From Candidatus Thiodiazotropha sp. (ex Codakia rugifera) (GTDB lineage Bacteria > Pseudomonadota > Gammaproteobacteria > Chromatiales > Chromatiaceae), in the NCBI GenBank assembly GCA_025656675.1, contig JAHXHN010000002.1, forward strand, positions 599,302-663,301: DNA of 64,000 nt, in the 5' to 3' direction. This document shows, piece by piece, positions 1 to 64,000 of this stretch; position 1 is the first letter of the stretch; each line of letters opens with the position of its first letter. Both the position numbers and the translations under genes were made by a program. Below the pieces are notes generated by a model. It made no database searches. It saw only the letters and a program-made list of their open reading frames with translations, and was not told the origin of the DNA.

Positions 1-1932
1 CTCAGGGATGTGCTGTTGTTGAAGTTGTTGCATAGCTGCCAACTGTTTTTCCTGAATCAACTCCTCTTGGGCAAGGGGGTTTTCCAGACCGCGAATGAGC
101 GCACGGCGGGTGGCATTAAACAGATCACGTAGTAGAGAGTCTTTCCAGGAGTTCCAAGCAGCAGGGTTGGTGGCCCTGCTATCAGCGAATGTAAGCAGAT
201 AGAGATAGGTAAGGCGGTTTAGATCACCAACCAGGGCTGCGAATTCCTGGACGACCTCGGGGTCTGTGATATCTTTTCGTTGAGCTGTCATTGACATCAC
301 TAAGTGGTGTCGAACAAGCCAGCTGACTAGGTGGCTGTCATATTGACTCAAATGATGGAGTCTACAGAAATCGAGTGCATCAATTGCCCCAAGCTCTGAA
401 TGATTCCCGCCTCGGCCCTTGGCAATATCATGAAATAGGGCTGCCAGATAGATGAGCTCTTCTTTAGGCAGAGTACGCATCAGTTGTGTGCAGAGTGGAT
501 GTTCATCTGCATACTTTCTAACTGTAAGACGACGTAGATTTCGAATTACCATCAGTGTGTGCTCATCCACTGTATAGACATGAAACAGGTCATACTGCAT
601 TCGTCCAACAATACTCTCGAACATCGGTATGTAGGCTGCGAGCACACCATATATATTCATTCGACGTAAAGCGCTGGTGATGCCATAGGGTTGGCGCATA
701 ATTTCCATGAACAGGCTTTGCGCGCGAATATCTTGACGAAATTTTTCATCGATCAGATAGGTGTGATTTCGTATCAATCGGATAGTACTGGCCCTGACAC
801 CTCTCAAGTCGGGGTTTTCCTGAAGGATTAGAAAGAGTTCTAGTAGCGCTGTAGAATTGTATTTAAAGACATTATCATTTGACACTTCAAGGAAGTAGCC
901 ACGCTTTTGAAATCGTTGATTGATACTGACTGGATCACCCAGTTCATTCTTGAACAGGATGTTTTCCTGGAAGTGTTGCAGCAACATTTCGTTGAGCCTG
1001 CTCAGTTCCATGACCGTGCGGTAGTAGTCGCGCATGAAACACTCGACAGCCAGATTGGCATGGTCAGCATCGTAACCTAGATACGAAGCAAGTGTCCGTT
1101 GATGGTCAAACAACAGCCGATCGTCATGTCGGCCTGTGAGCAAGTGCAGTGCAAAGCGTACTCGCCATAAATGGTCCTGTCCCTGTACCAGGGTCTGATA
1201 CTCGGCTTCTGTAAGAAAATTATGCGCAACTAATTCATGCAGATCATCGATTTGAAAGTGACGTTTTGCCACCCAGCCGATCATCTGTATATCTCTAAGG
1301 CCCCCAGGACTCTCTTTAATATTTGGCTCGAGGTTGCTGATGCTGCAATCCTGCTTGGCATGTCGATTTCTCTGTTCATTCCATTTTGCCTCGAAAAAAT
1401 CCAGACTGTTCCACATGTGGTCCGGACCTGTGGCTTGCAGCATCTCCATGAATAACTGATTTGAACCCGTGATGCAGCGAGATTCAATCAGATTGGTCAT
1501 CACGGTAATATCCTGATCCGCCTCACGGATACAGTCTTCAATGGTGCGAACACTGTGACCGACTTCCAGACCGATATCCCAGAGTAGGGTCAGAAATTGC
1601 TCAAGAAGCTCTTTGAATGACTCAAACTGCTTTTCATCATCGAGTAGAATCATGAGGTCGATATCGGAAGCAGGGTGGAGTTCCCCGCGCCCATAGCCAC
1701 CAACGGCTACCAATGCGGTCTTAGAGGTCGCATCAAAATAGCGTTTCCAGGCACGGGTTAATATTTCATCAACTAGATAGGCGCGCTCAGCAACCAAGTC
1801 ACTCGTGGGTGTCTGACCTGTGGAAAAGCGCTCTTTGACGCCCTCTGAATAGTCTTTTAATAGTGCTTTGCACGGAAGAATAGGCGAACTGTCTTTAGCA
1901 AAGGCAAAATTGAGGGCGGCGTGGTCGATCAT
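1..1932 (-). CDS. glnD: GlnD, [protein-PII] uridylyltransferase/uridylyl-removing enzyme (3' end outside window)
   Basis: Bifunctional nitrogen sensor that uridylylates and deuridylylates PII (GlnB/GlnK) in response to glutamine. The minus-strand reading frame is open from the ATG at 1930-1932 to the window edge, giving about 644 residues; the family is usually 850-950. Near residues 70-90 the nucleotidyltransferase signature GGYGRGELHPASDIDLM is visible. Near residues 490-520 the HD-domain motif LFHDIAKGRGGNHSELG appears, which is the uridylyl-removing active site. The two C-terminal ACT domains would lie beyond base 1. map lies 30 bp upstream on the same strand, so the two are probably co-transcribed, as in other gammaproteobacteria. 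Only the truncation by the window end is odd. Confidence 0.95.
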   Translation of the reverse strand, partial: MIDHAALNFAFAKDSSPILPCKALLKDYSEGVKERFSTGQTPTSDLVAERAYLVDEILTRAWKRYFDATSKTALVAVGGYGRGELHPASDIDLMILLDDEKQFESFKELLEQFLTLLWDIGLEVGHSVRTIEDCIREADQDITVMTNLIESRCITGSNQLFMEMLQATGPDHMWNSLDFFEAKWNEQRNRHAKQDCSISNLEPNIKESPGGLRDIQMIGWVAKRHFQIDDLHELVAHNFLTEAEYQTLVQGQDHLWRVRFALHLLTGRHDDRLLFDHQRTLASYLGYDADHANLAVECFMRDYYRTVMELSRLNEMLLQHFQENILFKNELGDPVSINQRFQKRGYFLEVSNDNVFKYNSTALLELFLILQENPDLRGVRASTIRLIRNHTYLIDEKFRQDIRAQSLFMEIMRQPYGITSALRRMNIYGVLAAYIPMFESIVGRMQYDLFHVYTVDEHTLMVIRNLRRLTVRKYADEHPLCTQLMRTLPKEELIYLAALFHDIAKGRGGNHSELGAIDALDFCRLHHLSQYDSHLVSWLVRHHLVMSMTAQRKDITDPEVVQEFAALVGDLNRLTYLYLLTFADSRATNPAAWNSWKDSLLRDLFNATRRALIRGLENPLAQEELIQEKQLAAMQQLQQQHIPE

Positions 1933-1962
1933 TTAGAAATTGCTCGACTCGGTTTAGGAATT

Positions 1963-2730
1963 TCACTCACGTTCTTCGTTGCGTAAAGTGAGGATTTCAT
2001 AACCGGCTTCTGTGACCAGCAGGGTGTGTTCAAACTGTGCAGAGAGACTGCGATCCTTGGTGACGACTGTCCAACCATCAGGCTTGAGTTTTACCTGTTG
2101 CTTACCCGCATTGACCATGGGTTCTATGGTGAAGCACATGCCTGGGAGTAGTTCTATTCCTGTGCCAGGGCGGCCATAATGCAAGATTTGTGGATCCTCG
2201 TGAAATTCACGCCCTATGCCATGTCCGCAGTACTCTCGAACCACTGAGTAGTTGTATTTCTCGACAAATGATTGGATAGCATGGCCAATATCGCCTATGC
2301 GGCATCCAGGTTTGACCTGTTTTATGCCCGTCCACAGTGCCTGCTGAGTCACATCTATCAGTCGTTTGGCCAGTATTGACGGTTCGCCGATGCAGAACAT
2401 CTTACTGGTATCCCCATGATAGCCATCCTTAATGACAGTGATGTCAAGATTGACAATATCTCCTTTTTTCAGCCTTTTTTCGCTGGGAATGCCGTGACAG
2501 ACAACCTGATTGACTGATGTACAGATCGATTTGGGAAACCCCCGATAATTGAGAGGTGCAGGTATCGCGTTTTGCTCGTTAATAATGTAATCGTGGCAGA
2601 TGCGATCCAGTTCCTGGGTGGTGATGCCAGGCTCGACATGGGGTGCGATCATCTCCAAAACCTGCGCGGCCAGTCTTCCTGCCACACGCATCTTTTCGAT
2701 CTCAGCAGCTGTTTTTATTGTGACGCCCAT
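1963..2730 (-). CDS. map: Methionine aminopeptidase, type I
   Basis: Removes the N-terminal methionine from nascent proteins; a cytoplasmic dinuclear metalloenzyme. The 255-residue protein begins MGVTIKTAAEIEKMRVAG, which matches the family's normal N-terminus. The frame stays open 38 codons further upstream, but that extension has no family counterpart, so I chose the ATG at 2728-2730. Visible metal ligands are the two Asp in DITVIKDGYHGDTSKMF, the His of GHGIGREFHEDP, and the Glu of TIEPMV and of QFEHTL. It is divergent from rpsB, a typical arrangement, and upstream of glnD on the same strand. Confidence 0.97.
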   Translation of the reverse strand: MGVTIKTAAEIEKMRVAGRLAAQVLEMIAPHVEPGITTQELDRICHDYIINEQNAIPAPLNYRGFPKSICTSVNQVVCHGIPSEKRLKKGDIVNLDITVIKDGYHGDTSKMFCIGEPSILAKRLIDVTQQALWTGIKQVKPGCRIGDIGHAIQSFVEKYNYSVVREYCGHGIGREFHEDPQILHYGRPGTGIELLPGMCFTIEPMVNAGKQQVKLKPDGWTVVTKDRSLSAQFEHTLLVTEAGYEILTLRNEERE

Positions 2731-2784
2731 GTGAAATTGTTTGAAAATCCGGGGGATTGATGAGGTTAGGGGGGTGCGGCGCGA

Positions 2785-2813
2785 TTGTCGCAACAAGCTG
2801 GTTATGGTATAAA
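2785..2813 (+). promoter_or_regulatory. Sigma-70 promoter of the rpsB-tsf operon with GC-rich discriminator
   Basis: TTGTCG (2785-2790), a 17-bp spacer and TATAAA (2808-2813), followed at once by a GC-rich discriminator (ACGCCCCGCCG). Such discriminators are typical of stringently controlled ribosomal promoters; the E. coli rpsB promoter is known to be ppGpp/DksA-sensitive. The predicted start near 2820 would give a leader of about 200 nt before rpsB. It overlaps the map 5' region on the opposite strand. Function is inferred from sequence only. Confidence 0.65.
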
Positions 2814-2819
2814 ACGCCC

Positions 2820-3021
2820 CGCCGAATCGCAAACGGTTCGTCAATTCAAACCCGCCGTAGCATTAAGGTTTTGTCGGTGGGTAAAAAACACACACATATC
2901 GACACGTGAGCCTGGGTGCCGCAGGATGTCGTTTCATAGGTGATATCACTTATGAATCAGACTCTTATGGTTGGGCCATGGGATATGTGGAAGCACAACC
3001 CGATACAATCAGGAGTCACTC
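2820..3021 (+). promoter_or_regulatory. Long rpsB 5' leader, candidate S2 autoregulatory region
   Basis: About 200 nt lie between the predicted transcription start and the rpsB ATG. They contain a perfect palindrome GTGATATCAC (2940-2949) and no convincing gene. In gammaproteobacteria the rpsB leader is known to mediate feedback by ribosomal protein S2. I see the long leader and one palindrome but did not fold it, so the assignment is positional. Confidence 0.3.
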
Positions 3022-3771
3022 ATGAGTGAAGTATCAATGCGCCAAATGCTTGAGGCAGGCGTACACTTCGGGCATCAGACCCGCTATTGGAACCCAAAAA
3101 TGGGTTCTTACATCTTTGGTCATCGCAACAAGATTCACATTGTCAATCTTGAAAAGACCATGCCACTGTTCAAGGATGCGATGAACTTCGTCGGATCTCT
3201 CTCAGCAAATGGTGGAAAGATTCTCTTTGTTGGTACCAAACGTGCGGCCCAGAGCGTGGTTCGCGAAGAGGCTGAGCGCTGCGGCATGCCTTTCGTCAAT
3301 CATCGCTGGTTAGGCGGAATGCTGACTAATTTTAAGACCATTAAGCAGTCTATTAAGCGTCTCAAGGAGTTGGAGGCGATGTTTGAGGACGGTAGTGTCG
3401 AGCAGCGTTTCAATAAGAAGGAAGCCCTTGGGTTGAGCCGTGAGCTGGAGAAGCTGGAGCGAAGTCTCGGTGGTATTAAAAACATGAATGGACTGCCGGA
3501 TGCGCTCTACATCGTCGATGTCGGGCATGAAAAGAATGCCGTGGCTGAAGCCTGTAAATTGGGAATCCCAGTCATCGGAGTGGTTGATACCAATAATGAT
3601 CCTGACGGTATCGACTACGTGATCCCGGGCAATGATGATGCAATTCGTGCCATTCAACTCTATGTGCAGGGAGCGTCAGCCGCCATTCTGGAGGGTCGTA
3701 CGAGTGCGGCCAACATGGTTGGTGGTAATGGCAATGAAGAGTTTGTCGAGGTATCAGAGAGCAGTTCCTGA
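3022..3771 (+). CDS. rpsB: 30S ribosomal protein S2
   Basis: Component of the small ribosomal subunit, 249 residues. The start [20 protein letters not shown] aligns with known S2 N-termini and follows an AGGAGT ribosome binding site at 3011-3016. A longer in-frame start at 2971 has no family support. Conserved stretches include [13 protein letters not shown] and [11 protein letters not shown]. First gene of the rpsB-tsf(-pyrH-frr) unit. Confidence 0.98.
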
Positions 3772-3794
3772 ATTGGCAGAACACTTCAAGCCTG

Positions 3795-3834
3795 ATGGTC
3801 GGCGGATGGTTTCCTCGGAATCCGGCCATTTTCA
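3795..3834 (+). terminator. Attenuator-like hairpin between rpsB and tsf
   Basis: ATGGTCGG (3795-3802) can pair with CCGGCCAT (3822-3829), with one G-U pair, and is followed by a short T-run. A partial terminator in the rpsB-tsf gap is known in E. coli, where it lets S2 and EF-Ts be made in different amounts. The T-run here is weak, so read-through is expected. Confidence 0.4.
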
Positions 3835-3874
3835 TTGAAACGATTTTCAGCTTTAAGTTAAAGGTAGACAGACT

Positions 3875-4759
3875 ATGGCGATTACAGCCTCTCTGGTTAA
3901 GGAGCTGCGCGAACGTACAGGCGCAGGCATGATGGAGTGCAAAAAAGCACTGGTTGAGACCGACGGCAATGTTGATGCCGCGATTGAGCAGATGCGGAAA
4001 TCCGGGCAGGCAAAGGCTGCCAAAAAGGCCGGACGCATTGCTGCTGAAGGTGTGATTGTGCTTAGCTTCAATGAAGACAGCACACAGGCCTCCATGGTGG
4101 AGGTCAACTGTGAAACCGATTTTGTCGGTAAGGATGACAACTTTACCTCTTTTGCCAAGGCGGTAGCTGAGCGTGTACTCGCTGGTGGAGCAGATGAGGT
4201 GAAGACACTGATGGAGCAACCGCTTCACGAAGGTGAAGAGACAACCGTCAATCAAGCTCGCGAAGCCCTGGTGTCGAAACTGGGTGAAAATATGAATGTA
4301 CGGCGTTTCTCTCGATTCCAGGCCGGTAGTGGTAAGCTTGTCAGTTACCGTCACGGTGTAAGAATTGGCGTCGTACTCGAGCTTGATGGTGGTGATGATG
4401 AACTGGGTAAGGATTTGGCCATGCATATAGCTGCAACCAATCCGGTCTGTTTATCTGCTGACCAGATGCCTCAGGATTTACTCGACAAGGAGCGTGAAAT
4501 TGTCGCGGCCCAAGCCAAAGAGAGCGGCAAGCCGGACGAGATCATTGCCAAAATGGTTGACGGTCGGATGCGTAAGTACCTGTCAGAGAACACACTACTT
4601 GGCCAGGCCTTTGTGAAGGATCCTGATACGACAGTTGAAAAGCTGCTGAAAAGCAAAGGTGCATCGATACTCCAGTACACACGTTTTGAGGTGGGTGAGG
4701 GTATCGAGAAGAAGCAGGAAAATTTTGCTGAAGAGGTTATGGCCCAGGCAAAAATGTAA
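3875..4759 (+). CDS. tsf: Elongation factor Ts
   Basis: Nucleotide-exchange factor that releases GDP from EF-Tu. The 294-residue protein starts MAITASLVKELRERTGAGMM, the canonical N-terminal UBA-like domain that contacts EF-Tu. The core shows the expected MVEVNCETDFVGKDDNF motif, followed by the dimerisation region. It lies 103 bp after rpsB, across a possible attenuator, and 17 bp before pyrH. Length is normal. Confidence 0.98.
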   Translation: MAITASLVKELRERTGAGMMECKKALVETDGNVDAAIEQMRKSGQAKAAKKAGRIAAEGVIVLSFNEDSTQASMVEVNCETDFVGKDDNFTSFAKAVAERVLAGGADEVKTLMEQPLHEGEETTVNQAREALVSKLGENMNVRRFSRFQAGSGKLVSYRHGVRIGVVLELDGGDDELGKDLAMHIAATNPVCLSADQMPQDLLDKEREIVAAQAKESGKPDEIIAKMVDGRMRKYLSENTLLGQAFVKDPDTTVEKLLKSKGASILQYTRFEVGEGIEKKQENFAEEVMAQAKM

Positions 4760-4776
4760 CCAGGACATGGTTGTAA

Positions 4777-5499
4777 ATGACTGATCTAATAAGCCAACGC
4801 ATACTGCTTAAAGTCAGTGGTGAGGCCCTCATGGGTGGAGGGTCGTTCGGTATTGACCCGCTGGTTCTTCAGCGGGTTTCTGAGGAGATCAAGGAGTTGG
4901 CCGAATCCGGTGTCCAGATCGGATTGGTGATCGGTGGCGGGAATATTTTCCGCGGTGCAGGGTTGGCCCAAGGTGGTTTTGATCGCGTACGTGGCGATCA
5001 CATGGGTATGCTGGCAACCATCATGAACTCATTGGCGATGCAGGACGCACTGTCGCGGATCGGCGTTGAAGCCATCGTATTTTCGGCACTGAGCATGCCG
5101 GATGTGTGTGAGACCTTTACCGCCAGAGCGGCGAGAAGTTGTCTGGTGGCTAACAAAGTGGCTATTCTGGCTGCTGGTACGGGCAACCCCTATTTTACAA
5201 CTGATTCAGCTGCCAGTCTTCGCGCTGTTGAGATCAAGGCTGATCTGTTGATCAAAGCGACTAAGGTCAATGGCGTCTATTCAGCCGACCCAGTAAAGGA
5301 CCCTCAAGCTGTCTTTTATCCAAAATTGACCTATGATCGTGCATTGGCGGAAAATCTGCAGGTAATGGATGCAACAGCGATTGTCCTCTGTCGGGACAAC
5401 AAGATGCCATTACGTATCATGAATATTAATGATCCTGGTGCCCTTATGCGCTTGATGCGCGGTGAGGATATCGGTTCCCTAGTGGAAAAGGGCGATTGA
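4777..5499 (+). CDS. pyrH: Uridylate kinase
   Basis: Phosphorylates UMP to UDP with ATP in pyrimidine nucleotide synthesis; belongs to the amino-acid kinase fold and is hexameric. The 240 residues include LLKVSGEAL at the N-terminus, the glycine-rich IGGGNIFRG, and [13 protein letters not shown] near residue 165. The stop codon is 2 bases before the frr ATG, indicating translational coupling. Confidence 0.98.
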
Positions 5500-5501
5500 C
5501 G

Positions 5502-6059
5502 ATGATTGACGATATTAAGCGCGATGCGAATACCCGGATGGGCAAGAGTGTTGAATCATTGGTCCATGAACTGGCCAAAGTACGTACAGGTAGAGCCCAC
5601 CCCAGCCTGTTGGATCATATTCGGGTGGATTACTACGGTTCAGAAGTCCCGATCAGTCAAGTAGCCAATATCAATGTCGAGGATGCACGCACTTTAACCG
5701 TCATACCATGGGAAAAAAATATGGCGGCGGTGGTTGAGAAGGCAATCATGACATCAGACCTGGGGCTCAATCCGATGAGTGCCGGCAGTGTCATCCGGGT
5801 TCCGATGCCACCTTTGACCGAAGAGCGGCGCAAAGAGTTGATTCGGGTTGTGCGCCATGAGGCTGAGGGTGCAAAAGTAGCTGTTCGCAATATCCGCCGT
5901 GACGCCAACCACGATCTCAAGGATATGGTGAAAGAGAAGCTCATTTCAGAGGATGATGAGCGACGTGGTCAGGAGATCATCCAGGGCTTGACTGATCAGC
6001 ATACCAAGCAGATCGATGAGTTTCTGGGAGAGAAAGAGAAGGATCTGATGGAGATCTGA
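5502..6059 (+). CDS. frr: Ribosome recycling factor
   Basis: With EF-G, splits post-termination ribosomes. 185 residues, the exact usual length when started at the [16 protein letters not shown]; an in-frame TTG two codons upstream overlaps the pyrH stop and is less likely. Conserved [13 protein letters not shown] and [15 protein letters not shown] are present. Third gene of the tsf-pyrH-frr run. Confidence 0.98.
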
Positions 6060-6099
6060 GCATCTCCTTTTTTCTCATGAAATGAAGCGGTTATCCTAG

Positions 6100-6873
6100 A
6101 TGAACAGCGGCAAGACAAAGGAGTCTGTACCTGTCGATAAGCGGTTGCCCAGGCATATCGCAATTATCATGGATGGTAATGGCCGATGGGCCAAGAAGCG
6201 AGGGCTACCCCGCTATGCCGGGCATCCTGCAGGGGTAGAGGCAGTACGCAGGGTGGTTGAAGTCTGTGTAGAGTTAAAAATCCCCACCCTGACCCTGTTT
6301 GCGTTCAGTAGCGAGAATTGGCAGCGACCTCAAAAGGAGGTCAGCCTCATCATGGATCTGTTTGTGAGGTCTCTGAAGAAGGAGGTTCGCCGCCTGAACC
6401 GTAATCAGGTCAAACTCAAAATCGTTGGTGATCGTAGTGCCTTCTCAACGAAACTGCAGAAGCAGATCGAAGAGGCAGAGCGTCAGACAGAGTCCAATCA
6501 AGGCCTGCTACTACAAGTGGCTGCCAACTATGGTGGTCGATGGGATATTACCCAAGCAGCTAAATGTGTGGCTGAACGTGTACAGAATGGTGAACTGACA
6601 CTGGATCTGGTTGATGAAGAGGCCATCTCGCAACACCTCTCATTTGCAGGCGTACCAGAACCTGATCTATTCATTCGTACCGGCGGCGAGCAGCGTATCA
6701 GCAACTTTTTGCTTTGGCAGTGTGCCTATACCGAACTCTATTTTACCGATCTGCTTTGGCCGGATTTCAACCGTCAGGCCATGGAGGCAGCACTTCTGGA
6801 CTTTACCCATCGTCAACGGCGATTTGGCCGTACTGGGGAACAGGTTCAGGATCAGACTGCGGAGGCCTCCTGA
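6100..6873 (+). CDS. uppS: Undecaprenyl diphosphate synthase (cis-prenyltransferase)
   Basis: Adds eight isopentenyl units to farnesyl diphosphate to make the C55 lipid carrier used for peptidoglycan and O-antigen. The 257 residues show the signature HIAIIMDGNGRWAKKR with catalytic Asp about residue 25, the FAFSSENWQRP motif, and the C-terminal LFIRTGGEQRISNFLLWQ. Length is normal. The following cdsA starts 9 bp after its stop. Confidence 0.98.
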   Translation: MNSGKTKESVPVDKRLPRHIAIIMDGNGRWAKKRGLPRYAGHPAGVEAVRRVVEVCVELKIPTLTLFAFSSENWQRPQKEVSLIMDLFVRSLKKEVRRLNRNQVKLKIVGDRSAFSTKLQKQIEEAERQTESNQGLLLQVAANYGGRWDITQAAKCVAERVQNGELTLDLVDEEAISQHLSFAGVPEPDLFIRTGGEQRISNFLLWQCAYTELYFTDLLWPDFNRQAMEAALLDFTHRQRRFGRTGEQVQDQTAEAS

Positions 6874-6881
6874 GTCGCTCA

Positions 6882-7703
6882 ATGCTGAAACAGCGTGTCA
6901 TTACCGCCCTGATTTTGGCCCCTTTGCTGGTTGCAGCGGTATTGTTGCTGCCTACGGGTTACTTGGCCGTGGTACTGGGTCTGGCAGTTGCCATTGGTGG
7001 CAGGGAGTGGGCAAAACTGAGTGGTATTGATAATCACTCAATACAGCTGGTCTATGCATTTTTTCTGCTGATCTGTCTGGCTGGTGTTTATTTTTTTCTG
7101 CCTGAGACATGGCTGCCGGGTGTCATGGCGGCCTCTGTTGCCTGGTGGTTATATGCACTGTTTCGATTAACCCGCTACCAAACCGGTCAGGATAGCCCTG
7201 TCAGTACACCGATAAGAGCCTTACAAGGATTAATTGTACTGGTGCCTGCCTGGCTCGCTTTGATCTCCATCCATCGTATTATTTCTACCGGGCCGGGATT
7301 ATTATTGTTTGTACTGATCCTGATCTGGAGTGCAGATGTGGGTGCTTATTTTGCAGGGCATCGTTGGGGAAAGCATAAGTTGGCACCCCAGGTCAGTCCT
7401 GGAAAAACCCGTGAAGGCGTATATGGTGCGACTGCCGCTGCTTTGCTATGTGGACTGTTTCTTGCCGGGTGGCTGGATGTTGCTATGACCCAGCTTCCCC
7501 TCATATTGTTTCTCTGTCTTGTCACGATGCTCTTCTCCGTTGTTGGGGATCTCTTCGAAAGCCTGCTCAAACGCCAACGGGGATTGAAGGACAGTGGCAC
7601 ACTGCTACCCGGTCATGGTGGCATGTTGGATCGTATAGATAGTCTTACCGCGGCAGCACCGGTATTTCTGTTTGGTCTGATCCTACTCGGAATTAGGTCA
7701 TGA
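6882..7703 (+). CDS. cdsA: Phosphatidate cytidylyltransferase
   Basis: Makes CDP-diacylglycerol from phosphatidate and CTP, the branch point of phospholipid synthesis. A 273-residue integral membrane protein starting [18 protein letters not shown], with several hydrophobic helices and the C-terminal CDP-alcohol signature [20 protein letters not shown] and [11 protein letters not shown]. The reading frame extends 56 codons upstream through uppS out of frame; I chose the ATG after uppS because it gives the family N-terminus. It overlaps dxr by ATGA. Confidence 0.96.
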
Positions 7704-8896
7704 AAGGTATAACCATACTGGGTTCAACAGGCTCAATTGGCATGAGTACCTTGGATGTTGTGGCTCGTCATAGGGATAAGTATCGAATTGTTGCATTGAC
7801 TGCGAATAGGGATGTGGATGGCATGCTGGCTCAGTGTGAGCGTTTTACACCTGAAATCGCTGTGATGGCGGACACGGATTCTGCCCATCGACTGGCAAAA
7901 GAGCTGAGTCAACGGAACATTTCAACTGAGGTACTGACAGGTTTGAGGGGATTGGAAATAGCAGCCGCCATACCGAGTGCCAAGATAGTCATGGCGGCTA
8001 TTGTGGGTGCTGCAGGCCTGCTGCCCACATTGGCAGCCGTTAGAGCGGGCAAGCGCCTTTTACTGGCAAACAAGGAAGCGCTGGTTGTAGCAGGTCATCT
8101 GTTCATGGGCGAAGTGGAGGCTCATGGGGCGGAGATTCTGCCAATCGATAGTGAACACAATGCGGTTTTTCAATGCATGCCCGATGATACCCGTGAGGGT
8201 TTAAAACAGTGTGGTGTGAAACGCATTCTGTTGACCGCCTCAGGCGGGCCATTTCGCACCCTGCCACTTGAGGCGTTGGCAACAGTTACGCCCTCACAAG
8301 CTTGTGCTCACCCGAATTGGGAGATGGGACGAAAAATCTCGGTTGACTCCGCCACGATGATGAATAAGGGGTTGGAGGTGATCGAGGCGCATTGGTTGTT
8401 TCATGCGGAACCGGAAAAGATTCGTGTGGTGTTGCACCCACAAAGTATCATTCACTCCATGGTCGAGTATGTCGACGGCTCGGTACTCGCCCAACTTGGC
8501 AATCCTGACATGCGCACACCGATTGCCCATGCGATGGCTTGGCCCCACCGCATTGAATCAGGTGTCGGTAGTCTTGATCTATTCGAGGTGGCCAGACTTG
8601 ACTTTGACCATCCCGACCTACAACGTTTTCCCTGTCTCAGGCTTGCCTACCAGGCGATTCAGGCTGGAGGTACAGCCTGTGCCATACTCAATGCAGCCAA
8701 TGAAGTGGCCGTAGACGCCTTTTTGTCAGAGCGTCTGGCCTTTACTGGTATTGCAGAAGCGGTTGAAGAGACACTGCACCGGATGCCTGTTCAACCGGCT
8801 GACGATCTGGAAACCCTTCTCGACACAGACAGGCAGGCCAGAGTGGTTGCGGAACAAGTATTGCAGAATAGGGTCTCAAGCAGCGGTATCAGCTGA
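7700..8896 (+). CDS. dxr: 1-deoxy-D-xylulose 5-phosphate reductoisomerase
   Basis: Converts DXP to MEP with NADPH, the committed step of the non-mevalonate isoprenoid pathway; the target of fosmidomycin. The 398 residues start [20 protein letters not shown] (NADPH-binding GSTGSIG). Conserved [20 protein letters not shown] and [18 protein letters not shown] (metal and substrate loop) are intact. It starts inside the cdsA stop (ATGA), so the two are coupled, and it feeds precursors to UppS encoded upstream. Confidence 0.98.
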
Positions 8897-8906
8897 AAAA
8901 AACTAC

Positions 8907-10271
8907 ATGGGCTCACTACTCTTCACCATTATTTCGTTTATTGTCGCATTGGCGATCCTCATTACCGTGCATGAGTACGGCCATTTCTGGGTGGCGCGGA
9001 AACTGGGCGTAAAAGTGTTGCGTTTCTCCATTGGCTTTGGTCGTGCTTTATGGAAACGCACCAGCGAAGTGGATGGTACTGAGTATGTGATCGCCGCCAT
9101 TCCTTTGGGTGGCTACGTCAAAATGCTGGATGAGCGGGAGGCACCGGTAGACCCAGAGGAGCAACAACAAGCGTTTAATCGTCAATCATTAGGGGTGCGT
9201 AGCGCCATCGTTGTAGCAGGGCCACTGTTTAACTTTCTATTCGCGATCATAGCATTTTGGCTCATATTCGTGACTGGTGATACCGGTCTCAAACCATTGG
9301 TTGGTCAGGTTGAAAGCGGGTCCATTGCAGAGCAGGCGGGATTCATACCCGGAGACGAGATACTTTCGGTTGCCAATCAATCAACACCAACCTGGGAGAG
9401 TGTTGTCTACATACTCTTGTCTGAAGCGCTGGATAGTACCAGTCTATCCATACAGGTGCGCAACGAAACGGGTGATGAACAGTACTATCAGCTGCAGAGC
9501 CTTGGACTGTCAGATTTGTCAGAAGATGGTCGGTTACTGCAAAACCTTGGGCTGACACCTGATCGTCCTGTTTTGCCGCCGGTACTTGGTGATGTGCTAG
9601 CGGGTGAACCCGCTGAAGAGGCAGGGCTCAGGTCAGGTGACCGCATTATCAGCGTGGACGGTATTGCTGTAGAAAACTGGAATGATTGGGTGAGCTATGT
9701 TCGAGAACGTCCGTCAGTTGTCCTCAATCTCGAGGTGGATCGAGACGGAGAGACCCTTTCGATGGCTATCACACCTGCGGTTATTGAGAGTGAAGGTGAA
9801 ACCATTGGGCGAATCGGTGCAAGTGTAACGGTGCCTGACAACCTGATGGATGACTATCGGGCTGTCGTCAAGTATGGGCCTGTTGAAGCCATCGGCCAAT
9901 CCGTTACCAAAACCTGGGATCTGTCCCTGTTGATGTTGCGGATGCTGGGAAAAATGGTGATTGGGGAGGTCTCGGTAAAGAACCTCAGTGGCCCAATATC
10001 CATTGCTGATTCTGCTGGAAAATCAGCAAGTTATGGGGTTAGCTATTTCCTCAAATTTCTCGCCGTTGTGAGTGTTAGTTTGGGTGTATTGAACCTGTTA
10101 CCCATCCCTGTTCTGGATGGTGGACATCTGTTTTTTTTCCTGATTGAGGCGATTAAGGGTAAGCCTTTGTCGGAACGATTCATGGAGCAGGGTCAGAAGA
10201 TTGGCTTGCTCATACTACTGGGGGTGATGGGTCTTGCCTTTTATATCGACCTAAACCGTTTTCTAGGTTAG
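8907..10271 (+). CDS. rseP: RseP site-2 zinc metalloprotease
   Basis: Intramembrane protease that cleaves RseA (releasing sigma-E) and remnant signal peptides. 454 residues from MGSLLFTIISFIVALAIL. The first transmembrane helix carries the zinc motif HEYGH (His22, Glu23, His26). Two PDZ domains follow (about residues 115-200 and 210-290), and the C-terminal helices hold the third ligand motif PVLDGGH. The frame is open 52 codons further upstream within dxr, but that extension lacks any family match. It lies 10 bp after dxr. Confidence 0.96.
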   Translation: MGSLLFTIISFIVALAILITVHEYGHFWVARKLGVKVLRFSIGFGRALWKRTSEVDGTEYVIAAIPLGGYVKMLDEREAPVDPEEQQQAFNRQSLGVRSAIVVAGPLFNFLFAIIAFWLIFVTGDTGLKPLVGQVESGSIAEQAGFIPGDEILSVANQSTPTWESVVYILLSEALDSTSLSIQVRNETGDEQYYQLQSLGLSDLSEDGRLLQNLGLTPDRPVLPPVLGDVLAGEPAEEAGLRSGDRIISVDGIAVENWNDWVSYVRERPSVVLNLEVDRDGETLSMAITPAVIESEGETIGRIGASVTVPDNLMDDYRAVVKYGPVEAIGQSVTKTWDLSLLMLRMLGKMVIGEVSVKNLSGPISIADSAGKSASYGVSYFLKFLAVVSVSLGVLNLLPIPVLDGGHLFFFLIEAIKGKPLSERFMEQGQKIGLLILLGVMGLAFYIDLNRFLG

Positions 10272-10364
10272 TGATGATTTCATTCTGTCTCCTGAATCCA
10301 CGGATTGAGGTGTAGAGCTGATTGAGGCTGAAGGCTATCGGTATCCTGATCTAAAAAGATCACT

Positions 10365-10370
10365 TATACT
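10365..10370 (+). promoter_or_regulatory. Possible -10 element upstream of bamA
   Basis: The 184-bp rseP-bamA gap contains TATACT (10365-10370), with only a poor -35 match 17 bp upstream, and an adjacent inverted repeat GATC-taaaa-GATC-like sequence. bamA genes often have their own promoter, including a sigma-E one, but I could not find a good sigma-E consensus here. Confidence 0.25.
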
Positions 10371-10455
10371 TACGCGCTGTTTGCCACCGAAGTTGTTCAG
10401 AGGATGTTAGCCTCAGAGCAGATAATATGAATAAACTAAGTTGTAACTAGAGATA

Positions 10456-12747
10456 ATGCCTTCATCGCTCCGGATTCTGTCCCTCATCCTTTTCATCAGT
10501 GGGCTGCTGTTTGGTCAGCTGGCAGCGGCCTTTGTTGTCGAGGATATTCGCGTCGAGGGTTTGCAGCGTATTTCAGCCGGAACAGTATTCAACTACCTGC
10601 CTGTCAAGACAGGGGATGAGGTGAATGCAGGTAACAGCTCACAGATCATACGCACCCTCTATAAAACAGGTTTTTTTAAAGATGTGCGATTGGAACATGA
10701 AGACAATGTTCTGATTGTCTTTGTCCGTGAGCGACCGGCTGTTGCAGAGATCAACATCTCTGGAAACAAGGATTTGGATACGGAAAGGTTGATGGAAGGC
10801 CTGAAGGATATCGGTTTGGCGGAAGGCCGGGTTTTTAAAAGAGCGCTGCTTGAGCAGGTGGAGCAGGAACTCAATCGTCAATATTTTGCACGTGGAAAAT
10901 ATGGCGTAAAAATTAAATCCACTGTCACCCCACTGGAACGAAACCGGGTTGGGTTGGATATCGAAATCTCTGAAGGATTGACTGCCAGGATCAAGAAGGT
11001 CAATGTCATCGGCAACCAGGCCTATGATGACGATGAACTGCTGGATCTTTTTGAGCTTGGTGTCCCATCCTGGTATGCATTCTTCTCCAGCAAGGATAAA
11101 TATTCAAAGCAGGCGCTTTCTGGCGATCTCGAAACATTACGTTCCTTTTATCTTGATCGCGGCTATATCGATTTCAAAATTGAGTCCACCCAGGTCTCGA
11201 TCACCCCAGACAAGAAAGACATCTACATTACCGTTGTGGTCAACGAGGGCGATGTATTTTCACTCAGTGATATCAAACTGGCGGGTGATTTGGAATTACC
11301 TCAAGACGATCTATTCCCGCTCATTCATCTCAGACGTGGAGAGGTCTTTTCGCGCAAAAAACTGACTGCCAGCGCCGACAGACTAAGCAGACACTATTCC
11401 GATGCAGGCTATGCTTTTGCCAACGTAAACAGTATCCCGGATATTGATCGCGAGAATCTCAAGGTGGCGATTACCTTTTTCGTCGATCCGGGAAAACGGG
11501 TCTACGTCCGTTATATCAATGTCTCTGGGAACACGAATACCCGTGATGAGGTGTTGCGCCGCGAGTTGCGTCAGATGGAATCGGCGTGGTTTTCCGGTGA
11601 GAAAACCCGCCTTTCCCGGGAGCGACTACAGCGGCTAGGCTACTTCAGCGATGTGAGTATGGAGACACCAGCGGTCCCTGGTTCCACAGACCTGGTGGAT
11701 GTGAATCTGGGGGTTTCCGAGGCAGCATCCGGGAGTCTTAGTGCCGGTGTCGGTTTTTCCCAGACTCAGGGAGTCATCCTGAACGCCAGTATCAGTGAGA
11801 ATAATTTCCTTGGCACGGGTAAAAGAGTGAGTGCAGGCTTCGATACCAGTGATGCAACCAAAAAACTCTCAATCGCCTATACCGACCCGTACTACACCAT
11901 TGATGGGGTAAGTCAGGGCTATGAAATGAGCTATCGAAAGACGGATTTCTCTGAACTCAATGTCTCCAGCTACTCGACGGATGTAGGGCGTTTAGGCATT
12001 AACTTCGGTATACCTGTGACAGAGTTTGATCGTCTGAGATTCAGTCTGGCTTACGAAAACACCTCTTTTTTTCTGGGTTCATCTCCCTCGGATGAGATCA
12101 ATGAGTTTGTAGAAACGAATGGTGACGAGTTCAGTGATTTTGAAATGGTAGGTAGCTGGATCCACGATACGCGAGATCGGGCCATATTCCCCAACCGAGG
12201 GGGACGACAAGTGTTCTCCGTGGAGGCCAATATTCCGGGGAGCGACCTGCAGTACTACCGTGTCAATTACTCCAATGCTTATTACTTCCAGCTCACCAAT
12301 TCATTCACCCTAAAGTTGAATGGAGAGATGGGATATGGTGATGGCTATGGGGATAATGATGAATTGCCGTTCTTTCGTAATTTTTATGCGGGTGGTATCG
12401 GCTCGGTGAGGGGATTTGAAGAGAATACCCTGGGGCCACAGGACTCCCAGGACGATGCTTTGGGAGCAAATGCTAGAATTGTGGGTCAGATGGAATTACT
12501 GTTCCCCGCTTTTGGTGACGATTTTAAGGATACTGTGCGTGCCGGCCTGTTTGTGGATGTTGGTAACGTGTTTGATTTGGCGGGGGACGAGAAGATCGAG
12601 TGGGAGGGATTTAGGGCTTCCACAGGTCTGATGCTATCCTGGTTCTCTCCAGTAGGCGCACTCTCCTTCAGCTGGGGGTATCCGCTCAAAGAGGAAGAGG
12701 GTGATGATATAAAGAACCTTCAATTCAGGATTGGCGGTGGTTTCTAA
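10456..12747 (+). CDS. bamA: Outer membrane protein assembly factor BamA
   Basis: Central Omp85 insertase of the beta-barrel assembly machine. 763 residues with a cleavable signal peptide (hydrophobic to about residue 25, ending AAA before FVVEDIRVEGLQRIS). Five POTRA domains run to about residue 420 and a C-terminal 16-strand barrel follows. The Omp85 lid-loop motif GSVRGFEENTLGP is intact, and the protein ends in Phe (RIGGGF), the usual outer-membrane C-terminal signal. It is followed immediately by the chaperone skp and the lipid A genes, the standard envelope-assembly cluster. Confidence 0.97.
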   Translation: MPSSLRILSLILFISGLLFGQLAAAFVVEDIRVEGLQRISAGTVFNYLPVKTGDEVNAGNSSQIIRTLYKTGFFKDVRLEHEDNVLIVFVRERPAVAEINISGNKDLDTERLMEGLKDIGLAEGRVFKRALLEQVEQELNRQYFARGKYGVKIKSTVTPLERNRVGLDIEISEGLTARIKKVNVIGNQAYDDDELLDLFELGVPSWYAFFSSKDKYSKQALSGDLETLRSFYLDRGYIDFKIESTQVSITPDKKDIYITVVVNEGDVFSLSDIKLAGDLELPQDDLFPLIHLRRGEVFSRKKLTASADRLSRHYSDAGYAFANVNSIPDIDRENLKVAITFFVDPGKRVYVRYINVSGNTNTRDEVLRRELRQMESAWFSGEKTRLSRERLQRLGYFSDVSMETPAVPGSTDLVDVNLGVSEAASGSLSAGVGFSQTQGVILNASISENNFLGTGKRVSAGFDTSDATKKLSIAYTDPYYTIDGVSQGYEMSYRKTDFSELNVSSYSTDVGRLGINFGIPVTEFDRLRFSLAYENTSFFLGSSPSDEINEFVETNGDEFSDFEMVGSWIHDTRDRAIFPNRGGRQVFSVEANIPGSDLQYYRVNYSNAYYFQLTNSFTLKLNGEMGYGDGYGDNDELPFFRNFYAGGIGSVRGFEENTLGPQDSQDDALGANARIVGQMELLFPAFGDDFKDTVRAGLFVDVGNVFDLAGDEKIEWEGFRASTGLMLSWFSPVGALSFSWGYPLKEEEGDDIKNLQFRIGGGF

Positions 12748-12766
12748 TCAATTTGGGAGTCAATGG

Positions 12767-13282
12767 GTGAATTCACTACGACATATATTACTTGCTTTAA
12801 CATTGGTTTTTTGTGTGACTGGCAGTGTGCTGGCCGAGGAATATCGCATTGCTTTTGTAAATGCTACAAAAGTCTTCGAAGAGTCCCCACAGTATAAAAA
12901 AGCACGAGAACGACTACAGACTGAATTTTCACGTCGGGAGAAAGACCTATTGGCATCTCAGAAGCAGCTCAAGCAGCTTGAAGAGAAACTTCAGCGAGAT
13001 GGTTCAGTGATGAGTGAATCAGAAGTCAAGCGCCTGGAAAGAGATATCCTGAATCGAAGTCGTAAACTGAAAAATGCCCAGACAGAATTTCGTGAGGATC
13101 TGAATCTACGCCAGAATGAGGAGTTCAAAAAACTTCGTCAGCAGGTACGTGAAGTGATTCAGGAAGTGGGTAAGAAGGAAAAGATAGACCTTATTGTCTC
13201 TGATGGCGTGGTCTATTTCAGTAAAAAGATCGATATCTCAGAATTAGTCCTGGAAAAGCTTCGTCAACTGAAAGCCGAGTAA
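12767..13282 (+). CDS. skp: Periplasmic chaperone Skp/OmpH family
   Basis: Holds unfolded outer-membrane proteins in the periplasm on the way to BamA. I start it at GTG 12767, preceded by GGGAGT at 12755-12760. This gives 171 residues beginning with a clean signal peptide (SLRHILLALTLVF, cleavage after SVLA). The in-frame start at 12731 would overlap bamA and add a polar leader before the signal. The rest is a long, charged helical region (about residues 45-130), the tentacle coiled coils of Skp. It lies 2 bp ahead of the lpxD GTG. Confidence 0.93.
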   Translation: MNSLRHILLALTLVFCVTGSVLAEEYRIAFVNATKVFEESPQYKKARERLQTEFSRREKDLLASQKQLKQLEEKLQRDGSVMSESEVKRLERDILNRSRKLKNAQTEFREDLNLRQNEEFKKLRQQVREVIQEVGKKEKIDLIVSDGVVYFSKKIDISELVLEKLRQLKAE

Positions 13283-13284
13283 GC

Positions 13285-14331
13285 GTGGGATCGAAGGAAT
13301 CAGGGGTTCGGCTCGGAGATCTGGCAGAGGCCGTCGGAGCTGAACTTCGTGGTGATCCTGAAATAGTGGTTACAGGGGTTGGGACACTCCAGAAGGGCAT
13401 ACCTGGTCAGTTGAGCTTTCTCAGTAATCCCTCCTATCGTCACTATCTCAAGGACACTCAGGCCTCGGCGGTTATCGTTTCGGAGCAGGATGCGGCTGAC
13501 TGCCCGGCCGCTGCAATCGTCTCCAACAATCCCTATCTCGCCTATGCCAATGCTGCAACACTGCTTTTTCCTCATCAGTCGTTTGCACCTGGGATAGACC
13601 CAACAGCTGTTGTCGCCAATTCGTCAATGATCGATGAATCTGCCAGGGTCGGACCCTGTACGGTCATAGGCAATGGAGTAAAGATTGAGTCCGGTGTATA
13701 TCTCGGCCCCGGTTGTGTGGTTGAAGATAATTGTCATATTGGAAGCAATACCCGGTTGGTGGCACGGGTAACCCTCTGTCGTGAGACCCGGATAGGGCAG
13801 CGCTGCCTGATCCATCCTGGTGCAGTACTGGGTGCGGATGGATTTGGATTGGCCAATGACCAGGGACATTGGATTAAAGTCCCCCAGCTAGGTCGAGTAC
13901 AAGTGGGCGACGATGTAGAAATTGGAGCCAATACCACCATCGATCGTGGGGCGTTGGAGGACACCATCCTGCACAATGGAGTCAAGTTGGATAACTTGAT
14001 TCAGATAGCGCACAACGTAGAGATTGGAGAGCATACGGCAATGGCGGGTTGCTCTGCGGTTGCTGGCTCGACAAAGATCGGCCGTCACTGTACTGTCGGT
14101 GGCCAGACGGGTCTGGTAGGGCACTTGACGATAGGCGATAATGTGCACTTTTCGGCGGCTACACTGGTAACCCGATCCTTCACAAAGGCAGGCTACTATA
14201 GCGGGAATCTTCCAGCCATGGAAAATGGGGCATGGAAGAAACTGATCGTAAGACTGAGACGCCTTGAAGGGTTGGCCAAGGATATGAAATTCATAAAAAA
14301 AATATCAAGACGTTCAGCGGAGAAGGATTGA
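13285..14331 (+). CDS. lpxD: UDP-3-O-(3-hydroxyacyl)glucosamine N-acyltransferase
   Basis: Third step of lipid A synthesis; adds the second 3-hydroxyacyl chain to the glucosamine amine. 348 residues from a GTG start 2 bp after skp. It has an N-terminal uridine-binding domain and then a left-handed parallel beta-helix of hexapeptide repeats (about 105-300). The catalytic His lies in NLIQIAHNVEIGEH, and a C-terminal helix follows. Normal length. Confidence 0.97.
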   Translation: MGSKESGVRLGDLAEAVGAELRGDPEIVVTGVGTLQKGIPGQLSFLSNPSYRHYLKDTQASAVIVSEQDAADCPAAAIVSNNPYLAYANAATLLFPHQSFAPGIDPTAVVANSSMIDESARVGPCTVIGNGVKIESGVYLGPGCVVEDNCHIGSNTRLVARVTLCRETRIGQRCLIHPGAVLGADGFGLANDQGHWIKVPQLGRVQVGDDVEIGANTTIDRGALEDTILHNGVKLDNLIQIAHNVEIGEHTAMAGCSAVAGSTKIGRHCTVGGQTGLVGHLTIGDNVHFSAATLVTRSFTKAGYYSGNLPAMENGAWKKLIVRLRRLEGLAKDMKFIKKISRRSAEKD

Positions 14332-14361
14332 TATGTGTAGATTGTGTCATTGGAGGGTAGT

Positions 14362-14811
14362 TTGATCGCGATGGATATCAATAAGGTGCTGAGTCTTTTG
14401 CCGCACCGTTACCCCTTTCTGCTAATAGACCGGGTTGTCGAATATGAGAAAGATGCACGTCTGCTGGCTCTGAAAAACGTCACTTACAATGAACCCTTTT
14501 TCAATGGTCATTTCCCCATACAACCGGTGATGCCCGGGGTATTGATCGTAGAAGCGATGGCGCAGGCAACCGGTTTGTTGGCGATGGAGTCAAATCCGGA
14601 GACTGTCAATGAAACAACCATCTATCTTTTTGTGGGTATAGATAAAGCCCGTTTCAAACAACAGGTTGAGCCCGGTGATCAATTGATGATCGAGGTTGTT
14701 CAAAATAAAATGAAGCGCGGTATAGGTTTTTTTACCTGCTCTGCACATGTTGATGATAGAACTGTGGCAACAGCTGAAATAATGTGTACTGCAAGGGAGA
14801 TAGGCCGCTGA
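14362..14811 (+). CDS. fabZ: 3-hydroxyacyl-[acyl-carrier-protein] dehydratase FabZ
   Basis: Dehydrates 3-hydroxyacyl-ACP in type II fatty acid synthesis. Hot-dog fold with catalytic His in [13 protein letters not shown] and Glu in [11 protein letters not shown] chose TTG 14362 because GGAGG at 14352-14356 is 5 bases upstream. ATG 14371 ([16 protein letters not shown]) is the main alternative, three codons shorter and 14 bases from that site. A GTG at 14344 is also in frame. Its end overlaps the likely lpxA start. Confidence 0.95.
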
Positions 14812-15578
14812 TCGACTCACGCGCAGTCATCGATCCGGATGCTGAACTAGATGAAGGGGTACAAGTAGGGCCTTTCTCGATCATCGGTGCCGGTGTTAGG
14901 ATCGCAGCGGGAACCGTGATTGGGCCTCATGTGGTCATCAATGGCCCGACCCACATTGGTAAGGACAATCGCTTCTATCAGTTTGCTTCGGTAGGTGAAG
15001 ATCCGCAGGACATGAAATATGCGGGTGAACCTACTACCCTTGAGATTGGTGACCGCAATGTTATCCGTGAATTTGCGACCCTGCATCGTGGCACCATACA
15101 GGATCAGGGAGTGACACGTATTGGCAACGATAATCTTCTGATGGCCTACATTCACGTAGCTCACGATTGCCAACTTGGGGACCACATTATTATGGCGAAT
15201 GCCGCATCCCTGGGTGGTCATGTAGAGATCGGTGACTACGCTATTCTGGGAGGATTCACCAGAGTACATCAGTTTTGTCGTGTGGGAGCACACAGTTTTT
15301 CTGGTATGGGATCATCTATAAATATGGATCTGCCGCCCTACGTCATGGTTTCTGGACATCCAGCCAAACCCCATGGCATCAATCGGGAAGGGCTGAGCCG
15401 GCGTGGATTCAGCGGGGAGGCGATCCAGCAGATCAAGCGAGCCTACAAGCTGATCTATCTCTCAAAACAGCGCCTGGAAGAAGCCAGGGACACCATCGAT
15501 ACAATGCAGGAGGAGAGCCCTGAGCTTGAAATCCTGAGTCAATTCCTCCACCAGAAAGGTCGTGGTATCTTGCGCTAA
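14784..15578 (+). CDS. lpxA: UDP-N-acetylglucosamine O-acyltransferase
   Basis: First step of lipid A synthesis, transferring 3-hydroxyacyl from ACP to UDP-GlcNAc. Left-handed beta-helix trimer with catalytic His in [14 protein letters not shown], followed by the C-terminal helical domain beginning near [11 protein letters not shown]. The coordinates use the first conventional start, GTG 14784. The family N-terminus (MID...) instead aligns with CTG-ATC-GAC at 14808, which has AAGGGAGA at 14793-14800. The true start may therefore be the CTG. The gene overlaps fabZ. Confidence 0.95.
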
Positions 15579-15616
15579 TCTCAGTGCATGTAGCTGCCTT
15601 TCCAGGTCTCCGTAAA

Positions 15617-16786
15617 ATGCAGAACACGATTTCACAGGGACCTATCAGGATCGGCATACTGGCCAATGAGGTTTCCGGCGATCAATTGGCAGCAGCGCTG
15701 ATCGAAGCCCTCCATTCCAAACAGCCCGCTATTCAGTTTGAGGGTATGACGGGGCCAATGATGGAAGCTGCTGGTTGTCGTTCACTTGCAAGGATGGATC
15801 CGGTAATGGGAATAGTCGAGGTAATTCGACATCTGCCAGGGTTATTGAAAACCCGCCGAAAACTGGCAAAACATTTTCTCAATTCACCCCCTGATCTTGT
15901 GCTCGGTGTGGATGCCCCCGATTTCAATCTTGCACTCGAAACGCAATTCAAAGCAGCAGGAATACCCACAGCGCACTTTGTGAGTCCTACGGTCTGGGCA
16001 TGGCGACAGGGGCGGGTTAAAAAATTGCAACAGGCTGTCGATCTGATGCTCTGCATTTTTGACTTTGAAGTCGATTTTCTTAGACAACATAAGATACCAG
16101 CCGTCTACGTTGGTCATCCCATGGCCGATCAAATTCCACTGGAGCCGGTTGATGCCAGAAGAACCAAAACCCAGTTAGGCCTGGATCCAGACAGACCGGT
16201 GATAGCACTTTTACCAGGTAGTCGCATGAGCGAAGTAAGTCGGCTTGGCCACATTTTCATCCAGACAGCGTTGTGGGTTGGTCAACGCAAACCGGGATTA
16301 CAGTTTGTGGCACCGATGGTAAATGAGAGGATCAAACAGGCCTTTCAGGATCAGTTGCATACTGTTGCACCAGACCTGCCCCTGTTGTTGTTGGACGGTC
16401 AATCCAGACAGGCGATCAGTGCAGCCGACGTGGTATTGACCGCTTCTGGTACGGCAACCCTCGAGACTCTGTTATTTAAACGGCCTATGGTTGTAGCCTA
16501 CCGACTTTCCACCGTCACGATGTGGCTGATCCGCACATTCAATATGCTGAAAACCCGATATGTCGCTATAGCAAATCTGCTGGCCGATAGACCCTATGCG
16601 CCTGAATTTCTCCAGGAGGCTTGTGAGCCGGAGGCGATGGGAGAAGCATTATTAAACTTTCTCGACAACAGGCCGCAATGTGAGGAGATCGAGCAGGTCT
16701 ATCTGGAAATCCATCACCGACTACGTCGAGATGCAGCAAATAGTGCTGCAGAAGAGGTATTGGGGATGCTGGATATCCGGTATTGA
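15617..16786 (+). CDS. lpxB: Lipid-A-disaccharide synthase
   Basis: Condenses UDP-2,3-diacylglucosamine with lipid X; a GT-B type glycosyltransferase (GT19), peripheral to the inner membrane. Motifs include GEVSGD-like NEVSGDQLAAAL near the N-terminus, GVDAPDFNL, HFVSPTVWAW, LLPGSRMSEVSR and TASGTATLE. 389 residues from ATG 15617; a GTG 11 codons upstream is possible, and neither has a strong ribosome site. Last gene of the lipid A run; a strong hairpin terminator follows. Confidence 0.96.
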   Translation: MQNTISQGPIRIGILANEVSGDQLAAALIEALHSKQPAIQFEGMTGPMMEAAGCRSLARMDPVMGIVEVIRHLPGLLKTRRKLAKHFLNSPPDLVLGVDAPDFNLALETQFKAAGIPTAHFVSPTVWAWRQGRVKKLQQAVDLMLCIFDFEVDFLRQHKIPAVYVGHPMADQIPLEPVDARRTKTQLGLDPDRPVIALLPGSRMSEVSRLGHIFIQTALWVGQRKPGLQFVAPMVNERIKQAFQDQLHTVAPDLPLLLLDGQSRQAISAADVVLTASGTATLETLLFKRPMVVAYRLSTVTMWLIRTFNMLKTRYVAIANLLADRPYAPEFLQEACEPEAMGEALLNFLDNRPQCEEIEQVYLEIHHRLRRDAANSAAEEVLGMLDIRY

Positions 16787-16819
16787 AGAGTAGATTGCAT
16801 CTATCATTTAAAACTGTGT

Positions 16820-16850
16820 TGTCCCTATTAGACAGGGACATTATTTTTTG
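16820..16850 (+). terminator. Rho-independent terminator after lpxB
   Basis: TGTCCCT (16820-16826), 7-base loop, AGGGACA (16834-16840), followed by TTATTTTTT. A textbook intrinsic terminator. It ends the long rpsB-to-lpxB block and separates it from the acyl-CoA ligase. Confidence 0.85.
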
Positions 16851-16920
16851 CTCTTATTATCTTATCGGTTGCGCAATAAGTGCGTAATTCACCCTACAGC
16901 AGGAAAATTTCAAGCAAGCG

Positions 16921-18507
16921 ATGACAGGACTACTTCATGATTTGCTTTTCGATTCAGCCAGACGCTTTTCTTCCAATATATCCATCAAATACAAGGAGAC
17001 GTCTTTAACCTATGCTGAATTGTCGGAGCTGGTCGATCGATTTTCACGGGCACTGATCTCGATCGGGGTTGAAAAGCAGGACCGGGTCGCGATCTATCTC
17101 CCCAAGTGCCTGGAGAATGTGGTTGCTCTGTTTGGTTCCTCAGCCGCCGGCGCTGTATTTGTGCCGGTCAATCCGGTTTTGAAGCCACATCAGGTGTCCC
17201 ACATTCTGCTGGATTGCGATGCCAAGATACTGGTAACGACACAAGGAAAATTCAGAGCACTGCATACGGCTCTCGCCTATTGTGTAGACCTGCAATACAT
17301 TATCTTGATAGATGGATTTGAAAATCTAAATGCTGACGAACATGCGCAGGGGTTGATCTCCTGGGATGACCTGTTCTCCGACTCATTTTCGGTCAGTACG
17401 CACAGAGTGATCGATTCGGATATTGCTTCACTGATCTATACTTCCGGCAGTACAGGAGACCCGAAGGGCGTCATCCTCTCTCATAGAAACATGGTGGCTG
17501 GCGCAAAAAGTGTCGCCCAATATCTGGGGAATAGACCCTCTGACAGGCTCTTGGCGGTACTTCCACTCAGCTTTGACTATGGTGTGAGTCAGTTGACAAC
17601 AGCCTTTTCAGTCGGTGCAAGCGTGGTGTTGATCAACTACCTGCTGCCGATGGAAGTCATCAATACACTCACTCAGGAAAAGATAACGGGTTTGGCCGCA
17701 GTGCCACCGCTTTGGAATCTATTGGTGGAGTTGCCCTGGCCCAGCGAGGCCGTAGAGAATCTGCGTTATATCACCAGTTCCGGTGGGGTAGTGCCGATAG
17801 AGACCACTGAACTGTTAAGGCAGGTTCTACCTAAAACTGAAATCTTTCTGATGTATGGCCTTACCGAGGCCTTTCGCTCGACTTATCTGCCGCCCGACCA
17901 GGTTGATAAAAGACCCACCTCAATCGGTAAGGCCATTCCTAATGCCGAAGTGTTGGTGCTTGACAGCGAGGGTGTCCCCTGCGCTGTGGACGAACCCGGC
18001 GAGTTAGTGCACCGTGGTTCGTTGGTCGCTATGGGTTACTGGAATGATACCAGCGCCACCAAGGAACGGTTTCGTCCATTCCCCAATAGTTTGGATGCGA
18101 ACCCCAGCAAAGAAATAGCGGTCTGGTCTGGTGATATTGTCAAGATGGATAGTGAAGGCTATCTCTATTTCTTGGGCAGAAACGATGATCTGATAAAGAC
18201 ATCGGGTTATCGGGTCAGCCCAAACGAGATTGAAGAGATTATTTTTGGTTCGGGTCTGGTAACCGAAGTAGTCGCATTTGGTATTCCACATAGTACATTA
18301 GGGCAATCGATAGCCCTGGTAGTGATACCCAAACCGGGTATAGAAGTGACAGAGGATAACTTGATCAATGCCTGTAAAAAACGACTTGCCAGTTATATGA
18401 TGCCTACTGCAATTGTCTTTCGTACCAGTATGCCGCCTAACCCAAATGGCAAGGTTGATAGAAAACAGTTGGCCTTGGAAATGATAGAGTCCTTCAGTCG
18501 CCAATGA
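16921..18507 (+). CDS. AMP-forming acyl-CoA ligase, exosortase A-associated type
   Basis: Adenylate-forming enzyme (ANL superfamily), 528 residues. The P-loop-like motif IYTSGSTGDPKGVILSHRN, the MYGLTEAFRSTYLPP region, the hinge SGDIVKMDSEGYLYFLGRNDD and the C-terminal catalytic Lys in NPNGKVDRKQLA are all intact. Phrases such as VYLPK/NVVALFGSSAAGAVFVPVNP and LPLSFDYGVSQLTTAF closely resemble the ligases found in exosortase A/EPS clusters (TIGR03098 type, from memory). In such clusters it is thought to activate an acyl group for polysaccharide or lipid modification. No exosortase, PEP-CTERM protein or EPS gene is near. It stands alone between lpxB, after a terminator, and rnhB, a place normally empty in gammaproteobacteria. 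The substrate is unknown. Confidence 0.85.
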   Translation: MTGLLHDLLFDSARRFSSNISIKYKETSLTYAELSELVDRFSRALISIGVEKQDRVAIYLPKCLENVVALFGSSAAGAVFVPVNPVLKPHQVSHILLDCDAKILVTTQGKFRALHTALAYCVDLQYIILIDGFENLNADEHAQGLISWDDLFSDSFSVSTHRVIDSDIASLIYTSGSTGDPKGVILSHRNMVAGAKSVAQYLGNRPSDRLLAVLPLSFDYGVSQLTTAFSVGASVVLINYLLPMEVINTLTQEKITGLAAVPPLWNLLVELPWPSEAVENLRYITSSGGVVPIETTELLRQVLPKTEIFLMYGLTEAFRSTYLPPDQVDKRPTSIGKAIPNAEVLVLDSEGVPCAVDEPGELVHRGSLVAMGYWNDTSATKERFRPFPNSLDANPSKEIAVWSGDIVKMDSEGYLYFLGRNDDLIKTSGYRVSPNEIEEIIFGSGLVTEVVAFGIPHSTLGQSIALVVIPKPGIEVTEDNLINACKKRLASYMMPTAIVFRTSMPPNPNGKVDRKQLALEMIESFSRQ

Positions 18508-18572
18508 TCCCGTTTTCATTAAGGATTATTTTGGAAATATTGTCCATTTGATGCAGTGATACGTACAACCTT

Positions 18573-19154
18573 ATGCCAATAGAAACATTGCTTGTCGCGG
18601 GTGTAGATGAAGTCGGACGGGGACCGCTGGCCGGGCCGGTCGTGGCCGCTGCCGTAATACTAAACCCGAAAAAACCTATTGATGGATTGGCTGATTCAAA
18701 AAAATTGAGCGAGAAACGTCGTGAAGAACTTGCACTGTTGATTCGAGAGCGAGCTCACAGCTGGTGTTTGGGGCGGGCTGAAGTGGAGGAGATCGACCGG
18801 ATCAATATCCTGCAAGCGAGTCTGCTGGCCATGCAACGAGCTGTAGAAGGTTTGCCATGCCTGCCTCATTTAGCCCAGGTGGATGGAAAACATGCACCGA
18901 ACCTAACTTGTAAAGTAGACGCTATCATCGGTGGGGACAGTTACGTTGAAGCGATCAGTGCTGCCTCGATAATTGCTAAAGTGGCGAGGGATCGTGAAAT
19001 GGTTGAATTGGATGCCCACTATCCCGGTTACGGCCTTGCGAAGCACAAAGGCTATCCCACCAAACAACATCTGCTGGGATTGCAGTCATTGGGTGTCTCA
19101 CCGATTCACCGTCGTTCATTCGGCCCTGTTAAGCGACTCCTTACCCCGTCCTGA
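18573..19154 (+). CDS. rnhB: Ribonuclease HII
   Basis: Cleaves RNA of RNA-DNA hybrids and excises misincorporated ribonucleotides. 193 residues, starting [21 protein letters not shown]. The catalytic Asp-Glu-Asp-Asp set is visible in [18 protein letters not shown] and [13 protein letters not shown]. Usually it follows lpxB directly; here an acyl-CoA ligase lies between. dnaE follows after 79 bp. Confidence 0.97.
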
Positions 19155-19233
19155 GTCCCAAGTTTCAGGGAATTGAAATCTGGGGCTTTAAAGGCTCATG
19201 ACCTGAGACCGATTCAGGGTAGAATAGGCATCC

Positions 19234-22200
19234 ATGGAAGCCCCTTTCATTCATCTTCGTGTTCATTCTGAGTACTCCCTCGTCGACGGGTTGGTGCGTG
19301 TCAAACCCTTGGTGAAGCAGGTGGCTGAGGGTGGTATTCCGGCGGTGGCACTGACCGATCAGTCCAACCTGTTTGCCCTGGTGCGTTTCTATCAGGCAGC
19401 GCTGGCGGCCGGCGTCAAACCAATTGCCGGCGTTGATGTCTGGATTCGTAACCCAGAGGATGTCAATACGCCCTATCGTCTGGTGTTGTTGGTCCAGAAT
19501 CAGGCCGGTTATCAAAATTTGACCCGATTGGTATCACGCAGCTACCGGGAGGGACAACATCTCGGTCGTCCTCTCATGGAGCGCGAATGGCTAACCGGAA
19601 ACACCGAAGGCCTGATCGCCCTCTCTGCAGGTCGTCAGGGTGATGTCGGTCGGGCCTTGCTGGCAGGTAACCAGGCTGAGGCCGAACAACTGCTCAACCA
19701 CTGGTTGGAGCTGTTCGGGGACCGGTATTACCTGGAGTTGCATCGTACAGGCCGAGCTGAAGAGGAGCGATGTCTCCACGATAGCGTCGCTTTGGCCGCT
19801 GACTACGGTGTACCGGTAGTGGCGACCAATGATGTGCACTTTCTGCACGCTGAAGACTTTGATGCCCATGAAGTCCGGGTCTGTATTCATGAAGGCCGTA
19901 CCCTCGATGATCCCAGACGTCCCAGACACTATAGTGAACAGCAGTATTTGCGCACCCCTGAGGAGATGTGTGAGCTGTTCGCCGACATCCCTGAGGCAGT
20001 GGCGAATACTGTCGAGATTGCCAAGCGCTGCACGATCGAGTTGACCCTGGGTAAAAACTTTCTCCCCGATTTCCCTATCCCCGAGGGGATGACGATCGAC
20101 CAGTTTCTGGCTGCTGAATCACGCAAAGGGCTGGAGTGGCGACTGCAGCGTATCTTCGATGCCCAATCCGCCGACTTTGTTGAACAGCGAAAGGTCTACG
20201 ATGAACGTCTGCAGGTTGAACTGGATGTTATCAACAGTATGGGCTTTCCCGGTTATTTTCTTATCGTTGCCGATTTTATCCAGTGGGCCAAGGATAGTGA
20301 TATTCCGGTCGGTCCGGGTCGTGGGTCCGGCGCCGGTTCATTGGTGGCCTATGTACTGAAGATCACCGACCTCGATCCCATCGAACATGAGTTGCTGTTC
20401 GAGCGATTCCTCAACCCGGAACGTGTCTCCATGCCCGATTTCGATGTCGATTTCTGTATGGACAAACGTGATCAGGTGATCGATTACGTTGCTCAGCGCT
20501 ATGGCCGTGATTCGGTTTCGCAGATCATTACCTACGGTTCGATGGCAGCCAAGGCTGTGGTACGCGACGTGGGTCGGGTGCTGGGTCATCCTTACGGTTT
20601 CACCGACCGGGTGGCGAAGATGATTCCCTTCGAAATCGGTATGACCCTCGACAAGGCGCTGGTGGAGAGCGACGATCTGAAACAGGCTTACGGCACCGAC
20701 GAGGAGGTGGGTGAACTGATCGATATGGCCAAAAAGCTGGAAGGCTGTGCCCGCAATGCCGGTAAACATGCCGGTGGGGTGGTCATATCTCCAGGTCTGT
20801 TGACCGATTTCACACCACTCTATTGTGAAGAGAATGGTGAGGGATTGGTGACCCAGTTCGACAAGGACGATGTGGAGAAGGTCGGGCTGGTGAAGTTCGA
20901 CTTTCTAGGCTTACGTACCCTGACCATCGTCGACTGGGCGCTCAAGGCAGTCAATGCGGAGCGTGCAAAACAGGGTCAGGAACCGATCGATATCAATACC
21001 ATTCCGATGGATGATGAGGCCTCCTTCCGATTACTCAAAAGTGCAGAGACCACAGCGGTGTTCCAGTTGGAATCCCGTGGAATGAAGGAGCTGATCAAGA
21101 AACTACAACCTGACTGTTTCGATGATATTACAGCACTGGTGGCGCTGTTTCGTCCCGGACCGCTGCAGTCCGGGATGGTAGATGACTTTATCAACCGTAA
21201 ACATGGACGGGCCAAGGTGGCCTATCCACACCCTGATCTGGAACCGATCCTTAAGCCTACCTACGGCGTTATCCTCTATCAGGAACAGGTCATGCAGATT
21301 GCCCAGGTCCTGGCAGGCTACTCATTGGGTGGTGCTGATCTGCTGCGTCGGGCGATGGGCAAGAAAAAGCCTGAGGAGATGGCCAAACAGGGTGAGATAT
21401 TTCGTAAGGGTGCCGTGGAGCGGGGTGTGGAGGAGGAGACAGCGACCTATATCTTCGACCTGATGGAGAAATTTGCCGGCTACGGTTTTAATAAATCCCA
21501 CTCTGCCGCTTATGCGTTAGTCTCCTATCAAACCATGTGGCTCAAAGCCCACTACCCGGCGGCCTTTATGGCTGCGGTCTGTTCAGCCGATATGGACAAC
21601 ACCGACAAGGTAGTGCCGTTGATCGAGGAGTGTCGGCGTATGCAGCTCAAGGTGGAGGCTCCCCAGGTCAATCTTTCTGAATACAAATTCATCGATGCCG
21701 ATGTTCAGACTGTCGTCTATGGTCTTGGGGCTATAAAAGGGGTGGGTGAGTCTGCTATCGAGTCAGTGATTCATGAGCGCAAATCCAACGGCCTCTACCA
21801 GGATCTCTTCAGTTTCTGTCGACGTATCGATCTACGTAAGGTCAATCGACGGGTACTGGAGTCATTGATTCGTGCCGGGGCACTTGACGGTCTGGGTGCC
21901 AATCGAGCAACCCTGATGTTGCAACTGCCTCTGGCGCTCAAGCTCTCGGAGCAACACCATGCCATGCAGGCTGTCGGTCAGAATGACCTGTTCGGTATGG
22001 GTGACCCACAGCCAGCTGAGGCGAGTCACGCCCAGGTCATTCCGAACGATGTGGACGAATGGGAGGAAGAGCAGCGCCTGCAGGGCGAGAAAGAGACCCT
22101 CGGTCTTTATCTGACCGGCCACCCCATCGACCGCTATGCCGAAGAGCTATGCCACATCAGCAGCAGCCGTATCGGTGATCTCAGTCTCGATACCTCACCG

Positions 22201-22782
22201 GTACCGGGTCAGCGGCGTCGTGGCGTGCCTGTGGTGGTTACAGGGCTGGTTGTCAGTGCCAGCCATCGCCAGACACAACGAGGGCGCATGGGAACCCTGG
22301 TCTTGGATGATCGCAGTGGACGTATTGAGTGCACCCTATTCAGTGAAGCTTATGAGCAACACCGCGAGCTGATTGCAGCTGACAATATCCTTGTGGTTTC
22401 AGGTAGTCTGAACTACGACGAATTTCGTGGTGGACTGAGTATCCGTGCCGATAATATACTGACTTTCGAGCAAGCCCGTTCACACTATGCGGGACTGTTA
22501 AATGTCAACCTAACGCTTAACGGTCTCGATGCAGCGGTATTCAGTGTGAAACTTCAACAGATACTCACTCCCTTTCGTGGTGGTACCACCGGTATACGGT
22601 TGCATTATCAGACTGCCGTAGCCAGTGGCGATATTCAACTGGGCAAGGAGTGGCAGGTCAATCCAACCGATGAATTACTGCGTCGATTGGAGCAGTTTTT
22701 CGGTCCTGGCTCTGTGCGTGTCGGTTATCGTAATTCCACAGTACAGTCGAGTCGAGTGAGTAACCGGAAAGCCGCACATTGA
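19234..22782 (+). CDS. dnaE: DNA polymerase III alpha subunit
   Basis: Replicative polymerase (C family, DnaE1). 1182 residues, slightly longer than E. coli (1160). N-terminal PHP domain (FIHLRVHSEYSLVDG), polymerase palm with VGPGRGSGAGSLVAYVL and the Asp residues of MPDFDVDFCMDKRD, then fingers with the NKSHSAAYALVSYQT motif. A helix-hairpin-helix region follows near residue 830, and the C-terminal OB fold lies around residues 990-1080. Position between rnhB and accA is standard. Confidence 0.98.
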   Translation: MEAPFIHLRVHSEYSLVDGLVRVKPLVKQVAEGGIPAVALTDQSNLFALVRFYQAALAAGVKPIAGVDVWIRNPEDVNTPYRLVLLVQNQAGYQNLTRLVSRSYREGQHLGRPLMEREWLTGNTEGLIALSAGRQGDVGRALLAGNQAEAEQLLNHWLELFGDRYYLELHRTGRAEEERCLHDSVALAADYGVPVVATNDVHFLHAEDFDAHEVRVCIHEGRTLDDPRRPRHYSEQQYLRTPEEMCELFADIPEAVANTVEIAKRCTIELTLGKNFLPDFPIPEGMTIDQFLAAESRKGLEWRLQRIFDAQSADFVEQRKVYDERLQVELDVINSMGFPGYFLIVADFIQWAKDSDIPVGPGRGSGAGSLVAYVLKITDLDPIEHELLFERFLNPERVSMPDFDVDFCMDKRDQVIDYVAQRYGRDSVSQIITYGSMAAKAVVRDVGRVLGHPYGFTDRVAKMIPFEIGMTLDKALVESDDLKQAYGTDEEVGELIDMAKKLEGCARNAGKHAGGVVISPGLLTDFTPLYCEENGEGLVTQFDKDDVEKVGLVKFDFLGLRTLTIVDWALKAVNAERAKQGQEPIDINTIPMDDEASFRLLKSAETTAVFQLESRGMKELIKKLQPDCFDDITALVALFRPGPLQSGMVDDFINRKHGRAKVAYPHPDLEPILKPTYGVILYQEQVMQIAQVLAGYSLGGADLLRRAMGKKKPEEMAKQGEIFRKGAVERGVEEETATYIFDLMEKFAGYGFNKSHSAAYALVSYQTMWLKAHYPAAFMAAVCSADMDNTDKVVPLIEECRRMQLKVEAPQVNLSEYKFIDADVQTVVYGLGAIKGVGESAIESVIHERKSNGLYQDLFSFCRRIDLRKVNRRVLESLIRAGALDGLGANRATLMLQLPLALKLSEQHHAMQAVGQNDLFGMGDPQPAEASHAQVIPNDVDEWEEEQRLQGEKETLGLYLTGHPIDRYAEELCHISSSRIGDLSLDTSPVPGQRRRGVPVVVTGLVVSASHRQTQRGRMGTLVLDDRSGRIECTLFSEAYEQHRELIAADNILVVSGSLNYDEFRGGLSIRADNILTFEQARSHYAGLLNVNLTLNGLDAAVFSVKLQQILTPFRGGTTGIRLHYQTAVASGDIQLGKEWQVNPTDELLRRLEQFFGPGSVRVGYRNSTVQSSRVSNRKAAH

Positions 22783-22818
22783 CTATCCTAACGTTTTTGA
22801 ATCCGGTATATTCCGCCC

Positions 22819-23778
22819 ATGGATCTGAACTTTCTAGAATTCGAACAACCCATCGCAGAACTCGAGGCCAAGATCGAAGAGCTTCGACTGGTCGGCAGCG
22901 ACAATGAGATCAATATTCAGGATGAGATTGCACGTCTGGAGAATAAGTGCCAGACGTTGACTGAATCGATCTTCTCCAATCTCAAACCCTGGGACATCTC
23001 ACAGCTTTCCCGACATCCTCAGCGACCCTATGTACTCGACTATATCGACCGGATATTCGATGAGTTTCATGAACTGCATGGTGACCGGGCCTTTGCTGAC
23101 GATCACGCCATCATAGGTGGTGTTGCACGCCTCGAGGGTCGTCCGGTGATGGTGATCGGCCACCAGAAGGGCAGAGACACCAAAGATAAACTCTACCGAA
23201 ATTTCGGAATGCCTCGTCCAGAGGGATATCGCAAGGCCTTGCGTTTGATGGAGCTGGCGGAACGATTCAAATTACCGATATTAACCTTCATTGATACCCC
23301 AGGTGCCTATCCAGGTGTGGGTGCAGAAGAACGAGGCCAGAGTGAGGCCATTGCGCGCAATCTCAAAATCATGTCTGGATTACGTACCCCGATACTTTGT
23401 ACGGTAATCGGTGAGGGTGGCTCAGGTGGTGCATTGGCGATTGGTGTTGGTGATCGCATCGTCATGTTGCAGTACAGCACCTATTCGGTGATCTCTCCCG
23501 AAGGTTGTGCGTCGATCCTCTGGAAGAGTGCGGAGAAGGCATCGTTGGCGGCCGAGGCGATGGGAATCACCTCCGACAAATTAAAGGAGCTGGACCTGAT
23601 TGATGAGATCGTACCGGAACCACTGGGCGGTGCCCATCGTGATATCGAGACCATGGCCAAGAACCTAAAACATGCCCTGATTGAGGGGCTGGACAACATC
23701 ACCAGTATGGCCATCGACAAGCTGCTTGATACCCGCTATCAACGGCTTATGCAGTATGGTCAATTCTCCGGGGATTGA
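22819..23778 (+). CDS. accA: Acetyl-CoA carboxylase carboxyltransferase subunit alpha
   Basis: With AccD forms the carboxyltransferase that makes malonyl-CoA. 319 residues, the normal length. Conserved [37 protein letters not shown] and the oxyanion-forming [15 protein letters not shown] are present. 36 bp after dnaE, probably in the same transcript. Confidence 0.98.
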
Positions 23779-23804
23779 CCGGTCTCTGATTGCCGGGAAC
23801 CTCT

Positions 23805-25142
23805 GTGACCCTCACAGCACCCCGACTACTTGATACCCTCAAGCAACTGCCACAGGCATCCTGTTGCCATCTTGCCTTCAGTGGCGGGCTTGATTCCTGT
23901 GTACTGCTCCATCTACTAGCAGAGCTCCGGCCGCAACTGCCTTATAAGCTGCGGGCAATCCATGTGCATCATGGCTTGCAGGCAGAGGCCGGAGCGTGGC
24001 AGCGTCATTGTGAAAACATCTGTGAGTCTTACAACATCCCGTTGGACAATGTGCAGTTGACCCTATCGCCAACCGCTGGGGAGAGTATCGAGGCAGTTGC
24101 GAGAGAGGCCCGTTATCAGGCCTTTGCGGATTGTATGGGTGAAGGTGACCTGCTGCTGACAGCGCAACATCAGGATGATCAGGCGGAGACACTGCTACTG
24201 CAACTCCTACGTGGTAGTGGCCCGGCCGGTCTGGCAGCGATGCCGCTACTGGCCCGTTTCGAACCGGGTTGGCTTGCCAGACCTCTGTTACAGGTTTCCC
24301 GGCTAACACTGGAGGCCTATGCGCAGCATCATGCCTTAACCTGGTATGAAGACCCCTCTAATCAAAATCTGCGCTTTGATCGAAACTTTATCCGCCATCA
24401 GGTCATGCCTCTGCTGAGATCGCGCTGGCCAGCCGCTTCGATGACCCTGTCCCGTGCCGCTAGATTCAGTGGCGAATTATTAACCTTAGTGAGGGAGGAG
24501 GCTGAAGAGGACCTGGCCAAAGCCCGGTATGGTGATTCAGACACCCTTTCGATAACTGCATTAAAGCAGCTTCACTCTGTTCGCTTGAGGAATTTGCTGA
24601 GACATTGGATTGCCGCCTCTGGCGCAACCATGCCCAACTCAAAAAAGCTGGCACGTATTGAGCTGGAGTCGGTTCATGGACGTATCGATACAGTGCCGCT
24701 GATTACCTGGGGTGGATGGGAGGTACGACGTTATCGTGATCAGCTGTTTTTGGGCCCTGTCCGTCCAGCAACTGACCCTATGGGTATATTGCCCTGGCCC
24801 GATAAACAGTTGCTGGAACTACCTGATGGATTGGGCCGGTTGATCGTGGAGCCCTCTACCGTGGGGATTTGTGCGGCTCGTTGGCGGCAAGGCGAGGTGG
24901 AAGTGCGATTCCGTCGTGGGGGAGAGCGTTGTCAACCGGCAGGCCAAGCACATCATCGCCCGTTGAAAAAGCTCTTACAAGAGTGGCATGTGCCACCCTG
25001 GGAGAGAGGCCGGCTCCCCCTGATCTATTTAGATGGAGTCCTGGCTGCAATTCCGGGTCGGATCAATTGCCAATCTTGCATGGCTCACCCCGGTAAGGAA
25101 GCCATTCAGGTGCGCTGGGAAGCAACTGTTCATTCAGAATGA
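23805..25142 (+). CDS. tilS: tRNA(Ile)-lysidine synthase
   Basis: Modifies C34 of the CAU-anticodon tRNA-Ile to lysidine, so that it reads AUA. The ATP-pyrophosphatase loop SGGLDSCVLLHLL lies near residue 25, then HVHHGLQAEAG, QHQDDQAETLLLQLLRGSG and the C-terminal substrate domain to residue 445. I use GTG 23805 (VTLTAPRLLD); a TTG at 23790 is also in frame, and neither has a clear ribosome site. It follows accA as in other gammaproteobacteria. Convergent with cnoX. Confidence 0.95.
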   Translation: MTLTAPRLLDTLKQLPQASCCHLAFSGGLDSCVLLHLLAELRPQLPYKLRAIHVHHGLQAEAGAWQRHCENICESYNIPLDNVQLTLSPTAGESIEAVAREARYQAFADCMGEGDLLLTAQHQDDQAETLLLQLLRGSGPAGLAAMPLLARFEPGWLARPLLQVSRLTLEAYAQHHALTWYEDPSNQNLRFDRNFIRHQVMPLLRSRWPAASMTLSRAARFSGELLTLVREEAEEDLAKARYGDSDTLSITALKQLHSVRLRNLLRHWIAASGATMPNSKKLARIELESVHGRIDTVPLITWGGWEVRRYRDQLFLGPVRPATDPMGILPWPDKQLLELPDGLGRLIVEPSTVGICAARWRQGEVEVRFRRGGERCQPAGQAHHRPLKKLLQEWHVPPWERGRLPLIYLDGVLAAIPGRINCQSCMAHPGKEAIQVRWEATVHSE

Positions 25143-25252
25143 GAGTGATTCGAATCGCGTGTCTGGTCATTCGAGCGGTGTGGCTCTGCCCCACCATCAA
25201 TCCGATTTTGAGCTGAGTAGCGTCTATTTGTGGTCTCTTATTACTATTTAAT

Positions 25253-26116
25253 TTAGTGAAGAAAGTTAAACATCCTATTGCGGTACCGCTTCACCAATTC
25301 ACCCTGCCCCTCAAGCATATCGAAAATACGCAACATCTCCCGCTGTGCTGCGTTGTCACCGTAGCTGCGATCCTTCTGCAATAGCGTTAGCAGAAGCTCC
25401 AATGCATGTTCATAATCATTCTCCATGATCTTATGAGATGCCAGTTGATGCAGGGCTTCACTGTCAGCTGGATTGTCCTTGAGTCTTGCCTCCAGCACTT
25501 CAGCCGGTGGGTTGTCAGCCGTTGCTCGATCAAACTGAATCCGCGCCAACATGGAGAGCACTTCGGGTTTGTTCTTTTCCTCATCCGGTAGGGCTTGTAG
25601 TAATTTTTCGGCCTCTTCCAACTTTCCGAGGGTGGCCATGTAGCGGGCATAGGATAGTCTGATACGAGGATTCTCGGGATCGCTGTCACTCACCTGTTTA
25701 AGCAGCACACCGGCAGACTCAACATCTCCCTGCAGCAACAGGGCATCGGCTTGATCAATCAGAGCATCTGATTCTCGTGGGATATGTTTGTTCAGGAATT
25801 GGCGTACCTCCGCTTCCGGAAGGGCGCCCATGAACTCATCCACTACCTCACCGTTATGGAACAGCTTGACACTTGGAATGCTGCGGATCTGGAAATGGGT
25901 GGCCAATTGCTGCTGTTCCTCGGTATTGACCTTTGCCAGGATAAATTGACCCCGGTAGTCATCAGCCAGTTTTGCCAACAGTGGCATCAATGTCTTGCAG
26001 GGATTACACCATTCGGCCCAGAAATCGACCAACACCGGACAATTCATGGAGTTTTCCAGGACCACCTGCTGAAAATTCTCTACAGTGACTTCAAAGATAT
26101 AGGGTGAGTCCGACAT
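25253..26116 (-). CDS. cnoX: CnoX/YbbN-type thioredoxin-TPR co-chaperone
   Basis: Thioredoxin domain (residues 1-110) joined to a TPR-like helical C-terminal domain (about 120-287), the layout of CnoX/YbbN, which guards GroEL and DnaK clients from over-oxidation. The active site is WAEWCNPCK (Cys37, Cys40). E. coli YbbN has lost one of these cysteines, so this protein may keep disulfide-exchange activity. I start it at MSDSPYIFEVTVENF (ATG at 26114-26116); the frame is open 82 codons further, but that part does not look like protein of this family. It diverges from trxC across 127 bp. Confidence 0.93.
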   Translation of the reverse strand: MSDSPYIFEVTVENFQQVVLENSMNCPVLVDFWAEWCNPCKTLMPLLAKLADDYRGQFILAKVNTEEQQQLATHFQIRSIPSVKLFHNGEVVDEFMGALPEAEVRQFLNKHIPRESDALIDQADALLLQGDVESAGVLLKQVSDSDPENPRIRLSYARYMATLGKLEEAEKLLQALPDEEKNKPEVLSMLARIQFDRATADNPPAEVLEARLKDNPADSEALHQLASHKIMENDYEHALELLLTLLQKDRSYGDNAAQREMLRIFDMLEGQGELVKRYRNRMFNFLH

Positions 26117-26243
26117 CTTGTAGATGCTCCTGTGTGTCATGTTATCGGGCGCTATTATACTGAATTCGAGATGAAATAAAGGACTTGAAATCGACCGGGT
26201 GTCTCCCCATTTAAAGGTAGATAACAGAGCTGGAAATTGAGTT

Positions 26244-26684
26244 ATGAATGAAGCATTACATATCGTCTGTCCACACTGTGACGGCATCAACCGGGTACCT
26301 GGCACCAGACTGAGCGATGGAGCAAATTGTGGTAAATGCCACCAGCCCCTGTTTTCTGGCAATCCCCTGGCACTGGATGAGAGGCGTTTCTTACGCCATT
26401 CACAAAAAAGCGATATCCCACTGCTTATTGATTTCTGGGCGCCATGGTGCGGACCCTGCCAAATGATGGCGCCAGCCTTCGAGCAGGCGGCCGTTCAGTT
26501 GGAACCTTCAGTCCGGTTAATCAAGGTGAATACTGAAGAAGCACAACAGTTGGGAGCACGTTACGGCATACGCAGCATTCCGACCTTGATGTTGATGCAG
26601 AAGGGGCGGGAGATCGCCCGCCAGGCAGGGGCAATGGACCAGGGGGGTATTGTGCGGTGGACTCATGAGCAGTTGAAGAGATAG
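26244..26684 (+). CDS. trxC: Thioredoxin 2 (TrxC) with N-terminal zinc ribbon
   Basis: Cytoplasmic disulfide reductase. 146 residues. Two CxxC pairs (Cys9/12 and Cys29/32) form the zinc ribbon specific to TrxC, followed by the thioredoxin fold with FWAPWCGPCQMM (Cys69, Cys72) and cis-Pro in RSIPTLML. It is transcribed divergently from cnoX, pairing two thioredoxin-fold stress proteins. Its end marks the boundary with the integron-like island. Confidence 0.96.
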   Translation: MNEALHIVCPHCDGINRVPGTRLSDGANCGKCHQPLFSGNPLALDERRFLRHSQKSDIPLLIDFWAPWCGPCQMMAPAFEQAAVQLEPSVRLIKVNTEEAQQLGARYGIRSIPTLMLMQKGREIARQAGAMDQGGIVRWTHEQLKR

Positions 26685-26940
26685 GAGATGGCAATAACGT
26701 ATTATTATCCATCTTTCTTCTTTCTCCAGTTATTTCCTTGCTCCGAACTATTAAAGTCGAAAACTCCGTGCTTTGTATGGCGGTAGTTTCTTGTATTCGA
26801 CTATGTAAGGGCGGTAGATACAAGTCACCTGGAGCCAGTGGGCTTTAATCATCTTATTTACCTCTACGGCTATAAGCGGAAGTCCAGGTCACAATAAGAA
26901 TTACAACCTGGTTACTCAAAAGCAGACGTAAACTCCCATC
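26685..26940. other. Non-coding boundary between trxC and the integrase relic
   Basis: I find no credible gene. A 32-codon minus-strand open stretch exists, but nothing recommends it. This is where the missing C-terminal catalytic domain of the integrase would be expected; no R-H-R-Y boxes can be read in any minus-strand frame. Confidence 0.5.
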
Positions 26941-27640
26941 TTACTCAATTCTATCCAGTGGCCTTTCAAGGACGCGAGAGAAGAAAAAGACTAAGGTATT
27001 GATGGCAAGTCACTGCATTGCCCCAGAAACCTTGCGGTTTATCGCTAAATGTTCTAAAAAGAAGCCAGTTCAATTTCTCTGCAGTCACAGGGATGCTTTT
27101 CGGAATGGAACACAAGGAAATGGTTAATCCAAGCAAGATAGCTTTTCTCGGTGTTGGGAGAATAATCAGATATTCTCATGAAAATCAGGTATTTCTGATA
27201 AATATCCGGGAAATTCTTGGCAAATCTGTTTCTAGGATCGTTCACTGTCTTCTCAATCAATTCGTAGCACCTAGCCAGGGTAGGATGATCCCTCCCAAGG
27301 ACTTTGGCACCGGAAAACCAGTGGTCCCACTCAATCTGGTTAACCCAGGGCAATTTCAGGTAGTGACAGTAAAGGAGTCTCAGTGCGTCGATTTTTTGCC
27401 TGAACTGCCATTCATTAACATGAGGATTTCTCCCGAGATGACTCAGCCAGGCGTCAACAGACGCGATGGAATGTTCCTTGAGTCGCGTGTTGGGATGGTC
27501 GTCAATGAATATCTCGATATGTCGCCGATACCAAGGCGTCGTCGCTCTGGAATGCGAAAGAGCTTCAGTACATCACTGTATTTATTCCAGAAATACTCAA
27601 TTCCTGGGTCTGTGGAAGGTTCTCTTTTTCCATGAGACAT
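26941..27640 (-). pseudogene. Integron-type tyrosine recombinase, broken and truncated
   Basis: Read on the minus strand from about 27640 (MSHGKREPSTDPGIEYFWNK). The first frame runs to IPERRR and then needs one missing base near 27538 to continue as WYRRHIEIFIDDHPNTRLKE. The second frame continues past LRLLYCHYLKLPWVNQIEWD to the core-binding domain, which reads YLIFMRISDYSPNTEKSYL. A second one-base loss in a T-run near 27057 is needed before FLEHLAINRKVSGAMQ. Next come a TGA (27010-27012), LAINTLVFFFSRVLERPLDRIE, and a TAA at 26941-26943. The core-binding part is strongly integron-integrase-like. About 190 extra residues precede it and look like a second SAM-like domain. The catalytic domain is absent, so no recombinase can be made. 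It lies on the opposite strand to, and ahead of, the cassette array, as an intI gene should. Confidence 0.8.
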
Positions 27641-27783
27641 GCCGCTCCATGCGATTAGACTCGATTGAGAACAAAGATAGAACATTAGGCGGCATAACAC
27701 AATATTTGGAGCCGGCGGCATAACGCGATAATAAGAGTCGGCAATTTAATCACTTGTTATGCATAAAAATGGAATAGGTAGCG
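27641..27783. promoter_or_regulatory. attI-like recombination region
   Basis: Between the presumed intI start and the first cassette gene lie two copies of GGCGGCATAAC (27688-27698 and 27714-27724). The complementary core GTTATGC (27756-27762) stands just before the first gene. GCATAAC and GTTATGC are exact reverse complements. This is where attI and the cassette promoter would be. The assignment is by position and core sequence only. Confidence 0.45.
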
Positions 27784-28287
27784 ATGGATTCTCCTCCACC
27801 AATAATTGATTCATGCAAATTGCTTTTCTATGCAAGTAATGAAGATGATGTGACATTTACAGACCGTATAAGTCTATTTGTTGGTGGTAGCGGTGATGAA
27901 CTAAAACCTATTGGAGAAGTTCAAAATCTTGCGATTTCCAGAACTTATTATGAGCCACATGAATTCTTGCTTATGTTTTGTAAAGAGGATTGGGCTGTGA
28001 AAGGTGTAATTCCTTTCACAACAATTGAAGAAGCAAAAACCAAGGCAGAAAAAGGTTACAACGGTATTTCATCAAAATGGAAAATGAGTCCATATAACGA
28101 AGAAGATATCGATGATTTTCTTAGAGACGAATATGAGGTTGACCCAAAGTCCGAGTGGTGGACTACAATCTGTTCATTTTGTGGTAGAAAAGATACAGAG
28201 TTTTCGCGGTTACTAGAGGGTAAACATGCAGTTATATGTGAAGGCTGCGTTAATAAGTTTTATAAGGTATTCAACGAAAATGCATAA
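27784..28287 (+). CDS. Cassette protein with C-terminal ClpX-type C4 zinc finger
   Basis: 167 residues, function unknown. The C-terminal part (about residues 130-160) reads CSFCGRKDTEF, then VICEGCVNKFY. This is the CxxC...CxxC pattern of the ClpX zinc-binding domain, which in ClpX serves dimerisation and substrate or adaptor binding. No AAA+ domain is present. The N-terminal 125 residues are not recognised. A standalone finger could bind ClpX or a ClpX adaptor, but that is speculation. First gene after the attI-like region; its stop codon lies in the GCATAAC core of the next attC. Confidence 0.7.
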   Translation: MDSPPPIIDSCKLLFYASNEDDVTFTDRISLFVGGSGDELKPIGEVQNLAISRTYYEPHEFLLMFCKEDWAVKGVIPFTTIEEAKTKAEKGYNGISSKWKMSPYNEEDIDDFLRDEYEVDPKSEWWTTICSFCGRKDTEFSRLLEGKHAVICEGCVNKFYKVFNENA

Positions 28288-28344
28288 CCATTGGCTCCAG
28301 TGGATGCTCGCTTTCGCTCGCCCCACTGAGCCTGGTCGTTATAC
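28282..28344 (+). repeat. attC site 1
   Basis: 63 bp from GCATAAC (28282-28288) to GTTATAC (28338-28344). The inner arms GGCT-C-CAGTGG and CCACTGAGCC pair with one unpaired extra base, the hallmark of attC folding. The preceding stop codon is inside the 5' core. Confidence 0.75.
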
Positions 28345-28358
28345 AAATAGGAGAAGAA

Positions 28359-28817
28359 ATGGATAATTTGGGGATTTGGAAAACTATCAAGATAGGATTC
28401 TGGCTTGGGATCGGGTTCATTGTTCCCCAGTTAGTGGTTTTATACTCTGGTACCATGCTCACTATGTTGGCAATACCTTCAATGATGGAAGACTCGCTGG
28501 AGAATAATTCTCTATCGGAGTTTGACAAAACAAATCAGATTAAAGTCCTCGAGTATAGAGAAGAATTAAGCGGTAAGCAGTTGTTGATACTAGGATCCAT
28601 CAAAAATGAAGGGACAGGAAAGGCTAGTTCTATACGTCTTGAAGCAGAATTGCTAGATTCAGATGGAAGATTTGTATTTGAATGCTCAGAATATATAAAC
28701 AAAAAGCTCAAACCGGGGGAAACAGAATATTTTCAAATTAAATGTGGTTGTGGTGACACTGTTGCACCAGAGCATTCGAGTATCACTGTACGTGTGGTTT
28801 CGGCCAGCAATTATTAA
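28359..28817 (+). CDS. Membrane-anchored FxLYD-like cassette protein
   Basis: 152 residues. One N-terminal hydrophobic helix (about residues 10-32, SNIGFWLGIGF-like region) is followed by a periplasmic or extracytoplasmic Ig-like beta domain. That domain contains LLILGSIKNEGTGKASSIRL and LKPGETEYFQIKC, the pattern of FxLYD domains. The role of such proteins is unknown. AGGAGAAG lies just ahead of the ATG. Second cassette of the array. Confidence 0.65.
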   Translation: MDNLGIWKTIKIGFWLGIGFIVPQLVVLYSGTMLTMLAIPSMMEDSLENNSLSEFDKTNQIKVLEYREELSGKQLLILGSIKNEGTGKASSIRLEAELLDSDGRFVFECSEYINKKLKPGETEYFQIKCGCGDTVAPEHSSITVRVVSASNY

Positions 28818-28818
28818 T

Positions 28819-28905
28819 GAATAACCAGGGCGTTAACTCGAACCCTATAAAGCGGTGTTCGTTCCTCACACCACTTTATGGGTCCGGTTACGTCTGTCGT
28901 TAGCG
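28819..28905 (+). repeat. attC site 2
   Basis: 87 bp from GAATAAC (28819-28825) to GTTAGCG (28899-28905). A long hairpin forms from ACCC-T-ATAAAG-C-GGTGT and ACACC-A-CTTTATGGGT, with one bulged base and a mismatch. The outer cores match each other poorly, so this site may be partly degraded. Confidence 0.6.
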
Positions 28906-28927
28906 CTAATAAGGAAGGAAACAATAA

Positions 28928-29443
28928 ATGGGAAAAATCGTATTACTGTTTGCTCTGCTTTTTTCAACTTTAGCAGCGGCAGGTGAGCGGGAAGAAAAGA
29001 TCAGGCAACTAATGGAAGCACAAGGGCTTTTACAAACCTTTGAGCAGCAACTTGAGCTTAGTCGCCAGCAAAACCAGCAGCAAGGGCGTGACATGCTTAA
29101 TCAGTTCATGGCTCAATTGAATCCCACCCCCGAATTCTACGAGCGTTTCGAAAATGCATTTAACTCTTTTATGTCAAAGATAGAGACCCCTTGGTCTGCT
29201 GAAGAAATCGTCGAAGTCTGGGCAAAATACTACGGTGAGCATTTCAGCAACGCCGAGCTCGATCAGTTGCTATCCCATTACTCGTCACCACTTGCTCAAA
29301 AAGAAGTGATAGCTTCCCGAAAAGCACTAGTAAGTTTTTCAAACCATTTTATGCAAGAAGGTAAGCCTATTGCTGAAAATGCGTTATCTGAGTTCATCAC
29401 TGAAATGAAAGTCATTGCCAAAGAATGCAAATGCAAACGCTAA
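28928..29443 (+). CDS. DUF2059-like secreted cassette protein
   Basis: 171 residues. A signal peptide (KIVLLFALLFSTLAAAG, cleavage near residue 19) is followed by an all-helical, Gln/Glu-rich domain. The segment WAKYYGEHFSNAELDQLLSHY and then SPLAQKEV is characteristic of DUF2059 proteins, which are usually periplasmic and of unknown function. Third cassette; the stop overlaps the CGCTAAC core. GGAAGG precedes the ATG. Confidence 0.7.
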   Translation: MGKIVLLFALLFSTLAAAGEREEKIRQLMEAQGLLQTFEQQLELSRQQNQQQGRDMLNQFMAQLNPTPEFYERFENAFNSFMSKIETPWSAEEIVEVWAKYYGEHFSNAELDQLLSHYSSPLAQKEVIASRKALVSFSNHFMQEGKPIAENALSEFITEMKVIAKECKCKR

Positions 29444-29513
29444 CAAAAACATCAACTTCGCGCCTATCGGTGCCGGGCGCTCCTTCGTCGCACCGGTTAT
29501 ATTGACGTTAAGT
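29438..29513 (+). repeat. attC site 3
   Basis: 76 bp from CGCTAAC (29438-29444) to GTTAAGT (29507-29513), the latter a full GTTRRRY match. CGGTGC and GCACCG form the terminal stem around a 14-16 base loop. Confidence 0.65.
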
Positions 29514-29537
29514 TTCGCAAATACAGAGATAACAATA

Positions 29538-30419
29538 ATGTTTCAGTATATGTATTATCTGCCGATTGCTCTAATAATAATATTTATCCTACTTGGTATT
29601 CGAGTTATTCGGCCGACTCACAGAGGGTTGGTGGAGCGACTTGGTAAATATCAACGATTTGCTGAGCCTGGCTTCCACTGGATAATTCCTATAATGGATA
29701 GAATGTATAAAGTAAATATTACCGAAGAAATGGTCGATGCTGAGCCTAGAGTAATAATTACTAATGATAACCTCAATGTGACCGTTGATGCTCAAGTATA
29801 TTTCAAGATAAACCAAGATGAGGACAATGTAAAAAATTCACAATATAATGTGGATGATGTAAGACATCAAATGGTTAGTTTAGCAAGAACGACTCTAAGA
29901 AATATTATTGGCACACTTTCACTAAAATCCGCAAATAGTGAACGTAATAAAATTAACAAACAACTTTACGATACCTTAATGAGTGAAACCAAAAGCTGGG
30001 GTGTGGAGATAATAAGGGCTGAACTAAAGCAAATAGAACCACCCAAAGATGTTCAAAGCACAATGAATCAAGTTGTCAAAGCAGAAAATGAAAAAATCGC
30101 AGCCATAGATTTTGCTACTGCTAAAGAAACAGAAGCTGATGGCCAAAAGAGAGCAACTATTAAGCACGCTGAAGGAATAAGAGCTTCCCGCATTTTACAT
30201 GCAGAGGGTGAAGCAGAGGCTATAAGACTAGTTTATGAATCAGCAAATCAATACTTTTTAGGAAACGCACAGCTCCTAAAACGCCTTGAGACGTTATCAA
30301 ATGCTCTAGAGGAAAATACTACTATTGTAGTTCCATCAAATAGTGATTTGGTTAATGTTATTGGAGATCTGGCGGGTGTGATTCCAGCTAAACAGAACGC
30401 AAAATCAAATAAAACCTAA
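29538..30419 (+). CDS. SPFH/Band 7 (stomatin/paraslipin-like) membrane protein
   Basis: 293 residues. One N-terminal transmembrane helix (YYLPIALIIIFILLGIRVI) is followed by the band 7 domain (VVRPTHRG-like RPTHRGLVERLGKYQRFAEP through about residue 190) and a long Ala/Glu-rich helix. It belongs with the stomatin/slipin oligomers that scaffold membrane microdomains and regulate proteases. Partner NfeD is not adjacent. I start it at MFQYMYYLPIAL; the frame is open upstream through the attC site but has no ribosome site there. An unusual cargo for a cassette, and clearly AT-rich in codon choice. Confidence 0.85.
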   Translation: MFQYMYYLPIALIIIFILLGIRVIRPTHRGLVERLGKYQRFAEPGFHWIIPIMDRMYKVNITEEMVDAEPRVIITNDNLNVTVDAQVYFKINQDEDNVKNSQYNVDDVRHQMVSLARTTLRNIIGTLSLKSANSERNKINKQLYDTLMSETKSWGVEIIRAELKQIEPPKDVQSTMNQVVKAENEKIAAIDFATAKETEADGQKRATIKHAEGIRASRILHAEGEAEAIRLVYESANQYFLGNAQLLKRLETLSNALEENTTIVVPSNSDLVNVIGDLAGVIPAKQNAKSNKT

Positions 30420-30478
30420 CATGCGGCTTAACTCATGCACAAAAGCCCCGCCCTACCCTTGGGATCGACTGATGTGAG
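30414..30478 (+). repeat. Degenerate attC site 4
   Basis: Starts ACCTAAC (30414-30420) over the stop codon. A partial stem GCGGCTT/AAGCCCCGC follows. No GTTRRRY core can be found before the next gene, so the 3' half is lost or altered. Confidence 0.35.
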
Positions 30479-30483
30479 GAATT

Positions 30484-30942
30484 ATGCATGAAATGAGCAT
30501 GGACTGGATAAATGAAGCAAAGCGGATTTTCTGTATGGATAAACCTAAGCACTTCACAAACTACAAGCACTGTGAAGAATGTGAGGAACATGACCAAACA
30601 CTAGTCAACTCATCAATTGATACAATTAGCTTGGAAGAGCTTGGGAATCCGGGGTGGGACCCAATCTGCTTTTCATCAGCTGAGGGCAAAAAATTCTATA
30701 TGCCAGCACTGATCCGATTAAGTCTCGAAACAATAGATGATGATTTTTACTTTGGTCAATTGTTATTTCACTTAGAAGCTGACGGAGCGAATAATAATCT
30801 ATTCATTTCTTGCAACTCAGAACAGCGTGAATACATTAAAACCTTCATTGAATACATCATATTACAGCACTCAGAGCAACTAGTAATACAGCACTATGAA
30901 AATGAAGCACTTAGAGTGCAGGAAATATGGTCAAATGCATAA
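30484..30942 (+). CDS. Hypothetical cassette protein
   Basis: 152 residues, soluble, acidic, without signal or membrane helix. Two distinctive stretches, HFTNYKHCEECEEHDQTL and LGNPGWDPICFSSAEGKKF, are compact and well formed. They suggest a real family with paired cysteines, one I recall only as uncharacterised. GTGAGG precedes the ATG. Fifth cassette; its TAA stop lies in GCATAAC. Confidence 0.65.
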   Translation: MHEMSMDWINEAKRIFCMDKPKHFTNYKHCEECEEHDQTLVNSSIDTISLEELGNPGWDPICFSSAEGKKFYMPALIRLSLETIDDDFYFGQLLFHLEADGANNNLFISCNSEQREYIKTFIEYIILQHSEQLVIQHYENEALRVQEIWSNA

Positions 30943-30997
30943 CAAAGGCCTCTATTGGAACTCACAGCTGCTTGCCCGCTAAGGCTGGGCGTTAAAT
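30937..30997 (+). repeat. attC site 5
   Basis: 61 bp from GCATAAC (30937-30943) to GTTAAAT (30991-30997, full GTTRRRY match). Inner short stems such as CAGC/GCTG can form. The stop codon of the gene lies inside the 5' core. Confidence 0.65.
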
Positions 30998-31046
30998 TCT
31001 AAGGGAGTCGAGTTGAGTTTATTTAAAATGGATTTTCAGGAAGTTT

Positions 31047-31370
31047 GTTGTGGTAGAACTCAAGGAGTCCTCTAATATTAATCGCGCTGACGAAAATGAT
31101 GCTAAAGAATTACTTTCCCAGGAAAATAATTAACCACAATAAGTTAACGGAAAGTGCTACTTAATAGATAGTATTAGAGACGATAATATTAACTTTCATT
31201 GGGCTATTGCTCAATTTGAGGATGATCGCTTTAATGACTCAATACTAGTTGAGTTCATTCAAGATAGCTTGTAAGAACAAAATAGGCTTTTTAAAGAAGA
31301 ATTTCCTGAACAAATACCCCTATGGGTTAATCCAGTATAGAATGATTATTATCAGGTAGCAGACATTGAG
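31047..31370 (+). pseudogene. Relic of an unrecognised coding region with several stops
   Basis: One plus-strand frame reads protein-like text interrupted by stops: VVELKESSNINRADENDAKE, stop, then WAIAQFEDDRFNDSILVEFI, stop, then LFKEEFPEQIPLWVNPV, stop. The uninterrupted frame and the sensible acidic/hydrophobic pattern suggest a decayed gene rather than chance. It may be an old cassette. No family recognised. Confidence 0.4.
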
Positions 31371-31731
31371 TAAATTCTACAAGCGGCAGCAGTCGGAAGG
31401 TATAGGTGTGTCCGCCAAAGTGAAGGAAGCACAAGCAATATTTCAAAATTTAATATGTCAGAACAGTCCTCCTAACTAATGCTTTCAGAAGATAATTGAC
31501 GAGGTGTTGGTGCAACTCGATTTCAATGCTTTGGATGAACTGGCGGGTGGGTTTGCTATAGAATAGAAAGGTAACAGTAACATCGCATCATTACAGGCTT
31601 AACCGAACATCAATAGTCTTGGGTAAGATCTCTTCTAAAATAAATTCTCGAAATGCACCTAAAAAAACTTTGATTCAATCACCGAAAAGAGGCTATCCAC
31701 AAATGGTTGCTGACAAGTCGGGTTAGCATGT
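31371..31731. other. Gene-free accessory stretch
   Basis: AT-rich, with no frame that holds a credible protein. A short in-frame piece near 31496-31566 (VLVQLDFNALDELAGGFAIE) may be another fragment. No attC site recognised. Confidence 0.4.
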
Positions 31732-32016
31732 TTAGAGATCTATTCCAATATCGCCATCATTGTTACGTGACAATTTGCCAAGTGACCTGATGAGTAAAGC
31801 TATTGCTCTGTATGGCAGATCGAAAATAAACTCTAATGGATCGAACCATGCGTTTTCGCCTGTGGAACGTCTTGGCCAAACGTAGTGTACCAATAGGTAA
31901 CCAGCGATACTCACTGCCAGCACAATCCAATCGAAACCATGAGCAAATAGATCGTATACGAGATAACTGCTTATAGTGAAGATGACAATTGAGAAGGCTA
32001 CCCTAATTTCATCCAT
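31732..32016 (-). CDS. Small membrane protein, unknown function
   Basis: 94 residues. Two hydrophobic helices (about residues 5-25 and 28-47, the second reading WIVLAVSIAGYLLVHYVW) are followed by a basic, then amphipathic tail (SLGKLSRNNDGDIGIDL). It resembles a family of short conserved inner-membrane proteins of gammaproteobacteria, which I cannot name. Minus strand, unlike the cassettes. Confidence 0.6.
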   Translation of the reverse strand: MDEIRVAFSIVIFTISSYLVYDLFAHGFDWIVLAVSIAGYLLVHYVWPRRSTGENAWFDPLEFIFDLPYRAIALLIRSLGKLSRNNDGDIGIDL

Positions 32017-32191
32017 GCTTAATTACCCCTGGTAAAAATAAAAAAGTGAATAACAGGTATGATGCAGAGGTCGACCTTGATATGAATTATGGCATGCTAC
32101 TTTTCCAATCCTATTGAAATAAAGAGCCTTTAATTCACAAAAACAGGTTTCAGACTGAGAGGATGGTGATTGTCAGGCAGGCACTATTCAG

Positions 32192-32473
32192 TTAAATGAA
32201 CCCATTAATATAGCTGCACCACTCTTGGCTATTCCGATCAGGGACGTCAGACTTTCCACGAATACCAAGCCTGAACTCTATGACAGATTTCCATTCAGCA
32301 GATCCGATATCCGGACCATGTCCCATACCATCACCCGAAGGTATGGCTAATTCCACACGGCGATACCACGAATCCGTACATAGATTGGATTGTGCGGTTT
32401 GTAATCGCTGTGCCTGGCAAGCTGATAGCCAACACAATGATGAGGCAAGTAGTACAAGGTGCAATGGGTTCAT
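32192..32473 (-). CDS. Putative small lipoprotein
   Basis: About 93 residues from MNPLHLVLLASSLCWLSAC. The signal sequence ends in the lipobox-like LSAC, so lipidation is likely. The mature part has paired cysteines and a glycine-rich loop (IPSGDGMGHGPDIGSAEW). Function unknown. An upstream in-frame start adds 21 residues without a signal-peptide character and was rejected. Confidence 0.5.
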   Translation of the reverse strand: MNPLHLVLLASSLCWLSACQAQRLQTAQSNLCTDSWYRRVELAIPSGDGMGHGPDIGSAEWKSVIEFRLGIRGKSDVPDRNSQEWCSYINGFI

Positions 32474-32810
32474 TGACAAAGTCGAATAACGGTCTGGGCA
32501 GCAGATGCGAGATCCTTGAATAACCTTAATTTTCACCTGGGTAGTTTATATCCATCTCGACCAGAATCAACGGTATACGCAGTCAATACCAGCGATACTT
32601 TACCTATTTCAACGTGAATCCACTCACTCGTGTGGTTAGTGCTTCAATATCAAACAAACTGGAGTGTTGAAGAACATGATCGGCAGTATGGTGTCATCGT
32701 TATTCCAAAAATATCAATTATAACAAAATGTTATGAGTTAAAATGTCAAGCAGGTCTAGTATGCTCATTATGATAAATATCCAAATTATCAGATGGACGC
32801 ATAGAAAAAA

Positions 32811-32886
32811 TTGTGCACCGCACAAAAAAATACTTGACGTCTGCGGTAGGTGGGGATAATAATGTGGTTACAGTTTGTGCAGTGCA
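32811..32886 (+). promoter_or_regulatory. phaP promoter with two PhaR-like operator boxes
   Basis: TTGACG (32834-32839), 17 bp, TAATAA (32857-32862). A perfect inverted repeat TTGTGC-ACC-GCACAA lies just upstream (32811-32825), and TGC-AGT-GCA lies just downstream (32878-32886). Both contain TGC-N3-GCA, the core reported for PhaR, the repressor that is titrated by PHA granules. Placement on both sides of the promoter suits repression. No phaR gene is in the window. Confidence 0.6.
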
Positions 32887-32925
32887 GCAATTATTACGAT
32901 CTTTTCTACCTACAAGGTGATTAAC

Positions 32926-33384
32926 ATGAACAATCCATTTGATTTTACTAACCTTTTGAAGGCTTATGATCCACAGGCATTCCTCAAGCAGTTACAGGGT
33001 GGTTTCAGCTCTTATCAACTCCCGAATATCGATAGCGATTCCTTCATGGAGTCTCAGAAAAAGAATCTTGAAGCACTGATGGCTGCAAACCAGGCAGCAC
33101 TTTCAGGGACTCAGGAGTTGCTCCGTTATCAGTCAGAGATTATGAAGCAGGCCATGGCTGACGCCACCGAGGCGGCCAATAGTCTGGCCAGTTCCACCAG
33201 CCCACAAGAGATCGCAGAAAAGCAAACCGAGCTGGTGCGTGCCGCTTTCGAAAAGGCTGTCTCTAATTCCACTGAGCTTAGTGAATTGATCAAAACCAAT
33301 CAGGAGCAGATCACTGCATTGGTCAACGAGCGTTTTACGGATGCCCTCAAAGAGGTCAAGGATTCGATCAAAAAGATGGGCTAA
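32926..33384 (+). CDS. phaP: Phasin (PHA granule-associated protein)
   Basis: Coats polyhydroxyalkanoate granules. 152 residues from MNNPFDFTNLLKAYDP, with AAGGTGA seven bases before the ATG; an upstream GTG at 32875 would overlap the operator. Amphipathic helices rich in Ala, Gln, Glu and Ser fill the sequence (for example LEALMAANQAALSGTQELLR and AEKQTELVRAAFEKAV), typical of phasins. It lies 75 bp ahead of the PHA synthase gene and probably shares its transcript. Confidence 0.88.
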   Translation: MNNPFDFTNLLKAYDPQAFLKQLQGGFSSYQLPNIDSDSFMESQKKNLEALMAANQAALSGTQELLRYQSEIMKQAMADATEAANSLASSTSPQEIAEKQTELVRAAFEKAVSNSTELSELIKTNQEQITALVNERFTDALKEVKDSIKKMG

Positions 33385-33459
33385 TGTACAGTAGCCGCTG
33401 AACATGCGATCAATATCGTCCTTTCCTATCATCCAGAACCCTTAGAGACCAGTCTGACT

Positions 33460-35604
33460 ATGAGTGAATCGACCAACCAAGAAATCAATACGCTGGACTT
33501 TGTGCAGCTAGCCGAGGGTCTTCAGGAAAATTTTCAACGTGTTGAAGATTTGATGACAGACTTCTCTGAGGGCTTCAAAGAGATGGATATGGATCCGTTC
33601 AATCTCAAGCAACTCTATGGCGAATGGTTAATGGCGGCTATCCAGGATCCACAGAAGCTGATGGGTGCACATGCCGGTTATTTACAGAAATCGATGGAGT
33701 TGTATCGGCACAGTGCATTGAGTTTTCTGGGTATCGATTCTGCACCTGTGGCCGAAGAGGGGCGTGGCGATCGCAGGTTTCGCCATGAAGATTGGGTACA
33801 GGAACCCGCTTTTGGTTATATCAAGCAGTCCTATCTTCTCATCTCTGAATGGATGCGCGAGTTGGTGACCGATCTGGATGGCCTGGATGATCACACAGCA
33901 GAGAAAGTACGCTTTTTTACAGAGCGCTATCTTGACGCCATGTCACCAACCAATTTTGCACTGACCAATCCGGCGGTTTTGGAGAAGATCATTGAAACCA
34001 AGGGTGGTAACCTGGTGCATGGATTGAAGAACATGCTGGAGGATCTGGAACGCGGTAAGGGTATGCTGCAGATTCAGATGACCGATAGCGACGCCTTTGA
34101 GCTGGGCAAAAATGTTGCCGTCACCCCAGGCAAGGTTGTCTACCAGAACCGCATGTTTCAACTGATCCAGTACACCCCAACGACCAAAAAGGTATTCAAG
34201 CGGCCCTTGTTGGTGGTACCGCCTTGGATCAACAAGTTTTACATTATGGATCTGCAACCCAAGAATTCGCTACTGCGATGGTTGGTTGAGCAGGGACATA
34301 CCGTTTTCGTGATCTCCTGGATCAATCCGGATGAGAGTTACCGTGATATCACGTTTGATGACTACCTGAAGGATGGCGTGGTTAATGCGACGGATGTGGT
34401 AGAGGAAATCACAGGTGAGAGTGAGATCAATGCCATTGGTTACTGTATTGGTGGGACACTGCTGACCACTACACTGGCCTATATGAAGGCCGCCGGTGAT
34501 GATCGGATCAAAAATGCTACCTACTTTACCACCATGCTGGATTTCGAAGAGCCTGGTGAGTTAGGTGTATTTATCGACGAGGAGCAGATCTGCGGTCTAG
34601 AGCAACGGATGGAGAAGGATGGCTATCTTGAAGGTTCGGCCATGGCAGGCGCATTCAATCTGATGCGTGCCAACGATCTGATCTGGTCCTTTTACGTTAA
34701 TAACTATCTGCTTGGAAACGATCCACGGCCATTCGATCTGCTCTACTGGAACTCTGATTCCACACGCATGCCGGCACAGATGCACAGCTGGTATCTGCGC
34801 AATATGTATCAGAAGAATTTATTGAAAAAGCCTGGTGCGCTGACAGTCGCCGGTGTTCCAATCGATATCTCGACCATCGATATTCCAGTCTGCTTCGTCT
34901 CCACCGTGGAAGACCATATCGCACCCTGGAAATCGACCTATGCCGGTGCCCAACTATTCTCAGGTCCGGCACGATTCATCCTCGGCGGTTCAGGACACAT
35001 CGCAGGTGTGATCAATCCCCCTGAAGCTGAGAAATATGACTACCGGGTGATCGATGGTCTTCCCTCGAACCCCGATGACTGGGCTGAGAATGCAGAGAAA
35101 ACCCCTGGTTCATGGTGGCCCGAGTGGCAACGATGGATCGCTCCCATGGGTGGTGAGCAGGTGGCTGCGCGCAAGCCAGGCACCGGCCGATACAAAGTGC
35201 TGGAAGATGCCCCCGGATCGTTTGTGAAGGCCCGTATTGGTGATAAATTAGAGGCCATTCAGGTCTCGCCTGCTCCAGTGAAGCCTGTCGCTGCAGCCAG
35301 TAAGGAGAAAAAGACTGCCAGCACCAGACAGAGGACAAAAGCCGCACCGGCAGCTCGGCCAGAAGCCAGCAAAGCCACCAAACAATCGACCGATGATCTG
35401 ACCTTGATCTCCGGAATCGGCCCCGCGCTTGCCAAGATGCTGCAATCCAAAGGTATTGCAAACTTTACCACCTTGGCAGCAATGGATGAGAAACAGCTCC
35501 GGGCTGTCCTCGATGAAGAAGGCACCCGATATCGCCGCTTCGATCCATCCAGCTGGCCTGCTCAGGCCAAAGCGCTGCAGGATGCGGGCAAACTGGATAT
35601 TTAG
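33460..35604 (+). CDS. phaC: Class I PHA synthase with C-terminal helix-hairpin-helix extension
   Basis: Polymerises 3-hydroxyacyl-CoA at the granule surface. 714 residues, against about 560-600 in typical class I enzymes. The N-terminal domain runs to about residue 200. The alpha/beta-hydrolase core has the lipase-like box GYCIGG (Cys329), catalytic Asp485 (STVEDHIAPW) and His513 (GGSGHIAGV). After residue 600 comes a Lys/Ala/Pro-rich linker (about 605-645), then LTLISGIGPALAKMLQSKGI near 647-666. This is a helix-hairpin-helix domain of the kind found in DNA-binding and ribosome-associated proteins. The tail is unusual; the basic linker recalls granule proteins that tether PHA to the nucleoid. 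The phaA and phaB genes are not adjacent. Confidence 0.94.
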   Translation: MSESTNQEINTLDFVQLAEGLQENFQRVEDLMTDFSEGFKEMDMDPFNLKQLYGEWLMAAIQDPQKLMGAHAGYLQKSMELYRHSALSFLGIDSAPVAEEGRGDRRFRHEDWVQEPAFGYIKQSYLLISEWMRELVTDLDGLDDHTAEKVRFFTERYLDAMSPTNFALTNPAVLEKIIETKGGNLVHGLKNMLEDLERGKGMLQIQMTDSDAFELGKNVAVTPGKVVYQNRMFQLIQYTPTTKKVFKRPLLVVPPWINKFYIMDLQPKNSLLRWLVEQGHTVFVISWINPDESYRDITFDDYLKDGVVNATDVVEEITGESEINAIGYCIGGTLLTTTLAYMKAAGDDRIKNATYFTTMLDFEEPGELGVFIDEEQICGLEQRMEKDGYLEGSAMAGAFNLMRANDLIWSFYVNNYLLGNDPRPFDLLYWNSDSTRMPAQMHSWYLRNMYQKNLLKKPGALTVAGVPIDISTIDIPVCFVSTVEDHIAPWKSTYAGAQLFSGPARFILGGSGHIAGVINPPEAEKYDYRVIDGLPSNPDDWAENAEKTPGSWWPEWQRWIAPMGGEQVAARKPGTGRYKVLEDAPGSFVKARIGDKLEAIQVSPAPVKPVAAASKEKKTASTRQRTKAAPAARPEASKATKQSTDDLTLISGIGPALAKMLQSKGIANFTTLAAMDEKQLRAVLDEEGTRYRRFDPSSWPAQAKALQDAGKLDI

Positions 35605-35631
35605 CTGATTATTCTCGTAGTTCTCCATTAT

Positions 35632-35660
35632 ACAACGGCCAGGCATTGCCTGGCCATTGT
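35632..35660. terminator. Perfect hairpin after phaC
   Basis: GGCCAGGC (35637-35644), 3-base loop, GCCTGGCC (35648-35655), with extra outer pairs after one mismatch. There is no T-run on the plus strand, so it may be a weak or Rho-assisted terminator, or an mRNA-stabilising stem. Confidence 0.45.
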
Positions 35661-36388
35661 ATATGGGCCTATTAACAGGATTGTCACGCTACCTGTTTGA
35701 TGTGACAAACCGGCCAAGAACAAACCAACAAAGACCCATTGTCATCACCCGATTACAGCAAGGTTGATCGGTCGTGTCGTTGGACTGCATCACCCTGTTA
35801 CCCACCGCTTTGGCGATGTCGATGATCAATTGTCCGACTTGGCATTCGACAACATGATGAATCCATCCATCATTGAGGTTTGTACCCACCCTTCAGCCTG
35901 GTATCCAAAGCAGGAATGATAAATGCGATGATCGAGTTGCTTGAGCGGGCGCAACACTTTCTGTCTATTCCGATTCAGTATGCCGCACTGCACAATGCTT
36001 ATTAATGTGCTTTTCGGCATTGTTTTAATCAACTCCTGCGGTGATTTGCATTTAAATGCTAATCTATTGAATAACAAAGATAATATTAGATTAACCTAGG
36101 CCTCCATCCAGTCTTTTTTGTGTTTGCTTTCAGGTGATAGCCAGGGGAATGGTATGCATCCTCTGAATCACTTCCGAATAAAAACACCTGGATATTCCAT
36201 AGAAACCCGAAGCCAACTTATGCGCTATCAGGCTATTACTGTGCACTTTCAGGATTGCGGGACTTCCCGGGAAAATACTAGCGTGGATACATACGCCAAC
36301 AACAGCATCGAAAGAATGTGTAGAGGCAGGGATTTGGACAGCTATCCGATTCGATTGCCAGGCGATTTCACTAGTCAGGAGGCTCAAT
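35661..36388. other. Long intergenic region upstream of the molybdoenzyme operon
   Basis: About 730 bp. Several short open stretches occur on both strands, but none has family features, ribosome sites or sensible composition. The palindrome GCATTTAAATGC (around 36048-36059) and the inverted repeat TAATCT...AGATTA (around 36060-36092) sit in an AT-rich part that probably holds the promoter for the downstream operon. Confidence 0.5.
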
Positions 36389-39004
36389 GTGAGTAGTTCA
36401 GAGAGAGTGGTTCAGAATTCGCTGAAACCCGGTAAGTGGGTGCGTTCAACCTGCAAGATGTGTTTGCACTCTTGCACCAACTTAATCCACGTTACTGACG
36501 ATGGAGTGGTCAACAAGATCGAGGGTGATCCCTCCAATCCGTCAAACATGGGTAAACTCTGTCCAAAGGGCAATGCAGCTATTATGCGGCACTATGACCC
36601 GCAGCGTTTCAAACAGCCCATGAAGCGCACAAACCCGGACAAGGGACCGGGTGTCGATCCGAAATGGGAACCGATCAGCTGGGATGAGGCCTTTGACATC
36701 TGTGCCCGGGAAATCGGCACATCCTTGAAAGAGGATCCCAGGAAGATTCTGCCTTCCCTGGAAGATTTCCAGAAGATGCATATCTGGACCTGGCCACTCT
36801 CGTTCGGCAATTTTAACTGCTTCCAGTCTGCCGGCACCATCTGTGGCGGGGCCTACCACCCTGCCAATGGTTATATCCATGCATCCTTTGCCTCAATCAA
36901 TGATGTCAAATACTGCAACTATTGGATAAATGACGGTACCGGAGATGGATTCTCATCCCACTTGCATGCCGCAGCTTCCTCCTACCATATGGCGAATGCC
37001 CGTGTCGATCGGGGTATGAAGGTCGTGACAGTGGAGCCAAGGCTCTCTATCTCCGGTGCAAAATCAGAAGAGTGGGTACCCATTAAACCCGCCACTGATA
37101 GGCAGTTTGCATTAAGCCTGTGCCATGTATTGATCAATGAAGGACTTTGTGACTGGAAATTCCTGAAACAGGACACCAATGCACCCTACCTGGTGGGCGA
37201 GGATGGACTGTTCGTGCGTAACGACAAGGGCGATATTTGGGTTTGGGATGCCAAAGAGGACAAAGCCAAGCTGTGGAATGACAAAACCATGGGTGATTTT
37301 GCGTTGACCGGTGAATATGAAGTTGCCGGTCAAAAGTGTAAACCGGCCTTCCAACGCTTCAAGGATATCCTGGATGATTGTAGCCCTGAGGCGATGGAAA
37401 AGATCACCACCGTACCCCCGGATACGGTACGACACATTGCCCGTGAGTTTGCGGAGGCGGCACAGATTGGCGCTACTATCGAGATAGATGGCCGCACGCT
37501 GCCCCTTCGTCCGGCAGCATACAACTACTATCGTGGTGCCCAGGGACGAAAAAAGGGTATGCAGGCCAATCACAGTTATAAGCTGGTCAATTTCCTGGTC
37601 GGCAATATCGATGCCCCCGGCGGTCATTTAGGCGTGAACCTGGATGAAAAGACCGTCGACTGGTTACGTTGTGAGCCAGGTGAGTGCGGCATGATGAAAG
37701 GTGAACCCCATCAACTTGGGGTGGTACCGCCGATGAGTTATCCACCCAACGAATATCACCTGTTGAGTTATTTTCCGGTAGGTGTCAATCCGCCCCATTT
37801 GAATCTGAGTGTATGGAAGGATCCAGAGCAGTTTGGCATGGATTACAAGCCGGATGTGATGGTGATCTGCCACTCTAACCCGTTATGGGCAATGCAGGGA
37901 CCCCGTGAAGGCTGGTTCGACATCATGCGCAATATGCGTTTTATCGTATGTTGCGACATTATTCCCACCGAGACCACCGATTTCGCTGATGTGATCCTAC
38001 CCTCCAGTGACGTACTCGAGACCTGGAACATGACCATGATCGAGCCACCTTTCACTGAGGGACAGTGTCTTCGTCAACCCGCAGTGGAACCGCTGCACGA
38101 CACCAAGAGCGAGGAGGAGATCTTTTACGAATTGTCGGAGCGGATGGGATTGGTAGACTCCTGGAACAATGTCATCAACATGGTGCTGGGATTCCACCAG
38201 GTACCGGAGTTGATGCTCGAACCCGGTAAAAAGTATACCGACAAGGAGATCGCCGAGCGCAAAGGCAAGCTTTGGAACGGCAAGGATCTCGACTGGTATA
38301 TCGAGCACGGTCACTCATCTACCTGGCGTCAGTCGAAAAAGTCCTACCGGCCCTGGGAAGGGATGCGGCTGCTTTTCTATATCGAGGATATGGTGACCAT
38401 TCGCGAGGATCTCAAGGTGAATATGAAAGAGAAGGGCGTCCCCTTTATCGATCAATGGCCCTGGGATGACTATCAGCCATTACCGACGCCAGATCTGGAT
38501 CCGATTCACCAGGAACCGCCGGAATACGATCTGTATGGCTTCTTTTTCAAGGACATTCAGATGAATTTTGGTGAAAGTCTGAGTAATCCCTGGATCAAGG
38601 ATATCGTCTATCGGGATCCGGTACATACCTCAATCCTTTTGAACAGCGGGACGATGCAGGCCAAAGGGCTGGAGAGTGGCGATATCATCAGGCTGGAGTC
38701 ACCCCATGGCGGTCCCATATACGGTCGTGTTGCGGGTGTGGAGACCATGCATCCCGACGCGGTAGGCGTTTCCAATTCACTGTCACGAATCCGTACAGAA
38801 AATCGTGCTGTACGCCATGCAGGCGGACACTTTAACGATATGTTGCCCTATGACCTGAAGAACACGGATGCTGTGACCGGTCAACCGGAAACGGCCTGTA
38901 GGGTGAAGATCACCAAAGTGGATGATTGGCCGGAAAGTCTCAAGCAGGGCGGCACTGTGTATCAGATGGTTGACGAGATTGCGAAAGGCAAGGGGGCTCA
39001 CTGA
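36389..39004 (+). CDS. Molybdopterin-dependent oxidoreductase, catalytic subunit (DMSO reductase family)
   Basis: 871 residues from a GTG preceded by CAGGAGG. The N-terminal cluster motif CKMCLHSC...GKLCPKG binds a [4Fe-4S] cluster, and the rest follows the bis-MGD fold, with the C-terminal cofactor-binding domain around residues 745-850. There is no Tat signal (it starts SSSERVVQNSLKPGKW), so it faces the cytoplasm. A Cys in the segment SAGTICGGAYHPANGY (about residue 150-165) is a candidate metal ligand. With the next two genes it forms a catalytic-ferredoxin-NrfD complex exchanging electrons with quinone. The substrate is not recognisable: formate, sulfur-oxyanion and organic substrates all remain open. 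Cytoplasmic orientation recalls the SoeABC sulfite dehydrogenase, but I see no close match to it. Confidence 0.88.
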   Translation: MSSSERVVQNSLKPGKWVRSTCKMCLHSCTNLIHVTDDGVVNKIEGDPSNPSNMGKLCPKGNAAIMRHYDPQRFKQPMKRTNPDKGPGVDPKWEPISWDEAFDICAREIGTSLKEDPRKILPSLEDFQKMHIWTWPLSFGNFNCFQSAGTICGGAYHPANGYIHASFASINDVKYCNYWINDGTGDGFSSHLHAAASSYHMANARVDRGMKVVTVEPRLSISGAKSEEWVPIKPATDRQFALSLCHVLINEGLCDWKFLKQDTNAPYLVGEDGLFVRNDKGDIWVWDAKEDKAKLWNDKTMGDFALTGEYEVAGQKCKPAFQRFKDILDDCSPEAMEKITTVPPDTVRHIAREFAEAAQIGATIEIDGRTLPLRPAAYNYYRGAQGRKKGMQANHSYKLVNFLVGNIDAPGGHLGVNLDEKTVDWLRCEPGECGMMKGEPHQLGVVPPMSYPPNEYHLLSYFPVGVNPPHLNLSVWKDPEQFGMDYKPDVMVICHSNPLWAMQGPREGWFDIMRNMRFIVCCDIIPTETTDFADVILPSSDVLETWNMTMIEPPFTEGQCLRQPAVEPLHDTKSEEEIFYELSERMGLVDSWNNVINMVLGFHQVPELMLEPGKKYTDKEIAERKGKLWNGKDLDWYIEHGHSSTWRQSKKSYRPWEGMRLLFYIEDMVTIREDLKVNMKEKGVPFIDQWPWDDYQPLPTPDLDPIHQEPPEYDLYGFFFKDIQMNFGESLSNPWIKDIVYRDPVHTSILLNSGTMQAKGLESGDIIRLESPHGGPIYGRVAGVETMHPDAVGVSNSLSRIRTENRAVRHAGGHFNDMLPYDLKNTDAVTGQPETACRVKITKVDDWPESLKQGGTVYQMVDEIAKGKGAH

Positions 39005-39621
39005 TGGCCAGAATGGGTATGGTCTTTGACCTGAAGCGGTGTATTGGCTGCAATGCCTGCGTAATCGGCTGTAAACAGGAGAACAGCCTGCCGGACGGTG
39101 TTTTCTTTACCAAGACGCTGAGTGAGGACTACGGTGTCTATCCCTCTGTAAAGCGGGTCTACATTCCGACTCTGTGTAACCATTGTGAGGATGCACCCTG
39201 TGAAAAGGTCTGTCCCAGCGGAGCGACTTACACACGGGATGACGGCATTGTCATGGTGGATGGTGAGAAGTGTATCGGATGCGGAAGCTGTGCTGTGGCC
39301 TGCCCCTATGATCAGCGCAGTCAGGTCTCCAAGGATATGCTGGACAGAGGGTTGTTCGGTGAGGGTCAGTTAACCGATTTTGAGAAGCAGGGTTACGATC
39401 GATTCACCCCGGGTACCGTGATCAAATGTGATTTTTGCAGCAACCGGGTGGATGCCGGTCTGGATCCGGCTTGTGTGGTCACTTGCCCTACCAATGCACG
39501 GATTTTCGGTGATTTTGATGACCCTGACAGCAAACCCAATCGGGTGATGCGTGAACGGGGTGGCGGCCAGGCCCCGCTGGCTGAAAAAAATACTAAACCC
39601 AAGGTTTATTACATATCCTAA
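39004..39621 (+). CDS. Four-cluster ferredoxin subunit (DmsB/PsrB-like)
   Basis: Electron-transfer subunit, 205 residues. Four cysteine groups for four [4Fe-4S] clusters are visible: CIGCNACVIGC, CNHCEDAPCEKVCP, CIGCGSCAVACP and CDFCSNRV...ACVVTCP. No signal sequence is present, matching the cytoplasmic catalytic subunit. The start overlaps the preceding stop (TGATG), so translation is coupled. Confidence 0.95.
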   Translation: MARMGMVFDLKRCIGCNACVIGCKQENSLPDGVFFTKTLSEDYGVYPSVKRVYIPTLCNHCEDAPCEKVCPSGATYTRDDGIVMVDGEKCIGCGSCAVACPYDQRSQVSKDMLDRGLFGEGQLTDFEKQGYDRFTPGTVIKCDFCSNRVDAGLDPACVVTCPTNARIFGDFDDPDSKPNRVMRERGGGQAPLAEKNTKPKVYYIS

Positions 39622-39632
39622 AGGAGCGGATG

Positions 39633-40535
39633 ATGTCGAATACAGATGCACCTTTGGTCGGCGATAGCTTTAAACTTGGTTATCGTTTCCAAAATTTCTG
39701 GGATGTGCCGATGGCCACCGCTTTCTTCTTCGGTGAGTTGGGTGGCGGTACCTTCCTGATATCGATGTACTTTGATTTTATTGCCGGGATGGTTATCGGC
39801 CTGATCAGTACCGGTGTCGGAAAACCCTTTTTTCATTTGACCCACATGGGCGTACCGGCTAAATCCTGGCGGGCTGTGCTTCGACCTGATCGTTCCTGGA
39901 TAAGCCGTGGCTTGATATCGATTATGGTCTTTGTCCCATTCGGGATGCTGGTTGTGCTGGATCAAGCATTTGGTTGGTCGGGTGGCGGATTTCTGGGCAA
40001 GCTGGTGATGCTTGTTACGGTGGCGGCTGCATTGGTGGTGATGACCTACCAGGGTTTTGCCATGTCTCACTCCTCTTCCATATCCTTGTGGAATACAGGA
40101 CTGATGCCGGTTAGCAGTATGGCCTATGCTTTACTCAGCGGTACCGCTGTCACCCTGCTTTTGGCAAGTGTGTTAGGTGGGTTGGGCGAAACAGATCTGG
40201 TGATGTTGCAAAAGCTATTTTTAGGTTTGTTGGTAGTCACCCTGGCCATCCTGTTGAGCCTGCTTCATGCTGCTTATCATGGCACTCGGGGAGGACAACA
40301 ATCGGTGACCTTATTGATTAAAGAGAATTTCTCAATGCCTTTTCATGGGTTGGTGTTCGGTGCCGGCATTGTACTGCCTCTTATCGCACTATGGTTTGGG
40401 GGAACGGCACCGATAGCGGTATTTGTGGCAGCAATTGGTGTGTTGATCGGTTTCTTTAGCTATCGTGTTTTAGTTTTCAAGGCAGGTGTCTATGAGCCCC
40501 AAATTAGCTTTGCAGCCCGTCTTGGGCTGCGCTAG
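39633..40535 (+). CDS. NrfD/PsrC-like membrane anchor, quinone-reactive
   Basis: 300 residues with about eight transmembrane helices (for example FFGELGGGTFLISMYFDFI and LLGLLVVTLAILLSLLHAAY). NrfD-family subunits exchange electrons between the ferredoxin subunit and quinone and may help conserve energy. AAGGAG at 39621-39626 favours the second of two tandem ATG codons. Confidence 0.92.
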   Translation: MSNTDAPLVGDSFKLGYRFQNFWDVPMATAFFFGELGGGTFLISMYFDFIAGMVIGLISTGVGKPFFHLTHMGVPAKSWRAVLRPDRSWISRGLISIMVFVPFGMLVVLDQAFGWSGGGFLGKLVMLVTVAAALVVMTYQGFAMSHSSSISLWNTGLMPVSSMAYALLSGTAVTLLLASVLGGLGETDLVMLQKLFLGLLVVTLAILLSLLHAAYHGTRGGQQSVTLLIKENFSMPFHGLVFGAGIVLPLIALWFGGTAPIAVFVAAIGVLIGFFSYRVLVFKAGVYEPQISFAARLGLR

Positions 40536-40554
40536 AGCTGTCTCTTCCAACACC

Positions 40555-41439
40555 ATGGATGGTGACCAGAAACCTGGCGTGCGGCGGGTAACTTCACGTT
40601 GTATCCCCGGTCCTGGTCAGCCGGGTGTGGTGGAAGAGAGTCCTGTTGTCGTGGAGGATGCCTTGACCTTGGATGTCGAGGAGATCGGTACCTATACCCT
40701 GATGTGGACACCAACCGATGATGTGCAACTCCTCGGTAGTGGTTATCTATCAGGGCATGGTCTGCTCAGCGGTGAGGTGCCTGGTGCGGCACTCTCTCTG
40801 GCTGCGGGTTTCGCTTTCACAGAAGGTTTGATCCAGGATCTTGATGATGTCGAGAGCCTGGCGGTTTGTCCCGATAAGCCGGGTGTCGTACGCATGAAGA
40901 TCAAGCATCCGGAAATGATTGAAACACGTCGTCGCAACGTGGTGATGACCAGTTCTTGCGGAATTTGTGGAAGTAGGGAAGTGGTCGAGAACAATACATT
41001 TGGTTTGAAGCCTGTGCCTGATCGTATGCGCCTCAAAGGTAGAGGCTTTGCTGAGCTGATGGAAGAGATGCGGCGTCGACAAGCTATTTTCGATGAAACG
41101 GGTGGGGCACATGCGGCAGCCGTATTCTCCACCGATGGACGCATTCATGCTGTGGCTGAAGACCTTGGAAGACATAACGCCCTCGATAAGGTGATCGGTG
41201 CTTCGTTGTTGAGTGGCGAGGGATTTGAAGCGCGTGGCGTTCTGTTATCCAGTCGCCTGAGTTTAGAAATGGTGACCAAAGCGGTTCGAGCCGGTCTGGA
41301 GATCGTAGCTGCAGTTAGCGCACCTACATCATTGGCAATAGAAGTAGCGGAACGGTTCGGTGTGACGCTATGCGGTTTTGTACGCAAGGGACGCTTGACA
41401 GTTTATTCACATCCCCATCGAATCGATCCGCTCGGTTAA
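40555..41439 (+). CDS. fdhD: FdhD sulfurtransferase for molybdoenzyme cofactor
   Basis: Passes sulfur from IscS-type desulfurase to the Mo/W centre of formate dehydrogenases. The two essential cysteines are in SSCGICG, and the C-terminal DLGRHNALDKVIG and LSSRLSLEMVTKAVRAG motifs are intact. I use ATG 40555 (294 residues); ATG 40492 would overlap nrfD by 44 bp. The first 30 residues are poorly conserved, so the start is uncertain. Its place directly after the Mo-oxidoreductase genes suggests that this enzyme needs a sulfido ligand, as formate dehydrogenases do. Confidence 0.92.
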   Translation: MDGDQKPGVRRVTSRCIPGPGQPGVVEESPVVVEDALTLDVEEIGTYTLMWTPTDDVQLLGSGYLSGHGLLSGEVPGAALSLAAGFAFTEGLIQDLDDVESLAVCPDKPGVVRMKIKHPEMIETRRRNVVMTSSCGICGSREVVENNTFGLKPVPDRMRLKGRGFAELMEEMRRRQAIFDETGGAHAAAVFSTDGRIHAVAEDLGRHNALDKVIGASLLSGEGFEARGVLLSSRLSLEMVTKAVRAGLEIVAAVSAPTSLAIEVAERFGVTLCGFVRKGRLTVYSHPHRIDPLG

Positions 41440-41565
41440 TCGGCAGTCTGCTGCCAATCGATGGTTTCTGGCACCCCAATGGTTGAGTGGGCAAGCGCTG
41501 TAAATCACAGCAATTACTTTTACCAAGCGCACGATTGATCATCCAATAGAGTCTCATTGTTAGCC

Positions 41566-41587
41566 GTAGGGTGCGGCCTGCCGCACC
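41566..41587. repeat. Dispersed palindromic repeat, copy 1
   Basis: GTAGGGTGCGG then CCTGCCGCACC: GGTGCGGC pairs with GCCGCACC around CT. Two related copies occur at 55092 and 63304. It lies in the fdhD-npdG gap. REP-like element. Confidence 0.65.
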
Positions 41588-41776
41588 ATAAGCCTACCTG
41601 ATCAAACGGAAGCATCGGTTGTGCTGTTGCATATTGTTTCAATTCGCAGCAGCTTCCTTGAGAGTCAACTTGTTCTCCCTGGTATTCAAGACGCTGTCAG
41701 ACCTGGTTAATAGTATTCACATAGGGTCCGCGTTATTGCCTGAATTGAGCGGATATCAACATAGAGGAGTTTACAG

Positions 41777-42454
41777 ATGTCTGATGCTTTGCCGATTGTC
41801 GCCGTTCTGGGTGGTACAGGTGATCTGGGTGGTGGTTTGGCGTATCAGCTGGCTAAAGCCGGTTACTCAGTGATTATCGGTTCCAGGGGCGAGGAGAAGG
41901 CCAGAGACTCGGCAAAGGCACTGTCTGAACGGGTCGGCACATCTGTAGAGGGTAGAGAGAACAGCACGGCTGCGACGATTGCAGAGGTCGTGATCATGAC
42001 GGTGCCCTACGCCAGTCATGAAGGTACCTTGAAAAGTGTCCACGATGCGGTACAGGGCAAGATATTTGTTGATGCCACTGTACCCCTGGTCCCACCCAAG
42101 GTAGCGCGTGTGCAGCTCCCCTCGGATGGTCCGGCAGCGAAACAGTCGCAGACATTTTTAGGTGAAAATGTGCGTGTCGTCTCTGCCTTCCAGAATATCG
42201 CTGCTGCCCATTTACAATCTGGCGAGGGACATCATAACGACTGTGATGTGCTGGTTTCCGGAAATGATCCTGAGGCCCGGGAAGTGGTGGTCAAGCTTGC
42301 CCAAGACATTGGACTGCGTGCCTGGCATGCGGGAGCAATCGATAATTCCGTGGTGGCTGAGGCAATGACTTCGGTGCTGATATTTTTAAACAAACGCTAC
42401 AAGATCAATGGTGCAGGATTGCGAATTACCGGTGAGCCGGGTTCGGCAGGTTAG
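41777..42454 (+). CDS. npdG: F420-dependent NADP reductase (NpdG/Fno family)
   Basis: Transfers hydride between F420H2 and NADP+. 225 residues with the dinucleotide fold VAVLGGTGDLGGGLAYQLA at the N-terminus and the NADP-specifying GSRGEEKA loop. IMTVPYASHEGTL and AFQNIAAAHLQ follow, all characteristic of this family. GAGGAG lies before the ATG. It is only 11 bp ahead of etfB, so it appears to be the first gene of an etf operon, an unusual pairing of F420 and flavoprotein electron transfer. F420-making genes follow 10 kb downstream. Confidence 0.88.
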   Translation: MSDALPIVAVLGGTGDLGGGLAYQLAKAGYSVIIGSRGEEKARDSAKALSERVGTSVEGRENSTAATIAEVVIMTVPYASHEGTLKSVHDAVQGKIFVDATVPLVPPKVARVQLPSDGPAAKQSQTFLGENVRVVSAFQNIAAAHLQSGEGHHNDCDVLVSGNDPEAREVVVKLAQDIGLRAWHAGAIDNSVVAEAMTSVLIFLNKRYKINGAGLRITGEPGSAG

Positions 42455-42465
42455 GGGGCCAGATA

Positions 42466-43215
42466 ATGAAAGTGCTTGTGGCAGTAAAAAGAGTCGTCGA
42501 CTACAACGTCAAAGTCCGACCGAATGGTGATGGCTCCGATGTGGAAATAGCCAACGCAAAGATGTCCATGAATCCATTCGATGAAATAGCCGTGGAAGAG
42601 GCAGTACGGATGAAAGAGGCGGGTACGGCCACAGAGGCGGTTGCGATATCACTTGGCGAGGCGGCATGCCAGGACGTTGTGCGTACAGCGCTGGCTATGG
42701 GAATGGATCGTGGCGTATTGGTGGAAACCGATGAACGGTTGGAGCCTTTGACAGTTGCAAAACTCCTGGCTGCCATCGTGAAGAGAGAGCAGTTCGATCT
42801 GGTTATTCTGGGCAAGCAGGCTATCGATGATGATAGTAACCAAACAGGACAAATGCTGGCAGCACTGTTGGGTTGGCCCCAGGGTACCTTTGCATCCCAT
42901 GTGGCCGTTGATGATGACAGGGTGCAGGTTACCCGAGAGACTGATACCGGCAGCCAAACCCTCTCATTTCAGCTGCCTGGCGTAGTGACCTCGGATCTGC
43001 GTCTGAACGAACCGCGTTACGTCAAATTACCGAATATCATGAAGGCCAAGAAAAAACCCCTGGAGAAGATCACGCCAATGGAATTGGATGTCGATATTTC
43101 AACCCACTTGGCGATTATTGCGGTAGCTGAACCGACCCAACGCAGTGGCGGCATAAAAGTGGCCGACGCAAAAGAACTGGTGGAGAAACTTAGAAACGAA
43201 GCAAGGGTGATCTAA
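42466..43215 (+). CDS. etfB: Electron transfer flavoprotein subunit beta
   Basis: 249 residues starting MKVLVAVKRVVDYNVKVRP, with the AMP-binding region VEEAVRMKEAG...VAISLG and ILGKQAIDDDSNQTGQMLAALLGWPQ, and the C-terminal YVKLPNIMKAKKKPLE recognition loop that contacts acyl-CoA dehydrogenases. Accepts electrons from dehydrogenases such as the GcdH encoded at 55.8 kb. It belongs to the group of ordinary, non-bifurcating ETFs by operon context (ETF:QO follows). Confidence 0.96.
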   Translation: MKVLVAVKRVVDYNVKVRPNGDGSDVEIANAKMSMNPFDEIAVEEAVRMKEAGTATEAVAISLGEAACQDVVRTALAMGMDRGVLVETDERLEPLTVAKLLAAIVKREQFDLVILGKQAIDDDSNQTGQMLAALLGWPQGTFASHVAVDDDRVQVTRETDTGSQTLSFQLPGVVTSDLRLNEPRYVKLPNIMKAKKKPLEKITPMELDVDISTHLAIIAVAEPTQRSGGIKVADAKELVEKLRNEARVI

Positions 43216-43217
43216 TC

Positions 43218-44168
43218 GTGACAGTATTGGTTATCGCGGAACACAATAACAGTGAACTCCATGCGGCGACGCTGGCGGCGATCACTGCTGCCACTCAAAT
43301 AAGCGATGCAGTGAATCTGTTAATTGCCGGCAATGATTGTTCATCGGTGGCCAAGGCGGCTGCCAGGGTGCAGGGAGTGAGCCGTGTATTGCTGGCAGAT
43401 GCCCCGGCGTACGAACATCAATTGGCAGAAAATGTTGCCCCCCTGGTCGTCAGACTGGCTGAAGGACATACCCATCTGTTGATGCCTGCCACTGCCAATG
43501 GAAAAAATCTTATGCCACGGGTGGCGGCACTGCTGGATGTTGCTCAGCTATCGGACATTATCGCGATTAAATCGACCGACTGCTTCCTGCGTCCGATCTA
43601 TGCGGGCAATGTGATCGCCACAGTGCAATCGAAGGATTCGCTGAAGGTCGTTACTGTTCGTGCGACCGCTTTTGAACCGGCCAATGCTGAAGGTGGTAAT
43701 GCTGCGATTGATCAGGTTGAAACGAGTGAGGATCTGGGCCTGTGCCAGTGGGTACGAGATGATGTGACTGAGTCGACACGACCGGATCTGACCCAGGCTG
43801 AAGTGGTGGTGTCCGGTGGGCGTGGGTTGGGTAGTGCAGAGAATTTTCAACTGCTTGAAGCGTTGGCCGATAAGCTTGGCGCTGCAATCGGTGCCTCCCG
43901 GGCTGCGGTGGATGCGGGTTTTGTTTCAAACGATTTACAAGTCGGGCAGACCGGTAAGGTGGTTGCGCCCAAACTCTATATTGCAGTGGGTATTTCCGGT
44001 GCGATACAACATTTGGCCGGCATGAAAGAGAGCAAAGTGATCGTGGCTGTCAACAAGGATGAGGATGCCCCCATATTCCAAATTGCAGATTATGGCATTG
44101 TTGGCGATCTGTTCGACATCTTGCCTGCCTTATCGGCTGAACTGGATCGGAGTGTTAACAGGCCCTAA
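43218..44168 (+). CDS. etfA: Electron transfer flavoprotein subunit alpha
   Basis: 316 residues. The C-terminal FAD-binding signature [20 protein letters not shown] and [20 protein letters not shown] is intact, as is the preceding [10 protein letters not shown]. It begins 2 bp after etfB and overlaps the next start by one base, so etfB-etfA-ETF:QO are translationally coupled. Confidence 0.97.
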
Positions 44169-45835
44169 TGTCGGAGCCAATGATGCAACGTGAAAGCATG
44201 GAATATGATGTCGTCATCGTTGGCGGTGGTCCGGCAGGATTAGCGGCAGCAATACGATTGCGTCAACTCGCCATAGCGCAAAAAAAGGAGCTGTCTGTCT
44301 GTGTGCTTGAAAAGGGCTCTGAGATTGGTGCACACATACTTTCCGGGGCTGTCATCGATCCCTGTTCTCTCGACGAGTTGATTCCCGATTGGCGGGAGCA
44401 GGATGCACCACTGACCATTGAAGTCACTCATGATCAGGTCTATTTTCTACGGAACAAGGAGAAGGCCTGGCAGATACCGACGCAGTTTGTACCTGCCTCC
44501 ATGCACAATCAGGGCAACTACATAACCAGTCTGGGCAATCTATGCCGTTGGTTGTCTGAACGGGCAGAGTCACTGGAAGTCGAAATATTTCCCGGATTTG
44601 CCGCCGCCGAGATACTTTACGGTGAGCAGGCAGAAGTGGCTGGTGTCATCACAGGTGATATGGGTATGGCAGAAGATGGCAGTAAAAAGCCAAGTTTCGA
44701 ACCCGGTATGGAACTGCGTGCCAAATATACGCTGTTTGCAGAGGGAGCACGTGGTCACCTGGGTAAGCAGCTGATTGCCCGGTTTCAACTTGATGCGGGG
44801 GTGGGTGCACAGCACTATGGGCTGGGATTGAAGGAGCTGTGGGACTGCGACCCACAAAAACACCAGCAGGGATTGGTCATCCATGGTTCGGGTTGGCCGC
44901 TCTCCGAGAGTGGCAGTGGGGGTGGATTTTTTCTGTATCACCTTGAGAACAACCAGATCAGCGTTGGTCTGATTGTAGATCTTAACTACCAGAATCCTCA
45001 TGTTAACCCCTTCGAGGAGTTTCAACGTCTGAAACAGCATCCATTGTTTAAAGACTATTTGACCGGTGGTCGCCGAGTCGCTTATGGCGCACGTGTTATC
45101 AACAAGGGCGGTTTCCATGCATTACCCACCATGCACATGCCTGGGGCGCTGTTAATTGGATGTGATGCGGGTACGCTCAACTACGCAAAGATTAAAGGCA
45201 CCCATACTGCCATGAAGTCTGGCATGCTCGCTGCCGAGACTGTATTCGATACACTCTCGAAAGATGAGCAAGGTGGAAAGGATCTGCAAGCCTATGCGGA
45301 ACGTTTTAAGACATCCTGGCTTTGTGACGAGTTATATCGCAGCCGTAATTTCGGGAGTGCACTGAAGAAATGGGGTCTGTATCTGGGTGGGGCATATAAC
45401 TATCTGGATCAGACGTTGTTTGGTGGCAAGTTTCCATTGGATCTGCAAGACGATAGTGAGGATCGTGAAACACTAAAGGAGGCGGCTGACTGCAAACAGA
45501 TCAACTATCCCAAACCGGATGGCATCATCAGTTTCGATAGGCTCTCTTCGGTCTATCTATCCAATACCAGTCATGAAGAGAATCAGCCTTGTCATCTCAG
45601 GCTACAGGATAGGGAGCTGCCGCTGGCTATCAATCTGGGGCACTACGATGCCCCGGAACAACGCTACTGTCCGGCTGGCGTCTATGAAATCATCGAACAG
45701 GGAGAAGGACCGCGGCTTCAGATCAACGCGCAGAACTGCATACATTGCAAAACCTGCGATATCAAGGATCCAAATGGGAACATCACCTGGGTGACACCGG
45801 AAGGTGGTGGAGGGCCGAACTATCCAAACATGTGA
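44168..45835 (+). CDS. Electron transfer flavoprotein-ubiquinone oxidoreductase
   Basis: Passes electrons from reduced ETF to the quinone pool at the inner membrane. 555 residues: FAD dinucleotide fold YDVVIVGGGPAGLAAAIRL, a monotopic membrane-binding segment in the middle, and the C-terminal [4Fe-4S] domain with CIHCKTCDIKDPNGNITWV. Length matches mitochondrial and proteobacterial enzymes. Its presence implies flux through acyl-CoA-type dehydrogenases in this organism. Confidence 0.96.
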   Translation: MSEPMMQRESMEYDVVIVGGGPAGLAAAIRLRQLAIAQKKELSVCVLEKGSEIGAHILSGAVIDPCSLDELIPDWREQDAPLTIEVTHDQVYFLRNKEKAWQIPTQFVPASMHNQGNYITSLGNLCRWLSERAESLEVEIFPGFAAAEILYGEQAEVAGVITGDMGMAEDGSKKPSFEPGMELRAKYTLFAEGARGHLGKQLIARFQLDAGVGAQHYGLGLKELWDCDPQKHQQGLVIHGSGWPLSESGSGGGFFLYHLENNQISVGLIVDLNYQNPHVNPFEEFQRLKQHPLFKDYLTGGRRVAYGARVINKGGFHALPTMHMPGALLIGCDAGTLNYAKIKGTHTAMKSGMLAAETVFDTLSKDEQGGKDLQAYAERFKTSWLCDELYRSRNFGSALKKWGLYLGGAYNYLDQTLFGGKFPLDLQDDSEDRETLKEAADCKQINYPKPDGIISFDRLSSVYLSNTSHEENQPCHLRLQDRELPLAINLGHYDAPEQRYCPAGVYEIIEQGEGPRLQINAQNCIHCKTCDIKDPNGNITWVTPEGGGGPNYPNM

Positions 45836-45861
45836 GCCAATGATGTGGGCCAGGTGTATCT

Positions 45862-46989
45862 ATGATCAAGTGTGACCTTCCATTATCCGGGCTCAAAATC
45901 CTGGATCTTTCGCGTATCCTTGCCGGACCCTGGTGCACCCAGCTGTTTGGCGACCTTGGGGCGGAAGTGATCAAGATTGAGAGTCCTGAAGGTGATGGCA
46001 CACGTCAGTGGGGGCCCCCTTTTTTTGACGGTAAGTCGGCCTATTATCTCTCCACGAACCGTAATAAAAAATCCCGCGTTCTGGACTTTAAAAACCCAGG
46101 CGATCTGGCAACACTGAGAGGATTGGTGCATTCCGCCGATGTACTGATAGAGAATTTTCGCACCGGTACACTGGCCAGGTTTGGACTGGATGGCGAAGCA
46201 GCACTCGAGCTCAATCCGCAATTGATCTATTGTTCAATCCACGGTTTCGAACAGAGCAGCGACTGGGGTAACAAACCAGGTTTTGATGCACTTATCCAGG
46301 CGATGTCCGGTTTGATGAGTATCACCGGAACTGCCCATGGTGAGCCGGTCAAGGTTGGGGTGGCCATCAGTGATATTTTGGCTGGACTCTATGCGAGCAA
46401 TGGGATTCTTGCAGCCCTGTTGGAACGTCAGCGGTCCGGGCAGGGGCAGCTGATAGAGATACCCTTGTTCGATACCCAGGTAGCCTGTTTAGCCAATGTG
46501 GTCTCAAACTTTCTCACCAGTCGCGAGGTACCAAAGGCGTTGGGTAGTGCGCATCCCAATATCGTACCCTATCAGTGTTTCTCAACACTGACTCAACCGG
46601 TGATGGTAGCGGTGGGAACCGATAAACAGTTTGCCAGTCTGTGTCAGGTGATGGCTGCTGATTGGCATGAGCAGGATGATTACCGAACCAATCCCAGGCG
46701 GGTGGAAAACCGTCATCGGCTGGTTCCCCTGATCCAGGAATTGATGTTGACCCGTGCCCGGGATGACTGGCTGGAGATATTTGCTGCCGGTGATTTCCCC
46801 TATGGTCCAGTCAATGATCTGGGGGATCTTATCGATCATCCTTATGCCAAAGAGTCCGGCCTATTCGTGACCCTGGATGACGGTTTCACACCGGGTGTGC
46901 GCAATCCAATCCGCTTCTCCCGGACGCCTTTGGATCGGTATGAATCACCGCCAGAATTGGACGAGCACCCAGATGCCAAGTTCGATTGA
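45862..46989 (+). CDS. Class III (CaiB/BaiF) CoA-transferase, possibly glutarate CoA-transferase
   Basis: 375 residues. Characteristic ILDLSRILAGPWCTQLFGDLGAEVIKIE start and catalytic Asp in KPGFDALIQAMSGLMSITG. Moves CoA between carboxylates without hydrolysis. The resemblance to succinyl-CoA:glutarate CoA-transferase (SUGCT), plus a glutaryl-CoA dehydrogenase gene 9 kb downstream and the etf genes just upstream, suggests glutarate or a similar dicarboxylate as substrate. That is inference; other acids are possible. It follows ETF:QO by 26 bp. Confidence 0.88.
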   Translation: MIKCDLPLSGLKILDLSRILAGPWCTQLFGDLGAEVIKIESPEGDGTRQWGPPFFDGKSAYYLSTNRNKKSRVLDFKNPGDLATLRGLVHSADVLIENFRTGTLARFGLDGEAALELNPQLIYCSIHGFEQSSDWGNKPGFDALIQAMSGLMSITGTAHGEPVKVGVAISDILAGLYASNGILAALLERQRSGQGQLIEIPLFDTQVACLANVVSNFLTSREVPKALGSAHPNIVPYQCFSTLTQPVMVAVGTDKQFASLCQVMAADWHEQDDYRTNPRRVENRHRLVPLIQELMLTRARDDWLEIFAAGDFPYGPVNDLGDLIDHPYAKESGLFVTLDDGFTPGVRNPIRFSRTPLDRYESPPELDEHPDAKFD

Positions 46990-47001
46990 TTGTTGCAGCG
47001 A

Positions 47002-47964
47002 ATGAATAAAAAGGGCCCGAGTATCCCGGCATCGGGGGTGAGCGGCAGACAGCAATCAGTGTCACTGGCCCATGCTTATCTTGTGTTAACCGCTTTTTTT
47101 CTTGCCAGCAATCATGTTATTGGACGGGGTGTGCACGATGTCATTCCACCGGTGGGCCTCAATTTCTGGCGATGGGTGGTCGGTGCACTGATCCTGCTCC
47201 CATGGGTTCTTAAAGATGGGTCTCCAGCCCGTATTTTTCGCGGTAATATGTCAACCTACATCTGGTTGGGCGGTTTCGTGACACTCAGTACCATGTTGGT
47301 CCTGATTGCGCTTCGTACCACCACGGCCATCAATGTCTCCGTAATCAGTGTCTTTCAACCTATATTGACCGTGATAATCGCCGGTACTTTTTTGGGTGAA
47401 CGGTTACGAACCACACAACTCATAGGCATCTTTGCCGCCTGCACCGGTGTTGCTGTCATGTTGTTTCGTGGTAGTTGGTCGGCTGTCCTGGAGCTGGAAT
47501 TTAACAGCGGTGATCTTTTGACTTTGTTGGCGGTATGTGGATTCTCAGCCTATGCCATCAATGTCTCTCGGATACCTGCAGGGTTGAGTGCATTGGAATC
47601 CCTGTTCGGCATTATTGTAATCGGTTGTATCATCCTGCTGCCTTTCTACCTGGTGGAGGCGATCTGGTTTATGGCCATGCCGATGGATATGGAAACACTC
47701 TGGGTGGTATTGGTGTTGGCTCTGACAGTCTCGATTCTGGGTATGCTGATGTGGAATCAGGGCAATCGGACGGTGGGCCCCAGCCGCGCTGCCGTATTCC
47801 TCAATCTGATTCCAGTGTTTGCAGCTGTGCTGGCGTCGGGTTTCCTGGGAGAACAGGTGTATTGGTTCCATTGGATTGGGGCGGGTTTTATCGGTCTCGG
47901 GATCTGGATGGTTGTCAGAGTGGGCCGGGTTGTCAAACAGATGGGTGACGGCTATGGCAAGTGA
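47002..47964 (+). CDS. DMT superfamily transporter (EamA family)
   Basis: About 320 residues with ten hydrophobic helices in two EamA repeats (first around ASNHVIGRGVHDVIPPVGLNFWRW; second around LLAVCGFSAYAINVSRIPAG). Exporters or permeases of metabolites; the substrate cannot be read. The start is taken at ATG 47002; TTG codons at 46990 and 46993 are alternatives. It overlaps the next gene by 11 bp, so both are in the operon. Confidence 0.87.
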   Translation: MNKKGPSIPASGVSGRQQSVSLAHAYLVLTAFFLASNHVIGRGVHDVIPPVGLNFWRWVVGALILLPWVLKDGSPARIFRGNMSTYIWLGGFVTLSTMLVLIALRTTTAINVSVISVFQPILTVIIAGTFLGERLRTTQLIGIFAACTGVAVMLFRGSWSAVLELEFNSGDLLTLLAVCGFSAYAINVSRIPAGLSALESLFGIIVIGCIILLPFYLVEAIWFMAMPMDMETLWVVLVLALTVSILGMLMWNQGNRTVGPSRAAVFLNLIPVFAAVLASGFLGEQVYWFHWIGAGFIGLGIWMVVRVGRVVKQMGDGYGK

Positions 47965-48514
47965 GGATCTGCAGCAACAGCGTGACCCACCGGTCAGTGT
48001 CATGATGTCGCGTATGCCGCTGCCTGGAAAGGAGCGGGAATTCGAGACCTATCTCAATGGAATCGCTGAAGCTGCACAACGTCATCCCGGTCATTTAGGG
48101 GTGAGCATCATACGACCCTCGGGACAGGAGAAAAATTACTACATCCTGTTCAAGTTTGATCGACGCTCAAACCTTGAACGCTGGGAAAAGTCTGATGAGC
48201 GAGCCCGCTGGCGGGCCATTGCCAAACAGGTCAGCGAGAAACCCAAGCGTCATATGGTGACTGGTCTAGAAGCCTGGTTTACCCTGCCCGATCAGGCAAT
48301 GTTGACGCCGCCGCCCCTATATAAGATGGCGGTGCTAGCCTGGTTGGCGATCTATCTCTTGATCAGTGGCCTTATAGGGCTGATAGGGCCACTCCTTGAG
48401 CCCTACCCGCTGATGTTGCGTACCCTGATTCTTACCGGCATTGCCGTCCCCCTGATGACCTTTCTGCTCATGCCCTTGCTGACCAGGGTTTTCAAGAACT
48501 GGTTGTATGCGTAA
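47954..48514 (+). CDS. ABM-domain protein with two C-terminal membrane helices
   Basis: 186 residues. The N-terminal dimeric ferredoxin-like ABM fold (about 10-105) reads VSVMMSRMPLPGKEREFETY...HPGHLGVSIIRP...WRAIAKQV. Two transmembrane helices follow (AVLAWLAIYLLISGLIGLIG and LILTGIAVPLMTFLLMPLL). It matches the membrane-bound ABM superfamily type (COG3224 by recollection), whose function is not known. I chose ATG 47954 because the frame upstream lies inside the transporter gene. Confidence 0.8.
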   Translation: MASEDLQQQRDPPVSVMMSRMPLPGKEREFETYLNGIAEAAQRHPGHLGVSIIRPSGQEKNYYILFKFDRRSNLERWEKSDERARWRAIAKQVSEKPKRHMVTGLEAWFTLPDQAMLTPPPLYKMAVLAWLAIYLLISGLIGLIGPLLEPYPLMLRTLILTGIAVPLMTFLLMPLLTRVFKNWLYA

Positions 48515-48686
48515 CAGAAAATCAACTCAAGCTACAGTTCGCCGCTTTGTCTGAATGCTCTTGTGGTCAAATGGGTAGCGTTCAGGTCTAAGAGTCGACG
48601 AGAAAGCTTGCATATACTCATTCAGAACTCACCCGTTTATCAAAAATAAATGCCGTGGTGATAGATCTGGAAGAGGCCCACCGCTT

Positions 48687-49706
48687 ATGTCTGTCTCGTT
48701 TGAAATTGGCATATTGCCCAACCGACCGGTCAGCGAATGTTTGTCGTTGACCAGGCAGGCCGAGGAGTGTGGCTATGGTGGGGTTTGGGTTGCCGACTCA
48801 CAATGTGTGATGCGGGATGCCTACATACTACTCTCGCAGATTGCACTACAGACTTCCCGTATCCAGGTGGCTGCCGGGGTAACCAACGCCATCACCCGGC
48901 ATCCGGCAGTGCTGGCCAACAGCTGGGCAACCCTGGGGGAAGTCTCCCACGGAAGAGCCGTACTCGGTATAGGTGTTGGCGAGAGTGCCGTACATACACT
49001 GGGACTCAAGCCTGACCGGCTTGCAGCCCTGGAGAAAAAGATCATTCTGCTGCGTGCTCTGATGAAGGGGCAGGAAGTGGAATACGAGGGTCGCTCATTC
49101 CGACTGACCTGGTGTGACAGCGAAGTGCCCATTGTCATGGCCTGCTCAGGACCCAAATCCCTGCAATTGGGTGGGAGGGTGGCCGATGGTGTGCTGTTCC
49201 AGGTTGGGGCCGATCCTGCTTTTGTACGCTATGCACTGGATAACATTCGCCAGGGTGCAGAAGAGGCAGGACGACGGCTTGAGGATATTAGACTCTATAT
49301 GCGTGTTGCAACGGCTGTGTCGGCACAGCGCGACAGGGCCCGTGATCAGATCAAGGGATATGCCTCGGTAGCCGCCGGTACAGTATTCAAGACAGTTCCC
49401 CGTGACTACTTTACCGATGATTTATGGCAGCAGCTTGATACGTTCAAGGCGAAGTACGACTACTTCGAACACGGCAGCAATCGGGCCAAACACCAAGCCC
49501 TGTTAACCGACACAATTCTTGATGCGGTCTGTATTGCCGGTACGCCTGAAGAGGCGATTCCACGCTTCAAGATCCTGGCGGAAATGGGTATAGATGCCTT
49601 TGTATGGCCAGCCAATATGATGGATGCGGAACACTTTATTCATACCTTTGCCGATCGGGTGATGCCTGAATTCACGGTTGAGGAGCAAGTGAAAACAGGT
49701 GGATGA
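48687..49706 (+). CDS. LLM-class (luciferase-like) F420-dependent oxidoreductase
   Basis: 339 residues, TIM-barrel of the bacterial luciferase-like superfamily. The pattern ECGYGGVWVADSQ, VAAGVTNAITRHPAVLANSWATL, GRAVLGIGVGESAV and MACSGPKSLQLGGRVADGVLF resembles methylene-tetrahydromethanopterin reductase-like F420 enzymes rather than FMN monooxygenases. Because cofC, cofD, cofE and npdG are in the same neighbourhood, F420 is the likely cofactor. The substrate is unknown. A 172-bp gap upstream may hold a promoter. Its end overlaps the reading frame of the next membrane protein. Confidence 0.87.
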   Translation: MSVSFEIGILPNRPVSECLSLTRQAEECGYGGVWVADSQCVMRDAYILLSQIALQTSRIQVAAGVTNAITRHPAVLANSWATLGEVSHGRAVLGIGVGESAVHTLGLKPDRLAALEKKIILLRALMKGQEVEYEGRSFRLTWCDSEVPIVMACSGPKSLQLGGRVADGVLFQVGADPAFVRYALDNIRQGAEEAGRRLEDIRLYMRVATAVSAQRDRARDQIKGYASVAAGTVFKTVPRDYFTDDLWQQLDTFKAKYDYFEHGSNRAKHQALLTDTILDAVCIAGTPEEAIPRFKILAEMGIDAFVWPANMMDAEHFIHTFADRVMPEFTVEEQVKTGG

Positions 49707-49713
49707 TGTGACA

Positions 49714-50793
49714 ATGAACAACAGTGAGGAAATGCTGGCAAGCGATGCCCTAGGGTCACGATTGTTTACCATCGGTGGCATGTTGTTGATCTTGGCGGGT
49801 ATGATTTTCGGTGATTTGTATGCCGTCTTCATATTGCATCCCAATGTGGATCAAATCTTATCGACTTTGGCAGCAGCAACATCGGCGATATCGAGTCATG
49901 ATACTGAGGCGGTTTGGCAGTATTTCGGCCAACTCGGCGGCTTTCTGGAAAATGCAGGGACCAAGAAAGACACCCATGTTCATATTATCCAGGTTGGGTA
50001 TCTGGCCCTGTTGTTGGCGTTTCTGCAATCCCGGGTTCGTTTGAATGACCGTTTCAAAGTAATGCTTGCCCGTCTGTTTTTGGTCATGGCAGTGGTACTG
50101 CCGGTATCTATTTTTCTGATTCACTATGTCGGGCTGGTTTACAGTCCATTGGAAACGATCGGATGGGCCAGTATCAGTGCGGACCTGTCGGGATTACTGT
50201 TGGCCTTCGTGATCCTGATTCAGTTGTGGGGGCTCATGGGAAGTGCAAGGCATCAACCGGAGACCGGCCATTTCTCTCCAGTCTTGGGTACGATCGGCTG
50301 GCTGCTGTTGAAGGGGGGAGCCTTGTTGGTCCTGCTTGGTTTTTTATTTGGTGCCTGGTATGCCGGGATGCAGATGCAAACCCATGAAACAAGTGAACTG
50401 ACAATCCTGGGGCAGATAGTTGAACAGGCATATGCGGCGAATCAGACCGCCGCAGCGCAGTCGCTGCAGGCCTATGGTCAGTTGCAGGGAGAGCGGGCTG
50501 TGGCAATAGCTGCCCATGCCCACATGGTGGAATTCGGCATTCTGGCGATGATGACATCATTGATCCAACCTTTCATTTTTCTGTCACTGATTTGGCGACA
50601 GCGTCTGGCGATGATGTTGCTTATTGGCGGTGCCCTGTTGCCGGTTGCTGTCTATGCAGAGATTTGGTTCGGTTTATTGGCGGGGGGAGTTGCTGATATT
50701 GCCGGATTGCTGGTTATTGTCGCCTTAACCGGCATGCTGGGGGGGGTATTGCGACATACCGGAGCCAAGGACAGTCAGGGGGAAGTCCGATGA
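49714..50793 (+). CDS. Polytopic membrane protein with two HxH-containing repeats, unknown family
   Basis: 359 residues, about eight transmembrane helices in two similar halves (about 18-172 and 196-345). Each half begins G-G-x-L-L-x-L-x-G-x-x-F-G-x-x-Y-A, then has a soluble loop ending in H-x-H-x(4)-G-x-L (His88/90 and His268/270), then a helix with L-P-V. The histidine pairs at membrane borders could bind heme, copper or another metal, but no known heme-protein family is apparent. A third copy of the unit is the next gene. Located between an F420 enzyme and F420 synthesis genes, it may be a redox partner; this is inference. GTG 49699 is an alternative start. Confidence 0.8.
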   Translation: MNNSEEMLASDALGSRLFTIGGMLLILAGMIFGDLYAVFILHPNVDQILSTLAAATSAISSHDTEAVWQYFGQLGGFLENAGTKKDTHVHIIQVGYLALLLAFLQSRVRLNDRFKVMLARLFLVMAVVLPVSIFLIHYVGLVYSPLETIGWASISADLSGLLLAFVILIQLWGLMGSARHQPETGHFSPVLGTIGWLLLKGGALLVLLGFLFGAWYAGMQMQTHETSELTILGQIVEQAYAANQTAAAQSLQAYGQLQGERAVAIAAHAHMVEFGILAMMTSLIQPFIFLSLIWRQRLAMMLLIGGALLPVAVYAEIWFGLLAGGVADIAGLLVIVALTGMLGGVLRHTGAKDSQGEVR

Positions 50794-51287
50794 ATGGTCC
50801 ACAAAAACTGCTGATCGTCGTAGGCCTGGGTTTAGTGGCCATCAGTATGCTGTATGGTTTTTATTATGCGGTATTCGATGAGCACCAGACACTGGAGAAG
50901 ATAGGAATTTCAATGGCGGGTGGTTTTGCTGAGGCGGCAGCGGGCAATCTTGCAGCAGCTCAAGAATCCCTGCAAACCTACGCCGGAACACGAATCGAGT
51001 ATCTTCGTGAAGTACACGGTCACAGTCATATGGCTGCTTTAGGTACCCTGTTGATAGTGTTGGGCCTGTTTCTTGAACGCATCAATACATCAGCAGGGAA
51101 TCGCAGACTGATTGCGTGGATGATGGTGATTGGTGCGGTTAGCTTACCGCTTGGTGCTTGGCTTGACGTGATGATTCCAGCGCCCGTTCCTAAAGGTTTG
51201 TCCATTATCGGTACCTTCTGTCTTGTGTTGGGTATGGCAAGCATGATTTTCAGTTTGCTATTCGCTTCCCCTGACAAGGATGACTAG
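50790..51287 (+). CDS. Membrane protein, single HxH unit, paralogous to the preceding gene
   Basis: 165 residues, four hydrophobic helices. It matches one half of its neighbour: YGFYYAVF after the first helix, the loop AAAQESLQTYAGTRIEY (compare AAAQSLQAYGQLQ in the second half upstream), HGHSHMAALGTLL (His76/78/80), and LPLGAW. It starts inside the preceding stop (ATGA), so the two proteins are made together, probably as a complex. No known family recognised. Confidence 0.8.
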   Translation: MNGPQKLLIVVGLGLVAISMLYGFYYAVFDEHQTLEKIGISMAGGFAEAAAGNLAAAQESLQTYAGTRIEYLREVHGHSHMAALGTLLIVLGLFLERINTSAGNRRLIAWMMVIGAVSLPLGAWLDVMIPAPVPKGLSIIGTFCLVLGMASMIFSLLFASPDKDD

Positions 51288-51297
51288 GTAGCGAAGA

Positions 51298-52164
51298 TTG
51301 AACAGGCAACTCTTGCTTGGTTTCAAGGCCTTCGATGTCCATGAGCTGTTATGTCATTTCGCAGCCAGAAAGGCAGGCTTTTACCAACGCCGGGGATTGA
51401 ACGTTTTTTTACGGGATATCACTTTTACCGGATATGAGCATGCTTCATTGCCTGTTTTCAGCACCGCTTGCGCAGCGGGTTTGATGGATATCCTGAACGG
51501 GGCAGAGAAATGCCTGGTATTGGTCGTTATGCAAAGACCGCTATTCTGGTTGTTTGGTGGACCCGGTATCGAGCGTATTGAACAACTTGATGGAAGCAGC
51601 ATCGCCGGCTATATGGATATTGCACCGCCTGCACATTTTCTGAATTGGATATTGGCTGATGTGTCATTGGATCGACCGCCCGACATTCAACCCGTACGTG
51701 ATGATATTGCGCGTCTTGGTTTGTTGTTGTCGGGTGAGGTTGATGCCGGCCTGTTCAGTTCAGCAGTGAGTCCTACCTATTTGGAAACCTTTGGCTTGAA
51801 GAAGCTCTCTTCACCAGCAGAGCTGCTGCAATTTCCCACCACGGGACTTACAACAGATAAGTTTGTGATTGAGCAGCAACCTGAATTGGTGGAAGCGTTG
51901 GTGGCTGCCCATGCCGAGGCCTTGGCACTGTTACGAAAGGACGTGGATTTCATCTACTCGACAATCAATGAGATGCCCCTGCTGGGTGACCCTGCCGGTT
52001 TGGTTCCTACGCTTAGCAGTGCGTTTACTGAGGATGGCCATGTCACTGAATCAGTCGGCCGATCCTCTTTTCTACGGATGGGGCAAAGCATGGGTGGCGA
52101 ATCATCGAGTCGGGATCTCGGGGCACTATTTGATTATTCAGCATTGAACAGGTTTTTGAATTGA
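51298..52164 (+). CDS. Substrate-binding-protein-like (SsuA/THI5-type) protein without signal peptide
   Basis: 288 residues from a TTG. The two-lobe type II periplasmic-binding fold is suggested by LLLGFKAFDVHELLCHFAAR, YQRRGLNV and the hinge region ILNGAEKCLVLVVMQ. It then shows TTDKFVIEQQPELVEALVAAH, typical of NMT1/THI5-like ABC solute-binding proteins. No signal peptide is visible, and no ABC permease or ATPase is adjacent, so it is probably cytoplasmic and acts as an enzyme or sensor. It lies between the HxH membrane proteins and cofE, overlapping cofE by 4 bp. Confidence 0.65.
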   Translation: MNRQLLLGFKAFDVHELLCHFAARKAGFYQRRGLNVFLRDITFTGYEHASLPVFSTACAAGLMDILNGAEKCLVLVVMQRPLFWLFGGPGIERIEQLDGSSIAGYMDIAPPAHFLNWILADVSLDRPPDIQPVRDDIARLGLLLSGEVDAGLFSSAVSPTYLETFGLKKLSSPAELLQFPTTGLTTDKFVIEQQPELVEALVAAHAEALALLRKDVDFIYSTINEMPLLGDPAGLVPTLSSAFTEDGHVTESVGRSSFLRMGQSMGGESSSRDLGALFDYSALNRFLN

Positions 52165-52928
52165 ATAAAGATCACCATAGCCTGCAGCTTCTGGCACCAG
52201 GCACTATTCCATTGATCAGGCCGGGGGATGACCTGGCGACTATTTTGATTCAAACCATGAAGGATCAGGGACCGGCGTGGGAGGATCGGGATATCCTTGT
52301 GATCGCTCAGAAAATCGTCTCCAAGGCAGAGGGGCGTTACGTTAGACTGGACGACGTACAGCCCTCTACGGAAGCCCGTCGTTTGGCTGGGATCTGTCAA
52401 AAGGATCCGCGTTTGGTGGAATTGATTCTTGAGGAATCGACGGGGGTCGTCCGAGCCGCACCCCATGTGCTGATTGTTCGCCATCGTCTTGGATTTATCA
52501 GTGCAAATGCCGGTATTGATCATTCCAATATTGACGATGGGCATCAACAAGTATTGCTGTTGCCCGAAAATCCGGATGCCAGTGCAGAAGCCTTGCGGGA
52601 AACCATACAGCAACAGACAGGCCGCTCACTCGGAGTGGTCATCAACGACAGCTTCGGCAGACCTTGGCGCTTGGGGACTTGTGGAGTTTGTATTGGTAGC
52701 GCGGGTATCGTGACGCTAAAGGATTTCAGAGGTGCACAGGATCTGTCTGGGCAAAGACTTGAGGTAACCGAGGTGGCGTGGGGTGATGAGTTGGCGGCTG
52801 CAGCTTCCCTGCTAATGGGGGCCACTGACGAAGCAAGGCCGGTGGTGATCGTTCGCGGCCTTTCCATCACAGGATCAGGAGAAGGTGCTGATTTGATACG
52901 TCCGTTGGCTGAGGACCTGTTTTTATAA
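52161..52928 (+). CDS. cofE: CofE, coenzyme F420-0:L-glutamate ligase
   Basis: Adds glutamate residues to F420-0 using GTP. 255 residues, single-domain like archaeal CofE and unlike the FbiB fusion of actinobacteria. Signature segments are LVIAQKIVSKAEGR, SANAGIDHSN and INDSFGRPWRLGTCGVCIGSAG. Start is TTG overlapping the previous stop (TTGA). First of three F420 genes; a 147-bp gap with an inverted repeat follows. Confidence 0.92.
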   Translation: MNKDHHSLQLLAPGTIPLIRPGDDLATILIQTMKDQGPAWEDRDILVIAQKIVSKAEGRYVRLDDVQPSTEARRLAGICQKDPRLVELILEESTGVVRAAPHVLIVRHRLGFISANAGIDHSNIDDGHQQVLLLPENPDASAEALRETIQQQTGRSLGVVINDSFGRPWRLGTCGVCIGSAGIVTLKDFRGAQDLSGQRLEVTEVAWGDELAAAASLLMGATDEARPVVIVRGLSITGSGEGADLIRPLAEDLFL

Positions 52929-53074
52929 TCCTGGAATCCGCAGTCGATCGCTATGCATAGTATCAAACAGATTGAAAACATGTTTTTTTCTTTCACGGAC
53001 ATTGCACCTTTTAGACGTGTATCGCTACACCGCTTATGACACCCTTTAGGGTGTTCAACTGAGGATTCCAGGAT
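52928..53074. repeat. Inverted repeat enclosing the cofE-cofD gap
   Basis: ATCCTGGAATCC (52928-52939, starting on the cofE stop) and GGATTCCAGGAT (53063-53074, ending 1 base before the cofD ATG) are exact reverse complements of 12 bp. Inside is a short hairpin ACACCC-ttta-GGGTGT (53038-53053). Either a long-range stem that hides the cofD ribosome site, or a small MITE-like insertion. Confidence 0.55.
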
Positions 53075-53075
53075 A

Positions 53076-54038
53076 ATGGTACAAAATAGAAAAAAATATC
53101 TGGCACTCTGCGGTGGCGTCGGCGGTGCGAAACTGGCACTGGGATTGAGCCGGGTCGTTGAACCTGAGTCACTGACCATCGTGGTCAATACCGGTGATGA
53201 CTTTGAACACCTGGGTTTATTGATCTGCCCGGACATAGATACCGTTACCTATACGCTGGGTGGCATTGTTGAAACCCGGCAGGGATGGGGAAGGGCTGGC
53301 GAGAGTTGGAATGTACTTGATCAGGTAGAAAAACTGGGTGGTGAGACCTGGTTTCGCCTCGGTGACAAAGATATTGCCTTGCACCTGTTACGCCGTTCAT
53401 TGCTGGAAAAGGGGCTTGCTTTAAGTGAGGTGACCGCACAGATCAGCCGAAGAATGGCAATCGACTCAGCCATCATTCCCATGAGTGACGATCCGGTACG
53501 AACCGAAGTGCTGGTCGATGAAGGTGTGATGCCATTTCAACACTACTTCGTCAAACAACGCTGCCAACCCAGGATCTCCGGTATTCGTTATGCAGGCGCA
53601 GAGCAGGCAGCTGCTGCAACCGGGTTCGTCGATACATTGAACGATGCTGCATTGGCTGGTGTAATTATCTGTCCCTCAAATCCATTTTTAAGTATCGATC
53701 CCATTCTGGCATTACCGGGTATCAGTGAGTTACTGCGTAATATGACTGTGCCTGTCATTGCAGTCTCTCCCATCGTGGGTGGAGAGGCGATCAAGGGTCC
53801 AACTGCGAAGATAATGCAGGAGCTGGATATGCCGGTGACACAGCAGGCCATCGTTGATCACTACAACGGCCTCATTTCCGGACTTATAATAGACAGGGTC
53901 GATAAGGAGACAGTTTCGACATTGAAAAAAAGTGTGGCTGTTCATGTTAGCGAAACTGTTATGAAAACCACTGAACAGAAAATCAGTTTGGCGAATCAGT
54001 GCCTGACGTTCATTGATAAGCTGGAGAAGTGTTCATGA
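53076..54038 (+). CDS. cofD: CofD, 2-phospho-L-lactate (or related) transferase
   Basis: Joins FO with the nucleotide-activated three-carbon acid made by CofC, yielding F420-0 or its dehydro form. 320 residues. Clear family motifs: ALCGGVGGAKLALGLSRV, VVNTGDDFEHLGLLICPD, PMSDDPVRTEVLVDEG and CPSNPFLSIDPILALPG. The activated acid (phospholactate, phosphoenolpyruvate or phosphoglycerate) cannot be told from this sequence by eye. It overlaps cofC by ATGA. Confidence 0.94.
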   Translation: MVQNRKKYLALCGGVGGAKLALGLSRVVEPESLTIVVNTGDDFEHLGLLICPDIDTVTYTLGGIVETRQGWGRAGESWNVLDQVEKLGGETWFRLGDKDIALHLLRRSLLEKGLALSEVTAQISRRMAIDSAIIPMSDDPVRTEVLVDEGVMPFQHYFVKQRCQPRISGIRYAGAEQAAAATGFVDTLNDAALAGVIICPSNPFLSIDPILALPGISELLRNMTVPVIAVSPIVGGEAIKGPTAKIMQELDMPVTQQAIVDHYNGLISGLIIDRVDKETVSTLKKSVAVHVSETVMKTTEQKISLANQCLTFIDKLEKCS

Positions 54039-54739
54039 ATGAGATTTGGGCGTTGGTCCCACTGAAAGCATTGGTGCAGGTGAAAAACCGCCTTGCACCT
54101 GTGTTGACCGCTGAATTACGCAGAGAGTTAGTATTGGCGATGGCGCAAGATGTGGTTTCGGCGCTACTTGATGTTGATCTCATAGCACGGGTTTTGCTGG
54201 TGACCAACGAGTCATCGGTGGCCCATTTGTTCAGTACCATGGGAGTAGACAATTTCAAACCAGAGCAGGGCGCTGGACTCAATTCGGAGCTGGAGCAGGC
54301 GGTGGATTATGCCACAGCACAGGGTGCCGGGCAGATTATGATAGTTCATGCGGATCTCCCTCTATTGACGCCATTTGTTTTACGTGAATTTATCACTGCA
54401 GCTTCCCCTGGTATCACCCGGGCAGCCGCCTGTAAAACCAGCGCAGGGACTAATCTGTTATTGACACCGTTGCCGTTGAGATTCCCCCTCGTTTTTGGAT
54501 CCAATAGCCTGAGAGCGTTTCGAAAGAGGCATATTGCGCAAGGCAGAACAATGGATGTCGTAAAGCATCCCCAGCTCGCCATGGACATAGATACGCCAGA
54601 CGATTTGTATAATCTGTTACATCCGTCTGAAGCGGGCTATCCAGCAGGAAGAGCGACAAGGCGTTTTTTAGTCAGGAGGGAGATAGATCTGATCAACGAT
54701 GCAGAAACAGGTCGTTGGAAGATTGCCGGTACAAGCTGA
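54035..54739 (+). CDS. cofC: CofC, phospholactate (or related) guanylyltransferase
   Basis: Activates a three-carbon phospho-acid with GTP for CofD. 234 residues with the nucleotidyltransferase pattern WALVPLKALVQVKNRLAP, GAGLNSELEQAVDYA, MIVHADLPLLTP and MDIDTPDDLYNLL. Translation is coupled to cofD. The C-terminal 35 residues beyond the usual end (YPAGRATRRFLVRREIDLI onward) are slightly longer than typical. Convergent with thiS. Confidence 0.92.
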   Translation: MNEIWALVPLKALVQVKNRLAPVLTAELRRELVLAMAQDVVSALLDVDLIARVLLVTNESSVAHLFSTMGVDNFKPEQGAGLNSELEQAVDYATAQGAGQIMIVHADLPLLTPFVLREFITAASPGITRAAACKTSAGTNLLLTPLPLRFPLVFGSNSLRAFRKRHIAQGRTMDVVKHPQLAMDIDTPDDLYNLLHPSEAGYPAGRATRRFLVRREIDLINDAETGRWKIAGTS

Positions 54740-54757
54740 ATTAAAGATTATAGGAAT

Positions 54758-54958
54758 CTAGCCGCCTCCAAGCATCTGAAAAGTTACCACGGTATCACCC
54801 TCCTTCAACTCACACTCAGACCAGGTGCGGTTGCAAATAACCCGGTGATTTACAGCTATCACAGTATTGGGCTCGAAGGGTGGTAACTGCTCAACCAGGG
54901 TGGTAAGCGATGCCTTGTCGGGCAGATGATGCGGTGTGTCGTTCAAAGTGATGTTCAT
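54758..54958 (-). CDS. ThiS-like sulfur carrier protein
   Basis: 66 residues, beta-grasp ubiquitin-like fold: starts MNITLNDTPHHLPDKASLTTL and ends FQMLGGG, the Gly-Gly-type tail that is adenylated and thiocarboxylated for thiazole synthesis. Alone here; ThiG and ThiF partners are not in the window. An upstream in-frame start adds 20 residues and was rejected because the ATG fits the family N-terminus. Confidence 0.85.
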   Translation of the reverse strand: MNITLNDTPHHLPDKASLTTLVEQLPPFEPNTVIAVNHRVICNRTWSECELKEGDTVVTFQMLGGG

Positions 54959-55820
54959 GGGCTGATCGTTCCTGCTTGATATGACTTTGGCTAAAAGTCC
55001 AACATATAAACATGCCACATTGCCTTAAATATACCAGCAGTTATAAAAATTAGTACCGGTTTCTTTGGTATTGATTCGTAGGAACAGCCATGTAGGGTGT
55101 GGCCCTGTCGCACCGAACGCATTATTTACAGATTCAGGCCCTAAGACAAACTATAGCGATAATCACTATTCTGTCACAAGACCAGACATGGATACGGTGA
55201 GGCAGGGCCGAGCTCCACGATACACATAGTGTGCAGCGTGACTTACCTCATAGTGAGTAAGCCTGATTGAATCGAAGTACTGAATTCCGGGCCAACGCCT
55301 TGCTTTTTCCTGAACAGTGAATTGATCATAGGTTCGCTCGGTAGGTTATCAATCAAACCTGGAAATATGCAGAAATCCTTTTTTAAATAAACATCTGAAA
55401 AAGTACTGTTTTTATGTTGCCAACGTAAGCAATTAAAGGGGATGCACTGGCAGTCAATGGCCCCGCCTTGTCAGGCAAGACGGCTTGGCAAAGCCAAAAT
55501 AGGCTGAACAAATCGCCCTTCATCCGGCTTATTAACTTATTTTAAACCGGCTCGAAGATTCATTGCTTTGAACAAATTTTTGTCTGCTGATCGTTACTTC
55601 GCTTCTGTACCACCGGACTTTGTATAGGTGGGTTTATTGAAGATATTTTGACACCTTTTTTGAAGAGACCTGAAAAGTGTGCTTAGTGGTTTCTGCAATC
55701 AATCACAGATTGTTTTTAGACAATCGAGTCGCTTCCGTATAACTGGGTGGTTGATTGGTATCAATCTGTGATAGCGAAGTTTGGATATTGGTGGTGACAT
55801 GATCGTTGGAGATTTTTGCT
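54959..55820. other. Long intergenic region before gcdH
   Basis: About 860 bp without a supported gene. It contains one dispersed palindrome (55092) and a hairpin-rich piece around 55450-55500 (GGCTTGGCAAAGCC). The promoter of gcdH is probably in the last 200 bp but cannot be singled out. Confidence 0.5.
55092..55116. repeat. Dispersed palindromic repeat, copy 2
   Basis: GTAGGGTGTGGCCC then TGTCGCACCGA: same pattern as the copies at 41566 and 63304, with the arms slightly degraded. Confidence 0.6.
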
Positions 55821-56996
55821 ATGGCCGCCTTGCCCAATTGGGACGATATTTTTCTTCTTGAGAAACAGCTCGACGCTGACGAACGCCTGGTTCGCGACAC
55901 TGCATTCGAGTATTGCCAGGACAACCTCATGCCCCGGGTGCTGAGCGCCAATCGGGAGGAACGTTTCGACCGGGAGATTCTCTCTGAGATGGGTGAATTG
56001 GGGCTTCTGGGTGTCACTATCGACGGCTACGGTTGTGCCGGTCTGAACTATGTCAGTTACGGTCTTATTGCCCGTGAAGTGGAACGGGTTGATTCAGGTT
56101 ATCGTTCTGCCATGAGTGTACAGTCAAGCCTGGTTATGCATCCGATCAATGCCTATGGCAGTGAGGCGCAAAAAGAGAAGTACCTGCCCAAGCTGGCAAC
56201 GGCTGAGATGATCGGCTGTTTTGGGCTTACAGAGCCGGATGCCGGATCAGATCCGGGAGGCATGAAGTCACGGGCAAAAAAAGTGGACGGCGGTTTTCGT
56301 CTCAGTGGTAACAAAACCTGGATTACCAATTCCCCGATTGCCGATTTGTTTGTGGTCTGGGCAAAAGACGATGAAGGTGTGATACGCGGCTTTATGCTTG
56401 AAAAAGGCATGCAGGGATTGAGTGCGCCCAAGATAGACGGCAAGTTCAGTCTGCGTGCTTCCATTACCGGAATGATCATGATGGATGATGTGTTTGTTCC
56501 CGATGAAAACGCTTTTCCAGATATAGGTGGTTTAAAGGGGCCATTCGGTTGTCTTAATCGTGCCCGCTATGGGATTGCCTGGGGCACCATGGGCGCTGCC
56601 GAAGCCTGTTGGCATGCTGCCCGTGAATACACCCTGGAGCGTAAACAATTTGGCCGTCCTCTCGCTGCTACACAGCTGGTGCAAACAAAACTTGCCAATA
56701 TGCAAACCGAGATCGCACTTGGTTTACAAGCTGTGTTAAGGGTGGGCCGGATCATGGATGAAGGCAACTGGGATCCCACCATGATCTCATTGGTCAAGCG
56801 CAATAATTGCGGCAAAGCGTTGGAGATTGCACGTCATGCCAGAGATATGCACGGCGGTAATGGTATTGCTGACGAATACCATGTGATCAGGCACATGATG
56901 AATCTTGAAGCGGTAAATACCTATGAAGGTACCTACGACATTCACGGATTGATACTGGGTCGGGCGCAGACAGGCATCCAGGCGTTTACCGGCTAG
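55821..56996 (+). CDS. gcdH: Glutaryl-CoA dehydrogenase
   Basis: Oxidatively decarboxylates glutaryl-CoA to crotonyl-CoA and CO2, passing electrons to ETF. 391 residues. Acyl-CoA dehydrogenase signatures [20 protein letters not shown] and [19 protein letters not shown] are present. The catalytic Glu lies in [20 protein letters not shown], a glutaryl-CoA dehydrogenase-type end. I use ATG 55821 with GGAG 10 bases upstream; a TTG at 55806 also fits. It heads a four-gene run with the two MBL-fold genes. ETF and ETF:QO are encoded at 42-46 kb. Confidence 0.92.
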
Positions 56997-57082
56997 CTTT
57001 CGATTTGGATAGTGGTATAGGACGAGCAGGGCCGACATTAATCGGTACCCGCTGATACTGAAACCATAATGGGAGGGTGACG

Positions 57083-58033
57083 ATGATGGTTGATGAGTGT
57101 CAATCAGGAGAGAGTCTTCTCAGCGAGGATACGCCATGCGAGCATTGCGGGGTTTTTACCTTGGGCGGCGATATTCCAATTCAGGGCGCTTGGCGGGATA
57201 TCACCTATACACCTGTCCGCGATAAGATCTGGTCGGTCAGCGAGGGTATCTATCGCTCAATATTTCTCAAGGGCCGAAAGGGGGTGGTCGCATTCGATAC
57301 CCTGACAACGCCAGGTACAGCACGGGCCTATGCCGCATCGGTGGGACGCGTGTTTCCGAATAATCCGATCCACACCATCGTCTATTCCCATGATCATTTG
57401 GACCACACCGGTTATGCTGAGGATATGGCGCCGGAGGCCCACATTATCGCCCATGAATTATGCGATAAAGTGATACGCAGACGACAGTCAGACGGACAGT
57501 TGGCAGCAACGTAAACCTTTGTTGAAGAGCGCAAGGAATTCAGTATAGACGGTGTCGAATTCGAGCTGATATACCCCGGACCCACCCATGGGGATGGCAA
57601 TATCGCCGCCTATTTCCCCCAAAGCAAGTTGCTGTTTATGGTCGACACAGTGATACCCGGCGTGGGCTACACTTTTTTTCCTGATTGGCATCTGGCTCCC
57701 TATGTGCCTGTGATGAAACGTTTGCTCAGTCTCGATTGGGATCTGTTTGTTCCCGGACATTTCTGGATTACGGACCGCCAGGGATTTATCGATAACCTTG
57801 CCTACTATGACCGCATGGCCGATATGGCACAGCAAGCGATATTCGACAGTCTCGATCCGCACAATTTTAGCGAGGTAAAAAAATACACTGAAGCCAATCT
57901 GCGCGGTGAATTCGGGGAATTATTTCGTTTTCAAGAGTACTGCGCTATGAATTTGTCCCGTTACATGCAGCACTATTTAACCGGTGGCTGGGGCATTGAA
58001 GGTAACTGGCAACCCGATACCACGCCACTTTAA
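57083..58033 (+). pseudogene. MBL-fold metallo-hydrolase with in-frame stop
   Basis: Reads as one 316-residue protein except for TAA at 57512-57514 (codon 144); the same frame continues without shift to the true stop at 58031-58033. Before the stop is the metal motif YSHDHLDHTG (HxHxDH). After it are PGPTHGDGN (His), MVDTVIPG (Asp) and VPGHFW (His), so all ligands survive on either side. GGGAGG precedes ATG 57083. Comparison with the next gene shows no missing sequence. It may be a recent null mutation, a sequencing error, or a recoded stop. Confidence 0.85.
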
Positions 58034-58049
58034 ATGGGGGGATATTGTC

Positions 58050-58979
58050 ATGGTTGAACTGAATACCGGAATCTTCACGCATGCCGGCGCGAAACAATAC
58101 CTTGAGCATGAACCCGAATTGCAGGTCGATCAGCTAGCGGCACAGATCTGGACAGTTTGTGATGGTGTGCGGCGGACCCTGTTTGTTGAGGCCGAAAACA
58201 GCGTTATTGCTTTTGATACATTGGCCACACCGGGTGCCGCCCGGGCCTATCGAAAGGCAATTGCGGCTGCCATACCCGGAAAGCCTGTACAGACCATTAT
58301 TTACTCCCATGATCATTTGGATCATGCCGGGTTTGCCGCAGACCTGGCGCCGGATGCCGATATTATCGCCGATGAAATGTGTGCCAAGGTGATTGGTTTA
58401 CGTAAGGCCAAGGGACAGCTGTTACCAACCCAGTGTTTATCCGGTAAACGTAACCGTCTGAAGATCGACGGTGTTGATTTGCTGCTTTTGAATCCAGGTC
58501 CGACCCATGGTACTGGAAATCTGAGTGCCTATTTTGAGCATGAAAAAATCCTATTCTCATCGGATACATTGTTACCCAATGCCCGCTATGGTTTGCTGCC
58601 TGACTACCACATCTGGAATCTGGTCAGATTCATGCGGGAGTTGCAGCAACTTGACTGGAACACATTCGTCCCGGGCCGTTATGAAGTGACAGATCGTGCC
58701 CGGTTTGAGAAAGGCTGTGACTTTTTTATTGCGGTCAAGGTTGCTTCCCAACAAGCCTTCGCGGAATTTGTACCCATTTGGGTGTTGGGCGCCATGGAGG
58801 AGTATGTTGGCGGCAAGCTGCGTGAGCAGTTTGGAGACCTAGAGGGTTTCGATGAAAACATCGGGCTAATTGCTATCCGGATTGTCCATCATTACCTGAT
58901 GGGAGGTTGGGGGCTCGAGGACACCTGGAATCCAGGGGTGCTTCTGGCAGATGCTCATGCCAATCCAAGTGGAGAGTGA
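58050..58979 (+). CDS. MBL-fold protein lacking the last metal histidine
   Basis: 309 residues, a tandem paralogue of the preceding gene. HxHxDH (YSHDHLDHAG), His in PGPTHGTGN and Asp in SSDTLLPN are present, but the final ligand is Arg (FVPGRYEV, where the neighbour has FVPGHFW). The second metal site is therefore changed, and activity may be altered or lost. No signal peptide. Substrate unknown; location after gcdH suggests a thioester or lactone hydrolase, which is inference. Start at ATG 58050; the frame is open upstream into the previous gene's end. Confidence 0.85.
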   Translation: MVELNTGIFTHAGAKQYLEHEPELQVDQLAAQIWTVCDGVRRTLFVEAENSVIAFDTLATPGAARAYRKAIAAAIPGKPVQTIIYSHDHLDHAGFAADLAPDADIIADEMCAKVIGLRKAKGQLLPTQCLSGKRNRLKIDGVDLLLLNPGPTHGTGNLSAYFEHEKILFSSDTLLPNARYGLLPDYHIWNLVRFMRELQQLDWNTFVPGRYEVTDRARFEKGCDFFIAVKVASQQAFAEFVPIWVLGAMEEYVGGKLREQFGDLEGFDENIGLIAIRIVHHYLMGGWGLEDTWNPGVLLADAHANPSGE

Positions 58980-59006
58980 ACGTCTTTGTCTATGAGGGTT
59001 TTGTCA

Positions 59007-59564
59007 ATGAGTATCCCGTTAGAATTGGATCAAGCAAATAAAGATTTGGTATCCCGTTTTTTTAAAGCCTATGGAATCAATACCATCAACATCACCCGGG
59101 GTGAAGATATCCGCAAGGATGAGGTCTGTCATGTGGAAATGATCTTCACGGCTGACAGTGACAGCGATGGTAAGGAGTATGTGGTCTCTTTTAAGCTGAG
59201 TGGTGACACCAAGGATCTACATCGCCATATCTCCGCCATAGATTGTCCGGCGAACCCGGTTCTGGTCTTGACGACTGAAGGAGAGAAATTAGCGGCTGTA
59301 GACATCAGGGAGCGGTTGCGGCATTTTCTGAATGCCATCGGTCCTCGCGTTGCCAAGATTCATAAAGAGCAATCTATCCTGTCAACCCGTCCTTTGGGCA
59401 AAACCTTTATCCTGCACAATAAAACTCACTTCAAAGTACTGACAGATGATGGTGAGGGACATCTTACTATCGGTATTATCGATGGAGAGAGTGTCAGGGA
59501 GGCCAAGCTCTCGGCCAATGATTTACTCGACGGACTCTATGTTGGAATGATTGCACCTGCCTGA
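59007..59564 (+). CDS. Hypothetical protein, last gene of the gcdH run
   Basis: 185 residues, soluble, no signal or helix of membrane type. It looks like an alpha/beta protein with a regular strand-helix pattern (for example FTADSDSDGKEYVVSFKLSG and VDIRERLRHFLNAIGPRVAK), then a beta-rich end. No family recognised. In-frame starts at 58986 and 58992 are alternatives; ATG 59007 has AGGG nine bases upstream. It begins 27 bp after the second MBL gene. Confidence 0.65.
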   Translation: MSIPLELDQANKDLVSRFFKAYGINTINITRGEDIRKDEVCHVEMIFTADSDSDGKEYVVSFKLSGDTKDLHRHISAIDCPANPVLVLTTEGEKLAAVDIRERLRHFLNAIGPRVAKIHKEQSILSTRPLGKTFILHNKTHFKVLTDDGEGHLTIGIIDGESVREAKLSANDLLDGLYVGMIAPA

Positions 59565-59649
59565 TAGAAAAAGAGGCACTGCCACTGATAGGGTCGGTAG
59601 CTGATGCGAATTACAGCAAATATTTCCGCTAGTTTAGGGGGATTTTGTC

Positions 59650-59794
59650 CGCAAATGAACACGAATGTTCTATTTTAACTATACGATTCAGGTTTTGTTG
59701 TCAGCGTCTTGTATCATGCCAGCAATTGGAGGCATATTTTACATCTGTGAAGGAAATCCTTACTCACATTTGCTTTAATTCGCGTTCATTTGCG
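59650..59794. repeat. Inverted-repeat element with CGCAAATGAAC arms
   Basis: CGCAAATGAACACGAA (59650-59665) and TTCGCGTTCATTTGCG (59779-59794) are reverse complements with one mismatch, 145 bp end to end. The sequence between holds no gene. It may be a MITE or a copy of a dispersed repeat; only one copy is in this window. Confidence 0.55.
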
Positions 59795-59843
59795 AATATT
59801 CTACTGAGATGTTGTATAAAGCCGTAGGGAGTGTCAGAACATA

Positions 59844-59863
59844 CCCCCCTCGATCAAGGGGGG
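59844..59863. terminator. Hairpin terminator between convergent genes
   Basis: CCCCCCT (59844-59850), loop CGATCA, AGGGGGG (59857-59863), then CGTAGTTTCT. The strong GC stem, placed between convergent genes, may serve both strands; the T-run is weak. Confidence 0.5.
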
Positions 59864-59880
59864 CGTAGTTTCTATTAGGA

Positions 59881-61035
59881 CTAGAAACTTTTTTCTCCAC
59901 CTTCATACCATTTCACCGGGACGCCGGAGAGCGCTTCTCCTTTCTCCCTGCCGACTCTATAGGTCTCTTGAAAGTAGAGCGAGTGGGTACGCTCTTCTGT
60001 CATGAAATGGGGATGCATGGAGCAGACCATGTTCTCAGGCAGGATGAAGTCGAATCCCTCACCGATACGCGGCATTTCGATCATGGTCATGCCGATGGAA
60101 TGTCCACAGACATGACCGGAGCGATAACCCCGGTCGAAGATAGGCTTCATACATGCTTTGGCAACGGCTTCAGCATTATTACCTGCCTTCATATGCGCTT
60201 CGGCAAGTTCATGGAACTCCTGATAGGCCAACATCATCTCCTGCATGGTCTTATCCAGACCATTGGGGGCAAGTACCCTGGAGAACTCCACCCAGTGCCC
60301 ACCTTCACCCGAGATCTCCAGGCCGTACATCAGTGCATCACTTGCCTTGACAGGGCGTTGACTGGGAAAGACCATTTGCGGGGTTAAGGAGCCTTTAGGA
60401 CCTGTCAAAACCATATCCATGGTATTGCGGCCGCAACCGCGAGCAGCAAAGGCATGCTCTGCAACACCCATCAACTCTGCCTCGGTTTTGCCGGGGGCAT
60501 AGGCCTGGATTACTTTCAATACCCCTTCTTTGTTGATCGCCATGGAATGACGCACTGATGCCAGTTCCTCTTCGCTTTTTTGCGCCCGTGCATAATCGAA
60601 GGGAATTTCAAAGTCGACAAGCTTAAAGTCGCAGGCGGCAAGGGATGAATAATCGCGTACATTTATAATGTATTCGAGTCCATAGATGCCGACCTGTTTT
60701 GCATTTCTGGCTTTCAGATAATCAGCTATCCAATCGCCGCAGTGAGAGGGAAACTCCCGCTGCTCCAGAAAAGTTGCGCTGTGATCGCCTACCCAGGTGG
60801 CCTCCCGGGGGAAGACGCAGACTGGATCTCCTTCCAGGGGAATGACCACGTACGCATAGCGATGCAGGATATGGAAACCACACATATAACGTACCGCACC
60901 TTCAAAACCACTGTATTCGCTACCGCTGACGATTAAGTGGTCAAGGCCATGTTCTTCCATGGCTGCACGGATATTGTTGTAGCGACGTTCAATCTCTGTT
61001 TTGCTGGGACGAAAATTATTGACATAGTCGGTCAT
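59881..61035 (-). CDS. Creatinase/Xaa-Pro peptidase-like (M24) protein
   Basis: 384 residues, two domains: a creatinase N-terminal domain (1-165) and a pita-bread C-terminal domain. The His of GHVCGHSIGMTMIEMP is present, but the usual metal Asp pair is replaced around DALMYGLEISGEGGHWVEFS, so it may be a metal-free creatinase-type hydrolase rather than a peptidase. Substrate unknown. The start MTDYVNNFRPSKTEIE overlaps the stop of the reductase gene upstream (ATGA), so the two are coupled. Same-strand operon of three genes. Confidence 0.8.
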   Translation of the reverse strand: MTDYVNNFRPSKTEIERRYNNIRAAMEEHGLDHLIVSGSEYSGFEGAVRYMCGFHILHRYAYVVIPLEGDPVCVFPREATWVGDHSATFLEQREFPSHCGDWIADYLKARNAKQVGIYGLEYIINVRDYSSLAACDFKLVDFEIPFDYARAQKSEEELASVRHSMAINKEGVLKVIQAYAPGKTEAELMGVAEHAFAARGCGRNTMDMVLTGPKGSLTPQMVFPSQRPVKASDALMYGLEISGEGGHWVEFSRVLAPNGLDKTMQEMMLAYQEFHELAEAHMKAGNNAEAVAKACMKPIFDRGYRSGHVCGHSIGMTMIEMPRIGEGFDFILPENMVCSMHPHFMTEERTHSLYFQETYRVGREKGEALSGVPVKWYEGGEKSF

Positions 61036-61970
61036 GGTTTCAGATTCCTCCATTCATCCTCGCGCCAGGAGTATTCCAGGCCTTTGATGATATCGGTCAT
61101 TGCCTCGTTCAAAGGTGTGGCGATACCGATCTCCTTACCGATGCGTGCGATACCGCCATTCAGGGCATCGATCTCAGTGACTCGCTTGTTGAGTATATCG
61201 GTGAGCATGCTGGGCGGATGTTGATAGGCCTTCTCCCGGCCATAGTCGAGCAAGGCATCCGGGTCGCTATCCAGTGTGACGTCTAAAGCTGCGGCGATTG
61301 CCTTACCTTCATTGACCAGTTCACGCATGACCCGTCGAACACCGGGTTGGTCGCAGGCCACCCCATGGGGCAGTCGGGTGAGTGCACCCATGGCATTGGA
61401 TGCTGAGTTGAAGATGAGTTTGGTCCAAAGCGCGCCACGGGCATCCTCCATGGGAACAATATCGGCACCACCGCGGTTAAGCGCATCGGCCAGCCTGTTG
61501 ACTTCATCCATGCTGGCGGGCTTCGGCAGGAATGGACTGATCCAGCTTTTACCGCCCGTGTCATGGTTGACTACACCCGGTTCAATGACATGGCCTGCAG
61601 GAAAGGTCGTGCCTAGAATGACTCTGGGTACGTACTCGGCAATGATCTCCTCGTTGCCGATACCGTTCTGCACGGAACATACCGCACCGTCACGGAAAAT
61701 GGGTGCAGTGGCCTCCATCGCTGGACGGGTGTGTAGGGTCTTGGCTGCAATGATGCCGAATTCACACTCGGGTATCTGCTTCGCATCTGTACGGGCATTG
61801 ACAGGCACGACGATATCGCTCAATCCGGTCAGTCGAAGACCGTTTTGGTTGATGGCATCGACATGGGCTTTGCTGGGATCATAGGCCCACACCTCCACAT
61901 CCTCAAGACGACCGAGGTGGGCGGCGAACAGGCTGCCGATTGCTCCGCATCCGATAATACATACTTTCAT
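61032..61970 (-). CDS. Ketopantoate reductase family protein (copy 1)
   Basis: NADPH-dependent 2-keto acid reductase fold (ApbA/PanE). 312 residues: nucleotide motif IIGCGAIGSLFAAHLG, IIAAKTLHT, catalytic Lys in WTKLIFNSASNAMGAL and Glu in RVTEIDALNGGIARIG. A true PanE role is doubtful: two paralogues lie here without panB or panC, beside a creatinase-like hydrolase. They may act on a different 2-oxo acid in a degradation route. It starts 22 bp after copy 2's stop (minus strand). Confidence 0.87.
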   Translation of the reverse strand: MKVCIIGCGAIGSLFAAHLGRLEDVEVWAYDPSKAHVDAINQNGLRLTGLSDIVVPVNARTDAKQIPECEFGIIAAKTLHTRPAMEATAPIFRDGAVCSVQNGIGNEEIIAEYVPRVILGTTFPAGHVIEPGVVNHDTGGKSWISPFLPKPASMDEVNRLADALNRGGADIVPMEDARGALWTKLIFNSASNAMGALTRLPHGVACDQPGVRRVMRELVNEGKAIAAALDVTLDSDPDALLDYGREKAYQHPPSMLTDILNKRVTEIDALNGGIARIGKEIGIATPLNEAMTDIIKGLEYSWREDEWRNLKP

Positions 61971-61992
61971 GGTTGCCTCATTAACTGTTTAT

Positions 61993-62949
61993 TCAATCTC
62001 GCTGCCAGCTGGATTCCAATGCCTTGACCAATCGATACAGGGTTTCGTTGATTGGTGCGGGGATGCCGGCCTTGGCTGCTTCCCTGGCAATGGAGCCGGT
62101 AATCCAGTCGACCTCCGTCATGTGTTTTGCGCGTACATCCTCCAACATCGATGGTACGTGGGCATAATCATCGTTGCCTGTTTGCCCGTGGCTGGTGGCT
62201 TCGATGTTCATTTCCCAAGGGTCTTCGTACAGACTGACGCCCCGTGCGGCCGCCACACGTTTTCCCTCATCCATGGCGGCATGGACCAAGTGGCCAAGAT
62301 CGTGGATTTCATTACAGGCAGCAAATGCCTTGACATGGGGCAGATCCGACAAGGCAGCCACTGAATTCACTACCGCGTTGAAGATGAGTTTTGACCATTG
62401 TGCCGGTTGCAGGTCAGGGAAGGCCTCAGCCTTTAAGCCGGAACGGTTAATCAACGCTTCGACCTCTTTCACTTGTTGGTAACTGGCCTTTCCTTCTGCC
62501 CAGGGACCCAGCCAGGTCGCTGTATCCAGTTCATATTCGACATGGGTGTCGGAATGGCGGAATCCACTCATGAAGGTGACCGCTGAAATAATAGGCCAGT
62601 CTCCATATTGAGCGACGATGGCTTCGCATCCCAGACCATTTTGAACCGTCATAACCAGGGCATTGGGAAAGTGACCTGCTATACGGCGGGCACTTGCCTC
62701 GACAGCATTGGCTTTAGTCGCGATGATGATCAAATCCACATCGCCCAGATCTGCTGGATCGGTAGAGGCGATGATTTTACTTTGTAGATCGGATTTTCCG
62801 CTTACCTGCAATCCCTTTTCCTGCAGGTCTTTCGCATGAGCTTCACGTCGGGTGAGTACGGTGGACTCAGCGACACTGCCCAAGTGACCAGCAAAAAGGC
62901 TACCTATGGAACCTGCGCCAACCACACAGGTGCGTTTGATCGATCTCAT
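61993..62949 (-). CDS. Ketopantoate reductase family protein (copy 2)
   Basis: 318 residues from MRSIKRTCVVGAGSIGSLFA; an upstream in-frame start adds nine residues. Family motifs are intact: GAGSIGSLFAGHLG, IIATKANAVE, catalytic Lys in WSKLIFNAVVNSVAAL and Glu in MTEVDWITGSIA. First gene of the minus-strand run copy 2, copy 1, M24-like. The two copies diverge strongly outside the motifs, so they probably have different substrates or form a heterodimer. Confidence 0.87.
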   Translation of the reverse strand: MRSIKRTCVVGAGSIGSLFAGHLGSVAESTVLTRREAHAKDLQEKGLQVSGKSDLQSKIIASTDPADLGDVDLIIIATKANAVEASARRIAGHFPNALVMTVQNGLGCEAIVAQYGDWPIISAVTFMSGFRHSDTHVEYELDTATWLGPWAEGKASYQQVKEVEALINRSGLKAEAFPDLQPAQWSKLIFNAVVNSVAALSDLPHVKAFAACNEIHDLGHLVHAAMDEGKRVAAARGVSLYEDPWEMNIEATSHGQTGNDDYAHVPSMLEDVRAKHMTEVDWITGSIAREAAKAGIPAPINETLYRLVKALESSWQRD

Positions 62950-63424
62950 TCGATGATATTCCCTTGGCATAGGCACAGTGCTGCAAGGTGACAGTTTGCC
63001 GATGACATTGTGCCTGAGTTATACCGGAACAGAGCGAGTGAACTGTGTTCCCGGATGATGGATTGTGTGCGCGATACCTGCTAGCGATACCAATAGTTAT
63101 GTCACCATTCAATTGTGATCAGGCTAACGATACGGGTAAGGAAATGCTTGATTAGCAATGCCAGTTATATTGATTGCTAGCGAACTCTCTGCCAATGGAG
63201 GGTTGATAAGTAAATAGGATTTTTCGAATAGATCGATATGAATGAATTTGGGTGGGCTTAACAATACTATCGTCTTGGAATGTGCGGGAAACAGCTCAAC
63301 CCTGTAGGGTACGGCCCTACCGTACCGGTTACTCTGCTGCAGATTATGCTATTGACTCTTATTCTGTTTGATCAAACGTATTTTATGGCGCGGGCAGGCA
63401 GCACCCTGCAACAATACTCGAGAG
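62950..63424. other. Intergenic region with likely promoter of the reductase-M24 run
   Basis: About 475 bp between the AraC-family gene and the reductase operon, both on the minus strand. It holds a dispersed palindrome (63304) and no supported gene. A promoter for the reductases is expected here, but no clear -35/-10 pair was found by eye. Confidence 0.45.
63304..63329. repeat. Dispersed palindromic repeat, copy 3
   Basis: GTAGGGTACGGCCC then TACCGTACCGGT: same pattern as at 41566 and 55092. The changes G-to-A and C-to-T in the two arms are compensatory, so the stem is kept. Confidence 0.65.
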
Positions 63425-64000
63425 TTAGTCCTGTTCAACTACCATTTTACGCAACTTGCTGGGAGTGACATTAAAGCGTTCTTTGAAGGCACGACTAAAA
63501 TGTGCGGAGTCATTAAAACCCTTGTCATAGGCAATTTCACTGATGCTTTTGCCTAACATGGAGGCATCCAGAATATCCTCACGGGCCGATTGCAGTCTGC
63601 GCTCCCAAATCCATTTGCATACTGTCATGCCGGATTGCTTAAACAGATTATGGAGATGGCGCATGGAAACAGCATTGGCCGATGCCACCTTTGCTGGCGT
63701 CAATTCATGATCTGAATAGTTTTCCTCGAGATAGGAGAGTATTCGGCACATCCTTGCTGCTTGTGCACTGCCTTGCCTGGTTTTGTCGAGACCCGACTCA
63801 GAACGCAATACCGTACCGATCAACTCAAGGAGTTTGTCGGCGACGGTGTATTGCTCGGTATCCGAGAGTTTATCGCACTCCTCCTCAAGGGATTTAAGTA
63901 ATGCAATGACAATGCGTACCAGACCATTGTCATTGTAGATATGGGCACCGAATTCACAAACTTTACGACCTAACACTCGCTCGTGAAATGTTCGGTGCGG
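63425..64000 (-). CDS. AraC-family transcriptional regulator (5' end outside window)
   Basis: The frame is open from the window edge to 63425, giving about 191 residues of the C-terminal part. The C-terminal AraC/XylS DNA-binding domain has two helix-turn-helix parts: VSMRHLHNLFKQSGMTVCKW, then ISEIAYDKGFNDSAHFSRAFKERFNVTP. The N-terminal ligand domain is mostly outside. It likely controls the reductase-M24 operon just downstream on the same strand, inferred from position. A GTG at 63976 is internal, not the true start. Confidence 0.93.
   Translation of the reverse strand, partial: PHRTFHERVLGRKVCEFGAHIYNDNGLVRIVIALLKSLEEECDKLSDTEQYTVADKLLELIGTVLRSESGLDKTRQGSAQAARMCRILSYLEENYSDHELTPAKVASANAVSMRHLHNLFKQSGMTVCKWIWERRLQSAREDILDASMLGKSISEIAYDKGFNDSAHFSRAFKERFNVTPSKLRKMVVEQD

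Follow-up and report, generated by a model that had tools for sequence, protein, structure and literature searches.

A dead integron platform and its probable duplication in a genome of Candidatus Thiodiazotropha, a genus of clam symbionts

Integron integrases recombine the folded bottom strand of a cassette's attC site with attI, and genes accumulate beside the integrase gene. Among the closest described systems, CALINs are defined in the IntegronFinder 2.0 report as at least two attC sites with no integrase, and they are proposed there to be degraded integrons (PMC9024848). Nearly one third of intI genes were described as broken by Nemergut 2008 (PMC2426708), and many of the pseudo-integrons of that report seem to be intragenomic duplicates. 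For Xanthomonas, a genus-wide platform with repeated loss of intI and leftover arrays has been described, and the same report indicates that functional IntI can mobilise CALINs in trans (PMC12444791).

The element described here lies in the window, i.e. the whole 64,000-nucleotide stretch of DNA of Candidatus Thiodiazotropha sp. (ex Codakia rugifera) that was analysed. By the published definitions it is a CALIN with a pseudo-intI, and hence of a known kind: it has four attC sites and no intact integrase nearby. It resembles CALINs as described in PMC9024848 in being an attC cluster without an integrase, but unlike them it keeps a pseudo-intI and an attI, and its relic is present twice in the genome. 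The case described in Nemergut 2008 (PMC2426708) consists of a functional gene and a near-identical pseudogene in one genome, whereas here two broken twins have deletions in common, and death seems to have come before copying. As for the Xanthomonas integrons, the likeness lies in a genus-wide platform, intI loss and leftover arrays; those described in PMC12444791 are mostly found at one ancestral site, at ilvD, whereas a single clam-symbiont genome harbours several platforms here. A literature search returned no work on chromosomal integrons in Ca. Thiodiazotropha, the sole co-mention of the genus and 'integron' being in work on zebra-mussel microbiota.

The integrase relic and its attI site

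DNA alignment identifies the intI relic (Table 1) as the remnant of a 460-codon, long-type integron integrase gene. It has lost the catalytic part and three single bases and keeps the last codons and the stop, so that the element is not a complete integron. The relic ORF at 27054-27353 (minus strand) matches PF13495 with 38.6 bits (cut-off 27) in a Pfam search, and its score with TIGR02249 is weak (21.4 bits, cut-off 265), as would be expected for a fragment. A second relic ORF, at 27443-27721, had no match in Pfam and TIGR02249-type profile searches. The genome has 17 PF00589 matches, all of them outside the window's contig.

The genome contains another such relic beside sat (L069), with which 26956-27760 agrees at 784 of 805 bases (97.4%); over most of its length this stretch is also 94% identical to a relic in genome G001 (L073). 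Its identity is 83-86% with two genes of G009 and G019 whose 460-codon frames are open; relic and leader together match platforms in G009, G019 and G013 where intI is open. Judging from these alignments, the predicted attI lies beside the 5' end of intI: its leader, in which two imperfect direct repeats can be read by eye (27690-27704 and 27716-27730), is common to open intI genes, and homology stops at the core. It is matched by eight more leaders, of which two belong to the same genome and the remaining six to other genomes. All of them extend to the core except those of L075 and L077, which stop earlier. Base-level comparison of seven loci (the window, L069, L073, L074, L075, L076 and L081) places the divergence at the attI core.

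The cassette array and its attC sites

Five uninterrupted plus-strand ORFs form the array (the start of gene 4 was taken at 29538); they point away from intI, and their four attC sites are all on one strand. The array has a GC content of 39.6%, versus 50.5 and 52.5% in two measured flanking stretches. The low-GC tail behind attC 4 may be a decayed cassette; three pieces of it (31.0-31.7 kb) gave no Pfam match. The five cassette genes matched no PADLOC family, an Rfam search over 26.6-32.1 kb gave no match, and promoter and terminator scans gave results at chance level. The stretch 29441-29510 of attC 3 has an 83% identical counterpart on a different contig of the genome (C3:886-954). Large sedentary chromosomal integrons of the Vibrio type have tens of cassettes whose attC sites are nearly identical; the element is not of that type, as its four sites differ in sequence and size.

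Table 1. Features of the element, with positions in the window.
Feature	Position	Strand	Evidence
Ex-downstream flank of intI	26867..26940	-	26867-26966 86% identical to G001 sat-locus stretch behind intI relic (L073 1877-1779)
intI relic	26941..27635	-	PF13495 match; DNA alignment with open genes L074, L076 and relics L069, L073
attI (predicted)	27676..27762	+	conserved leader, core 27756-27762
Cassette gene 1, 167 aa, C-terminal ClpX-type C4 zinc finger	27784..28287	+	PF06689 37.6 bits, cut-off 27
attC 1	28282..28344	- (bottom strand, the modelled one)	R1 63.2 bits, E 2.5e-13
Cassette gene 2, 152 aa, FxLYD-domain-like	28359..28817	+	NF038353 26.3 bits, cut-off 23
attC 2	28819..28905	-	R1 23.7 bits, E 0.0016
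Cassette gene 3, 171 aa, DUF2059	28928..29443	+	PF09832 28.4 bits, cut-off 23.6
attC 3	29438..29513	-	R1 23.1 bits, E 0.0023
Cassette gene 4, 293 aa, SPFH/Band-7, HflK-like	29538..30419	+	PF01145 135 bits; TIGR01933 107 bits, below cut-off 159
Fifth spacer, 5' core only	about 30415-30486	.	no attC match
Cassette gene 5, 152 aa, DUF6714	30484..30942	+	PF20461 27.2 bits, cut-off 27
attC 4	30937..30997	-	R1 39.1 bits, E 2.5e-7
Low-GC tail, no long ORF	30998..31716	.	36% GC for 31000-31716

An earlier pattern-and-fold scan of the window (18 rows, only those with a ratio of at least 0.5 being reported) recovered attC 1 on each strand, as well as the attI region and two other places (three rows). 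As it missed attC 2-4, a covariance model was required. This model, R1, rests on 20 attC sites from relatives, with none taken from the window. Site selection covered 88 rows in 18 loci, most places being counted on both strands; 36 candidate sites from 10 chosen loci gave 25 sites in alignment A1 and 20 in R1. The L069 sites, three in number and including a near-copy of attC 1, were omitted, as were an attI and doubtful, short, long or badly aligned sites; R1 therefore leans to regular sites.

R1 finds all four predicted attC places at their predicted starts, which confirms the four attC spacers of the preliminary description (28282, 28819, 29438 and 30937). That description had also listed a fifth spacer with a 5' core only; in agreement, R1 gave no match in the spacer after gene 4 with its filters on or off, and gene 4 is without an attC of its own. 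Over the 64 kb at E<=10, the sole further match is the attI region, whose stretch 27718-27762 is a weak hit (E 0.088), and no match besides the four attC sites reaches E 0.05. With the filters off, 13 matches at E<=10 were obtained over 26-33 kb, those below E 0.05 (filters-off E-values) being the four attC sites and the attI region. All these E-values are rough, the calibration having been short, and by extrapolation the two weak sites, attC 2 and 3, would miss E 0.01 in a search of the whole 4.65-Mb genome. At E<=0.1, 42 matches are spread over 16 of 35 loci; none is in the 11 loci among them where no integron is known (L082-L090, L123, L124), nor in eight loci with integron pieces (L073, L074, L077, L080, L081, L092, L103, L108).

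One could take the locus for a chance run of small genes and hairpins beside a phage-type integrase fragment, given that the relic alone reaches TIGR02249 at just 21 bits and that two spacers score a weak 23-24 bits. However, the attC sites are found by an independent model, open intI genes have the same kind of attI leader, and 21 of 22 genomes of the genus contain attC matches, making such a coincidence extremely improbable. The initial diagnosis, a decayed chromosomal integron that combines a broken intI with a small array, is thus upheld by the PF13495 match, the DNA homology with open genes, the deletions and the attC matches.

Genomic setting and order of events

Homology with two integron-free loci (L083 and L085) restarts at 31717. 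On the left, the neighbouring gene is carA in G001; on the right, it is a hydrolase gene in G001 and G011. The comparison thus showed no clean empty site, and the element sits at a rearrangement point. The idea that the left rearrangement came about by recombination of two integrons was dropped, as no part of the element and no attC had a match in a 20-kb stretch of G000 that ends with carA. A rearrangement point would also suit an array that arrived as a mobile integron, on a plasmid or transposon, and not via copying of a chromosomal platform. However, 72,556 plasmid records contained no match, and the best match of the relic in its own genome is the sat platform; we regard such an arrival as improbable.

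A relic adjoins sat in both G000 and G001. The window and sat-locus relics have three single-base deletions in common, which are absent from the aligned G001 relic and from two open genes. The dead platform was therefore probably copied, and the relic was probably already dead when the window copy arose. We give a probability of about 85% to the reading that the window element is a dead integron copied after its death. Gene conversion between the relics could mimic a common death. The cassette genes beside the two copies, the first ones included, differ and the break lies in the attI core; the array thus seems to have changed after the death of the integrase. About 4 kb into the sat array, at C6, stands a decayed tail derived from cassette gene 1, together with the attC of that gene.

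The events might have unfolded as follows. The platform would once have worked, gathering genes beside its integrase gene, until the reading frame of the ancestral long-type integrase gene beside sat was broken. The dead piece, from the end of intI to attI, would have been copied to the thioredoxin/phasin region, presumably in that direction, and intI would have lost its catalytic part there too. Cassettes or whole arrays would then have been exchanged at attI, most simply by another integrase in trans; we put this last step, the simplest reading of the changed array, at slightly under even odds.

Alternatively, the platform died and was copied, the arrays diverged by ordinary deletions and rearrangements without an integrase, and the present array is frozen. 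In favour of this scenario, which is nearest to the preliminary description and which we find rather unlikely, the intI relic is thoroughly broken, the sat array has a within-cassette deletion (the truncated zinc-finger tail), and the sole intact integrase noted in the genome is of another type. Nevertheless, what the two copies share stops within the short attI core in each of them, where chance deletions seldom hit. The copied piece may also have ended at attI by other means.

The intact-frame integron integrase in question is encoded on another contig, at C15 (TIGR02249, 475.5 bits). The genome thus has at least one intact integron integrase. It is of a different type (44-45% identical), and a search of the C15 stretch gave no leader of the window's attI kind; both points count against exchange in trans. 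Its presence means that freezing of the array is not forced. The proposal that the recombinase was lost and the array frozen is right only in part: with a probably copied dead platform, changed first cassettes and an intact C15 integrase, it simplifies too much, although the present array may still be frozen.

Long integrases and cassette traffic

The long integrases fall on one branch (12 of 23 rows). In an open one, L112 of Ca. T. endolucinida, PF13495 matches within the N-terminal extension (residues 20-98, 31 bits, cut-off 27); the window relic is homologous by DNA over this extension, its own ORF piece there being without a Pfam match. The doubled core-binding-like domain may alter how the integrase holds attI or attC. 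AlphaFold gave a poor model for the long integrase (mean pLDDT 40.9, from two sequences), which was set aside. In their extra length, the long integrases resemble the fused intI of clade 15, described as about 120 aa longer on average, resulting from a single fusion event and belonging to Deltaproteobacteria (Nemergut 2008, PMC2426708).

It is tempting, if doubtful, to extend the copying scenario to the genus. Dead platforms of Ca. Thiodiazotropha that keep attI might be non-autonomous elements that are copied and that gain or lose cassettes in trans, with several 'parasitic' platforms per genome, and the original integrases might be one group with a doubled core-binding-like domain. This work documents chromosomal integrons in a clam-symbiont genus and offers an order of events, from integrase death to copying to a different array. 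The integrases that carry a second core-binding-like domain offer specific proteins for testing. If cassettes do move at platforms without an integrase, counts of 'inactive' integrons would understate what still moves.

The integrase relic and its attI leader

As the preliminary description had it, a broken intI stands beside an attC-spaced array. The relic matches the core-binding-like domain PF13495, and a DNA alignment indicates that an internal deletion removed its catalytic part, so that the gene's final few codons now adjoin the core-binding part. The relic also carries three single-base deletions. The stretch 26956-27760 is 97% identical (784 of 805 bases) to another intI relic of the window's genome (L069, contig C6), and most of it matches a relic in genome G001 of the genus (L073, 94%) and the open 460-codon genes of G009 (L074, 86%) and G019 (L076, 83%). 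All three single-base deletions are common to the window and L069, and none of them occurs in the aligned L073, L074 and L076; the G001 relic is itself broken, by a different internal deletion. On the basis of these shared deletions, both relics of the window's genome are taken to have been dead before copying, with gene conversion as a caveat. As L069 and L073 both adjoin sat, we take this site to be older than that of the window, whose relic would be a duplicate made after the death of the gene.

The leader upstream of the intI start contains two imperfect direct repeats. Eight further leaders match it: two come from the window's genome G000 (L069, and L133 at 237.8 kb of C6) and one each from G009, G019, G001, G003, G013 and G021. 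The core, mutated in the G001 copy, is reached by six of these; those of G003 (L075) and G021 (L077) stop short of it. Past the core, the window and the six core-reaching leaders all differ from one another; the base-level view covered these sequences except L133. L133 combines this kind of leader with two attC matches; no intI match is listed there in the integrase searches, and one of its cassette genes encodes what we take to resemble a TIR-type protein. Small intI fragments are dispersed in several Thiodiazotropha genomes, L091 on contig C30 of G001 being an example. On contig C9 of G000 (L070), decayed integrase matches lie near each other on opposite strands, with attC matches close by.

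Positions of the integron features and of related loci
Feature	Sequence	Position	Strand
intI relic	window	26941-27635	minus
ORF with PF13495 match	window	27054-27353	minus
attI leader	window	27676-27762	
attI core	window	27756-27762	
attC site 1	window	28282-28344	
attC site 2	window	28819-28905	
attC site 3	window	29438-29513	
attC site 4	window	30937-30997	
Low-GC stretch without long ORFs, between last attC and conserved right flank	window	30998-31716	
Resumed right-hand homology with GTTAGC-like core	window	31717-31728	
attI leader with two attC matches	L133	7833-9319	
intI fragment	L091	4265-4618	
Open long integrase	L112	646-2028	

attC sites and cassettes

Candidate attC sites were gathered from arrays of relatives, and an alignment of 20 of them was turned into a model comprising the R and L arms and a single extrahelical base. 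In this alignment 86.8% of cells pair, falling to 27-39% when the partners are slid, and 53 cells are changed on both sides, a number reached in none of 500 shuffles; pairs changed on both sides (60/500 shuffles as high) and further pair types (37/500) are less striking, and all these pairing statistics are partly by construction, as cores and fold symmetry had been criteria in choosing the sites. All four places where attC spacers had been predicted in the window are matched by the model, the sole other match being the attI region (E 0.088). A scan of 35 further loci gave 42 matches at E<=0.1, which fall in 16 of the loci; at that threshold 11 loci (L082-L090, L123, L124) have none, and neither do eight that contain integron pieces. 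Of the 22 genomes of the genus, from which 16 of the 20 training sites come, 21 have one or more sites at E<=0.01. With 150 candidates scored per genome, the counts at this threshold sum to at least 248 (at least 18 in G000 and at least 40 in G013). Among the matches listed, those of G013 are spread across many contigs, some apparently solitary, and may represent dispersed single cassettes.

The five open cassette genes encode ClpX-type zinc finger, FxLYD, DUF2059, SPFH/HflK-like and DUF6714 proteins, and the GC content of the array is 39.6%, against 52.5% and 50.5% in the flanking stretches measured. Gene 1 was found in the window's genome only (1/22), where, apart from itself, the search matched a decayed tail of the gene on C6 and, weakly, a zinc finger on C3. 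Gene 3 retrieved itself and two weak matches (3/56 genomes), and the sat array contains another DUF2059 gene. For gene 4, E<=1e-40, a threshold that leaves weaker relatives out of the count, was reached in its own genome and one other among 56, the other copy being 37% identical. A conserved non-integron operon in this order was not found for genes 1, 3 and 4 in the protein searches (22 or 56 genomes).

Long integrases in the genus

The integron integrase profile TIGR02249 has at least one match above cut-off in 19 of the 22 genomes (exceptions G007, G008 and G014), G012 being counted solely with its neighbours in frame. Relatives of the long integrase are encoded at 11 named loci, four from Candidatus Thiodiazotropha, four from the gamma proteobacterium symbiont of Ctena orbiculata and three from cyanobacteria. 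Of 27 loci considered for a tree, 21 yielded a protein by a motif rule and six did not (L010, L011, L013, L014, L030, L035); with L074 and L076, the tree comprises 23 sequences. Twelve of these are long (459-489 aa by an ORF rule) and fall on one side of a single branch, which has support values of 97/97 and recurs in 98% of 200 bootstrap trees; the tree carries a long-branch warning and leaves out further long genes from the TIGR02249 listing. The N-terminal extensions of all 12 match one another by BLASTP. That of L112, from Ca. Thiodiazotropha endolucinida, contains a second PF13495 match (31 bits when run alone), and PF13495 matches two stretches in both whole proteins examined, L112 and L081. 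We met no description of a second core-binding domain in integron integrases, judged by titles and abstract openings, nor in passages of PMC3414803. The long integrases may correspond to the fused intI that Nemergut 2008 (PMC2426708) reports as a clade with about 120 aa of added length.

Genomic setting and history of the element

The window lies on contig C2 (599302-663301) of a 4.65 Mb genome in 19 contigs. To the left of the integron are genes that we take, from their translations, to be dnaE, accA and tilS, together with thioredoxin-TPR and thioredoxin-2 genes (thioredoxins by profile match). The right side begins with a small conserved gene, beyond which lie presumed phasin-like and PHA-synthase-like genes. 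In G001, carA follows the thioredoxin-2 gene and the right-hand small gene adjoins a hydrolase gene, on two contigs; in G000, carA is about 193 kb away on the same contig, and the hydrolase gene had no match in a search run without a positive control. Given the different neighbours in G001 and the distant carA, the integron is located at a rearrangement point. No clean empty site was seen in the flank comparison. At 31717 the right flank again becomes homologous to integron-free loci (G001, G011); a GTTAGC-like core, a possible secondary integration site, follows five bases on.

We consider, from sequence, that the element formerly worked as an integron, and nothing seen indicates present activity. 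Its intI would have died at sat, and the dead platform would then have been duplicated to the window site. The initial observation is confirmed, and the proposal of a decayed integron with a frozen array was largely right; 'frozen' is too static, since the first cassettes differ between the twins and the break falls within the attI core, which suggests that cassettes were replaced there after copying and after the death of the platform. It is plausible that another integrase performed this exchange in trans. A 2025 paper (PMC12444791) states that a functional IntI can act in trans to mobilise arrays that lack an integrase. G000 encodes an integrase with an intact frame on contig C15 (342 aa; L014, thus outside the tree), which is 44-45% identical to the long type; sequence comparison found no attI leader of the window kind in the C15 stretch. 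The element is of a known kind, and its history is informative.
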